In this document: piece by piece, positions 1 to 41,821 of the stretch | Position numbering within the stretch: position 1 is the stretch's first letter | Layout: each line of letters starts with the position of its first letter | Origin: Clostridia bacterium | Lineage (GTDB): Bacteria > Bacillota > Clostridia > Christensenellales > Borkfalkiaceae | Length of the DNA: 41,821 bases | Assembly (NCBI GenBank): GCA_017615975.1 | Contig: JAFZYZ010000058.1 | Location: forward strand, 1 to 41,821 | Direction: 5' to 3' | Notes under the pieces: model-generated | What the model saw: only the letters and a program-made list of their open reading frames with translations | What the model was told of the DNA's origin: nothing | Databases searched by the model: none | Program-made: the position numbers and the translations under genes

Positions 1-144
1 GGGCAACCTATTGTCCCTCGGTGTGCTTTATGCGTATGTGATATAAAATATGTGCCTATGCGAAGGTGTATGCAACAAAAAGTGTACCTAATTCCTGACT
101 AATTCTGGATTGTTTACAATATTCTCAGAAATCATCCGCTGAAA

Positions 145-309
145 TTAATGGCAATTATTCATCTTTGCTGATAGCACACGGTCAATACAGCTCTCCATTA
201 CGGTAACGCCTGTCCGCTTGGCAAATTCCATAGATTCACGGAGTTGCCCTTCAATACTCTCCTCGCGTTGGTTATCTAAGCTATATCGCGCATAAATTAT
301 TGCTTTCAT
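145..309 (-). pseudogene. N-terminal remnant of a large serine recombinase
   Basis: A 54-residue frame begins with ATG and reads MKAIIYARYSLDNQREES, the start of a resolvase/invertase-fold catalytic domain. The nucleophilic serine would be S10, in the YARYS motif. Further on it reads IEGQLRE and RVLSAK, which fit the same domain, then meets a TAA. In the same frame just after that stop come the residues FQRMI, which belong to this family's next block, so the stop looks like a disabling change; similarity is then lost. Intact enzymes of this type run to roughly 450-550 residues and move integrative elements or phages, so only about a tenth remains. No ribosome site stands out. The call rests on motif recognition. 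It is almost certainly not functional and marks a lost mobile element. Confidence 0.75.
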
Positions 310-317
310 TTTTCTCT

Positions 318-1223
318 CTATTTTTGAAAATTATAACGTTTTTCTCTACTTATAAACGCATCTTTTCCGCCCTCTAAAATTCTACATATTTTATCCCTAA
401 TTGTTGGATTTTCTATGGAACCAGATTCGTAAGAAATATATCCATTTTTTGAGCCTTTTCTATATTCAGCAACTATAACTTGTTCTGCATCCGTATTAAT
501 AACCAAATTGGGATTATGTGTTGCAATTAAAAGTTGCCGTTTTTGTTTTATTATTTTAAACTCTTCAACAAGTTGGTCATATACGGATTTATTATCAAGA
601 TTATCTTCGGGTTGATCGATTAATAATGGATCTGTAGATTTATCAAGTCGAAGCAGTAATTTTAATAGTACAATACCTTTTTGTCCAGAAGAAAGTTGAT
701 CCATCGGAATTGAATTAAAAGCAATATCGTAATTTATAGTAATAAAATCCATAAAAGCAATTTTATATAAATCAATAGGTCCATGACTAGATTTAAATAT
801 TTTTCCTTCAATTGACTTATTATAAATATTCTTTTTGCTATCATTTAGTACAAACAGATTTAAAATGTTGTAAAAATCCTCTTTAGTCAGATTTTCTGCT
901 GTCATTATTTTTTCCATTTGTTTTTGATATTTATTGCTTATATTAGTCTTTAGCACTTCTTCATTTACCGATTTTAAAGAAAGAACATTCTCTAATTGCA
1001 TAAACAATGCCTTATCTTCAATTTTAAAAACAGGGTCAAAGGTTATTTTGTTTTTATCTACGCTTCCTATTTGTGCAGACAATTGCTCTTTTAAGTCACT
1101 GTAATATTTAAAAATTCTTTTTTTAGTATTTATATTGGTTAAATATAATTCAACACAAGAACTAATAATATCTTCACGTTCCTTTTTGAGAAGTAATATC
1201 CTGATATATGCATACTTTTTAAT
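318..1223 (-). pseudogene. C-terminal part of an ABC/SMC-type (TrlF-like) ATPase, 5' truncated
   Basis: The frame is open from a TGA at 1224-1226 down to its stop, about 301 codons. It has no ATG or GTG in its first 47 codons; the first usable start is a TTG at 1080-1082. The C-terminal half carries the nucleotide-binding elements of SMC/RecN-like and TrlF-like ATPases in order: signature LSSGQKG, Walker B with PLLIDQPEDNLDN, and the switch histidine in ATHNPNLV. The Walker A half and most of the coiled coil are missing, so it cannot be a complete ATPase. The residues before the signature are charged and helical, as expected for the coiled-coil base. Proteins with this IDQPEDNLDN block are common in defence islands, often next to a nuclease gene. 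It overlaps the truncated small gene at 1139-1399 in another frame, which suggests one deletion removed both gene ends. Confidence 0.6.
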
Positions 1224-1399
1224 TCATGTTCTAAATGCGATTTAAGCGCACCACATAAAGTTCTTTCTGCAACATCATCTTTTATCAAACTAATATCATT
1301 TTTTATAAACGACTTATTGGCTTGATAAAAAATATTCTTTAAAATAGCGTACGATTCATCTTTGTCAAAACTAAAATTGTAATTACCAAATTCTACCAT
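1139..1399 (-). pseudogene. 5' part of a small accessory gene, truncated at the deletion junction
   Basis: An 86-residue frame with an ATG start at 1397-1399 and an A/G-rich leader (AGAAAGGAAAAAC) as ribosome site. Residues 1-68 look like a real protein start, with DDVAERTLCGAL and HISGYY. The block around ERTLCG...GYY resembles, from memory, small proteins of defence islands that continue with a YVDVEYNR-type nuclease-like motif. Here the similarity ends right after GYY, and the last 18 residues read as an out-of-frame version of the ATPase gene, whose own frame covers 1139-1223. A fused truncated gene is therefore likelier than a complete 86-residue protein. Its base composition is very AT-rich, like the ATPase remnant and unlike the host genes beyond ssrA. 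The family assignment is tentative. Confidence 0.45.
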
Positions 1400-1597
1400 G
1401 TTTTTCCTTTCTATTGTTCTAATTTCATTTCCAATCCAATATAACTGTTTATATTTTACACATTTTCGACAAAATTTTCAAGCAAAAAGAATACTCTTTA
1501 TCGCCATAAACTAACTTTAACCCACTTATTCATATCTATTTCGTATAAATAAATTTTTGCTTTGACTTTTTTATAAAAAAAATTATATTGTTATTAT

Positions 1598-2734
1598 ATG
1601 AGATACGATATAACTACAATAAGAAAAGTACTAGATGATTATAAACAAGGAATTAAACCAAAGATAATTTGTGAAAAGTTTTCAATTTCAAAAGCTACGC
1701 TATTTGCTTGGATTACAAAAAACAATATTACAACAATGCGTGAAAATAAAATGCTTAAAACAACAAAAGATTTTATTACGTTAGAAAAACAATACAATAA
1801 AATAAATATTGAAAAAAATATTATTGAAGATGCTTTTGTTGGATTAAATCTCACCCTTGAAGAGAAAATAAAAATTGCAGAAACACTTTTACCTAAATAT
1901 CCGTTAAAAGTAATTGCAAGGATATTACATTTCCCTAGTTATACATTTTATTATCATGTTCATCGTAGAATTAAAACAACTTTAATACAAAAAACGGATG
2001 CATTTTTAAAACCAATCATAAAAAAATATTTTTATGATAGCAAAGAAAGATTGAGTTGCGATAAAATTTTTATGATAATAAAATCGCAAAATATAAAATG
2101 TTCGAAAAGAAGAATAGGTAGATTAATGCGCGAAATGGATTTACACATAAAAAGAAGAAGTAAAGCAAAAAGAGAGAAAAACGATAGGCCAACAACTTTT
2201 CCTGTTTTTAATAAATTAAAACAAGAATTCAACCAGCCTGCGCCTAATATATTTTGGAGTGGCGACGTTACAATGGTTAAAATAAAAAACAACAGATTTT
2301 ATATTGCAATCGTTATGGATTTATTTTCAAGATTGGTAATTGGCTATTATGTCTCAACAAAAAATGACGCAACGCTTGTTGTGAACGCCCTTAAACAAGC
2401 ATATGAACTAAGAAATTGCCCTATTGGTGTTACCTTTCATAGCGACCAAGGCGCATCATATAAATCAATCCAGTTCAGGAACCTTTTATACACATTAAAA
2501 ATATCTCAATCTTTTTCTAAACGAGGTACACCTTACGATAATTCAGTAATCGAAGCTTTTTTTTCAAATTTAAAACAAGGCGACTTAAATAATAAATGTT
2601 TTGAATTTTATGACGAGTTAAAACAATCTATTGACGATTATGTACAATATTACAACAATATGAGACCACATAAAGCATTAGGTTATAAAACTCCACAACA
2701 AACTGAAAATGAATACTATAAAAACAGCAAGTAA
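1598..2734 (+). CDS. IS3-family transposase, single-frame OrfAB
   Basis: A 378-residue transposase. Residues 5-45 form a helix-turn-helix of the IS3 OrfA type (ITTIRKVLDDYKQGI, then KATLFAWI). Residues 50-80 are a short charged helix, and 95-120 resemble the HTH_21 linker. Residues 215-370 are the rve/DDE integrase core, with catalytic D223 (WSGDVTMV), D283 (FHSDQGASY) and E319 (NSVIEAFFSNLK); the D283-E319 gap of 35 residues is the IS3 norm. The C-terminus has the usual YYNNMRPHKALGYKTP block. IS3 elements normally make OrfAB by a -1 frameshift between two frames; here both halves share one uninterrupted frame. The gene is intact and AT-rich, with a stop inside a perfect hairpin. Transposition from this copy is plausible if its ends are intact, but I could not define them. 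Confidence 0.9.
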   Translation: MRYDITTIRKVLDDYKQGIKPKIICEKFSISKATLFAWITKNNITTMRENKMLKTTKDFITLEKQYNKINIEKNIIEDAFVGLNLTLEEKIKIAETLLPKYPLKVIARILHFPSYTFYYHVHRRIKTTLIQKTDAFLKPIIKKYFYDSKERLSCDKIFMIIKSQNIKCSKRRIGRLMREMDLHIKRRSKAKREKNDRPTTFPVFNKLKQEFNQPAPNIFWSGDVTMVKIKNNRFYIAIVMDLFSRLVIGYYVSTKNDATLVVNALKQAYELRNCPIGVTFHSDQGASYKSIQFRNLLYTLKISQSFSKRGTPYDNSVIEAFFSNLKQGDLNNKCFEFYDELKQSIDDYVQYYNNMRPHKALGYKTPQQTENEYYKNSK

Positions 2735-2756
2735 ATTTTACTTGCTGTTTTTATAG
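2716..2756. terminator. Perfect hairpin across the transposase stop codon; likely bidirectional terminator
   Basis: Two perfect 20-base arms, 2716-2735 and 2737-2756, flank a single central T. Each arm has a CAGCAAG core, with an A-run on the left and a T-run on the right, so either strand gives a stem followed by U-rich RNA. The transposase stop TAA (2732-2734) lies in the left arm. On the minus strand it is the first good terminator after ssrA, about 55 bases past the CCA end, so it may end both transcripts. Confidence 0.7.
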
Positions 2757-2809
2757 AGCCAAACTAGACTTACGCTTTTTTGCGGTGTAATTCCCGTGGC
2801 CCTCACATA

Positions 2810-3164
2810 TGGTGGAGATGCGGAGACTTGCACTCCGGTCTTACACGCTTTGCTAAAGTTTTCTACATACTTATCCGACGTTTATTCTCGGAAAAACCAC
2901 GCCCATCGGCGGGCTTTGATCTTCCCATAGCAACTTTGTGCCGCCCTAACCGCCGCTGCCGAAACGGTTAAAGCCGTACCCCGCCTTGTTGACGCTTCTT
3001 TCGCTCCCGACGGGAAAAGTGCGAAGAAACGTACGCGCAAATTACGCAGCGTATGCTAATTTTTGATTATCAGCATTTAAATTTAAAGTTTCGTTTTTAC
3101 GAAGCCGAACCTTCGGTATGCTTACGCTTTAACTCACCCGCGCAATCGAATCTGAAACACCCCC
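2810..3164 (-). ncRNA. ssrA: tmRNA (transfer-messenger RNA)
   Basis: A 355-nt tmRNA that rescues stalled ribosomes together with SmpB. The 5' end GGGGGTG pairs with CATCTCC at the 3' end to form the tRNA-like acceptor stem, followed by an encoded ACCA. The 5' part contains the conserved TTTCAGATTCGA. A short reading frame at 3042-3074 encodes the tag ADNQKLAYAA and ends in TAA. The T arm is CGGAG/CTCCG with loop TGCAAGT, so the usual second T of the loop is G. The 5' end lies only 11 bases after the metA stop and smpB is the first gene of the same minus-strand run, so ssrA may be cut from the smpB-metY-metA transcript or use a promoter inside metA. The 3' end borders the decayed mobile island, fitting the known use of ssrA 3' ends as integration sites. 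Confidence 0.93.
3042..3074 (-). other. tmRNA tag-peptide reading frame (ADNQKLAYAA)
   Basis: Within ssrA on the minus strand, GCT at 3072-3074 is the likely resume codon. The frame reads A-D-N-Q-K-L-A-Y-A-A and stops at TAA (3042-3044). The length of ten codons and the A/T-rich upstream element fit tmRNA rules. Most bacterial tags end in ALAA or VALAA; this one ends in AYAA, so the residue three from the end is Tyr instead of Leu. Confidence 0.85.
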
Positions 3165-3175
3165 GTTTTCACGCC

Positions 3176-4090
3176 TTATTTTATCTCTTCGATATTGTAA
3201 GGCGTAATCTGATATACGAAGTGGTTTAGCCAGTTCATATAGATAAGGTTTGCGGTAGACGCCCAGCACATATTTATCTCGCCGCCGACCTTATCCACAT
3301 AGTAGTTTTCCGGCGGCTTTATGTCAAGCCCCTTTTCCTTATCCCTTAAATACTCTTTTTCAAGAGTATCCCTGTCGTATTCCGCGTGCCCCGTTATGAA
3401 CACGAATTTATCGTCTTTCGAACGGATTACCGACGCACCCGCCTTTTCCGAAGACGCTAAAAGTACGAGTTGCTTATTCGCTTTAACGTCTTCTTCCCTT
3501 ATAGTCGAGTGGCGGGAATGCGGCATATAGAACCTATCGTCCGTCCCCTTTAACAGTTTATCGAACTCAACCAGTTTTTTATGTTCGAAAATTCCGAAAA
3601 GTTTCTTTTCCAAGGGATATTTTTTTATGCCGTAATAGTAGTAAAGCGCCGCCTGCGCACCCCAGCATATAAACATAGTGCTGGTGATATGCGTCTTTGC
3701 GAATTCAAAAATCTCTTCGAGTTCGCCCCAGTACTTAACGTCCGAAAATTCAAGATCTTCTACGGGCGCGCCCGTTATTATCATACCGTCGAAAGTCCTG
3801 TTCTTTATGTCGTCAAAAGACTTGTAGAACTTTTGCAGATGTTCCGCGGGCGTATTCTTGCCCACGTAACTCGCGGTGGAGATAAGCGTTATATTGACTT
3901 GCAGCGGCGAATTCGATAAAAGGCGCATAAGTTGCGTTTCCGTAACGATTTTGGTCGGCATAAGATTGACTACTGCGATTTCCAGCGGTCTTATATCCTG
4001 CCCTGCGGCACGCTTACTGTTCATAACGAATATGTTTTCCGCCTGCAATATTTTTGAAGCGGGTATATCCTTCGGTACGATTATCGGCAT
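3176..4090 (-). CDS. metA: Homoserine O-acetyltransferase (MetA family, acetyl-CoA type)
   Basis: A 304-residue MetA-type acyltransferase, full length for the family. It activates homoserine for methionine synthesis in the cytoplasm. The catalytic cysteine is C142 (MFICWGAQA), with H235 and E237 in FITGHAEYD. Residue 111, which sets acyl-CoA choice in this family, is Glu (ITGAPVEDLEF); Glu is the acetyl-CoA form, while E. coli MetA has Gly and uses succinyl-CoA. The product should therefore be O-acetylhomoserine, matching the sulfhydrylase encoded just upstream (metY, 27 bases away). A GGGG ribosome site precedes the ATG. No SAM riboswitch or T-box fits between metY and metA. The family and acetyl preference are read from sequence; activity is inferred. 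The stop codon lies only 11 bases before the mature 5' end of ssrA. Confidence 0.95.
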   Translation of the reverse strand: MPIIVPKDIPASKILQAENIFVMNSKRAAGQDIRPLEIAVVNLMPTKIVTETQLMRLLSNSPLQVNITLISTASYVGKNTPAEHLQKFYKSFDDIKNRTFDGMIITGAPVEDLEFSDVKYWGELEEIFEFAKTHITSTMFICWGAQAALYYYYGIKKYPLEKKLFGIFEHKKLVEFDKLLKGTDDRFYMPHSRHSTIREEDVKANKQLVLLASSEKAGASVIRSKDDKFVFITGHAEYDRDTLEKEYLRDKEKGLDIKPPENYYVDKVGGEINMCWASTANLIYMNWLNHFVYQITPYNIEEIK

Positions 4091-4117
4091 CTTTTATCCC
4101 CTGTGTGTTTTTTGTTT

Positions 4118-5404
4118 TTATACTTTTTCAAGTGCTTGAGCCAGATCGTCTATTAAATCCTGCGCGTTCTCTATCCCGCACGAATACCTGATAAGCGTCG
4201 GCGGAATTCCCGCGGCGGCAAGTTGTTCGTCGGTAAGTTGACGGTGCGTGGCGTTCGCGGGGTGCAGACAGCAAGTTCTGGCGTCCGCAACGTGCGTTTC
4301 AATCGCCGCGACTTTAAGGTTTTTCATAAGCGTTTCCGCGTCTTTACGCGTGCCTTTAACGGCAAAACTCAATACGCCGCAAGAACCGTTCGGCATATAT
4401 TTTTGACCGAGTTCGTAATATTTATCCGTTTTAAGTCCGCAGTATCTTACCCAGTCGATTTTTGGATGACTGTTTAAGAAGGTAGCGACTTTCAAACCGT
4501 TTTCCGCGTGGCGCGCCATTCTGACGTGCAAACTTTCCAAGCCCAAATTGACGTAATATGCGTTCTGCGGCGACTGAATAGAACCGAAATCACGCATAAG
4601 TTGCGCCGTAGCCTTGGTTATGAACGCACCCGCAAGCCCGAACCTTTCGGTATAGATAACGCCGTGATAACTGTCGTCGGGAGTGGTAAGCCCCGGGAAT
4701 TTATCCTTATGCGCGTTCCAATCAAACTTGCCGCCGTCTATTATCGCGCCGCCGACGCCCGAACCGTGCCCGTCTATGTATTTCGTAGTGGAGTGAGTTA
4801 CTATATCCGCGCCCCACTCTATCGGGCGGCAATGCACCGGCGTTGCGAAAGTGTTGTCGATAATAAGCGGAACGCCGTGTTTATGCGCCACTTTTGCAAA
4901 CAGTTCTATATCGAGAACCGAACACGCTGGATTTGCGATAGTTTCGCCGAATACCGCCTTGGTGTTGGGCTTAAACGCCTTATCGAGTTCTTCTTCGGTG
5001 CTGTCGGGCGAAACGAAGGTAAAATCTATACCCATCTTTCTCATCGTCACGTTAAACAGATTGAAAGTTCCGCCGTAGATCGCCGAACACGCAACTATAT
5101 GATCGCCGCAGTTGGCAAGATTAAAGGTTGCGAAAAAGTTCGCCGCCTGCCCCGAAGAAGTAAGCATACCCGCCGTACCGCCTTCGAGTTCCGCGAGTTT
5201 TTTCGCCACGAAATCGTTGGTGGGGTTCTGAAGACGGGTGTAAAAATAGCCGCTTGCCTCTAAATCGAACAATTTACCCATATCTTCGCTGGTATCGTAC
5301 TTGAAAGTGGTGCTCTGGATAATAGGAATTTGTCTCGGTTCTCCGTTTTTCGGGGTGTAGCCGCCCTGAACGCAAATTGTTTCAATTCTCTTTTTATCTG
5401 ACAT
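4118..5404 (-). CDS. metY: O-acetylhomoserine aminocarboxypropyltransferase (sulfhydrylase)
   Basis: A 428-residue PLP enzyme of the Cys/Met-metabolism family, the usual MetY length. It makes homocysteine from O-acetylhomoserine and sulfide. The N-terminus has the family pattern TICVQGGY...PIIQSTTF. The PLP-binding lysine is K208 in THSTTKYIDGHG, and IIDNTFATP supplies the Asp that contacts the pyridine nitrogen. YFYTRLQNPTND is the subunit-contact loop. AAGGAG sits seven bases before the ATG. smpB ends 24 bases upstream and metA starts 27 bases downstream, so the three are probably cotranscribed. Together MetA and MetY form a complete direct-sulfhydrylation route that needs no cystathionine. 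A methionine gamma-lyase role is possible for this fold, but the metA partner argues for MetY. Confidence 0.95.
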   Translation of the reverse strand: MSDKKRIETICVQGGYTPKNGEPRQIPIIQSTTFKYDTSEDMGKLFDLEASGYFYTRLQNPTNDFVAKKLAELEGGTAGMLTSSGQAANFFATFNLANCGDHIVACSAIYGGTFNLFNVTMRKMGIDFTFVSPDSTEEELDKAFKPNTKAVFGETIANPACSVLDIELFAKVAHKHGVPLIIDNTFATPVHCRPIEWGADIVTHSTTKYIDGHGSGVGGAIIDGGKFDWNAHKDKFPGLTTPDDSYHGVIYTERFGLAGAFITKATAQLMRDFGSIQSPQNAYYVNLGLESLHVRMARHAENGLKVATFLNSHPKIDWVRYCGLKTDKYYELGQKYMPNGSCGVLSFAVKGTRKDAETLMKNLKVAAIETHVADARTCCLHPANATHRQLTDEQLAAAGIPPTLIRYSCGIENAQDLIDDLAQALEKV

Positions 5405-5428
5405 AACAACTCCTTGGTTTTTAGTAAT

Positions 5429-5884
5429 TTATTTCACAGATTTTAAATATCTTTCTTTTTCTCTTTCGATATCTTTTTCCATTAAGGTCTTCTTCTTGTC
5501 GTAGGTGTGTTTACCCTGACAAAGCCCTAACTCCATTTTTACCAGCGCGTCTTTGAAATAGAGTTTCAGCGGCACTACGGTAAGCCCCTTTTCGGCGACC
5601 TTAGAGGAAAGTTTTACTATCTCCGCCTTATGCAGCAGCAATTTCCTGTCGCGCGTGGCGTTTCGCGCATTGAACGCGCCCGACTTATCGTATACCGAAA
5701 TATGCATATTCTTGACGAAAATTTCACCGCCGTAAAACACGCAAAAACTGTCTTTAAGGTTGCAGTTTCCGCCCCTTACCGACTTTATTTCCCCACCGTC
5801 AAGCATTATGCCGGCCTCGTACCTATCGAGAATAAAATATTCGTGGTGTGCCACGCGGTTAGTGGCGATAACTTTTCCGTCCAT
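5429..5884 (-). CDS. smpB: SsrA-binding protein SmpB
   Basis: A 151-residue SmpB, the normal length. It binds the tRNA-like part of tmRNA and brings it to stalled ribosomes. Recognisable blocks are IATNRVAHHEYFILDRYEAGIML, split as VAHHEYFI and EAGIML, then GGEIKSVRGG for the OB-fold, VKMELGLCQGKHTYDKK, and a basic tail ending KERYLKSVK. The start is fixed by the conserved N-terminus, yet no ribosome site precedes it. Instead a good promoter (TTGCAA-17-TAAAAT) ends seven bases before the ATG, so the transcript may be leaderless. Downstream are metY, metA and ssrA on the same strand, putting the protein and RNA halves of trans-translation in one cluster. The rnr gene often found between secG and smpB in Bacillota is absent. 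Confidence 0.97.
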   Translation of the reverse strand: MDGKVIATNRVAHHEYFILDRYEAGIMLDGGEIKSVRGGNCNLKDSFCVFYGGEIFVKNMHISVYDKSGAFNARNATRDRKLLLHKAEIVKLSSKVAEKGLTVVPLKLYFKDALVKMELGLCQGKHTYDKKKTLMEKDIEREKERYLKSVK

Positions 5885-5890
5885 TTCTTT

Positions 5891-5919
5891 ATTTTACTAC
5901 TTTTTAACGCCTTTTGCAA
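5891..5919 (-). promoter_or_regulatory. smpB promoter
   Basis: On the minus strand, -35 TTGCAA (5914-5919), a 17-base spacer and -10 TAAAAT (5891-5896). Transcription should start about where the smpB ATG begins (5884), implying a leaderless or nearly leaderless message. It lies just after the secG terminator. Confidence 0.65.
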
Positions 5920-5954
5920 CTATATTAAACCGCTAACGCCTACGACATAGGCTT

Positions 5955-5987
5955 ATAAAAATACGGCGGTTCGGAAAGAACCGCCGT
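5955..5987 (-). terminator. Rho-independent terminator after secG
   Basis: A perfect 10-base stem (5963-5972 with 5978-5987; arm ACGGCGGTTC) and a 5-base loop, followed on the minus strand by ATTTTTAT. It ends secG and separates it from smpB. Confidence 0.85.
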
Positions 5988-6015
5988 AAGCGTTTGACAT
6001 AATTTAATTAACGGT

Positions 6016-6315
6016 TTATGCAAAATACGCGAAAATCACGAATATGATTGCCAAAACCGCGAACACTATACCGCTTATTACGGTGTAGAGTTTCATTTTA
6101 TGTTCAAAGGTCTTACTCTTGTTCTTTCCCAAAAAAGTTTCGGTAGTGCCGCCGAGTGCGGAAACCCCCGAAGAATTACCGGGTTGAAATATTACGACTA
6201 AAATAATAAACAGGGCGCAGAGCGCCATAATCGCCAAAAGCACCTGCTTAATACCGCCGTGCCAAGCGCTGTTGAAGGCGGTACCTTCCGCCATAAGCAT
6301 TGACAAATATCCCAT
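6016..6315 (-). CDS. secG: Preprotein translocase subunit SecG
   Basis: A 99-residue SecG, the small membrane subunit of the SecYEG channel. It has two hydrophobic helices, about residues 24-44 and 76-98, joined by the cytoplasmic loop with the family signature QPGNSSGVSALGG followed by ETFLGKNKSKTFE. The N-terminal 22 residues before the first helix are longer than in many SecG proteins. GGAG lies seven bases before the ATG. The gene follows gpmI, as in many Bacillota where secG ends the glycolytic cluster, but it has its own good promoter in the 98-base gap and a strong terminator behind it. Confidence 0.93.
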   Translation of the reverse strand: MGYLSMLMAEGTAFNSAWHGGIKQVLLAIMALCALFIILVVIFQPGNSSGVSALGGTTETFLGKNKSKTFEHKMKLYTVISGIVFAVLAIIFVIFAYFA

Positions 6316-6366
6316 AATTTACTCCTTAACCGTGTAAATTCACCTTGTACTGTTAAAAACAAAACT

Positions 6367-6395
6367 ATTTTAACACATAAAAGACTTTTTTACAA
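6367..6395 (-). promoter_or_regulatory. secG promoter
   Basis: On the minus strand, -35 TTGTAA (6390-6395), a 17-base spacer and -10 TAAAAT (6367-6372). It lies between the gpmI stop and the secG start, leaving a leader of about 45 bases. Confidence 0.65.
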
Positions 6396-6413
6396 CTGTT
6401 TTTAACAATCTTT

Positions 6414-7988
6414 TTATCTTTCGATTAAACTTTCGCCCGTCATCTCTTTCGGCTTTGCTATTTCCATCATATCGAGAAGGGTGGGCGCGATGTCGCAAAG
6501 TTTGCCGCCCGATTTCAAGGTTTTGCCTTTAAACTTATCGCCCACCACTATAAACGGAACGATATTAGTAGTGTGCGCGGTAAACGGATTACCGTTTTCA
6601 TCCAGCATCTTATCGGCGTTGCCGTGGTCGGCGGTGATTATCGCCGCGCCGCCCATCGAAAGTATTTTATCCACTACTTCTTTAACGCAGGTGTCGACGG
6701 TTTTTACGGCTTTTACAGCCGCGTCGAACACGCCCGTATGCCCTACCATATCGCAGTTGGCGAAATTTAAAATCATTACGTCGTAATTGCCCGTGGAAAG
6801 TTCTTCTAACACCTTATCCTTAACTTCGTACGCACTCATTTCCGGCTTTAAGTCGTAAGTTGCGACCTTGGGCGACGGAATAACTATGCGCGTTTCGCCG
6901 CTAACCGGCGCTTCCAACTTTGCGTTGAAGAAAAAAGTAACGTGCGCGTATTTTTCCGTTTCCGCAATATGCAGTTGAGTTTTGCCGAGTTCCGAAAGAT
7001 ACTGCGGCAAAGTATTAGTTATTTCGTCCGGCGGAAAAGCCACCGAAACGTCTTTGAAACTTGCGTCGTAAACGGCAAAACCCGTATATACGGGTGCAAG
7101 GAAACCGGTTTTTCTTTCGAAATACATCTGCTTGCCCTTGTCGCTGTCGAAATAGGGCGTAAACTCGCTTTGAGAAAGTGCACGGGTTATCTGTCTTGCC
7201 CTATCGGGACGGAAATTAAAGAATATGCAGGAATCGCCTTTTTCTATAAGCGCAACGGGCTTTCCGCCCTTTACGATATTAGTGGGCAACATAAACTCGT
7301 CGGTAATACCCTTTGCATAACTTTCGTTTACCGCTTTAACCGCGTCGTCGCACTTTTCGCCCGTCCCCACGGTCAGCATGTCGTAGGCTTTTTCCGTTCT
7401 GTCCCAGTTATTGTCCCTATCCATAGCGTAATATCTGCCCGACACCGACGCGATTTCGCCGTAGCCGAGTTTTTCAATCTCCGCCGTTAAGTCCGCCACG
7501 AACCCCGCGCCCGACTTGGGATCGGTATCACGCCCGTCCAGAAAACAATGTATATAGGTGTTTTTTACGCCGCGCTTTTTCGCCATTTCGATAAGCGCGT
7601 AAAGGTGAGTTATGTGAGAATGCACGCCGCCCGTCGATAAAAGCCCGAAAAGATGCAGGTTTTTACCGTTAAGGGCGGCGTTATCCATAGCCTTAACGAG
7701 TGCGGGATTAGTAAAGAAATCGCCGTCCTGTATAGCCTTGGTGATTTTGGTTAAATCCTGATAGACTATTCTGCCTGCGCCGATATTAAGGTGTCCCACT
7801 TCGGAATTGCCCATCTGCCCGTCCGGAAGCCCCACGTCCATACCGCTTGCGCCGATAAAGGTCGAAGGATATTCTTTGAAAAGCCGTTTAACGTTCGGAA
7901 TACCCGCCGCTTCTATAGCGTTGCCGTATTTATCGGGATTATATCCGAAACCGTCCATTATTATTATGCAATAAGGTTTTTTTGCCAT
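6414..7988 (-). CDS. gpmI: 2,3-bisphosphoglycerate-independent phosphoglycerate mutase
   Basis: A 524-residue iPGM, slightly longer than the usual 510. It interconverts 3- and 2-phosphoglycerate using two metal ions, normally Mn. Metal ligand D12 is in IIIMDGFGYN and the phosphorylated serine is S62 in QMGNSEVGHLNIGAGR. Other active-site blocks are FLDGRDTDP, SGRYYAMDRDNNWDR, FFNFRPDRARQ, FANCDMVGHTG and ITADHGNAD, the alkaline-phosphatase-type metal site. The ribosome site is AAGGTG. A terminator-like hairpin stands between tpiA and this gene, so expression may partly depend on read-through. Sporulating Bacillota use the pH sensitivity of this Mn enzyme to build a 3-phosphoglycerate store in spores; that is family knowledge, not shown here. 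Confidence 0.97.
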   Translation of the reverse strand: MAKKPYCIIIMDGFGYNPDKYGNAIEAAGIPNVKRLFKEYPSTFIGASGMDVGLPDGQMGNSEVGHLNIGAGRIVYQDLTKITKAIQDGDFFTNPALVKAMDNAALNGKNLHLFGLLSTGGVHSHITHLYALIEMAKKRGVKNTYIHCFLDGRDTDPKSGAGFVADLTAEIEKLGYGEIASVSGRYYAMDRDNNWDRTEKAYDMLTVGTGEKCDDAVKAVNESYAKGITDEFMLPTNIVKGGKPVALIEKGDSCIFFNFRPDRARQITRALSQSEFTPYFDSDKGKQMYFERKTGFLAPVYTGFAVYDASFKDVSVAFPPDEITNTLPQYLSELGKTQLHIAETEKYAHVTFFFNAKLEAPVSGETRIVIPSPKVATYDLKPEMSAYEVKDKVLEELSTGNYDVMILNFANCDMVGHTGVFDAAVKAVKTVDTCVKEVVDKILSMGGAAIITADHGNADKMLDENGNPFTAHTTNIVPFIVVGDKFKGKTLKSGGKLCDIAPTLLDMMEIAKPKEMTGESLIER

Positions 7989-8000
7989 AATTTCACCTTA

Positions 8001-8036
8001 AAAAAGGCACTTATCGCTTTGCGTCCGTGCCTTTTT
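8001..8036 (-). terminator. Terminator-like hairpin between tpiA and gpmI
   Basis: Arms 8001-8010 and 8027-8036 (AAAAAGGCAC and its complement) with a 16-base loop, followed on the minus strand by a short T-run. It may attenuate the pgk-tpiA transcript before gpmI. Confidence 0.6.
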
Positions 8037-8053
8037 CCGTAATTTAATTTATA

Positions 8054-8800
8054 TTAGTCCTTGTAATTGACTATTCCGGCAAAGTCCTGCGCCTTTAACG
8101 CCGCACCGCCGATTAAACCGCCGTCGATATTTCTCATAGCCATAAGTTCTTTGGCGTTAGAAGGTTTCATACTGCCGCCGTACTGGATGCGAAGATTTTT
8201 AGCCGTTTCCGCGCCCCAGGTTTTCTTTACGAGACTTCTGATATAGCCTATCGTCTTATTAGCGTCGTCAGCCGTCGCGGTCTTGCCCGTGCCGATTGCC
8301 CAAACGGGTTCGTACGCGATAACTATATCCGAAAAATCGGTTATATCCTTAAAGCCTTCCAAAACCTGCTTTTTAAGAACGCGCTTAGTCTTGTTCTTTT
8401 CCCTTTCGGTAAGCGTTTCACCCACGCAGACTATCGGCTTTAAGCCGTTTTTAAGCGCCTGCTTTAAGCGCATATTTACCGTCTCGTCCGTTTCGCCGAA
8501 ATACGTTCTTCTTTCGCTATGCCCTATGATGACGTATTCCACGCCGATTTCTTTAAGCATAGCCGCGGAAATTTCGCCCGTAAACGCACCGCTGTCCGCC
8601 CACGCCACGTTTTCCGCACCGAGTTTTATCTTGCTGCCCGCAATAGCCGCCTTTGCCGCCCAAAGGTCGGTATAAGGAACGCATATAACCACTTCGGGTT
8701 TGGATTTAGCCACAAGCGGTTTAAGTTCGGCAATTAAAGCCTCCGCCTCCGCCGCGGTCTTGTTCATTTTCCAGTTGCCTGCAATAATAGATTTTCTCAT
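8054..8800 (-). CDS. tpiA: Triosephosphate isomerase
   Basis: A 248-residue TIM-barrel enzyme, normal length. It interconverts dihydroxyacetone phosphate and glyceraldehyde 3-phosphate. Catalytic residues are K11 (GNWKMNKT), H94 (IIGHSERRTYFGE) and E164 (AYEPVWAIGTGKTA). The phosphate-binding loops QYGGSM and GGLIGGAAL are present near the end. A GGAGAAAG ribosome site precedes the ATG. The gene starts 36 bases after pgk with no promoter between, so it belongs to the pgk transcript. No residue of the active site is missing. The glyceraldehyde 3-phosphate dehydrogenase gene that often heads this cluster is not present in the window. Confidence 0.98.
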   Translation of the reverse strand: MRKSIIAGNWKMNKTAAEAEALIAELKPLVAKSKPEVVICVPYTDLWAAKAAIAGSKIKLGAENVAWADSGAFTGEISAAMLKEIGVEYVIIGHSERRTYFGETDETVNMRLKQALKNGLKPIVCVGETLTEREKNKTKRVLKKQVLEGFKDITDFSDIVIAYEPVWAIGTGKTATADDANKTIGYIRSLVKKTWGAETAKNLRIQYGGSMKPSNAKELMAMRNIDGGLIGGAALKAQDFAGIVNYKD

Positions 8801-8836
8801 TTTCTTTCTCCGTAAATATTGTTGAAATTAGGTTGA

Positions 8837-10147
8837 TTATTTATCGTTTAAGCACTCGATACCGGGGAGTTTCTTGCCTTCGAAAAGTTCCAAGGAAGCA
8901 CCGCCGCCCGTCGAAATATGCGTCATCTTATCCGCAAAGCCCAAGTTCTTGACGGCCGCCGCGGAATCGCCGCCGCCGATTATGGTCGTCGCCGAAGTAT
9001 CGGCAAGCGCTTTCGCCACCGCTACCGTGCCGCCCGCAAAACAGGGATTTTCCGAAACGCCCATAGGCCCGTTCCAGATAACCGTCTTGGCGTTTTTAAC
9101 CGCGTCCGCGTATAAAGCCGCCGTTTTAGGTCCGATATCAAGCGCTTCTTTCCCGTCGGGAATTTTATCTATATCGCAGATTTCGGTATCCACTTTCGCG
9201 TCGATAGGATTCGGGAATTCTTTGGTTATAACCACGTCTATCGGTAAATAGAGTTTTTTGCCGAGAGACTCCGCTTTTTCCATCATTTCCTTGCAATAGC
9301 CTATCTGTTCGTCGTCCACTAAAGAATTGCCAACGCTCATACCCTTCGCCTTTATGAAGGTGTAAGCCATACCGCCGCCGATAATAAGCGTGTCGCACTT
9401 GTTGAGCAAGTTGTCGATAACTTTGAGTTTATCGGATATCTTCGCGCCGCCTAAAATGGCTACGAACGGTCTTACGGGGTTTTCAAGCGCGTCCGCCATA
9501 ACGGACAGTTCTTTTTCGATAAGGAAACCGCAAACCGCAGTTTTTACGAACCCGTATTCCACGATAGCCGCAGTCGTCGCGTGCGAACGGTGCGCCGTAC
9601 CGAACGCGTCGTTTACGTAAATATCGCAAAATGCCGCAAGGCGTTTGCAGAGTTCTTCGTCTCTCTTTTCTTCGCCCGCTTCGAAACGGGTGTTTTCCAA
9701 AAGCACCACGTCGCCGTCTTTCATATTAGCGACAGCCGCCGTCGCCGACGCCCCTACGACGTCTTCGGCAAACACGACTTTTTTCCCGAGTTTTTCGGAA
9801 AGCCTTTCAGCAACGGGACGGAGCGTGAATTTTTCTTTATCTTTAAGTGCCTTTTTTAGGTATTCGGCCTTAGCCGCCGCGCGTTCTTCTTCGGGCAGCG
9901 CCTCTACCGCTTTCTTTTCCTTTTTGGTAAGTCCGAAGCCTTCGGTGAAAATATTGTGCGGCTTACCCATATGCGAACACAGTATAACTTTAGCACCCTT
10001 TTCCATCAGGTATTTGATGGTGGGAAGCGCACCGTCTATACGATTTTCGTCGGTGATAACGCCGTCTTTCATCGGAACGTTAAAATCTACCCTTACGAGG
10101 CATCTTTTTCCGCCGACTTCTACGTCTTTAATGGACTTTTTGTTCAT
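8837..10147 (-). CDS. pgk: Phosphoglycerate kinase with an extra N-domain insertion
   Basis: Phosphoglycerate kinase transfers phosphate from 1,3-bisphosphoglycerate to ADP. The two-domain enzyme is complete: [11 protein letters not shown] (17-29), SHMGKP (58-63), the [11 protein letters not shown] block, [24 protein letters not shown], the [10 protein letters not shown] core and the C-terminal GGGDSAAAV with STGGGASLE. At 436 residues it is about 40 longer than usual. The excess is a charged, helical stretch between HMGKPHN (about 64) and FTLRPVAE (about 107), rich in Lys, Glu and Ala. This sits after the 3-phosphoglycerate loop, where most enzymes have only a few residues. It begins the pgk-tpiA-gpmI transcript from a near-consensus promoter. 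A GGAGA ribosome site precedes the ATG. Confidence 0.97.
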
Positions 10148-10205
10148 TGTTCTATCTCCTTGCCTTTATTTATAAAAATTTATAATTTTTTACCTTTTTC
10201 AGTTA

Positions 10206-10235
10206 ATTATATACTTTGCCGTGCAAATTTGTCAA
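10206..10235 (-). promoter_or_regulatory. pgk promoter
   Basis: On the minus strand, perfect -35 TTGACA (10230-10235), an 18-base spacer and perfect -10 TATAAT (10206-10211). It leaves a leader of roughly 50 A/T-rich bases before pgk and should be strong. Confidence 0.85.
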
Positions 10236-10262
10236 TCTTAAACGGCAGACTAACCTTAATTT

Positions 10263-11927
10263 TTACTTATGCCTGTACTGTTTTATGCTGAACGCCATAT
10301 TCGTTATATGGTCGCCCACCCTTTCGAGATTTGAAACAGCCTGCAAGTACACAGAACCCGCCTGTGCCGAACACGCGCCCTGCTTTACCCTGTCGACGTG
10401 CTTTAATTCAAGTTCGGAAGAATATCCGTCGATACTCTCTTCTATCTCGTCCACCCTGACGAGCAAGGAATCGTCCCGCCTGTCGAACGCGGCGCAGGAA
10501 ATATCGAACAAGGCGTTTATTTTATCGGTTAAATTTTTCAGTTCGTCCTTCGCGTCGTCGGACAGCACTATTCCGTCCGCTTTAAGCATATCCGAATATT
10601 CGGTAAGGTTTTCGGCGTAATCTCCCACCCTTTCAAGGTCGATTACGACGTGATAATAAGAACCGACTTTCTTTTCGTCGGTAAGCGAAAGGTTTTTGCC
10701 CGAAAGTTTGGTTAAGTATTCGGTGATGTTCTTGTTTAAGAAATTAAGCGTATTTTCGTTTTCCCTTATCAACTCCGCGTCGGAGTGGTCGCCCGAAAGC
10801 AGCATGTTAACGCACAGGTTGATGTTTTCTTTGGCAATACCCGCCATCCTTAAAATCTCTCTCTTGGTGTTGCCGACAGCAATGGGCGGGGTTTCCAAGA
10901 GTCTGTCGTCAATATACGCGAACGAAAGTTTTTCTTCCGCACGGGTTTTGCGTTCCGGAATAATCTTAGTGGCGAGTTTGACAAGCAGCCCCGTAAACGG
11001 AATTAATATAAGCGTAGTTAAAAGATTGAAAAGCGTATGGAAGTTAGCAATCTGCCGTTCTACCGAAGAACCCGACACCATTTCCATAAATTCGCCGAAC
11101 TCTTTACTCCATATCCAAAGCGGCGCAAGACAGATAAGGCAGCCGAACAGGTTGAACAAAAGGTGGATAATAGCCGTTCTCTTCGCGCTGGTGGAAGTCC
11201 CTATCGAAGATATAAGCGCGGTGATACAAGTTCCGATATTAGAACCCAAAATAATAAATACCGCCGTTTCGAGTTTCAGCGCGCTGCCGATAGCGATTAA
11301 AATACCGGTGAGTGCCGCCGAACTCTGTATAAGGGCGGTAAATACAATTCCTATTAAAACGAGTAATAGCGGAAAATGGTCTTTCTGGAAGATATCCTTG
11401 AACAAAGGTCTTAAGACGCCGTTTTCGTAAATAATTTCGCTGACAGCCATACTCATAATTCTTAAACCGACGAAGATAAAGCCGATACCTAAAAGAATAT
11501 AGCCTATCTTGTTTACCCTGTCGTTTTTAAGAAACAGCGCCATAACCATACCCGCCGCCGCGACGAGCGCCGCGATAGACGCTATATCCACGCCGTCAGT
11601 TCCGGATAGTGAAAGTATCTGCGCGGTGATGGTAGTACCGATATTCGCGCCCATTATAACGGACGCAGCCTGCGTAAGAGTTATAAGCCCGATATTGACG
11701 AACCCGACCAGCATAACGGTCGTCGCCGCGGAACTGTTTATTATCGCGGTAACGGCAGCGCCTATTCCTACGCCCGCAAGCCTGTTGTTGGTTATACCGC
11801 CAAGCATTTTTTTGACGTTGTTGCCGGCAATGCGTTCAAGGTTAGCACCCATCGTGCGCATACCGAACATCATTACGGCAATACCGCCAAGCATAAAAAA
11901 CACGTTTGCGTATATCGAATTACCCAT
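10263..11927 (-). CDS. Na/Pi cotransporter family protein with PhoU-like C-terminal domain
   Basis: A 554-residue integral membrane protein. The first ~310 residues form two inverted Na/Pi-cotransporter (PF02690-type) repeats, each with a QSSA-like motif: INSSAATTVMLVGF in the first and IQSSAALTGILIAIG in the second. GANIGTTITAQ and GSNIGTCITALI are the matching glycine-rich turns. Residues ~340-554 are helical and resemble PhoU, a common tail in bacterial members. It probably takes up phosphate with sodium; some relatives act in phosphate export or homeostasis. The gene has its own TTGACA/TATTAT promoter 64-94 bases upstream of the ATG and is followed by the pgk promoter, so it is likely a single-gene unit. 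The ribosome site is AAGGAAG. No pst or pho genes are nearby. Confidence 0.9.
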   Translation of the reverse strand: MGNSIYANVFFMLGGIAVMMFGMRTMGANLERIAGNNVKKMLGGITNNRLAGVGIGAAVTAIINSSAATTVMLVGFVNIGLITLTQAASVIMGANIGTTITAQILSLSGTDGVDIASIAALVAAAGMVMALFLKNDRVNKIGYILLGIGFIFVGLRIMSMAVSEIIYENGVLRPLFKDIFQKDHFPLLLVLIGIVFTALIQSSAALTGILIAIGSALKLETAVFIILGSNIGTCITALISSIGTSTSAKRTAIIHLLFNLFGCLICLAPLWIWSKEFGEFMEMVSGSSVERQIANFHTLFNLLTTLILIPFTGLLVKLATKIIPERKTRAEEKLSFAYIDDRLLETPPIAVGNTKREILRMAGIAKENINLCVNMLLSGDHSDAELIRENENTLNFLNKNITEYLTKLSGKNLSLTDEKKVGSYYHVVIDLERVGDYAENLTEYSDMLKADGIVLSDDAKDELKNLTDKINALFDISCAAFDRRDDSLLVRVDEIEESIDGYSSELELKHVDRVKQGACSAQAGSVYLQAVSNLERVGDHITNMAFSIKQYRHK

Positions 11928-11991
11928 ATTTCTTCCTTAACCGTAAAAATCCGAAGTTAAAAACGTTGAGTTTACAAGTTGGTACACTGTA

Positions 11992-12021
11992 ATAATACAA
12001 GGTTTTTACCGAATTTGTCAA
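11992..12021 (-). promoter_or_regulatory. Na/Pi cotransporter promoter
   Basis: On the minus strand, -35 TTGACA (12016-12021), an 18-base spacer and -10 TATTAT (11992-11997). It follows the trmL stop and gives a leader of about 60 bases. Confidence 0.75.
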
Positions 12022-12034
12022 ACGTTTTACCGCC

Positions 12035-12526
12035 CTAACGCGCGGGAATTTCTCCTTCGGTTTTAAGTCCCAAGTAATTTAACTGCCGAAGTGCTTCGTA
12101 AACGCCCACGCAAACCGAGTTGGAAAGATTAAGAGAACGCGTCTCTTCCCGCATAGGCAGACGCACGCACTCCCCGTAATGCTTTTTCAACAAATCTTCG
12201 GGAAGCCCCTTCGTTTCCTTGCCGAACACCAGAAAATCGCCGTCTTTATACTCAACTTCCGAGTGGATATTCTTGGCCTTCGTCGAGAAAAACCAGAAAT
12301 TTTTGCCGTTATAGAACTTGTCCATAACTTCTTCTATGCTGTCGTAATAGTAGATATCGACGAGATGCCAGTAGTCAAGTCCCGCCCTTTTTAAGTACTT
12401 GTCCGAAACTTCAAACCCGAGCGGGCGTACCATATGCAAGTTGCAACCCGTAACCGCCGCGGTGCGCGCGATATTGCCCGCGTTCTGCGGAATTTCCGGT
12501 TCTACCAAAACTATGTTAAGCGCCAT
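12035..12526 (-). CDS. trmL: tRNA (cytidine/uridine-34 2'-O)-methyltransferase TrmL
   Basis: A 163-residue SPOUT-fold enzyme, normal TrmL length. It adds a 2'-O-methyl group to the wobble base of tRNA-Leu isoacceptors, using SAM bound in a trefoil knot. Family blocks are LVEPEIPQNAGNIARTA near the N-terminus, the central LVFGKETKGLP and the C-terminal knot with RSLNLSNSVCVGVYEALRQ. It starts 17 bases after the nitrilase-fold gene and ends the run that begins with the SpoVB-like gene, so it is probably translated from the same message. The ribosome site, AAGG, lies about ten bases upstream. The identification is firm; the exact tRNA targets are inferred from the family. Confidence 0.94.
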   Translation of the reverse strand: MALNIVLVEPEIPQNAGNIARTAAVTGCNLHMVRPLGFEVSDKYLKRAGLDYWHLVDIYYYDSIEEVMDKFYNGKNFWFFSTKAKNIHSEVEYKDGDFLVFGKETKGLPEDLLKKHYGECVRLPMREETRSLNLSNSVCVGVYEALRQLNYLGLKTEGEIPAR

Positions 12527-12543
12527 AAAATTTTCCTGCCTTG

Positions 12544-13224
12544 TTAATATCCCGAATTAAAGTCGCGGTAAAGCCCGCGCTGTCTTAAACTGATTAAATG
12601 GAAATCCTTTTCGATTTTGATTTTGCTTTTTACTATTTTGCCGCCGCCCGACATCACTATGTTGCCCTTTATATCCGCAACCGCCGCGTAGTTTTTGGCG
12701 CAAAGCGCCATACTCACCCCGTTTGCGAACGCCCCCGCGCGCAGCATTATTTGCGGCATAGGCCCTTCGAGTTTCTTAAACACGCAGATTATTATATCCG
12801 CGTCGCACATTGCAAGCACCCTTGCCGATTCGGGGAAAAACAAATCTTCGGCGACGATTACGCCTATTTTACCCGCACCCGTATCGTAAACCCTGAAATT
12901 TCCGCCCGCTACGAACTCGCTTTCGTCCAAGGCGTGCGCCATATCGCTTACGCCTAAAATCTTGCCCTTGTCGGCGATTACCGCAGAGTGGCGAAACACC
13001 CCGTACGCGTCTGTATCGCACCCGCAGACAACCACGCTTGACAGTTCGCGCGAAAGTCTAGCCAAATCCTGAAAATATTCCGTTTCGCCAGCAAGTTCCT
13101 TCTTATAACTTACAAGCCCCAACCCGTTAAAGCCGAACACAAGAACGTCGCTTTTTATCGCCGCGGACATTTTTTCCTGCCAAACGGTGTCAAGCGAATC
13201 CGCGGTAATAAAACAAATTTCCAT
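12544..13224 (-). CDS. Nitrilase-fold (carbon-nitrogen hydrolase) protein lacking the Glu-Lys-Cys triad
   Basis: A 226-residue protein that aligns by eye along the nitrilase superfamily but is shorter than the usual 260-280. The fold landmarks remain: SDVLVFGFNGLGL at the first catalytic segment, VIADKGKILG before the second, GKIGVIVAEDLFFPESARVL at the nucleophile elbow, then LRAGAFANGVSMALCAKN. The residues that do the chemistry do not: the Glu of the PE motif is replaced (G31-F32), the Lys of the YRK-H motif by M95 (SDMAHAL), and the Cys of ICYD by A125 (VAED). It is therefore likely a pseudoenzyme with a binding or scaffolding role, or an unknown activity. It lies between dus and trmL, two tRNA-modification genes, in a tight same-strand run, with a GGAGTG ribosome site. 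The role is unknown. Confidence 0.75.
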   Translation of the reverse strand: MEICFITADSLDTVWQEKMSAAIKSDVLVFGFNGLGLVSYKKELAGETEYFQDLARLSRELSSVVVCGCDTDAYGVFRHSAVIADKGKILGVSDMAHALDESEFVAGGNFRVYDTGAGKIGVIVAEDLFFPESARVLAMCDADIIICVFKKLEGPMPQIMLRAGAFANGVSMALCAKNYAAVADIKGNIVMSGGGKIVKSKIKIEKDFHLISLRQRGLYRDFNSGY

Positions 13225-13283
13225 ATTTTAAGCCACTCCCCGAAAAGACCTTTATATATTCTATTTCGGAAAAGGCTTTTTTG

Positions 13284-14228
13284 TTAAAGATATTTTCTTA
13301 AAAGCCGTTCGGTTTCTTCCGCGCTTACAGACTGCATTATTTCCGCGCGATAAGTCTTGGAATTTTCCACCCGCTTAAAGTAGTAGTTGACGAATTTGCG
13401 GAATTCTATCGCCGCTCTTTTGTCGCCAGACATTTCCGCTTCCTTTTTTAAGTGCTGTATTGCAAAATCCTTTACGGTTGTTATATCGCCCGTAATTTCT
13501 TCGCCGGAAATTTCCGAGAAGATAAACGGGTTCGCTATCGCGCCGCGCGCTATCATAACCCCGTCCGCACCCGTTCTTTCCATCATAATATCCGCGTCTT
13601 TCTCGGTGAAAATGCCGCCGTTTGCGATAACTGGTATATTTACCGCCCGCTTTGCGCGCGCTATCGCGTTAAAATCCACTTCGCCCGAATAATAGGCTTC
13701 GCGCACTCTGCCGTGCACGGTTATTAAAGAAGCGCCCGCACCTTCCGCCATCTTGGCAAATTCCGCCGCTATATCGTCCCCCGCCTTTATGCCCGAACGG
13801 ATTTTTACAGTTATTACCTTGCCGCTTTTAACGCACTCTTTAATTATGCTTTCCGCAAGTTTTATATCGGCGAGTAGCGCGCTGCCTTCGCCGTTTTTCA
13901 CTATCTTCGGCACGGGGCAACCCATATTTATATCTACGATTTTATAGTATTTAAGGTATTCGCTCTCACAAGCCCAGCGCATAAAATAAGGTTCTCGCCC
14001 GAAGATCTGCGCCGCCGTCCTGTCGTAGTCGTCGGTCTTTAACAGTTTTTCGTTGTTCTTGCCGCCGTAATACAGCCCCTTTGCGCTAGTAAGTTCGGTA
14101 AAGGCAAGCCCTACGGACATGGGCGTGATAACGCTTCGGAAAGCGTAATCGGTAAACCCCGCCATAGGCGCTAAAAAAAGATTGTTATAAATGGGCACGC
14201 ACCCCGATTTTAATGCCCGAACCTGCAT
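13284..14228 (-). CDS. dus: tRNA-dihydrouridine synthase (Dus family)
   Basis: A 314-residue flavoenzyme that reduces uridine in the tRNA D-loop, using FMN and NADPH. The barrel blocks are in order: LAPMAGFTDYAFR (19-31), FTELTSAKGL, AAQIFGREP, VDINMGCPVPKIV with catalytic C104, VKIRSG, ITVHGRVREAYYSG, VIANGGI and GVMIARGAIANPFIF. The helical C-terminal domain with FRKFVNYYFK follows. It resembles the DusB-type enzymes of Bacillota. Its first 44 bases overlap the end of the SpoVB-like gene, implying translational coupling. Downstream is the nitrilase-fold gene, then trmL. The start codon is the first ATG with the conserved barrel onset close behind; a start further in would cut the first strand. 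Confidence 0.94.
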   Translation of the reverse strand: MQVRALKSGCVPIYNNLFLAPMAGFTDYAFRSVITPMSVGLAFTELTSAKGLYYGGKNNEKLLKTDDYDRTAAQIFGREPYFMRWACESEYLKYYKIVDINMGCPVPKIVKNGEGSALLADIKLAESIIKECVKSGKVITVKIRSGIKAGDDIAAEFAKMAEGAGASLITVHGRVREAYYSGEVDFNAIARAKRAVNIPVIANGGIFTEKDADIMMERTGADGVMIARGAIANPFIFSEISGEEITGDITTVKDFAIQHLKKEAEMSGDKRAAIEFRKFVNYYFKRVENSKTYRAEIMQSVSAEETERLLRKYL

Positions 14229-15573
14229 TTTTCTCTTTTATCCTTTTTTTGGATTTTAACGGAAACACTAAAATTAAGTTTACCAAATCCGCGACCAAAT
14301 AGCAAGCGATTGCGCCCGCCGCCGCGCCGTAAATTCCTATTTTCGGATTTTTAAGGGTAAAAATTTCAATCAGGGTTTTAACAACGACTCCCGCCGCCAT
14401 ACCGATAAGCGGTTTTTTGGGGCTGTCTTTACCTATAAGTATTCCGTTTAAAGTCTGCAAAAGGGATAAAAGCACCACGCAGGGTGAAAGCACGCGCAAA
14501 AGGTTAATCGCCAAACTCCTTTCCCCCGCACTCATATACCCGAACAGTACCCTTATTATAAAGGGCGCGGCTAAAGCGCAGAAAAGGGCGCACGGCACGG
14601 AAAACGCCAAAGTCAAAAGCACCGCCCCCGCGGCGTTTTTACGCTTACTTTTTTCTTCCGCGCCGGAAAGTAGCGGCACGACCACCGCGGAAATGCCGTA
14701 GCACACCGCCACGGGCAGTCCTATAACGGTAATCGCCACGCCCGAAAACACGCCGTAAACGCCCGTTGCGTTCTCCGTATGCACGGACAGGAAATTGACT
14801 ATAAAGAAACTGTCTATAACCTTGGAAAGGGGTAAAATCATACCCGTTAATGCAATCGGGATAGAATAAGCGACTATCTTTTTAAGCGTTATACCGAATT
14901 CGTACCTTTCAAGTTTAATAAGCCCTATATCGGCGGCGTTGCGCTTATTTTTTACGATATAGGTTATAACGAGTACGATAAGGGCGACGAATTCCGAAAT
15001 CGTGATGGCAAGCGCCGCCCCCGCCACCGCTTTCGGAATATCGGGCAGAAAGATTTTTGCGATAACTAATCCAGCGCCGAGTTTTACCGTCTGTTCTATT
15101 ATCTGCGAAGCGGCCGTATGCGTCATATCCATAAAGCCCTGAAAGTATCCGCGGAAACAGCATATTAAGCACACCAAAAACACGGACGGCGCTAACGCGA
15201 TATAGGCAAGCCTTGCGTTTCCGTTTCCCTGCGCGGCGGAAAACGCGCCCGCAAACAGGGCGGTAAGTAATGAAAGCATCGCGCCGACAGCCGCAAAAAA
15301 GATAAGACTTACCTTTAAAATCTTGCGCGCGTAAACTTCCCTGTCCACCCTTTCGGCGGCGATAAGTTTAGCCATAGCGTTAGGCACTCCCGCGCCAGAC
15401 AGGTCAAGTAGCAGCGCGTACACGGGGAAAACCATCTGATAAAGCCCCAGCCCCGTGCCGCCTATTATTTTAGTCAGCGGAATTCTGTATATCGCGCCCA
15501 AAACCTTCGCTATAAACGCGCCGCCGCCCAAAATAAGCGCGCCGGAAATCAATTTGTTGCCCTTTTTACTCAT
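14185..15573 (-). CDS. SpoVB/MurJ-like polysaccharide flippase (MOP superfamily)
   Basis: A 462-residue membrane protein from the preferred ATG (15571-15573), which has GGAGAG in front; an in-frame start ten codons earlier lacks one. About 12-14 hydrophobic segments are visible. The N-terminus ISGALILGGGAFIAKVLG and IYRIPLTKIIGGTGLGLYQ is the typical onset of the SpoVB/PST branch of the MOP superfamily, which flips lipid-linked sugars. GVPNAMAKLIA and FRGYFQGFMDM are also typical. In endospore formers this branch includes SpoVB, which acts in spore cortex synthesis, and lipid II flippases. Which lipid this one moves cannot be told from sequence. It leads the run to dus, the nitrilase-fold gene and trmL and lies just after the ddh terminator. 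Confidence 0.85.
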   Translation of the reverse strand: MSKKGNKLISGALILGGGAFIAKVLGAIYRIPLTKIIGGTGLGLYQMVFPVYALLLDLSGAGVPNAMAKLIAAERVDREVYARKILKVSLIFFAAVGAMLSLLTALFAGAFSAAQGNGNARLAYIALAPSVFLVCLICCFRGYFQGFMDMTHTAASQIIEQTVKLGAGLVIAKIFLPDIPKAVAGAALAITISEFVALIVLVITYIVKNKRNAADIGLIKLERYEFGITLKKIVAYSIPIALTGMILPLSKVIDSFFIVNFLSVHTENATGVYGVFSGVAITVIGLPVAVCYGISAVVVPLLSGAEEKSKRKNAAGAVLLTLAFSVPCALFCALAAPFIIRVLFGYMSAGERSLAINLLRVLSPCVVLLSLLQTLNGILIGKDSPKKPLIGMAAGVVVKTLIEIFTLKNPKIGIYGAAAGAIACYLVADLVNLILVFPLKSKKRIKEKNAGSGIKIGVRAHL

Positions 15574-15601
15574 TATCTCTCCGCGCGGACGGCGCAAAAA
15601 C

Positions 15602-15636
15602 AAACCCCGAAACGCGCCTTATGCGTTTCGGGGTTT
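15602..15636 (-). terminator. Rho-independent terminator after ddh
   Basis: A perfect 14-base stem (15602-15615 with 15623-15636; arm AAACCCCGAAACGC) with a 7-base loop, followed on the minus strand by GTTTGTTTTTG. Confidence 0.9.
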
Positions 15637-15639
15637 AAG

Positions 15640-15673
15640 CCTTTTACGGTACGCGCATATTCCTTTTACGGTA
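15640..15673. repeat. Two 12-bp direct repeats, 22 bp apart
   Basis: CCTTTTACGGTA occurs at 15640-15651 and 15662-15673, exactly two helical turns apart, between the ddh stop and its terminator. The spacing would suit a dimeric DNA-binding protein acting on the following flippase operon, but no regulator can be named. Confidence 0.5.
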
Positions 15674-15706
15674 GTATGCGGTAAATATATTTTATTATAC
15701 GAATTG

Positions 15707-16681
15707 TTAAAGCAGGGTTTTGAACGCCTGTTCGGGATCTAAAGGATAGAGATATTTTAACGGAATATCGAACACCGTTTTCACGCCCGTTTCGCCTTTT
15801 TTATACAGTCTATACACGGCGCGCGCGTAAGCCGTCAGCACGCTGCCAGTAAATTCGGGGTTGGAATCGAGTTTTAAAGAGAGTTGCAACAGTTCGGAAT
15901 TTTCGTCCGTGGTTTTGCCCGAACGGATTACCACGCCGCCGTGCGCTAATTTGCCGTGGTTTGCCTTTAATTCTTCTTCTGAAATAAAATGCACCGTAGT
16001 ATCGTAGTCGGAAAAATAGTTGGGCATTTCCTTTATTTCTTTTTCTATACGCGTCCTATCCGCGCCCTCTTCCGCCACGACGAAACACTCTCTCGCGTGT
16101 TTTTCGCGCACGGAAAGTTCGGGGTTTTCGCCGTTTCTGACTCTTGTCAGCGCGTCTTCTTTCGGCACGGTGTACTGGATAGCGTTTTTAACGCCCTTAA
16201 TTCGCCTTATCGCGTCGCTATGCCCCTGCGATACGCCCTTGCCCCAGAAAGTATAGTCCTTGCCGTCGGGCAGCACCGAACCGAAAAGCAGCCTTGCAAG
16301 CGAAAAGACGCCGGGATCCCAGCCCACGCTTATAAGACCTATCTTACCGTTTTCCTTGGCGATTTTATCGAGTTTTTCAAAATATTCGGGAATTTTAGCG
16401 TGCGTATCGAAAGAATCCACCGTGTTAAAATCCTTGATATAACCCGCTGTCGTTGCGGGAAGATCCGTCGCCGAACCGCCGCAGAGTATAAGCACGTCTA
16501 TTTCGCCCTTAAATTTCGGCAAATCGTTTACGGAATAAACCTTATAACCCGTTATAGGCTTAACCGTTTCAGGCTGTCTTCTGGTGAACACGCCCACGCA
16601 CTCAAAATCTTCGGCTTTATCAACCGCAAGGCACACGCCCCTGCCGAGATTGCCGTAGCCGACTATTCCTACTTTTATCAT
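15707..16681 (-). CDS. ddh: meso-Diaminopimelate dehydrogenase
   Basis: A 324-residue NADP-dependent enzyme, normal length. It makes meso-diaminopimelate directly from tetrahydrodipicolinate, feeding peptidoglycan and lysine. The nucleotide site is VGIVGYGNLGRGV at residues 4-16, followed by GVFTRR, which favours NADP. Family blocks include LILCGGSATDLP, TVDSFDTHAKIP, ISVGWDPGVFSL and FWGKGVSQGHSDAIRRI, then HARECFVV and GVVIRSGKT. It has its own promoter in the gap shared with spoIIE and a strong terminator. The one-step route replaces the succinylase or acetylase branches. In spore formers DAP precursors also supply dipicolinate. Nothing in the sequence looks altered. The ribosome site is a weak GGTAAAG. 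Confidence 0.96.
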   Translation of the reverse strand: MIKVGIVGYGNLGRGVCLAVDKAEDFECVGVFTRRQPETVKPITGYKVYSVNDLPKFKGEIDVLILCGGSATDLPATTAGYIKDFNTVDSFDTHAKIPEYFEKLDKIAKENGKIGLISVGWDPGVFSLARLLFGSVLPDGKDYTFWGKGVSQGHSDAIRRIKGVKNAIQYTVPKEDALTRVRNGENPELSVREKHARECFVVAEEGADRTRIEKEIKEMPNYFSDYDTTVHFISEEELKANHGKLAHGGVVIRSGKTTDENSELLQLSLKLDSNPEFTGSVLTAYARAVYRLYKKGETGVKTVFDIPLKYLYPLDPEQAFKTLL

Positions 16682-16714
16682 TTAACTTTACCGTCCGTTT
16701 TATTTTTCGTTTAT

Positions 16715-16743
16715 ATTGTACGCCAAACCGAGAAGAAAATCAA
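16715..16743 (-). promoter_or_regulatory. ddh promoter
   Basis: On the minus strand, -35 TTGATT (16738-16743), a 17-base spacer and -10 TACAAT (16715-16720), about 33 bases before the ATG. It lies in the intergenic gap shared with spoIIE. Confidence 0.65.
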
Positions 16744-16866
16744 CCTTAATTATACAACCTTTGATTATAGCAACTATTCGTTTTTGTTATTTTTACCGAT
16801 TAAAATACAAAATCGGGCAAAATTATCCCGCCCGCACCCCTTATAATCGTTAAAAAAGGAGTAGTT

Positions 16867-19161
16867 ATGAAAAATCCCCTGCGCCGTTTAGATTATACCG
16901 CCGTAATAAAATACCTGTGCGCTTTCGCGCTGTTTACCGTGTTCAACCACCTTGAAGAAGATATTCAACCCTACTCTATCGCCGTCCTTATCGCCTGCGC
17001 TTACGGGAACGGCAACTTTTTGCCTTTCGCCCTGCTGTTTCTCTGTTCCTTTCCCGTATCTGGCGCGAACGGACTTTTAGCGCAGGGGGCTGTTTCCGCG
17101 GTGTTTTTAATCACGCTGGAATTTTTATACAAGCACTTTAACGCAAAAAAGAATTTGGGCTTTATAGTGCTTGCCTGCCTTTCCCTTTTGGGATATATTT
17201 TCGTGGGCGACACTTCCGCAAAAATACTTGTCGAAAAAAGAATTCTGGTGTCGGCGGTAGCGTCGGGGCTGGCGTTTTTCTGCTGCACGGCGGATAAAGC
17301 CGTAGCGGAAAAAGGTCTTAAATTCAAATTCTCCTACGAAGAATCCCTGTCCGCGGCGGCTGTCGCCGTAGCGTTCGGTATATGCGTTTGCAACTGCTTT
17401 TCGCCCGTTTTATGGAAGGGCTTTACCGTGTTTATTATACTATGCTGCTGCTACCTTTTCAGATTCGGCACGGCGACTACCGTTTCCGCCGCGCTCGGCA
17501 TCAGCCTTGCAGTCTGCTATCACGATATAAACTTTGTGTCCATTACCCTGACGCTGGGGCTTGCCGCCCAACTTACGGGTAATTTTTCCCGCTATCTTGC
17601 CGCGGCGACTATCCCTGCGGCGGACTTTTTTATATACGCCCTGTTCGGCGTTTACCCCGTCTATTCTGCGGCAGAATACCTGCCCGTAATAATAGGCGCG
17701 ATTGCCTTTGCCGTTATCCCGCAAAAGCCGATGAAAGACTTAAAGGAAAAACTGTATTCGTTCAGAGAAAGACAACTCGTGCGACAGACCATAAACCGCA
17801 ATCGGCTTATGCTATCCAACAGACTTTACGAACTTGCGGGCGTGTTTACCGAAATGTCTTCCACCTTTAACGCCTTTAAAAAGACGGCTATAACGGAAGA
17901 TAAGGCAAAGTCCGCTATAGAACGCGAAATTTACTGTTCGGTGTGTAAAAACTGCAAGTTTTTCGGTAAATGTAAGCCCAAAGAGAAAGAGATTAAAAAC
18001 GGGCTTAAAATTATGCTTGAAGTAGGCTTTGCCAAAGGCAGGCTGTCGCTTATAGATTTGCCCAAAGAGTTGTCCGAAACCTGTATTCACCCAAACGATA
18101 TTCTGTTCGGGCTTAACAAGATGCTATCGGAATACCGTTCTTACGCTTTAAATGTAAAAAATCTGGCGAGCGGCAGAGAACTTATCGCCGAAGAAGTATC
18201 GGGCGTTTCGGAAATATTAAAAGGTTTAGCGTTAGAGTCGGGCGCGCTGTTAAAGTACCAAAGCAGGCTGGAAAGAACGCTTGCCGAAGAACTCGTAAAA
18301 AACGGGTTTTTCGCTTCGGAAATACTTATCTACGGCGAAAACGAACGCCTGACCGTTTCAATGATAATAACTATGAAAGAATTTTCTTTGCACGCACTTT
18401 GCCGTGTCATAGATAAAACTTTAGGAATAAATATGACGCTTGCGGAAAAGAGTAATATCACCGAAGATAAAATCTACCTACTGTTTAAGCGCGCCGCGGA
18501 GTACGACGCGGTGTTCGGCGTGGCTTCGGCAAAAAAAGACGGTTCAAAAATAAGCGGCGACACGCACTCCGTTATCCGAATAAACGACGAAAAGTTTTTG
18601 GTTGCGCTATCCGACGGTATGGGCAGCGGCAAAGAAGCCGAGACCGTTTCGTCCGTTTCCCTATCCTTAATAGAAAGTTTCTACAAGGCGGGCATGAACA
18701 GCGAACTTATCCTAAACACGGTGAATAAACTGCTTGCGGTAAACACCGAAGACAATTTCACCGCGCTGGACGTGGCGGTTATAGACCTTAAAAACCGTTC
18801 TTCGGACTTTGTGAAATACGGCGCGCCCTACGGATTTATAATAAGCGACGGCAGAGTGCGCATAGTGGAAGCGAATTCTCTCCCGTTAGGCATTTTAAGC
18901 GACTTAAAGCCGTCCGTCTGCCGCGCGGAAGTAAACGACGGAGATATGATACTTTTGATGACGGACGGGGTTTCGGACGCGTTCGGCTCTTCGGGGGATA
19001 TAATAGACTATATCCGCCTTGCCCCCGCGCTTAATCCGCAAACTTTTGCCGACGAAGTGTTGAACAAGGCGATTTCTTTATCCGACGGTGAAAAAAAGGA
19101 CGATATGACCGTCCTTTGCGTAAGAATATTCAAAAAACCGACTATCGCCGCGCCCGCTTAA
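16867..19161 (+). CDS. spoIIE: Stage II sporulation protein E (membrane PP2C phosphatase)
   Basis: A 764-residue SpoIIE. Residues ~10-290 hold about ten hydrophobic helices. Residues ~290-530 are a central regulatory region with a CSVCKNCKFFGKC cysteine cluster around 360. Residues ~550-755 are the PP2C phosphatase, with metal-site motifs SDGMGSGKEA (near 583) and MTDGVSDAFG (near 698). In endospore formers SpoIIE sits at the division septum and dephosphorylates SpoIIAA, freeing sigma-F in the forespore. GGAG precedes the ATG by six bases. A TATAAT lies about 30 bases upstream but with a poor -35, and no clear TGTCGAA Spo0A box was found, so its control is uncertain. Its presence is the strongest sign that the organism forms spores. 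It converges on the methyltransferase gene. Confidence 0.93.
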   Translation: MKNPLRRLDYTAVIKYLCAFALFTVFNHLEEDIQPYSIAVLIACAYGNGNFLPFALLFLCSFPVSGANGLLAQGAVSAVFLITLEFLYKHFNAKKNLGFIVLACLSLLGYIFVGDTSAKILVEKRILVSAVASGLAFFCCTADKAVAEKGLKFKFSYEESLSAAAVAVAFGICVCNCFSPVLWKGFTVFIILCCCYLFRFGTATTVSAALGISLAVCYHDINFVSITLTLGLAAQLTGNFSRYLAAATIPAADFFIYALFGVYPVYSAAEYLPVIIGAIAFAVIPQKPMKDLKEKLYSFRERQLVRQTINRNRLMLSNRLYELAGVFTEMSSTFNAFKKTAITEDKAKSAIEREIYCSVCKNCKFFGKCKPKEKEIKNGLKIMLEVGFAKGRLSLIDLPKELSETCIHPNDILFGLNKMLSEYRSYALNVKNLASGRELIAEEVSGVSEILKGLALESGALLKYQSRLERTLAEELVKNGFFASEILIYGENERLTVSMIITMKEFSLHALCRVIDKTLGINMTLAEKSNITEDKIYLLFKRAAEYDAVFGVASAKKDGSKISGDTHSVIRINDEKFLVALSDGMGSGKEAETVSSVSLSLIESFYKAGMNSELILNTVNKLLAVNTEDNFTALDVAVIDLKNRSSDFVKYGAPYGFIISDGRVRIVEANSLPLGILSDLKPSVCRAEVNDGDMILLMTDGVSDAFGSSGDIIDYIRLAPALNPQTFADEVLNKAISLSDGEKKDDMTVLCVRIFKKPTIAAPA

Positions 19162-19201
19162 AAAGAAAACGCCGCAATACTCGAAACGCGAACACCGCGG
19201 G

Positions 19202-20122
19202 CTATTTCATTTTAGCGTTCCTGTCCCAGAAAACTCCGTCCTTTAACCCCTGTATCTCTTTATCTTCATCCGCTTTTTCAAGGCGGTATTCCGCCCAAGC
19301 GCAGTAAGTCGGGTTCTGTTCTATACCTATATATTTTCGACCGAGTTTTTTGGCGACGACCGCCGTAGTGCCGCTGCCCGCGAACGGATCTAATACCAAA
19401 TCCCCCGCGTTCGAACTTGCCAAAATCAGTTTGGCTATAAGTTTTTCGGGCTTTTGCGTGGGGTGCGCGGTATTTTCCGCCATAGACCAGTACGGAACGG
19501 ATATGTCGTCCCAAAAGTTTGACGGGCAAGTGTCGCGGAATTTGCCGTCTGCGGTTTCTTCCCAGTCCTTCGGCACGCCGTTTTCCCTGTAAGGCGCAAG
19601 CACCTTTCTTCTTTGTTTAACGGCGTCAAGATTGAAAGTATAATCTTCGCCACAGGTTGCAAAAAAGATGTCTTCCATAGAGTTTTTCCAGTTGCGTTTA
19701 GCGCCCCTGCCCTTTTCGCGCTGCCAGGTTATTCTGTTTCTCAAAATAAAACTGTTGTTCAGCACTTCGCCTATAATAAGCGAACTTTCCCAGTCGCAGC
19801 ACACGTAAATACTTGCGGTGGGCTTTAACTTCGGAATAACCGCTTTGATCCACTTTTCGGTGTATAAGGCGTAATCGTCTTTACCAAGTTTTCTAAAACT
19901 CTTGCCCCCGAAATCCTTAAAAAGATTATACGGCGGATCGACGATAAGTAAATCCACCGAACGGTCTTTCACCTTACCTATCGCGGTAAAAAGATCGCCT
20001 ATAACCGTGCGGTCGGCTTCGCCCCTATAATTCTCGGACGGAACGCACCTTAAAAGATATTTCTCATATTTTTCGCCGTCCGATAACGAAAAGTCTATGG
20101 TCTTGTTTCGTTCCGATTTCAT
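19202..20122 (-). CDS. Orphan DNA methyltransferase (beta-class, adenine or N4-cytosine)
   Basis: A 306-residue amino-methyltransferase. The catalytic motif IV, DPPYN, is at residues 62-66 and the SAM motif I, FAGSGTT, at 247-253. That order defines the beta class. HPTQKPEKLI (220-229) is the usual motif before motif I, and YIGIEQNPTYCAWA follows. DPPY is commoner in N6-adenine enzymes, but N4-cytosine activity is not excluded, and the target sequence cannot be read. No restriction endonuclease is nearby, so this looks like a solitary regulatory or housekeeping methyltransferase. The ATG lies two bases after the rho stop, so it is cotranscribed and probably translationally coupled with rho. 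Codon use matches its neighbours, which argues against recent acquisition. It converges with spoIIE. Confidence 0.88.
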   Translation of the reverse strand: MKSERNKTIDFSLSDGEKYEKYLLRCVPSENYRGEADRTVIGDLFTAIGKVKDRSVDLLIVDPPYNLFKDFGGKSFRKLGKDDYALYTEKWIKAVIPKLKPTASIYVCCDWESSLIIGEVLNNSFILRNRITWQREKGRGAKRNWKNSMEDIFFATCGEDYTFNLDAVKQRRKVLAPYRENGVPKDWEETADGKFRDTCPSNFWDDISVPYWSMAENTAHPTQKPEKLIAKLILASSNAGDLVLDPFAGSGTTAVVAKKLGRKYIGIEQNPTYCAWAEYRLEKADEDKEIQGLKDGVFWDRNAKMK

Positions 20123-20124
20123 AA

Positions 20125-21543
20125 TCAGCCTTTACGGTAAAGTTGCATCCACGCGTCGATTTTGGAAATCAAATCGTCGTTGTTCTTTGATTTTTTCATC
20201 ATCTCTATAAGCGCGTCGGTAGCGTCGTTTCGCTCCGACAGGATTTTCCGAAGTTTATAAACGGTTGACTGTTCTTTTTCGGAAAGCAGCAGTTCGTCCT
20301 TTCTCGTGCCCGATTTATAAAGGTCGATTGCCGGAAAAATGCGTTTTTCAGACAGTTCGCGGGACAGGTGTATCTCCATATTACCCGTACCCTTAAACTC
20401 TTCGTAAATAACGTCGTCCATACGGCTGCCCGTATCTATAAGCGCGGTGGAAAGCACGGTTAAACTGCCGCCGTCTTCTATATTTCTCGCCGAACCGAAA
20501 AACCGCTTTGGTCCTGTCAGCGCGGTGGGATCAAGCCCGCCCGACAAGGTCTTTCCCGAAGATTCCACGGTGTTGTTGTACGCGCGCGCAAGGCGGGTTA
20601 TGGAATCCATTAAAATCACTACGTCCTGCCCCACTTCCACAAGCCGCTTTGCCCTGTTGATAACGAGTTCCGCCGCCCGTATGTGATGTTCGGCGTTTTC
20701 GTCGAAGGTGGAAAATACCACTTCGCCCTTTACGCTGCGCTTAATGTCGGTTACTTCTTCGGGGCGTTCGTCGATAAGAAGAATTATGAGTTTAATATCG
20801 GGATAGTTCTCTTCAATCGACTGCGCTATCTTTTTCAAAAGCGTGGTTTTGCCCGTCTTCGGCGGGGCGACTATAAGTCCCCTTTGCCCTTTCCCAAGCG
20901 GCGCGAATAAATCTATGCAACGGATTGCTATATCGTCCGCATTGTTTGCGTTTTCGAGTCTTATACGCTTGGTGGGGTAGTACGGAATTAAATCGTCGAA
21001 ATTAGTGCGGTTTAAAAACAGCGTCGGATCAAGGTCGTTTATCGAAAGTACCTGCTTTAACGCCGCCGCTTCCGTCTCCTTCGGCGGGGTGCAGATTGCC
21101 TTTACCCTGTCGCCGCGGCGTAAATTGTATTTCTTTATGTTAAGAGTGGAAACGTACGCGTCTTCTTTGGAATTTTCGTAATTATTGACGCGTAAAAAAC
21201 CGTAGCCGTTCATATGAACTTCCAAAACCCCTTCCACGGTTATCGTCGTCGGCTTACCCGAATCTTTTAACTGCACTTTGGGGTTTACTATCTCGTAAGG
21301 ATATTCGTTGTTTTCGGGCATATCCAAAAACGCGCTTAAATCCACTTTGGTCTTTTGCGGCGCGCCGAGATTGTTGGGCGGCGTAGGCTGCATTTCACCT
21401 TTCTGTATGGCGATTATGTCCTTTATAAGGTCGTCCTTATTCTTCGCCGCCGGGGCTTTTACGCCTATCACCCTGCCTATTTCCCGCAATACGAAAAGAT
21501 TTACCTTTTCAAGCGTTTCAGTAGTAAAAGTTTTGAATTTCAT
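20125..21543 (-). CDS. rho: Transcription termination factor Rho
   Basis: A 472-residue RNA-dependent helicase that ends transcription and limits antisense RNA. The N-terminal helical domain (1-~50) is short. An OB-fold RNA-binding domain follows (~100-165), with VEGVLEVHMNGYGFLR and GDRVKAICTPPKE. The ATPase core has Walker A APPKTGKTTLLK, the catalytic IDERPEEVTD and Walker B VVILMDSITRLARAYN; the Q-loop and R-loop region is SGGLDPTAL and GSLTVLSTALIDTGSRMDD. AAGGAG precedes the ATG. It lies 33 bases after the flavoprotein gene and two bases before the methyltransferase in a five-gene minus-strand run starting with argS. All catalytic residues look intact. Confidence 0.97.
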   Translation of the reverse strand: MKFKTFTTETLEKVNLFVLREIGRVIGVKAPAAKNKDDLIKDIIAIQKGEMQPTPPNNLGAPQKTKVDLSAFLDMPENNEYPYEIVNPKVQLKDSGKPTTITVEGVLEVHMNGYGFLRVNNYENSKEDAYVSTLNIKKYNLRRGDRVKAICTPPKETEAAALKQVLSINDLDPTLFLNRTNFDDLIPYYPTKRIRLENANNADDIAIRCIDLFAPLGKGQRGLIVAPPKTGKTTLLKKIAQSIEENYPDIKLIILLIDERPEEVTDIKRSVKGEVVFSTFDENAEHHIRAAELVINRAKRLVEVGQDVVILMDSITRLARAYNNTVESSGKTLSGGLDPTALTGPKRFFGSARNIEDGGSLTVLSTALIDTGSRMDDVIYEEFKGTGNMEIHLSRELSEKRIFPAIDLYKSGTRKDELLLSEKEQSTVYKLRKILSERNDATDALIEMMKKSKNNDDLISKIDAWMQLYRKG

Positions 21544-21576
21544 ACTTTACTCCTTGTTTTATCCTTTTTCAGTATA

Positions 21577-22782
21577 TTATTTTTTAATTTGATTTTTTAC
21601 AGATTTTGCCGCCGTAATGCCGCTTACGAACGCAAAAGTCAGGTTATACCCGCCGCACTCGCCGTCTATATCCAGCGCTTCGCCCACGATATATAGCCCC
21701 TTTTTCAGCCTGCTTTCGTAAGTTTCGGGGTTTATATCCGCGGTGGCTATGCCGCCCTTGGTCGTCTGCGCGTAGTCAAAGCCAAGCGTTCCCGTAATTT
21801 TAATTCCGTAAGCCTTAACGGCTTTTATTATTTCCTTAAAGTTTAAGCCCGCGCGCCTTATAATATTTTCACCGAGTTTCTTATGAACCAACCCGTTAAG
21901 AATTTCCGCCTGCGGTATATAGCCTTTATTCCGCCTGCTTTCTAACACGCTTTGCAGCCGTTCTTCCGAAAACTCTGGCAGAAAATCTATTTTTAGTACA
22001 GGATTTTTTAGCCCCGACACCTTGTCCGACACCTTGAACACGGCGTTCCCCGACACCCCGTAATCGGTGAACAGCAAATCGCCCGTCGCACGCTTAATAA
22101 ACTTATCCCCATCAAAAAGCGAGACGGTTGCGTTCTGTTTTATGCCTTTTAAGCCCTTTATGCCGTCCTTTTCCGTCTTTACCTGTACTAAAGAAGGATA
22201 CAGCGCGGTAAGTTTATGTCCGAAAGCGGTTGCAAGCGAATAGCCTTGTCCGTCCGTTCCGAACTGCTTGGCGGCTTTACCGCCCGCGGCAAGCACCACT
22301 TTTTCGGCAAAGATTTTTTCGCCGTTTTCGGCGGTTATAGTAAACAGTCCGTCCTTCTCTACTATATTTACCGCCTTAAAGCCCGTCTTTGCCGTACAGC
22401 CCGCGCTATTAAGGTACGCCCTTATTATATCGAGAACGGAATTTGCCTGACGGGATACGGGATAAATTCTGCCGATTTCGTCTTCTTCGGTTATTATGCC
22501 TATATTTTCGAGATATAACACGGGATTTACGCTTTTTACCTGTCCGATAAAAGTCGCGACGAAATTCTTTTCGCCCGAATAGTTGTCGGCGGAAATAAAG
22601 GCGTTGGATAAATTGCCCTGTCCGTTGCCCGTGGCGATAAGTTTTTTACCCGTTCTGTCGTTCCGTTCCAGAATAACGACGCTATCGCCCGTAAAACGGT
22701 TCTTGCCCGACAGAAGTTCCACGGCGCAGAGTAGTCCCGCGCTGCCGCCGCCGATTATCGCCGTTTTATAAATTTTATTCAA
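21577..22782 (-). CDS. HI0933-type FAD-binding flavoprotein (BaiN/YhiN-like)
   Basis: A 401-residue flavoprotein from the preferred TTG start (22780-22782), which has GGAGAG seven bases upstream and is followed at once by the Rossmann strand. An upstream ATG at 22843-22845 overlaps gph and adds 21 residues before the fold. The FAD site is TAIIGGGSAGLLCAVEL, with ERNDRTGKKL and ATGNGQGNLSN typical of the HI0933 family. KVVLAAGGKA and the C-terminal GLYIVGEALDIDGECGGYN follow. Relatives are annotated as aminoacetone oxidases or BaiN-like reductases, but the substrate is generally unknown. It is followed by rho and preceded by gph, with no promoter visible between them. The family call is firm; any specific reaction would be a guess. 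Confidence 0.88.
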   Translation of the reverse strand: MNKIYKTAIIGGGSAGLLCAVELLSGKNRFTGDSVVILERNDRTGKKLIATGNGQGNLSNAFISADNYSGEKNFVATFIGQVKSVNPVLYLENIGIITEEDEIGRIYPVSRQANSVLDIIRAYLNSAGCTAKTGFKAVNIVEKDGLFTITAENGEKIFAEKVVLAAGGKAAKQFGTDGQGYSLATAFGHKLTALYPSLVQVKTEKDGIKGLKGIKQNATVSLFDGDKFIKRATGDLLFTDYGVSGNAVFKVSDKVSGLKNPVLKIDFLPEFSEERLQSVLESRRNKGYIPQAEILNGLVHKKLGENIIRRAGLNFKEIIKAVKAYGIKITGTLGFDYAQTTKGGIATADINPETYESRLKKGLYIVGEALDIDGECGGYNLTFAFVSGITAAKSVKNQIKK

Positions 22783-22841
22783 TGGCTTACTCTCCGTATG
22801 AATAATTAAAAGGAATTTAAGGAAATTTTTTTCAGATGAAA

Positions 22842-23489
22842 TCAAAGGATAATTTTAAGAAGGTCTTCGGGTTTTTCGGCAAAAATCTTGCCGCCGGCAT
22901 TTTTCAGTTGGTCTTTGGTGCGGTTGCCCCATAGCGCCGCAATACCCGTAAGCCCAGCGTTTATCGCCGCTAAAACGTCCGTTTCCCCGTCGCCGACAAG
23001 AAATGCGTTTTCGGGTTTTACGCCGAGTTCTTTAAGAACGTACAGCGCGCCTGCGGGGTCTGGTTTGCACTTGATTTTATCGCTTTGCCCGCCGATAAAA
23101 TCAAAACCTAATCCGCTTAAATATTTTTCCGCTACTTTGTCTGTTGAATGCTGGGGTTTGTTGGAAAGTACCGCAAGGCGATAGCCGCGATTTTTGAGTT
23201 CTGAAAGCACTTCGGAAATTCCGCCGAAAAGTTTTGTTTTGGGACTACCCGAAGCGTTGTATATACGGTTATAGGTTTCAAGTCTTTTTAGGAATTCTTC
23301 GTCCGAAACTCTTTCGGGCAGCGCGTCCGCTATAAGTTTTTTCGCGCCGCTGCCGATTATCGCGCGCACCCGTTCTCTGCCGATAGGCTTATACCCGTAT
23401 TCGTTAAGCATAGCGTTAATGCTGTCCGTTAAATCGTCAAGCGTGTCGAGTAGCGTGCCGTCAAGGTCGAAAATAACGGCTTTATTCAT
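22842..23489 (-). CDS. gph: HAD-family hydrolase, phosphoglycolate phosphatase-like
   Basis: A 215-residue HAD phosphatase with a cap domain. The nucleophile motif is VIFDLDGTLLDT (residues 5-16, Asp nucleophile at D8), motif II is LAVLSNKP with a serine, and the acidic motif IV is FLVGDGETDVLAA. This pattern matches phosphoglycolate phosphatases, which remove 2-phosphoglycolate left by DNA repair. PpaX-like pyrophosphatases and other small-molecule phosphatases share it, so the substrate is not certain. Its ATG overlaps the argS stop (TAATGA), implying translational coupling; GGAGGAG lies within the end of argS. The flavoprotein gene follows after 59 bases. Confidence 0.88.
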   Translation of the reverse strand: MNKAVIFDLDGTLLDTLDDLTDSINAMLNEYGYKPIGRERVRAIIGSGAKKLIADALPERVSDEEFLKRLETYNRIYNASGSPKTKLFGGISEVLSELKNRGYRLAVLSNKPQHSTDKVAEKYLSGLGFDFIGGQSDKIKCKPDPAGALYVLKELGVKPENAFLVGDGETDVLAAINAGLTGIAALWGNRTKDQLKNAGGKIFAEKPEDLLKIIL

Positions 23490-25171
23490 TACATCTCCTC
23501 CACGTAGTCGATACCGAGAAGAGTAAGCGCGTTTATCAACACCGTTTTAACTGCGTCGGTTATAGCCAAACGGAAATTGCGCAGATTTTCGTCTTCGCAC
23601 GCGATTTTGCAATCTATATAGAACTTGCTGAAAGTCTGCGCAAGGTCAACGGCGTACCGCGTAATAAAGGAAGGTTCGTACTTTTCCGCCGCCGACTTTA
23701 TAACGGACGGGAATCTGCCGAGTTCCGATATAACGGCGTATTCCGCTTCGCACATATCGGGAACGGTAAAGTCTTTGGGCTTACCCGTCTTTTTCAGCAC
23801 GCTGAAACAGCGGGTTACGGTATATTGAACGTACGGGCAGGTTTCCCCTTCGAAAGACAGTACCCTGTCGTAGGAAAACACAATGTCCTTTATCTTATTG
23901 TTAGAGAGCGCGCCGAATATCACCGCGCCCGTGCCGACGGCTTTCGCCGTGCGTTCTTTATCTTTCAGCGCGGGGTTTTTCTCTTCGATAACCTTAAGCG
24001 CCTTTTCTACCGTCTTATTTATAACGTCCTCTAAAAGTACGACCTTTCCTTCTCGCGTACTCATAGAACCGCTTTCCAAACTCACCATACCGTAGGCTAC
24101 GTGAACCAAATCTTTCGCCCACTCTCTTCCCATAAGTTCTATGACTTTGAAAAATTGCTTAAAGTGCAAATTCTGCTGATACGCAACCACGTAAAGGCAT
24201 TTATGGAAATCGTAGGTGTTCTTGCGGTAAATCGCCGCGGCTATATCCCGCGTGGCGTAAAGGGAACTGCCGTCCGACTTTAAGATTAAACACGGCGGCA
24301 TTCCGTATTCGTCCAAATTCACTATAGACGCGCCGTCAGAGATAGTCAAAAGGTTTTTTTCTTTCAGTTCTTCGACTACCGCCGCCATTTTATCGTTGTA
24401 AAAACTCTCGCCCGCGTAGGAATCGAAAGACACGTTAAGCATTTTGTAAATGCGATCGACTTCTTCAAGCGTTATCTTCTTAAACAGCCCGAAAAGTTCG
24501 TTGCTTTCCTTATCCCCCCGTTCTATCAGGTGGAAGTAATGCCGCGCGTCGTCCTCCAAAGCGGGGTTTAACTTTGCTTCTTCGTGGAATTTAACGTAAA
24601 TACGGGTAAGTTCTTTAAGCCTTCCGGAAATTACCTGTTCGCGGCTACTCCACAGTTTATAAGCGACGATTAACTTGCCGAACTGCGTTCCGTAGTCGCC
24701 CAGATGGTTTATCCCCACCACTTTATAGCCTAAAAAGCGCAAAATCTTGCAAAGCGCACTGCCTATTACCGTCGTAGATAAATGCCCGATGTGAAAGGGC
24801 TTTGCGATATTTATGGAAGAATAGTCGATACAAATGGTTTTGCCTTCTCCCAAAGTATCCGCCCCGTACTTTGCGCCCTTTTCGGCAATCTCAGAAAGCA
24901 GACTTTTCGCAAAGCCTGCGCGGTTTATCTTAAAGTTCAGGTATCCGCCGACGGCGTTCACTTCTGTAATAACTTGGTCGGTGGTAAAGTTGTTTTTTAA
25001 AGTTTCGGCAATCTTAACGGGCGACGAACGCAGAATTTTAGCGAGAAAAAAACACGGCAACGCGTAATCGCCAAGCGTAGTGTCGGGCGGGGTTTCGATA
25101 TACCCCGCGACCTCGCCTGCGTCAAAGCCGTCTATATTCAATTTTTCCGCTATATACTGTTTGCAATCCAT
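23489..25171 (-). CDS. argS: Arginyl-tRNA synthetase
   Basis: A 560-residue class I synthetase from the ATG at 25169-25171, which has GGAGAAAT in front; an in-frame start 12 codons earlier lacks one. The N-terminal Add-1 domain that reads the tRNA D-loop covers ~1-110. HIGH is present at 127-130 in INIAKPFHIGHLS, and the KMSKS equivalent is the degenerate MSTREGKVV usual for ArgRS. The anticodon-binding domain forms the C-terminus, ending GIDYVEEM. The block before HIGH reads YSSINIAKP where most enzymes have SSPNIAKP. A TTGCTT-18-TAAAAT promoter lies close upstream, so the leader is about 15 bases, too short for a T-box. argS heads the run gph-flavoprotein-rho-methyltransferase. Confidence 0.97.
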   Translation of the reverse strand: MDCKQYIAEKLNIDGFDAGEVAGYIETPPDTTLGDYALPCFFLAKILRSSPVKIAETLKNNFTTDQVITEVNAVGGYLNFKINRAGFAKSLLSEIAEKGAKYGADTLGEGKTICIDYSSINIAKPFHIGHLSTTVIGSALCKILRFLGYKVVGINHLGDYGTQFGKLIVAYKLWSSREQVISGRLKELTRIYVKFHEEAKLNPALEDDARHYFHLIERGDKESNELFGLFKKITLEEVDRIYKMLNVSFDSYAGESFYNDKMAAVVEELKEKNLLTISDGASIVNLDEYGMPPCLILKSDGSSLYATRDIAAAIYRKNTYDFHKCLYVVAYQQNLHFKQFFKVIELMGREWAKDLVHVAYGMVSLESGSMSTREGKVVLLEDVINKTVEKALKVIEEKNPALKDKERTAKAVGTGAVIFGALSNNKIKDIVFSYDRVLSFEGETCPYVQYTVTRCFSVLKKTGKPKDFTVPDMCEAEYAVISELGRFPSVIKSAAEKYEPSFITRYAVDLAQTFSKFYIDCKIACEDENLRNFRLAITDAVKTVLINALTLLGIDYVEEM

Positions 25172-25191
25172 AAATTTCTCCGTCTGTTGAT

Positions 25192-25221
25192 ATTTTAACA
25201 CAAACAACGGATAAAAAGCAA
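25192..25221 (-). promoter_or_regulatory. argS promoter
   Basis: On the minus strand, -35 TTGCTT (25216-25221), an 18-base spacer and -10 TAAAAT (25192-25197). It lies back to back with the ychF promoter. Confidence 0.6.
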
Positions 25222-25230
25222 ATTAAAAAC

Positions 25231-25259
25231 TTGTTTTTTCGCACGATTTGCATTATAAT
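25231..25259 (+). promoter_or_regulatory. ychF promoter
   Basis: -35 TTGTTT (25231-25236), a 17-base spacer and perfect -10 TATAAT (25254-25259), giving a leader of roughly 38 bases. Confidence 0.75.
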
Positions 25260-25303
25260 TGAAAGGTAAACTTACTAAAATATTGTTTTCGGAGAAATTT
25301 TTT

Positions 25304-26401
25304 ATGAAATTAGGCGTCGTAGGACTGCCGAACGTCGGCAAATCAACACTTTTTAACGCAATCACCAAAGCGGGTGCGGAATGCGCTAATTACCCCTTCT
25401 GTACCATAGAACCTAACGTCGGTATAGTCGCCGTTCCGGACGAAAGGCTAGAAGTTCTCGGCAAAATGTACAACACCAAAAAAATCACCCCCGCCGTCGT
25501 GGAATTCGTCGACATCGCAGGGCTCGTTAAGGGCGCAAGCAAGGGCGAAGGCCTCGGCAACAAGTTTTTAGCAAATATCCGCGAAACGGACGCAATCGTT
25601 CACGTCGTCAGGTGTTTTGAAGACGAAAATATAACCCACGTCGATAATTCTATCGACCCCTTACGCGACATAGAGACTATAAATTTGGAACTCATTTTCG
25701 CCGATACCGAGTCGGTAAGTAAAAAACTCGATAAGGCTAATTCGCTTATTAAGACGGGCGATAAAAAGTATAAAATCGAAGCGGAGTTTTTGCAAAGGCT
25801 TTACGACCATTTAAACGCGTTAAAGCCCGCGCGCACTCTCCCCTGCACCGAAGAAGAAAAGGAATATTTGGACGGGCTGTTCTTAATTACGAGTAAACCC
25901 GTGATTTATACCGCGAATATCGGCGAAAAGGATATGGGCAAAAAGCCTTCGGATATTCCGCTTGCAAAACAGGTAATAGAATTTGCGAAGACCGAAAAGG
26001 CGGAATCCTTGGTTATCTGCGCTAAAACCGAAGAAGAACTGTCGGAACTCCCCGACGACGAAAAACGCGCGTTTTTAGAAGAACTCGGCGAAACGGAAAG
26101 CGGGCTTGACCGCTTGGTAAAAACTTCTTATAGATTGTTAGGTTTAATAAGTTATCTTACTGCGGGCGAAAAAGAAGTCCGCGCTTGGACTATCGAAAAA
26201 GGCACTAAAGCACCGCAAGCCGCGGGCAAGATTCACAGCGACTTTGAAAAGGGCTTTATCCGTGCGGAAATCGTTGACTACGACGTTTTAGTCGAACTCG
26301 GCTCTTTCAACGCGGCGAAAGAAAAAGGAAAGGTGCGTTCCGAAGGCAAAGATTACGTCATCAAAGACGGCGACGTGGTATTATTCAGATTTAACGTGTA
26401 A
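25304..26401 (+). CDS. ychF: Ribosome-associated ATPase YchF/OLA1
   Basis: A 365-residue protein from the ATG at 25304, which has GGAG in front and begins with the conserved [15 protein letters not shown]; an upstream in-frame TTG would add 15 poor residues. YchF is an Obg-family P-loop protein that prefers ATP to GTP, binds ribosomes and affects stress and redox responses. Motifs are G1 [13 protein letters not shown]2 region [11 protein letters not shown]3 [16 protein letters not shown] and a G4-like TANIGEKD that departs from NKxD, as expected for an ATP-binding member. A helical domain follows and then the C-terminal TGS domain ending [14 protein letters not shown]. It is a single gene between two clear boundaries, with a strong hairpin after it. 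Confidence 0.97.
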
Positions 26402-26418
26402 TTTTAGAATAACAAAAA

Positions 26419-26451
26419 AGCGGGCGCAAACAATAATTGTTTGCGCCCGCT
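26419..26451. terminator. Bidirectional terminator between ychF and the SPFH gene
   Basis: A perfect 16-base stem (26419-26434 with 26436-26451; arm AGCGGGCGCAAACAAT). On the minus strand it is followed by TTTTTTG; on the plus strand by a weaker T-rich run. It serves the convergent ychF and SPFH genes. Confidence 0.88.
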
Positions 26452-26470
26452 TACATTTAAATTTTGTTTT

Positions 26471-27532
26471 TTACGATATTTTATTTCCGCACTCGGGGCA
26501 GAATTTGGCAGTTGCCGAAACTTCCGCACCGCACTCCGAACAGAATTTTTTAGCGGGGATTTTTTCGCCGCACTCGGGGCAGAATTTTGCGTTTGCGGAA
26601 ATCTCCGCGCCGCACTTGGGACATTTTTTCTTGCCGCCCGCCGCCTGCGGTTTTTCCGCCTGTTGCTGGGGCTGATTTGCAGAGTTAAACGCGCCCATAA
26701 ACGCCGCGCCTATCCCCGCGCCTGCGCCTATTCCCATACCTGCGCCCACGAACGCGCCGCCCGTGCCTTGGTTTTTAGCCGCGTCTTTCATCGCTTCCGC
26801 CGCCGCGACTTTCATCATAACGTCCGTCTTGTCGCCCAACACGCCGAGTTTACTGCGTTCGTCGATTGCCTTTTCGACCGCTTCTGGTACGGACATATTC
26901 TCGATAAACAGATTTACGAGTTTTAAGCCGATTTCGTTGAATTTATCCTGAATATTAGCCGCTACTATCTGATTGAACTCGTTAGTATTGCCGGCTAAAT
27001 CCAAAACGGAAACTTTACTTTCGCCTATAACGTCGGTAAGTGCGGAAACTACCATAGTGCGCAGCCAGTCGGATATATCGCCCGTATTAAAGGTGGAAAG
27101 CGTACCCAAAAGTTCCCGTAAGAATATGGACGGATCGTCCACCTTGAACGCATAAGAACCGAAGCCCTGCACTCTTACCACGCCGAATTCGGGATCGCGC
27201 ATTATAATGGGGTTAGCAGTTCCCCACTTATTGCCCGTAAACTGTCTGGTATTTACAAAATATATCTGCAATTCGATAGGAGTCTGAAAGCCGTATTTCC
27301 AGCCCGCAAGTTTGGATAAAATCGGGAAAATACCCGTATTCAAGTCGTAAGTACCGGGGGTAAACACGTCCGCAAGTTGCCCTTTATGAACGAAAATAGC
27401 GTTCTGCCCTTCTTTTACAACGAGTTTACTTTTTTGGTTTACTTCTTTACCGTTTTTAGGTAGCGGATATTTATATACTATAGAATTTTTAGAATTATCA
27501 GCCCATTCGATTACTTTAAGAAAAAAAGCCAT
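26471..27532 (-). CDS. SPFH-domain protein with two C-terminal zinc ribbons (YdjI-like)
   Basis: A 353-residue protein. Residues ~10-230 form an SPFH/band-7 domain of the YdjI (virion core protein-like) branch, with the conserved VVKEGQNAIFVHKGQ and PGTYDLNTGIFPIL. A helical stretch (~225-260) leads to a glycine-rich linker, GAGMGIGAGAGIGAAFMG, and a Gln-rich turn. Two zinc ribbons follow: CPKCG...FCPECG (from ~308) and FCSECG...FCPECG (to the end), eight cysteines in all. There is no transmembrane helix, so it is probably cytoplasmic and peripheral. In B. subtilis YdjI acts with a PspA-type envelope stress system; no such partner is here, and this gene has its own promoter. Function is inferred from the family only. 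Confidence 0.88.
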   Translation of the reverse strand: MAFFLKVIEWADNSKNSIVYKYPLPKNGKEVNQKSKLVVKEGQNAIFVHKGQLADVFTPGTYDLNTGIFPILSKLAGWKYGFQTPIELQIYFVNTRQFTGNKWGTANPIIMRDPEFGVVRVQGFGSYAFKVDDPSIFLRELLGTLSTFNTGDISDWLRTMVVSALTDVIGESKVSVLDLAGNTNEFNQIVAANIQDKFNEIGLKLVNLFIENMSVPEAVEKAIDERSKLGVLGDKTDVMMKVAAAEAMKDAAKNQGTGGAFVGAGMGIGAGAGIGAAFMGAFNSANQPQQQAEKPQAAGGKKKCPKCGAEISANAKFCPECGEKIPAKKFCSECGAEVSATAKFCPECGNKIS

Positions 27533-27561
27533 TTTGTTTCTCCTTGTTTATATTCTAAAAA

Positions 27562-27590
27562 ATTATAGCACATTTTTTTTAAGAATACAA
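27562..27590 (-). promoter_or_regulatory. Promoter of the SPFH/zinc-ribbon gene
   Basis: On the minus strand, -35 TTGTAT (27585-27590), a 17-base spacer and -10 TATAAT (27562-27567), about 30 bases before the ATG. AAGGAG is the ribosome site. Confidence 0.75.
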
Positions 27591-27610
27591 TATTTTCGCA
27601 TAAATTGTAT

Positions 27611-27639
27611 TTGCTTTTTATGTTTAAATGTGATATTAT
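27611..27639 (+). promoter_or_regulatory. tRNA-Gly promoter
   Basis: -35 TTGCTT (27611-27616), a 17-base spacer and -10 TATTAT (27634-27639), 14 bases before the mature tRNA 5' end. Confidence 0.65.
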
Positions 27640-27653
27640 ATAAACCGTACCTT

Positions 27654-27727
27654 GCAGGTGTAGTTCATCGGTAGAATGAGAGCTTCCCAAGCTTTAGAGG
27701 AGGGTTCGATTCCCTTCACCTGCTCCA
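27654..27727 (+). tRNA. tRNA-Gly (anticodon CCC)
   Basis: A 74-nt cloverleaf: acceptor GCAGGTG/CACCTGC, discriminator T and encoded CCA. The D stem is GTTC/GAAT, the anticodon stem AGAGC/GCTTT, and the loop TTCCCAA gives anticodon CCC, which reads GGG. The T arm is GAGGG-TTCGATT-CCCTT. It stands alone, with its own promoter and a terminator whose stem begins inside the CCA end. Confidence 0.95.
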
Positions 27728-27765
27728 TAAATAAACGCCCCTCTTGCAGGGGCGTTTATTTATGG
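27725..27765 (+). terminator. Terminator of tRNA-Gly, overlapping its CCA end
   Basis: A perfect 17-base stem (27725-27741 with 27749-27765) and a 7-base loop TCTTGCA. The core is CGCCCC/GGGGCG, and the right arm supplies the T-rich tail. The left arm begins with the tRNA's own CCA, so the terminator and the mature 3' end share bases. Confidence 0.85.
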
Positions 27766-27788
27766 AATAGATAACACGCAATCGAACT

Positions 27789-27810
27789 ATTAAAACCGTC
27801 AGGTTTTAAT
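27789..27810 (-). terminator. Hairpin downstream of glmS, possible terminator
   Basis: A perfect 9-base stem (ATTAAAACC with GGTTTTAAT) and a 4-base loop, 43 bases after the glmS stop. No clear T-run follows on the minus strand, so termination is uncertain. A second small hairpin (GCGAC/GTCGC) lies between it and glmS. Confidence 0.4.
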
Positions 27811-27852
27811 CTGTGCGGGCGTTAGCAATCGTAGCGACTTGTGTCGCGGAGA

Positions 27853-29637
27853 TTATTCCACGGTTACGCTTTTAGCCAGATTTCTAGGCTTATCGGGGTT
27901 TATCCCCTTGCTTACCGAAGTATAATACGCTATTATCTGCCAAGGAACTATCGACAATACGTTTTGCAAGCCGCCGTCTATTTCTTTTATCTTTATAACG
28001 TAATAGAAATTTTCCGTTTCCGATTGGTCAAGATCAAAACAGGTGAATAAAATTATTTTCGCACCCCTTGCACGCGCTTCTTCGGCGTTGCAAAGGGTTT
28101 TTTGCAATACGTTCTTTTGCGTGGCGAAAACTATAACGTAAGTCTGTTCGTCTATAAGCGCCAAAAACCCGTGCTTTAATTCGCCGGCGTAATAAGTGTC
28201 GGAATTTATATAAGAAGTCTCTTTTATTTTAAGGCTGGCTTCCTGCGCTATACAGTAATCCCTGCCCCTGCCTATCATAAACAGCCTATCGTTATACCTT
28301 AAAGCGTCGGCTAAAAGTTTATAAGAATTTACGTTCCCGTAATCGAAATTTTCGTACAACTTTCTTACGCCTTCAAAGTTAGCGTGCTTTATTCCGAACT
28401 TTTCCGCAAGCATTTCGGCAAATATTTCAAGCACAACGAGTTGCGCGCTGAACGCTTTCGTCGACGCGACGGCGATTTCCACGCCCGCTTTTATCGGCAG
28501 GTACGCGTGCGCGCCTTTTTTAAGCGTGCTGTATTCCACGTTGACTATGGCGACGGTATAAGCGCCTTTAACTTTAGCCTGTTCAAGCGCCGCAAGCGTA
28601 TCCGCCGTCTCCCCGCTTTGACTTATCAAAACCACCAGCGTGTCTTCGGATATTTTGGGGTCTGAATAACGGAATTCGCTGGCGACAAAAGCGCCGCACT
28701 CTATTCCCGTCTTTTCTTCCACCGCTATTGCGCCCAAAAGGCAAGCGTGGTAAGCAGTTCCGCACCCGACGAATTTTATCCTTTTTATCTTACCGAAATC
28801 GCACCCTGAAAACACTTTGTCGATATTTATCCCCGAATAGTATTCGAGAATATTTTTCACGGCGCTTTTGGTTTCGTAAATTTCTTTAAGCATAAAATGC
28901 TTATATTTATTCAAATCGTCGTATTCGTCAAGGTCAAGGATACAAGGCTTTATATCCGTTTCGCCGATACTGTCGAAAAACTTTATTCCATTTTTATCCG
29001 CAAATCCGAAAACTCCGTCCGGCAACGCGTAATATTCTTCCGCAAACCCTTTAAAACAGATTATATCGCTGGCAAGCATAACGTTTTCGCCATTTCTTGC
29101 GATAAACAACGGGCTTTTGTTTTTAGCAAAATAAATTCCGTCCTTTTCCGCGTTGATTATTCCCAGCGCAAAACTACCTTTAAGTGCCGCAAGCGTTTCG
29201 GCTATTATATTTAAATCCCCACACGTTTTGCCCGAATAATATTCCAACAGTTTCGCAATAACTTCTGTATCCGTTTCGCTATAAAACGCGTACCCTTTAC
29301 CGGATAGTTTTTCTTTAAGCACGGCGTAGTTTTCTATTATTCCGTTATGCACCACTATCCATTTTCTATCAGAAGAAAGATGCGGGTGCGCGTTCGTTTC
29401 GTCAGGCTTGCCGTGCGTTGCCCATCTCGTATGCCCTATACCGAACGCGGCGTCCTTCGCGGGAACGACGGTCTTTTCCAGATTTTTTATCTCGCCTACC
29501 GCTTTGAATATCCGAATATTATTAACGCTGCCCACCGCAATACCGGCCGAATCGTAGCCCCTGTATTCGAGTTTTTTGAGTTTGTTTATTAAAATCTTGC
29601 TCGGTTCTTTGCCTATATATCCGACTATGCCGCACAT
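27853..29637 (-). CDS. glmS: Glutamine--fructose-6-phosphate aminotransferase (isomerizing)
   Basis: A 594-residue enzyme that makes glucosamine 6-phosphate, the first step of UDP-GlcNAc synthesis. The N-terminal nucleophile C2 is exposed after Met removal (MCGIVGYIG). The glutaminase domain runs to ~235, with GIGHTRWATHG and HNGIIENYA. Two SIS isomerase domains follow, with FVGCGTAYHACL, LISQSGETADTLAAL and ASTKAFSAQLV, and the C-terminus ends KPRNLAKSVTVE, as usual. The start codon directly abuts the glmM stop, so there is no room for a glmS ribozyme in front of this gene, the place where many Bacillota have one. Control probably acts at the shared promoter upstream of the glmU-like gene. 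Confidence 0.97.
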   Translation of the reverse strand: MCGIVGYIGKEPSKILINKLKKLEYRGYDSAGIAVGSVNNIRIFKAVGEIKNLEKTVVPAKDAAFGIGHTRWATHGKPDETNAHPHLSSDRKWIVVHNGIIENYAVLKEKLSGKGYAFYSETDTEVIAKLLEYYSGKTCGDLNIIAETLAALKGSFALGIINAEKDGIYFAKNKSPLFIARNGENVMLASDIICFKGFAEEYYALPDGVFGFADKNGIKFFDSIGETDIKPCILDLDEYDDLNKYKHFMLKEIYETKSAVKNILEYYSGINIDKVFSGCDFGKIKRIKFVGCGTAYHACLLGAIAVEEKTGIECGAFVASEFRYSDPKISEDTLVVLISQSGETADTLAALEQAKVKGAYTVAIVNVEYSTLKKGAHAYLPIKAGVEIAVASTKAFSAQLVVLEIFAEMLAEKFGIKHANFEGVRKLYENFDYGNVNSYKLLADALRYNDRLFMIGRGRDYCIAQEASLKIKETSYINSDTYYAGELKHGFLALIDEQTYVIVFATQKNVLQKTLCNAEEARARGAKIILFTCFDLDQSETENFYYVIKIKEIDGGLQNVLSIVPWQIIAYYTSVSKGINPDKPRNLAKSVTVE

Positions 29638-30957
29638 TTATACTTCTTCGCCCGTCCTTTTTATGAAAGTTGCCATCGAATTCGCTATCTTTTCGTTGAG
29701 TTCCCTATCACGGCTTTCCACCATTATCCTTATCTTCGGTTCGGTTCCTGAAGCCCTTATCATAAGCCGCCCTTTACCTTCAAGCGCCGCGTTGTACCTT
29801 ATTATCTCTTTGGACAGTTCTTCGCTGTTCATTACGCGGAATTTATCTTCGACGATTACGTTCACGTTAGTTTGCGGATACAGTTTTACACCGAGAAGTT
29901 CGGACATCTTGCACCCCTTATCCGTTATCATATTCGCTATTTCTATGGCGGTCAGTATGCCGTCGCCCGTCGTCGATTTGTCTTTCAGAATTATATGCCC
30001 GCTCTGTTCGCCGCCAAGCGATAAATCCTTTTTTAACATTTCCGCAAGAACGTATTTATCGCCGATATCCGTCCTAAGCAGCGATATGCCGTCCTTTTTA
30101 AGTTCGTCTTCTATCGCCATATTAGTATGGCTCGTACCGACGGCGGTGTCCTTTTTTAGTTTGCCTTTGGATTTAAGATATTTTGCAAGCGCGCAGATTA
30201 TCATATCCCCGTCAACCACGTTGCCCTTTTCGTCCACAGCGATAAGCCTGTCGGCGTCGCCGTCGAACGCAAATCCCATATCCGCCCTGTATCTTGCCAC
30301 ACGCCGAACGAGATTTTCGGGATGCAGCGCGCCGCAGTCTTCGTTGATGTGTAAACCGTTATAAACGGCGTTGGCAGCGATAACGTTAGCACCGAGTTTT
30401 CGGAACACTTCGGGCGCAACCCTATGCGCCGCGCCGTACGCGCAGTCTAAAACTATCGTTTTACCCGTAAGCGGGCGCGCACACGCACCCATCAGAAAAT
30501 CTCTGTAATCTTTAATAAGGGTAAAATCCTGTTCGTACGTCCCTATATCTGGGAAATCGTTAGTCTTATTATGAATAAAACAACGTTCTATCCTTTCTTC
30601 TTCCTTATCGCCGAGTTTGTAGCCTTCGGAATTGAAAATCTTTATCCCGTTATATTCGCCGCTGTTGTGCGAAGCGGAAATAACCACCCCGTAATCGGCC
30701 TTTATCGTGCGGGTAAGATAGGCTATCCCCGCCGTAGGCACTACGCCTGCGTCTATAACCTTCGCCCCGCCGCTCATTGCGCCGCTTGCAACGCCAAGCG
30801 TTAAATAGGTGTTGGAAATTCTGGTATCGCAACCGATTAAAACCGTCGGCTTTTCTTTTAATATCGACAGCGCGTTGCCCACCTTATACGCTACGTCAAA
30901 AGTCAGTTCTTCGTTTACTTTCCCCCGAAGTCCGTCCGTGCCGAAAAATATTCCCAT
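29638..30957 (-). CDS. glmM: Phosphoglucosamine mutase
   Basis: A 439-residue alpha-D-phosphohexomutase that converts glucosamine 6-phosphate to the 1-phosphate. The phosphorylated serine is S96 in VVISASHNSGEYNG. The metal loop is FDGDADRLIAVD, the sugar loop GGEQSGH, and the phosphate loop near the C-terminus RASGTEPKIRIMVE. The N-terminus GIFFGTDGLRG is typical of GlmM as opposed to other mutases. It starts five bases after the stand-alone GlmU acetyltransferase gene and abuts glmS, so all three steps in this operon act in sequence. It is full length (family ~445) with no missing motif. The ribosome site, GGAG, lies within the end of the upstream gene. Confidence 0.97.
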   Translation of the reverse strand: MGIFFGTDGLRGKVNEELTFDVAYKVGNALSILKEKPTVLIGCDTRISNTYLTLGVASGAMSGGAKVIDAGVVPTAGIAYLTRTIKADYGVVISASHNSGEYNGIKIFNSEGYKLGDKEEERIERCFIHNKTNDFPDIGTYEQDFTLIKDYRDFLMGACARPLTGKTIVLDCAYGAAHRVAPEVFRKLGANVIAANAVYNGLHINEDCGALHPENLVRRVARYRADMGFAFDGDADRLIAVDEKGNVVDGDMIICALAKYLKSKGKLKKDTAVGTSHTNMAIEDELKKDGISLLRTDIGDKYVLAEMLKKDLSLGGEQSGHIILKDKSTTGDGILTAIEIANMITDKGCKMSELLGVKLYPQTNVNVIVEDKFRVMNSEELSKEIIRYNAALEGKGRLMIRASGTEPKIRIMVESRDRELNEKIANSMATFIKRTGEEV

Positions 30958-30962
30958 ATTAT

Positions 30963-31607
30963 TTACTCCTTACCTTTAAGATATTCGTGCGCCCTGTTCT
31001 CTTTTGTCTGCTGCCGCACCCTGCCTATTACGAAATCGTCCGTCTTTACGTCGTCCGTAATAGTCGTGCCTGCGCAGATATAAGAATCGGAAGCAATATT
31101 TACGGGTGCTATAATATTGCAATTACTGCCTATAAAGCAGTTATCCCCGACGGTTGTACGGTTTTTCGCCTTTCCGTTATAGTTTACGAATATTGCGCCG
31201 CAACCGATATTGCAGTTTTTACCCACCGCTGCGTCCCCGACGTAGGCAAGGTGCGAAACTTTCGTCCCGTCGCCTATCACGGCGTTTTTTATCTCCACGA
31301 AATTGCCTATCTTTGCGTTATTTTTGACTTGCGCTTTTGGACGAAGTCTTGCAAACGGCCCTACCGAAACGTTATCGCCCACTTCTGCGTCTTCCGCCTG
31401 CGAATAGTTAAACACCGTTCCTTTACCTATTTTGCAGTTCTTTATATAACAGTTAGGCATTATAACGGAATTATCGCCTATCTCCGTCGTGCCTTCTATA
31501 CGATTGTTTTCGTATATTACGACGTTATCGCCTATTTTTACGGTTTTGTCTATAAAAACCGACTTCTTATCGACAATTTTAAGATTTTTTCCGCAAATAA
31601 ATTTCAT
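30963..31607 (-). CDS. Stand-alone GlmU-type acetyltransferase domain (glucosamine-1-phosphate N-acetyltransferase)
   Basis: A 214-residue left-handed beta-helix protein that matches only the C-terminal half of GlmU. Hexapeptide-like turns run through most of the length. VGPFARLRPKAQV, AKIGNFVEIKNAVIGDGTKVSHLAYVG (split here as GNFVEIKNA and GDGTKVSHLAYVGD) and GCGAIFVNYNGKAKNRTTVG correspond to the GlmU acetyltransferase core. Catalytic His is H119, equivalent to E. coli GlmU H363. The N-terminal uridylyltransferase domain (LxxGxGTRM motif) is absent: the gene starts with its own ATG close to a good promoter. Gene order, acetyltransferase-glmM-glmS, supports a role in UDP-GlcNAc synthesis, with the uridylyltransferase encoded elsewhere. 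A general sugar acetyltransferase is possible but less likely. Confidence 0.85.
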   Translation of the reverse strand: MKFICGKNLKIVDKKSVFIDKTVKIGDNVVIYENNRIEGTTEIGDNSVIMPNCYIKNCKIGKGTVFNYSQAEDAEVGDNVSVGPFARLRPKAQVKNNAKIGNFVEIKNAVIGDGTKVSHLAYVGDAAVGKNCNIGCGAIFVNYNGKAKNRTTVGDNCFIGSNCNIIAPVNIASDSYICAGTTITDDVKTDDFVIGRVRQQTKENRAHEYLKGKE

Positions 31608-31646
31608 CTTTTTACCTGAATATCATTATTTTTTACACGTTTTTAT

Positions 31647-31675
31647 ATTTTAGGGTATTTTTTTGTGTTTGTCAA
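31647..31675 (-). promoter_or_regulatory. Promoter of the glmU-like/glmM/glmS operon
   Basis: On the minus strand, perfect -35 TTGACA (31670-31675), a 17-base spacer and -10 TAAAAT (31647-31652). The leader is about 33 bases, too short for a glmS ribozyme. Confidence 0.82.
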
Positions 31676-31708
31676 GCCTTTTTTTGATTGAAAATATCAA
31701 AAAAGGCT
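31675..31708. repeat. A/T-rich inverted repeat beside the glm operon promoter
   Basis: AGCC-T7-GAT (31675-31688) faces ATC-A6-GGCT (31696-31708), with one unpaired base. It touches the outer end of the -35 box. The following ~190 bases to the tRNA-Ala promoter are very A/T-rich and hold no gene I can support; an upstream activating element is possible. Confidence 0.45.
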
Positions 31709-31903
31709 ATTAAATAAGCATAAAATCGCCAAAAATAGCCGTATTTTTTATTTTCACGATTTCAAAATTACGGGGTGTTTTTACTATTTTTCACCTTAAT
31801 AAAGTATTTTATACCTTAAAAATCAAAAATGTGAATAAAGATATTCCATAAAACGCAAGTCTTATAAAAATATTTTTTTGAAACCTATTACACTAAAAAA
31901 CAC

Positions 31904-31932
31904 TTGCCATTTTGCGGCTTGTGTGGTATATT
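31904..31932 (+). promoter_or_regulatory. tRNA-Ala promoter
   Basis: -35 TTGCCA (31904-31909), a 17-base spacer and -10 TATATT (31927-31932), 12 bases before the tRNA. Confidence 0.7.
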
Positions 31933-31944
31933 ATTAAGGTGCAC

Positions 31945-32019
<75 letters not shown>

Positions 32020-32020
<1 letters not shown>

Positions 32021-32057
32021 AACAAAAACTACCGATTGTAATCGGTAGTTTTTGTTT
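32020..32057 (+). terminator. Terminator of tRNA-Ala
   Basis: A perfect 18-base stem (32020-32037 with 32040-32057; core CTACCGATT) and a tight GT turn, ending in TTTTTGTTTT. The first base of the stem is the last A of the tRNA. Confidence 0.9.
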
Positions 32058-32062
32058 TGCCA

Positions 32063-32091
32063 TTGTATTTTATACGAAAATATGATATATT
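32063..32091 (+). promoter_or_regulatory. degV-like gene promoter
   Basis: -35 TTGTAT (32063-32068), a 17-base spacer and -10 TATATT (32086-32091), just after the tRNA-Ala terminator. The leader would be about 25 bases. Confidence 0.55.
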
Positions 32092-32122
32092 TAATATATA
32101 AATCTTATTCTTGGGTTTTATT

Positions 32123-33013
32123 ATGAAACTATTCGATATTTCAACCGATTCCACCTGCGATCTTTACGCAAACGAAATAAAAGAAAAAGGGCTTTTCTTT
32201 TTGCCGCTCACCTATACCCTTTCGGACAAGGGTAATATAACCGAATATAAAGACGAGTTTAACTGCTATCAGGAATACGTGGACTATTACGACAAACTGC
32301 GCGGCGGCATTTTAAGCAGAACGAGTATGAATAATCCCGCTATCCACGAAGCGCATTTCCGCAAGATGGCAAAAGCGGGCGTTAAAGACGCGGTACATTT
32401 TACTATAAGTTATGGACTATGCCGCACGGTTGAAGTCGCAAGGGCTGCCGTCGCCGAAGTCCAAAAAGACTTCCCCGAATTCAACTGTCTTTGTATAGAA
32501 TGCAGTACCACCACTATCGGACAGGGCCTTTTGGTAAATATTGCCGTGGATATGCGAAACAAGGGCAAAACGGCACAGGAAACTTTCGATTATATAGAAA
32601 GCATTAAGACGCATATTCAGCACTTTATAATAGCCGACGATCTTATGTACTTAAAACGCGGCGGCAGGCTGTCGGCGGCATCTGCGGCAATAGGCACAAT
32701 GCTTAACGTTAAGCCGATAATCATTTTCAATAAAGAAGGGAAACTTATAACATATAAAAAAGTACGCGGGGCAAAACGCGCGCTTACCGATATTGCCGAA
32801 GAACTTTCGCACTACACGCTAAACCCCGACTACCCTACCGTATGTATCGGGCATACCGATAATACGGAATACGCCGAACAACTCAAAAGTCTTATCAAAG
32901 AAAAATACGGCATAGACGCCGTTATCCGTATGATAGGACCTGTTATCGGTTCGCATTTAGGGCCTAACGCCGTGGCGTATATCTTTCTCTCCAAAGAAGA
33001 AAGACCTTTATAA
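32123..33013 (+). CDS. DegV-family fatty-acid-binding protein
   Basis: A 296-residue DegV protein from the ATG at 32123; an in-frame TTG four codons earlier is less likely. DegV proteins (FakB type) hold a fatty acid and present it to the FakA kinase for phosphorylation and entry into phospholipid synthesis. The N-terminal DISTDSTCDL carries the Ser/Thr-rich ligand loop, SRTSMNNPA is the second binding loop, and the C-terminal domain has DDLMYLKRGGRLSAASAAIG, a hallmark. IGPVIGSHLGPNAVAY closes the pocket. No fakA-like gene is adjacent. The start lacks a recognisable ribosome site (TTCTTGGGTTTT leader), unlike most genes here. The fatty-acid role is inferred from the family. A strong terminator follows. 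Confidence 0.93.
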   Translation: MKLFDISTDSTCDLYANEIKEKGLFFLPLTYTLSDKGNITEYKDEFNCYQEYVDYYDKLRGGILSRTSMNNPAIHEAHFRKMAKAGVKDAVHFTISYGLCRTVEVARAAVAEVQKDFPEFNCLCIECSTTTIGQGLLVNIAVDMRNKGKTAQETFDYIESIKTHIQHFIIADDLMYLKRGGRLSAASAAIGTMLNVKPIIIFNKEGKLITYKKVRGAKRALTDIAEELSHYTLNPDYPTVCIGHTDNTEYAEQLKSLIKEKYGIDAVIRMIGPVIGSHLGPNAVAYIFLSKEERPL

Positions 33014-33036
33014 CGACACCGTAAAAATTTAAAGCG

Positions 33037-33071
33037 ATAGCCGCGCCTACTGCTTAAGCAGGCGCGGCTAT
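33037..33071. terminator. Bidirectional terminator between the degV-like gene and the ABC operon
   Basis: A perfect 12-base stem (33037-33048 with 33060-33071; arm ATAGCCGCGCCT) enclosing a palindromic TGCTTAAGCA loop. T-rich sequence follows on both strands. Confidence 0.88.
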
Positions 33072-33085
33072 TATTTTACAATTTA

Positions 33086-34549
33086 TTACTTTTTAATTTT
33101 TTTACAGAATAGTTTATCCTTAAATTTATACGCTATGCCGGATAATATCAACACGCCGATAGCCACCGATATTAAAATTATAGCCGCGTCTGAAAGCGTT
33201 ATAAGTTTTATTCTGTTCCACATAGCGTTGATAAGTACGAGAGTGTCGTCGTCAAAATTATCCATTATAGCGCAACGCTGTATTACCCCGTAATCGGGAT
33301 ACTGCGTGGAATACTGCCTGCCTACCGTATCGGTATAGAGCAAAATCGTGCCCGCGTCTTCACCGAAGAAATACGATATATCCGTTTCAAAATAATCTTC
33401 TTTTTCTCCTTCGGAAAGTTCAAGATATCCTTCTTCGTCCAGCAACTCGTAAGTGTCGATTATCCAGTCTAAAATTTCGTCGCCCGCAACTGCGCTGACG
33501 TAGCCTATATATTCCATATTACGGATTGCAATTTTAGGTCTGCATAAGAAATCTATAAACTGACGCGCAAGTTCTTCGTTGGCGTTTTTAGGCATAACCC
33601 AGCCGTCAAACCATACGTTGCTACCCTCTTCCGGCACTACGTATGCAAGGTTAACCCCCGCCTCGTCGCCTTCGTCCATAGAATACACCGCATCCCCGCT
33701 CCAGGCGAAGTTTACGTCGATTTTGCCCGTAAGAATATCGCTTTTGCCGCTGTCTACTTCAAACCCGTAAAGATTAGGGCGCAGCGCCAGCAATTTTTCT
33801 TCCACCTTTTCTATGGTAGCGTCGTCGGCACGGTTAAAAATTTCAAACAGAATATCGTGATATTCCTGTTCGGTAATTTCCTCGTTCAGAAACTTGTCGC
33901 GCTGCTCTAACAGTTCCTCTTCGTACACTACGGCAATCGCCATAATATAAGTGTCGCGGATGCTGTCTTTTATCGTCGTTTTGCCACGGAATTCGCTGTT
34001 CCAGATAGCAGACCAGTGATTTAAATCTTCTGCGGAAAACTTGTCGGCATTATACAAATACCCCATAGTTCCCCACATATACCCTACGGCGTAGGTTTTA
34101 TCGTCTTCCGTCATACCGAGTTCGCCGAATATATTTTCCTTTATGTACGGCGAACCGTATTCCTCCCAGTTCTCCGGAATATCGTAAGGCTTTATTAAAC
34201 CTTCCGATTTCATTTTCATTATCATATATTCCGAAGGGCAAACCAGATCGCACGCGTCGGGATCTCTCTTGATCTCGTTGTACATTTCTTCGTTTGTCGC
34301 AAAAGTATAGTAGTTGACGTGTATACCGGTCTCTTCTTCAAAAATATCCAGAATGCTCGTTCGCAGTTCTTCGTCTTCAGCCTCGTCGTCGCCTTCGTCG
34401 ATATAATCTTCCCACGAAAAAACGGTTATTTCACCACCCGTAATGGGTGCGGCGTAAACGCTTACCGCCGAATTTATCGGCATAAAGGCAAGGCAAAACA
34501 ATACTATTGCACAAACGAACAGGCTTATTCTTTGTCTAACGGTTTTCAT
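33086..34549 (-). CDS. potD: Polyamine-type ABC transporter substrate-binding protein, C-terminally membrane-anchored
   Basis: A 487-residue binding protein, well above the ~350 of typical PotD. A signal peptide occupies ~1-34 (SLFVCAIVLFCLAFMP, then AVSVYAAP), with no lipobox cysteine. The binding domain shows ITVFSWEDYID, TNEEMYNEI, DLVCPSEYMI, VGYMWGTMGYLYN and NFAWSGDAVYSMDEG, as in spermidine/putrescine binders. The C-terminus ends in a hydrophobic helix (about 457-477, DAAIILISVAIGVLILSGIA) plus a Lys-rich tail. The protein is therefore probably held to the membrane by that helix instead of a lipid. It is the last gene of the operon and its start overlaps potC by 14 bases. The substrate is inferred as spermidine or putrescine; related acidic pockets bind other amines. 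Confidence 0.9.
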   Translation of the reverse strand: MKTVRQRISLFVCAIVLFCLAFMPINSAVSVYAAPITGGEITVFSWEDYIDEGDDEAEDEELRTSILDIFEEETGIHVNYYTFATNEEMYNEIKRDPDACDLVCPSEYMIMKMKSEGLIKPYDIPENWEEYGSPYIKENIFGELGMTEDDKTYAVGYMWGTMGYLYNADKFSAEDLNHWSAIWNSEFRGKTTIKDSIRDTYIMAIAVVYEEELLEQRDKFLNEEITEQEYHDILFEIFNRADDATIEKVEEKLLALRPNLYGFEVDSGKSDILTGKIDVNFAWSGDAVYSMDEGDEAGVNLAYVVPEEGSNVWFDGWVMPKNANEELARQFIDFLCRPKIAIRNMEYIGYVSAVAGDEILDWIIDTYELLDEEGYLELSEGEKEDYFETDISYFFGEDAGTILLYTDTVGRQYSTQYPDYGVIQRCAIMDNFDDDTLVLINAMWNRIKLITLSDAAIILISVAIGVLILSGIAYKFKDKLFCKKIKK

Positions 34550-35333
34550 TTGCCTTTCTCCTTTTATTCGGTTTAACGTTGATTATAACGACTATCGCAA
34601 CCGTAAGTAAGAATATGATGGTAGTAAGCGCCCTATAAGTCGGCACGCGTTGACTTGCCGTTTCCGTAGTTAAGGCTATTGCTTTATAAACCGCCGTACT
34701 TACCGTGTCGAAATCCAACGGCGAAAGAGTTGCGGTTACTATATAATCGTCAAGCGAAAGGGTTATCGCAAGCATAAACCCCGAGAACACGCCCGGCATT
34801 ATTTCGGGCAGAACCACTTTAAAAAGCGCCTGCGTAGGCGTTGCGCCGAGGTCCAGAGCCGCTTCGTAAAGGCTGCCGTCCATCTGTTTTAACTTGGGCA
34901 TAACCGAAAGCACGACGAAAGGCGTGGTAAGAATTATATGCCCTATATAAAGCCAAACGATATGCCTGTGCGGCAAGCGGAATATGATAAACAAAAGCAC
35001 TAGTGCGCACGCAGTTACCACTTCGGAATTAACGATAGGAATCTGCGAAAGACCTTTTATAAATTTACCCGTCTTCTTCTTATTATAGAAGATACCTATC
35101 GCGCCGAGAGTACCGAGAACGGTGGCGATAAGCGAAGACACTACCGCAAGGGTAATGGTATTGAACAGAACGTTCTTTATATCGGTAAGTTTTTCATACC
35201 ATTTAAGCGAAAAACCTTCCCATATACCGATAGTTTTACCCTTATTGAAACTGTACACGACGAGAATTATTATGGGGATATAGATGAACGCAAGAATTAA
35301 CGCTATATATAAAAACGATAAGAACTTTTTCAT
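34536..35333 (-). CDS. potC: Polyamine ABC transporter permease PotC
   Basis: A 265-residue permease with six predicted helices, the first near 6-28. The cytoplasmic EAA loop, which meets the ATPase, reads EAALDLGATPTQALFKVVLPEIMPG, present here as EAALDLGATPTQ and VVLPEIMPGVFSG. The typical PotC onset YIPIIILVVYSFN is followed by the WEGFSLKWYEKL segment. Its start overlaps the last base of potB and its end overlaps potD by 14 bases, so the genes are translationally coupled. It forms the channel with PotB and is powered by PotA. Length and motifs are normal for the family. Confidence 0.94.
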   Translation of the reverse strand: MKKFLSFLYIALILAFIYIPIIILVVYSFNKGKTIGIWEGFSLKWYEKLTDIKNVLFNTITLAVVSSLIATVLGTLGAIGIFYNKKKTGKFIKGLSQIPIVNSEVVTACALVLLFIIFRLPHRHIVWLYIGHIILTTPFVVLSVMPKLKQMDGSLYEAALDLGATPTQALFKVVLPEIMPGVFSGFMLAITLSLDDYIVTATLSPLDFDTVSTAVYKAIALTTETASQRVPTYRALTTIIFLLTVAIVVIINVKPNKRRKANENR

Positions 35334-36181
35334 TATAAGTTAGTCCCCCTTGCGCCGTCTTCGTCTTTAAACCCGCCCGTAAGCCACATAGTAAGGAACA
35401 TTATAACTAGTAGAACGAGTGCTATTGTCGCGCCGCCGTTTATATTTGAAAGCGTACCGTTTTCACCGAGGAAGCACCAAGAAATCAGTTTGCCGACTAC
35501 GGAGAATCCCGTCGCACCGCTGAAAGTATCGGTAATAACGTAGCAACTCATAACGGGTAAAAACACCATCATTGCGCCGCTTATTACGCCCGGCATAGAA
35601 AGTGGCAGCGTTATCGAAGTAAAGACTTTCACCTTCCCCGCACCCAAATCGGCTGCCGCTTCCGCAAGGCTTTTATCCATCTTTATAAGCGTGGAATAAA
35701 GCGGCAGAACCATAAAGGGCAAAAAGTCGTAAACCAAGCCTATAATATTAGCAAAATTGCCCAGCGGAATACCTATAAGACTTAAAAGTTCCTTCATTGC
35801 CATAGCGCGAAGCACGAAATTTATCCACATAGGCGTGATGAACAGCATAAGGAAAATAAATGCAACGCTTTTCTTCATTTTAGCGAGAATATATGCCACG
35901 GGATAGGCTATTACAAGGCATAACGCCGTAACCAGAATACATACTATAATACTGATAAGCAGAGTGGAGACCTTGGTCTTATCCGCAAAAAAGTCCGCAA
36001 AATTTGCGAAAGTAAAAGTACCGTCCGCCGAAGTGAACGCATAATACGCCACAAGCAGTAGCGGGAACAGTACGAAAAACAACAAAAACACGCCGTACGG
36101 AATACAAAGGCTTTGACGGGAAAACCCGAACCGTCTGCGAGAAGCGGCGTTCTTCTTCTCAACCGCGTTAACGTCTTTCAT
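35333..36181 (-). CDS. potB: Polyamine ABC transporter permease PotB
   Basis: A 282-residue permease with six predicted helices. The EAA loop is EAAADLGAGKVKVFTSITLP followed by LSMPGVISG. The first helix (~27-50) follows a basic, Arg-rich N-terminus. PYGVFLLFFVLFPLLLVAYYAF and MWINFVLRAMAMKEL (split as WINFVLRA) are typical of PotB. It overlaps the end of potA by 14 bases and shares one base with potC. It pairs with PotC to form the membrane channel. Length is close to the family norm (~285). Confidence 0.94.
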   Translation of the reverse strand: MKDVNAVEKKNAASRRRFGFSRQSLCIPYGVFLLFFVLFPLLLVAYYAFTSADGTFTFANFADFFADKTKVSTLLISIIVCILVTALCLVIAYPVAYILAKMKKSVAFIFLMLFITPMWINFVLRAMAMKELLSLIGIPLGNFANIIGLVYDFLPFMVLPLYSTLIKMDKSLAEAAADLGAGKVKVFTSITLPLSMPGVISGAMMVFLPVMSCYVITDTFSGATGFSVVGKLISWCFLGENGTLSNINGGATIALVLLVIMFLTMWLTGGFKDEDGARGTNL

Positions 36182-37691
36182 CTTTCTCGTTCTCCACAGC
36201 CAAAGTCAGTTTGATTTTATCCTTGGGAATAATTACCCCTACCCTGTCGTTTACGTTCCAGGTATCTTCCGTGTCGAAAACGAAATCTTCTTCGTTCTCG
36301 TCCGTCCTGACGATAAGTTGATAATGGTCGCCTTTATAGAGTATAGACACGATATTGCCTACCGCACCGCCCTTATCCTGATCGTCCGATATTTCTATGT
36401 CTTTTAAGCCGACTTCGACTTTCACGTCGGTATCCGTAAGGTCAATCTTCTCGCCGTCGGCGGTAATAAGATAACCTTCTTCGTCAACGGAAGAACCGGG
36501 GTATAACTGCGTAATATCGCACTCGAATTCCCCGTCTCCGAAACACACGGTATTTTTCTTGGTTATGTATCCGTCGTATATGTTCGACGAAAACTCTTTC
36601 TTCATTATGTGAATATTATCGGGCTTGACGACTATTCCTACCGTCTCACCCACTTTTTTCTCCACGGTGTCCTGTATAACCACTTCCGTCTTACCGACTT
36701 TCATAGTCATTTCATAGTGAATACCCTTAAAAATGGAATTTATTATCTTGCCTTTCGCCGTGCCGTTATCCGCGTCCACGATTTCCACGTCTTCGGGGCG
36801 AACCACCACGTCCACTTTCTCGTTCGGTTCAAAGTCGTCAACGCAATCGAAGGTCTTGTCTATAAACTTAACCTTTTTATTGCCGAGATAAGTGCCGCTG
36901 AATATATTGCTTTCGCCGATAAAGTCCGCAACGAAAGAATTTTTAGGTTCGTTATAAATATCGGTAGGCGTGCCTATCTGCTGAATAACGCCGTCTTTCA
37001 TAACCACTATCGTGTCGCTCATAGTAAGCGCTTCTTCTTGATCGTGAGTAACGTAAATAAAGGTTATGCCGAGTTTTTTATGCATCTCTTTAAGTTCGAG
37101 TTGCATATCTTTGCGCATTTTAAGGTCTAATGCGCCAAGCGGTTCGTCTAAAAGCAGTATTTCGGGTTCGTTTACAAGTGCGCGCGCAATAGCAACCCTT
37201 TGCTGCTGCCCGCCGGACAGAGTGGATACGCTTCTCTTTTCAAAACCTTCAAGATCCACCATTTTAAGCGCTTTATCGACTTTAGCGGCGATTTCAGATT
37301 TAGAAAGTTTGACTTTCTTTTCAAAACCGTTGCCGTTTTTATCTTGACACGGGGTATTTACCTTTTTAAGTTTAAGCCCGAACGCTATATTGTCGTAAAC
37401 ATTTAAATGCGGGAAAAGCGCATAACGCTGGAAAACCGTGTTTATAGGACGCTTATTAGGCGGCAAATCGCTTATATCTTTGCCGTTAAGCAGAATTTTA
37501 CCGCTAGTCGGCTTATCAAAGCCCGCAATCATACGCAAAGTCGTCGTCTTGCCGCAGCCCGAAGGCCCTAAAAAGGTAACGAATTCACCTTTCCTGACGT
37601 ACAGGTTGATGCCGTCAACGGCAACAAGTCCGTCTTCGAATTCACGCGTCAAATCAATAAGTTCTATAATCTTATCTTTTTTATTTTCCAT
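36168..37691 (-). CDS. potA: Polyamine ABC transporter ATP-binding protein, enlarged
   Basis: A 507-residue ATPase; usual PotA is ~350-380. The ATPase domain (1-~260) has Walker A FLGPSGCGKTTTLRM, Q-loop NTVFQRYALFPHL, signature LSGGQQQRVAIARAL, Walker B EILLLDEPLGALD and the THDQEEAL switch histidine. A Lys-rich insert of about 20 residues (near 115-135, with NTPCQDKNGNG) precedes the signature. After ~265 come two TOBE-like units in place of one: the first around VDVVVRPEDVEIV, then a second beta-rich segment to the end with VEVGLKDIEISDDQD and VSILYKGDHYQLIVRTDE, a repeat of the form seen as SIFKGIHYEMTMKV. The extra unit may sense substrate or another ligand. The gene follows the regulator after 40 bases. 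Confidence 0.94.
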   Translation of the reverse strand: MENKKDKIIELIDLTREFEDGLVAVDGINLYVRKGEFVTFLGPSGCGKTTTLRMIAGFDKPTSGKILLNGKDISDLPPNKRPINTVFQRYALFPHLNVYDNIAFGLKLKKVNTPCQDKNGNGFEKKVKLSKSEIAAKVDKALKMVDLEGFEKRSVSTLSGGQQQRVAIARALVNEPEILLLDEPLGALDLKMRKDMQLELKEMHKKLGITFIYVTHDQEEALTMSDTIVVMKDGVIQQIGTPTDIYNEPKNSFVADFIGESNIFSGTYLGNKKVKFIDKTFDCVDDFEPNEKVDVVVRPEDVEIVDADNGTAKGKIINSIFKGIHYEMTMKVGKTEVVIQDTVEKKVGETVGIVVKPDNIHIMKKEFSSNIYDGYITKKNTVCFGDGEFECDITQLYPGSSVDEEGYLITADGEKIDLTDTDVKVEVGLKDIEISDDQDKGGAVGNIVSILYKGDHYQLIVRTDENEEDFVFDTEDTWNVNDRVGVIIPKDKIKLTLAVENEKDERR

Positions 37692-37731
37692 TTTTCTACC
37701 CTACAAAAAATTTTATCGTTAGTATTTTTTA

Positions 37732-38268
37732 TTAAAACGACGGCGGCGAAGATACCCAGATAAACTCCGCGTCGGTTTCCTTTCTGTTTAATATGCTGTG
37801 AACCGTTTTCGGCGTAAAATAAAAACTTTCGCCCTTTTTCACGGTTATATTTCTCTTGCCGAGTTTCAGAACTATTTCGCCCTTTAACACAAACCCGAAC
37901 TCTTCCCCCTCGTGCGGGAAATCGTCGTCCGTTTTTGCCCCGCCGTGCAGAACCATATGCACGGGTTCCATAGCGTTCTTCTGCGCGTTGGGAACTACCC
38001 AGTTAAGAATATATCCGTCGGTAATCTTTTCGATAAATTCGTTCTTATTGAAACTTACCTTTTCTTCTTCCCCGCTGTCCGAAAAAAACTCTTTTAAGTC
38101 AGTACCGAGTGCGGACAAAATGTCTATAAGCGTCGCTATCGAAGGGCTGGTCAAATCGTTTTCAAGTTGAGATATGTAGCCTTTCGTAAGTTCACACCTG
38201 TCGGCAAGTTCTTCCTGCGTTAAAGCGCACGAAAGCCTTAAATTTTTTATCTTTTCCCCTAATACCAT
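37732..38268 (-). CDS. XRE-family HTH regulator with cupin domain (polyamine-operon regulator)
   Basis: A 178-residue regulator from the ATG at 38266-38268, which has AAGG seven bases upstream and starts as this family usually does (MVLGEKIKNLR). A longer frame to 38400 exists but its start would lie upstream of the -35 box. Residues ~5-60 are an XRE helix-turn-helix (LTQEELADRCELTKGYISQL) and ~110-178 a cupin beta-barrel (HEGEEFGFVLKGEIVLKLG, then GESFYFTPKTVHSI). This layout is shared by PuuR-like regulators that respond to polyamines. It is the first gene of the transporter operon and its leader carries AGTTTA-type inverted repeats, so autoregulation is likely. The effector is inferred from gene context. 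Confidence 0.9.
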   Translation of the reverse strand: MVLGEKIKNLRLSCALTQEELADRCELTKGYISQLENDLTSPSIATLIDILSALGTDLKEFFSDSGEEEKVSFNKNEFIEKITDGYILNWVVPNAQKNAMEPVHMVLHGGAKTDDDFPHEGEEFGFVLKGEIVLKLGKRNITVKKGESFYFTPKTVHSILNRKETDAEFIWVSSPPSF

Positions 38269-38290
38269 TTTTTTACCTTCGTTTTTTACG

Positions 38291-38332
38291 AGTTTAGACA
38301 TTTTTAACAAAAAGTTTAATAAATCTAAACTT
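38291..38332. promoter_or_regulatory. Candidate operator in the leader of the regulator-pot operon
   Basis: AGTTTAGA (38291-38298) faces TCTAAACT (38324-38331), and inside it AAGTTTA (38312-38318) faces TAAACTT (38326-38332). The three AGTTTA-type half sites lie about 8-50 bases downstream of the expected start of transcription, a place where a bound repressor would block the polymerase. Confidence 0.6.
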
Positions 38333-38346
38333 ATACAACGGAAAAT

Positions 38347-38376
38347 ATTATAAGATAAAAGCGCGTATTTTGTCAA
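38347..38376 (-). promoter_or_regulatory. Promoter of the regulator-potABCD operon
   Basis: On the minus strand, perfect -35 TTGACA (38371-38376), an 18-base spacer and perfect -10 TATAAT (38347-38352). The leader to the regulator start is about 70 bases. Confidence 0.85.
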
Positions 38377-38414
38377 CGATTTTATAGCCGTTTCGGACAT
38401 ATTTTTTAAAATTT

Positions 38415-38442
38415 TTTACGGCGGCAATATTGCCGCCGTAAA
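38415..38442 (-). terminator. Hairpin after the feo operon
   Basis: A perfect 28-base palindrome (38415-38428 with 38429-38442; arm TTTACGGCGGCAAT), 16 bases after the stop of the small ORF. A T-run follows only after several A residues, so termination is likely but not certain. Confidence 0.7.
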
Positions 38443-38458
38443 CTGTAGATAATCGTTA

Positions 38459-38623
38459 TTACCAGTCTTCCTTTATATTCGTTTTTATATCGTCGTAATA
38501 CTCGAAATACTTTTCTTTTTCGGGCTTTTTACGGTTTTCCTGCCACTCTTCGGGAAAGAAGGCGTCTTCTTCCTTTTCGTCCGCCTCTCTCATATAGTCG
38601 TATTCGCTTTTTTCCGTTTGCAT
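38459..38623 (-). CDS. Small acidic protein of unknown function, downstream of feoB
   Basis: A 54-residue frame from the ATG at 38621-38623, preceded by a GGGGGGAAAAG ribosome site inside the end of feoB; an ATG 11 codons earlier lacks one. The sequence is charged and mostly Glu, Lys, Asp and Tyr (SEYDYMREADEKEEDAFFPE, then PEKEKYFEYYDD). It has no cysteine, signal peptide or membrane helix. Small feo-linked proteins exist in several lineages (FeoC, or Cys-rich FeoB-associated proteins), but this lacks their cysteines. The overlap with feoB by 34 bases suggests coupled translation. Function unknown. Confidence 0.6.
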   Translation of the reverse strand: MQTEKSEYDYMREADEKEEDAFFPEEWQENRKKPEKEKYFEYYDDIKTNIKEDW

Positions 38624-40467
38624 CTTTTCCCCCCGCACGCGGAACAGTTTCCGCATCCGCGCCTTTTTAATGCGATTATGCTTATTATAATCCCAAGTGC
38701 GATAATTGTCAACGATAAAAACGCTAAGACTGACCTTTCAATCAAAATTCCCGACACATTGATTATAAGCGCCATTATATACGCGGCGGAAAACTGAAAA
38801 AGCAACATTATCCAAAAATCTTTTGCGCTTTTAAGTTCGCGGTAAGCGGCGGTAAGCGCGGCTACGCAGGGCGGCGCAAACAGTACGAACGCCATAAACG
38901 AGTACGCCGCGTAGCCCGAAGAAAACAGCGTGGCGGGGCTATCGGACAGCATTGATAAAGTCTCTATTACCGCTTCTTTTGCAAACACGCTAGCAACCAC
39001 GGCGACCGAAGTCTGCCAGCCGGAAAATCCCAGCGGCGCAAAAATATATTTTATCTTGTCGCCGATAAAAAACAGAAAACTGTCGTATATATCAGCCGTG
39101 TAGCCGTGAAACCCGAAATTCTGTAAAAACCATACGGCGACCGAGACGAGAAATATAACCGAACCCGCTTTCAGAATAAAATCAAGCGTTTTTTCTTTAA
39201 GCGCGCCGTAAACACCGCGAAAAGAAGGCACTCTTAACACGGGGATTTCCATAATAAGCCCCGCGCCGCCATTGAACCTATTAAACCGCTTTAAGAAAAG
39301 CCCGCCCGCGGCAACGGCGAAAAGGCTTAAAAAGTAAAGTGAAGCGCCTATAAAGGGATTTCCGCCGAACACGAGTGCCGATAGCCACGCAAACACGGCG
39401 GTCTTCGCCCCGCACGGCATAAAGGGGCTTAAATAGACGGTAAGCCGCCGACGGCTATCGTTTTCAAGCGTTCGGGAACTCATAACGCCGCTCACTGCGC
39501 ACCCGCAGGATAGTCCGAGAGAGATAAGCGACTTGCCGCCAAGCCCCACCTTTTCCATAAGTCCGTCGAATAAAAACGCCACTCTCGCCATATACCCGCT
39601 TTCTTCGATAAGCGCAAGCAGGAAAAACAGCACTAGTATCTGCGGCGTAAAGGAAAGCACTTCCCCCACGCCCTTTATAACGGCGTTTACGATAAGCGAA
39701 ACGAGTGGTGTCGGCACGCCGCCAGCGATTAACGCCCTTTCGCTAGCGTTGCCGAACCTAACAAACGCCGCCGATACTTTATCTCCCAAAAATCCGCCCA
39801 AAAGCGCGGTTAAACAATACACCGCCGTTATAACGGCGATAAAAACCGGTATTCCAAGATATTTATTCATTAAGATTTTATCGGCTTTATCGGTAAAATT
39901 CTCGCCCGTAGGCGCGGTTTTAACCGCGGCGGCTATCGCCTGCGCTATAAACTTATCGTCAAACTTTTTTTGCAGGGCGCAAACCGCGGTGCGGTTTAGC
40001 GCGATATCCATAAGTTCGCCTACGCCCCTATTCTTGCGTGCGGAAATAAGTACGAACGGCACGCCGAAAATTTGCGATAACCGCTTTATATCGGCTTTTA
40101 CGCCCTGTTTTTCCATTTCATCGCTGAAATTTATAGCGACAACCATAGGTATGTCAAGCGTTAACAGTTCGCAGATTAAGCGCAGCCCGCGTTCCAAATC
40201 CGTGCCGTCTATAACGCTTATGACCGTCTGCGGCTTGCGTAAAAGCCCTTGTAGGGCTATTTTTTCGTCAACCGACACGCCTTTTAAGGAATAAGTTCCG
40301 GGCAGGTCGGTTATTATAACGCTTTTATCCTTTTTATATCGCCCGCTTTTTTCTTCTACGCTTACGCCCGCGCGGTTGCCGACTCTCTCGTTTTTGCCCG
40401 TCAGAAGATTAAAAAGCGTGGTTTTACCGCAATTCGGCGCGCCGAAAAGGCAAATATTACCCGTCAT
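38590..40467 (-). CDS. feoB: Ferrous iron transporter FeoB
   Basis: A 625-residue FeoB, in the shorter range for Bacillota. The N-terminal G-domain has G1 GAPNCGKTTLFN (9-20), G3 DLPGTYSL and a G4-like INFSDEME where the usual NxxD is altered to NFSD. A helical spacer follows, then the channel with two Gate segments: SCGCAVSGVMSSRTLEN and FMPCGAKTAVFAWL. In many FeoB proteins the second reads PCSAKLP, so it is slightly divergent. The C-terminus carries CGNCSACGGKRCKRKK, a cysteine cluster found in many Gram-positive FeoBs. It probably imports Fe(II); Mn transport by such divergent forms cannot be excluded. It overlaps feoA by 11 bases. The operon faces a DtxR/MntR-type regulator. Confidence 0.93.
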   Translation of the reverse strand: MTGNICLFGAPNCGKTTLFNLLTGKNERVGNRAGVSVEEKSGRYKKDKSVIITDLPGTYSLKGVSVDEKIALQGLLRKPQTVISVIDGTDLERGLRLICELLTLDIPMVVAINFSDEMEKQGVKADIKRLSQIFGVPFVLISARKNRGVGELMDIALNRTAVCALQKKFDDKFIAQAIAAAVKTAPTGENFTDKADKILMNKYLGIPVFIAVITAVYCLTALLGGFLGDKVSAAFVRFGNASERALIAGGVPTPLVSLIVNAVIKGVGEVLSFTPQILVLFFLLALIEESGYMARVAFLFDGLMEKVGLGGKSLISLGLSCGCAVSGVMSSRTLENDSRRRLTVYLSPFMPCGAKTAVFAWLSALVFGGNPFIGASLYFLSLFAVAAGGLFLKRFNRFNGGAGLIMEIPVLRVPSFRGVYGALKEKTLDFILKAGSVIFLVSVAVWFLQNFGFHGYTADIYDSFLFFIGDKIKYIFAPLGFSGWQTSVAVVASVFAKEAVIETLSMLSDSPATLFSSGYAAYSFMAFVLFAPPCVAALTAAYRELKSAKDFWIMLLFQFSAAYIMALIINVSGILIERSVLAFLSLTIIALGIIISIIALKRRGCGNCSACGGKRCKRKKANTTI

Positions 40468-40681
40468 ATTCCACCGTGATATCGTCCGTTTCCGTTCTGC
40501 CTAACGCCAAACGGAAATTGCCTTTTTTTATTTCCACGGGCGTCTTAAAAGGTGCGATATTCATTACAGAAACGCTATCGCCAACTTTTATTCCCATTGA
40601 ATCAAGCCGTGCTTTAAGCGCGCCGCCGCTTATTTCTATAATTTTCACCTTTTCGCCTACTTTTGCTCCGCTTAATTTCAT
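40457..40681 (-). CDS. feoA: Ferrous iron transport protein FeoA
   Basis: A 74-residue SH3-like protein, the usual size. It aids FeoB, probably at the cytoplasmic side. The pattern GEKVKIIEISGG, LDSMGIKVGDSVSV and FRLALGRTETDDITVEY is typical. The gene overlaps feoB by 11 bases, and its leader holds a TATAAT and a palindrome. No clear GGAGG is seen before the ATG, only AAGATATACT, so translation may be modest. Confidence 0.92.
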   Translation of the reverse strand: MKLSGAKVGEKVKIIEISGGALKARLDSMGIKVGDSVSVMNIAPFKTPVEIKKGNFRLALGRTETDDITVEYDG

Positions 40682-40691
40682 AGTATATCTT

Positions 40692-40722
40692 ATTATAAAA
40701 AAGCCCCCGTTATGTAAAACGG
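40692..40722 (-). promoter_or_regulatory. feoA promoter with candidate metal-regulator operator
   Basis: On the minus strand a perfect -10 TATAAT (40692-40697) has a weak -35 (GTTTTA-like) 17 bases further. Between them lies an inverted repeat CCGTT-6-AACGG (40707-40711 and 40718-40722). A regulator bound there would block the promoter; the DtxR/MntR-type gene diverges from it. Confidence 0.55.
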
Positions 40723-40731
40723 CGGAATAAG

Positions 40732-40760
40732 TTGACTTTTTTTTATTACGATATTAAAAT
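40732..40760 (+). promoter_or_regulatory. Promoter of the DtxR/MntR-type gene
   Basis: -35 TTGACT (40732-40737), a 17-base spacer and -10 TAAAAT (40755-40760), followed by GGAAGG before the ATG. Confidence 0.75.
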
Positions 40761-40783
40761 ATAAGTTAAAGGAAGGGAAAATT

Positions 40784-41146
40784 ATGAAAATTCAGGAATC
40801 GGGCGAAATGTATTTAGAATCGGTTTTGGTTCTATCTAAAAGCAAAGGTGCGGTAAGGTCAATAGACGTTGCCGAATATCTTAAATATTCAAAGCCCAGC
40901 GTTTCACGCGCTATGAGTATATTGCGGGCGGAAAATTACATACAATTCGATAAAAGCGGGTATATTATTTTAACGGAAAAAGGGCGTATGGTTGCTGAAA
41001 AGATCTACGAACGGCACACCGTTTTAACCGAACTGTTAAAAGAAATAGGCGTATCCCCCGAAACGGCAACCGACGACGCTTGCAGAATCGAACACGTTAT
41101 TTCCGACGAAACCTTTAACGCTATAAAGAATAAAATTAACAAATAA
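40784..41146 (+). CDS. DtxR/MntR-family metal-dependent transcriptional regulator
   Basis: A 120-residue regulator without the C-terminal SH3-like domain, as in the short MntR group. The N-terminal winged helix (~5-65) has MYLESVLVLSKSKGAVRSID followed by VAEYLKYSKPSVSRAMSIL. The dimer and metal-binding part follows, with ERHTVLTELLKEIGV and DACRIEHVISDETF; E75, H77, E99 and H103-type positions fit metal ligands. Such proteins bind Fe(II) or Mn(II) and repress uptake genes. It diverges from feoAB, over a shared 100-base gap with a palindrome. Which metal it senses cannot be told from sequence; the feoAB partner suggests iron. Confidence 0.92.
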   Translation: MKIQESGEMYLESVLVLSKSKGAVRSIDVAEYLKYSKPSVSRAMSILRAENYIQFDKSGYIILTEKGRMVAEKIYERHTVLTELLKEIGVSPETATDDACRIEHVISDETFNAIKNKINK

Positions 41147-41160
41147 CGCAATTTAAATTA

Positions 41161-41205
41161 ATGCAGCCCCGAAGTTTTAACTTCGGGGCTGCATCTTTTT
41201 ATTAA
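41161..41205. terminator. Bidirectional terminator between the DtxR-type gene and rplQ
   Basis: A perfect 16-base stem (41161-41176 with 41179-41194; core GCAGCCCCGAAG) with a TT turn, followed on the plus strand by CTTTTTATT. The minus strand has a weaker A/T-rich tail. Confidence 0.9.
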
Positions 41206-41216
41206 CTTTTAATCGA

Positions 41217-41726
41217 TTAGTCAACGAGTTCTATAATCGCCATATCGGCAGCGTCGCCTTTACGCGGACCTAACTTATAAATTCTCGTATATCCGCCGCC
41301 TTGTCCTTTTTCTTCCTTTCTGGCAGCGTATTTCGGCGCGTATTCGTCGAAAATCTTTTCGATAAGCGGGCTCTTTACCGCACGCGTTCTCTTTTTGAAA
41401 TCCGCCTTGCTTTCTTTATAGCCCTTTACTTCCTGTAAATCGGCAACTAACGACATTATCTTTCTTCTTGCGTTAAGTTTCTTTACGCCGTCTTTGATAA
41501 GAGTTTTGGTCGTTTCCTTACCCTTACCGTCTTCAACCTTTACCTGCGTTTCAACCGTGTCGGTATAATTGTTTACCGCAAGCGTAATGATTTTAGCGCA
41601 ATAAGAAGCAACTTCTTTTGCTCTCGTTTCAGTCGTTTCTATCTTTCCATACCATAAAAGTGCGGAAGCCTGATTTTTAATAAGCGCCATTCTCTGAGTA
41701 GCGTTTAAGCCTAATTTTCTTGCCAT
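41217..41726 (-). CDS. rplQ: Large ribosomal subunit protein bL17, extended form
   Basis: bL17 lies near the exit tunnel of the 50S subunit. The N-terminus ARKLGLNATQRMALIKNQAS and TTETRAKEVASYCAKIITLA are typical (the usual form starts with RKLGR...HRKAML). The C-terminus with GGGYTRIYKLGPRKGDAADMAIIELVD, read as GGYTRIYKLGPRKGDAA, is also standard. At 169 residues it is about 45 longer than most L17. The extra length is in the middle: charged segments around VKVEDGKGKETTKTLIKDG and a Lys/Glu-rich stretch before YAPKYAARK. It starts three bases after rpoA, with its GGAGG inside the rpoA end, the standard order at the end of the alpha operon. Confidence 0.95.
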   Translation of the reverse strand: MARKLGLNATQRMALIKNQASALLWYGKIETTETRAKEVASYCAKIITLAVNNYTDTVETQVKVEDGKGKETTKTLIKDGVKKLNARRKIMSLVADLQEVKGYKESKADFKKRTRAVKSPLIEKIFDEYAPKYAARKEEKGQGGGYTRIYKLGPRKGDAADMAIIELVD

Positions 41727-41729
41727 TTT

Positions 41730-41821
41730 TTAGTCCTCCGTGTCCTGTAATTTCAAGCCATAACTTTCAAGTTTCAAAATCACTTCGTCAAGCGATTTCT
41801 TGCCGAGATTACGGACTTTTA
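41730..41821 (-). CDS. rpoA: RNA polymerase subunit alpha, C-terminal end (partial)
   Basis: Only the last 29 residues lie in the window; the gene continues past its end. They read KVRNLGKKSLDEVILKLESY and then GLKLQDTED, the helix-hairpin-helix end of the alpha C-terminal domain that touches UP elements and activators. The position just before rplQ is the standard arrangement. A short acidic tail ends the protein. Confidence 0.93.
   Translation of the reverse strand, partial: KVRNLGKKSLDEVILKLESYGLKLQDTED

Follow-up and report, generated by a model that had tools for sequence, protein, structure and literature searches.

A nitrilase-fold protein that has lost its catalytic residues and is probably kept for a different role across an order of gut Clostridia

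The window analysed here, a stretch of DNA of 41,821 nucleotides taken at its full length, carries on its minus strand a gene for a 226-residue protein, hereafter NIT, whose reading frame contains no internal stop codon (Table 1). Its upstream neighbour encodes a dusB-like tRNA dihydrouridine synthase and its downstream neighbour is trmL, both assigned with Pfam and TIGRFAM-type models. Because trmL begins only 17 bp past the NIT stop codon, the short gap suggests that the two genes lie on one transcript, and they are probably co-transcribed. A phage origin of NIT was rejected, as a comparison with PHROG gave no match. Further upstream, between the gene at 15707-16681 and murJ, positions 15601-15637 of the minus strand hold a strong hairpin with a run of T behind it that resembles a terminator, and the stretch from murJ to dus therefore probably starts a new transcription unit. 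Elsewhere in the window lie a tmRNA gene (2810-3164, minus strand; Rfam RF00023, 143 bits) and two tRNA genes (27654-27724 and 31945-32017).

Table 1. Coordinates of NIT, its neighbours and the sites discussed in the text
Feature	Position	Strand	Basis or remark
trmL, downstream neighbour	12035..12526	-	PF00588, E 8.7e-34; TIGR00185 above cut-off
NIT, 226-aa pseudo-nitrilase coding sequence	12544..13224	-	ATG at 13224-13222, stop at 12546-12544; PF00795, AlphaFold model and fold matches
Codon D127, Asp of the canonical CxD motif	12844..12846	-	Alignments; 62/62 rows
Codon A125, replacing the catalytic Cys	12850..12852	-	Alignments; most orthologues have Gly, Asp, Ala, Glu, His or Asn
Codon M95, replacing the catalytic Lys	12940..12942	-	Profile-profile and canonical-set alignments
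Codon D94, gained near-invariant acid directly before the lost Lys	12943..12945	-	Alignments; 61/62 rows; canonical enzymes mostly Arg or His
Codon E43, gained near-invariant acid	13096..13098	-	Alignments; 59/62 rows order-wide; Ala or Gly in canonical enzymes
Codons G31-N33, shortened loop at the catalytic Glu site (alignment gap)	13126..13134	-	Alignments including the canonical set
Likely ribosome-binding site, GGGGAG	13236..13241	-	Sequence; upstream alignment, in which G57-G59 show 90% conservation or more
Sigma-A-type promoter, TTAACA-N18-TAGAAT, overlapping the dus stop codon	13258..13287	-	Pattern conserved upstream of NIT in the genus
dusB-like tRNA dihydrouridine synthase, upstream neighbour	13284..14228	-	PF01207, E 3.5e-65; TIGR00737

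NIT belongs to the nitrilase superfamily by fold and by descent. It scored 50.9 bits against the Pfam CN_hydrolase model (PF00795; cut-off 23.2), and a profile-profile comparison by hhalign gave a probability of 99.8. The AlphaFold model, built from the genus-level alignment (A3) alone, predicts the alpha-beta-beta-alpha fold with good confidence (pLDDT 83.6, pTM 0.84). Its top PDB matches were nitrilase-superfamily enzymes, with Z scores of 24.1 to 6ypa over 214 residues and 24.0 to 1j31, and the nearest folds overall were those of solved nitrilases, N-carbamoylputrescine amidases and Nit2 proteins (Z 23-24, about 214 residues).

The catalytic residues of this fold are all missing. As a comparison set we used 23 canonical nitrilases from the same bacterial class, in which the Glu, Lys and Cys of the triad were each present in 23 of 23 sequences and the fourth catalytic Glu in 20. 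At the corresponding sites of NIT, the Glu loop is gapped, Met95 stands in place of Lys, Ala125 in place of Cys, and the loop of the fourth Glu, which lies between Lys and Cys, is deleted; hhalign gave the same register for these replacements. The deletion of the latter loop is a gap after residue 101 in all 50 family rows, as against a Glu in 20 of the 23 canonical rows. NIT has neither the Glu-Lys-Cys triad nor the fourth Glu by which C-N hydrolase enzymes are defined. A triad shifted to other positions was ruled out, because the order-wide alignment (A1) contains neither an invariant Cys nor an invariant Lys.

Orthologues of NIT were found in 34 of the 37 genomes of the genus, with 57-96% identity where full length and nearly all of exactly 226 residues. 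The three genomes that lack the gene also lack dus and a close trmL, and one of them, which is 96% complete, lacks pgk as well, so these cases look like assembly gaps rather than true absences. An apparent fusion of NIT to a 780-residue partner in one genome proved to be an artefact of a GC-rich open frame, with the gene starting at the usual Met. Across the order, about 60 of 297 sampled genomes carry a full-length or nearly full-length member; the close relatives that bear names are metagenome-assembled genomes of gut and rumen Clostridia, one of them labelled Christensenella sp. UBA1259. Identity of the order-wide rows to the 226-residue protein falls to 17%, and the most diverged members can only just be aligned. 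Those most diverged are seven proteins of one family (f32) of about 180-203 residues, in which the C-terminal part and most of the scaffold residues are gone but D94 (Asn in one) and D127 remain. Many orthologues (six noted) fall below the Pfam CN_hydrolase cut-off or receive no score, and they are therefore probably annotated as hypothetical, which would hide the family.

None of the order-wide members examined carries the triad. In the tree, 62 rows of the NIT family fall on one side of a branch and 31 other nitrilase-fold rows on the other (support 100/97), and since the clade holds no triad-bearing copy, a recent loss was ruled out. Outside the order, the sampling covered 391 genomes from the class and 398 from the phylum; their nitrilases are longer and mostly triad-bearing. 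The f73 proteins, considered below, are the one clear exception.

NIT is under purifying selection. Among close pairs within the genus (Nei-Gojobori; 31 usable pairs, those with dS above 2 being excluded), the median dN/dS was 0.076 for NIT, 0.147 for dus and 0.053 for trmL. Within the genus, the loops of the old active site are among the best-conserved parts of the protein (mean entropy 0.43-0.67 vs 0.88 overall); across the order, positions 95 and 125, the former Lys and Cys sites, vary freely. Three acids are invariant or nearly so order-wide, namely E43 and D94, which are new relative to canonical enzymes, and D127, which is shared with them (Table 1). In Escherichia coli Lnt, the acid two residues after the catalytic Cys, E389, forms a hydrogen bond with Y333, which precedes the catalytic Lys by two residues (PMC5500890). 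E389 is the equivalent of D127, and by analogy this suggests that D127 sits beside the strand that bears D94. With an enzyme fold, lost catalytic residues and maintenance by selection, NIT qualifies as a putative pseudoenzyme as judged from its sequence.

These results bear out and strengthen the observation made in a first-pass annotation of the window, which had described an intact frame between dus and trmL, fold landmarks of a nitrilase, and replacement of Glu, Lys and Cys, to which the loss of the fourth Glu can now be added. It had also proposed that selection maintains the gene for something other than C-N hydrolysis, a proposal that, as regards hydrolysis by the superfamily mechanism, is supported by the dN/dS of NIT relative to dus, by the lack of the triad in every orthologue and by the position of the family on one side of a branch. 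The structure prediction and dN/dS estimates that it had suggested returned a nitrilase fold and purifying selection, and neither of the two findings that it had named as contradicting it, a shifted triad or homologues with intact triads marking a recent loss, was encountered.

Its further idea, that the position between dus and trmL points to a role around RNA modification, is not supported. The gene order murJ-dus-NIT-trmL, after which a Na/Pi cotransporter gene and pgk come in most cases, does hold throughout the genus, and dus also adjoins NIT in four other families (f10, f18, f20 and f24), so the linkage that the first-pass annotation had suggested surveying is conserved to this extent. 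In other groups it does not, NIT having moved away from dus in genera g26-g29 of family f1 and in families f14 and f32. Elsewhere, a row of spoVT-spoVB-mazG-dus precedes NIT, which is followed by pgk-tpi-gpm or by trmL, or NIT lies between trmL and spoIIE, beside a DegV gene, or upstream of yicC-gmk-priA. As to a link to sporulation, the presence of spo0A does not discriminate, since the gene was found in 252 of the 297 order genomes at a strict cut-off. Furthermore, NIT has a promoter of its own: the pattern TTAACA-N18/19-TANNAT occurs upstream of the gene in all 37 genus loci, the spacer being 18 bases long in 35 of them, whereas only 5 of 1850 single-base shuffles matched. NIT therefore need not depend on transcription of dus. 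The linkage with dus is old, but because the neighbours differ across families and the promoter is private and conserved, it seems to reflect an inherited arrangement of genes more than a shared pathway. As the Pfam search also found no RNA-binding domain in NIT, joint action with Dus and TrmL in the modification of tRNA, for which the genus-wide order and the adjacency to dus in four further families would speak, is in our view very unlikely.

The catalytic residues are all lost, yet the gene is under strong selection and three acids are fixed near the old active site; NIT is therefore probably kept, throughout an order of gut Clostridia, for a job other than C-N hydrolysis. The reading that we favour, at a probability of roughly one half, is that it has the fold of a nitrilase but no longer acts as a hydrolase, and that it carries a rebuilt acidic site, which most likely makes it a factor that binds a ligand or a cation. 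NIT would be a soluble descendant of an active C-N hydrolase in which amide or nitrile hydrolysis by the superfamily mechanism has been lost. With the four catalytic residues gone and the loops of the Glu and the fourth Glu deleted, selection has kept the fold, the frame, the length and the private promoter. The new acids E43 and D94 and the old D127 may mark a rebuilt site on the floor of the former pocket, where a cation or a cationic or amine-bearing small molecule could bind, and NIT would then be no amidase but a factor that binds a ligand and serves in regulation or as a scaffold. The conserved acids could instead serve folding or dimer contacts. A more specific version, in which the fold was rebuilt once, in this clostridial order, into a metal- or cation-dependent E43-D94-D127 site with an activity or a sensing function unrelated to C-N hydrolysis, we offer only tentatively.

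The alternatives differ in what they make of the acids. If E43, D94 and D127 ran a different, possibly metal-assisted reaction, NIT would be a new enzyme and not a pseudoenzyme; persistence of three near-invariant acids amid near-total divergence is typical of catalytic or metal sites, and the pocket loops are highly conserved within the genus. This is nevertheless unlikely, as an invariant nucleophile is absent, only 19 of 62 rows retain H97, and the shortened loops, to judge from the deletions, probably leave a more open pocket. Equally, a purely structural or protein-interaction scaffold, with the dimer or oligomer surfaces of nitrilases kept and the pocket idle, would fit the retention in the genus of parts of the canonical helix after the Cys (FFPE and RA..NG) and the accessory role proposed for a known triad-altered nitrilase-fold protein (PMC3850990); across the order, however, E132, R135 and N168 are not conserved whereas the three acids are, which makes this reading improbable too. 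NIT is also unlikely to be the dead subunit of an active free-standing paralogue, because the only other nitrilase domain found in its own genome sits inside a 643-residue protein, the length of which would fit a glutamine-dependent NAD synthetase. As for a decaying gene or a chance open reading frame, the lost triad and the fast drift outside the genus are what one would expect, but the constant length of 226 residues in nearly all genus members, the low dN/dS, the promoter in every genus locus and the orthologues across the order refute it, leaving it next to no probability. The preferred reading of a ligand- or cation-binding factor comes with a clear and testable site, defined by order-wide conservation and a fixed acidic signature.

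In the open-access literature searched, we found no free-standing nitrilase-fold protein that has lost the whole triad and been kept over long evolution. The closest known systems in fold are the PH0642 and Pyrococcus abyssi nitrilases (1j31, 6ypa and 3ivz) and N-carbamoylputrescine amidase (5h8i-5h8l), which match NIT at Z scores of about 23-24 over 214-215 residues. The best sequence matches likewise were proteins of the archaeal type (E 3.5e-10 to 5.6e-9), with the putrescine amidase at about 5e-5. These PH0642-type and putrescine amidase enzymes possess Glu-Lys-Cys and have about 262-300 residues, whereas NIT, at 226 residues, lacks the triad entirely. The Lnt homologue BCG_2279c / Rv2262c-2261c, in which the catalytic Cys is replaced by Ser and which is thought to be accessory (PMC3850990), resembles NIT as a nitrilase-fold protein with an altered catalytic Cys; unlike NIT, it is an Lnt-type membrane protein in which only the Cys is reported to be altered, and the two are not closely related. 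A further parallel is the partly dead nitrilase f73 from another clostridial order, in which Lys has become Met, as in NIT, and the Cys is likewise lost, here replaced by Ser. It differs from NIT in keeping the catalytic Glu and a full length of about 273 residues, and its residues at the D94 and E43 sites are Arg and Ala, respectively. In four loci and their wider surroundings, its gene directly precedes trmL, and pgk follows at a short distance; the order of a DegV gene, the nitrilase gene and trmL is seen in two loci, and it continues into cggR-pgk-tpi in one of the wider loci. The f73 rows group with the canonical rows in the free tree, but an AU test did not reject a single clade with the NIT family (p 0.496), and f73 may show the order in which the catalytic residues were lost.
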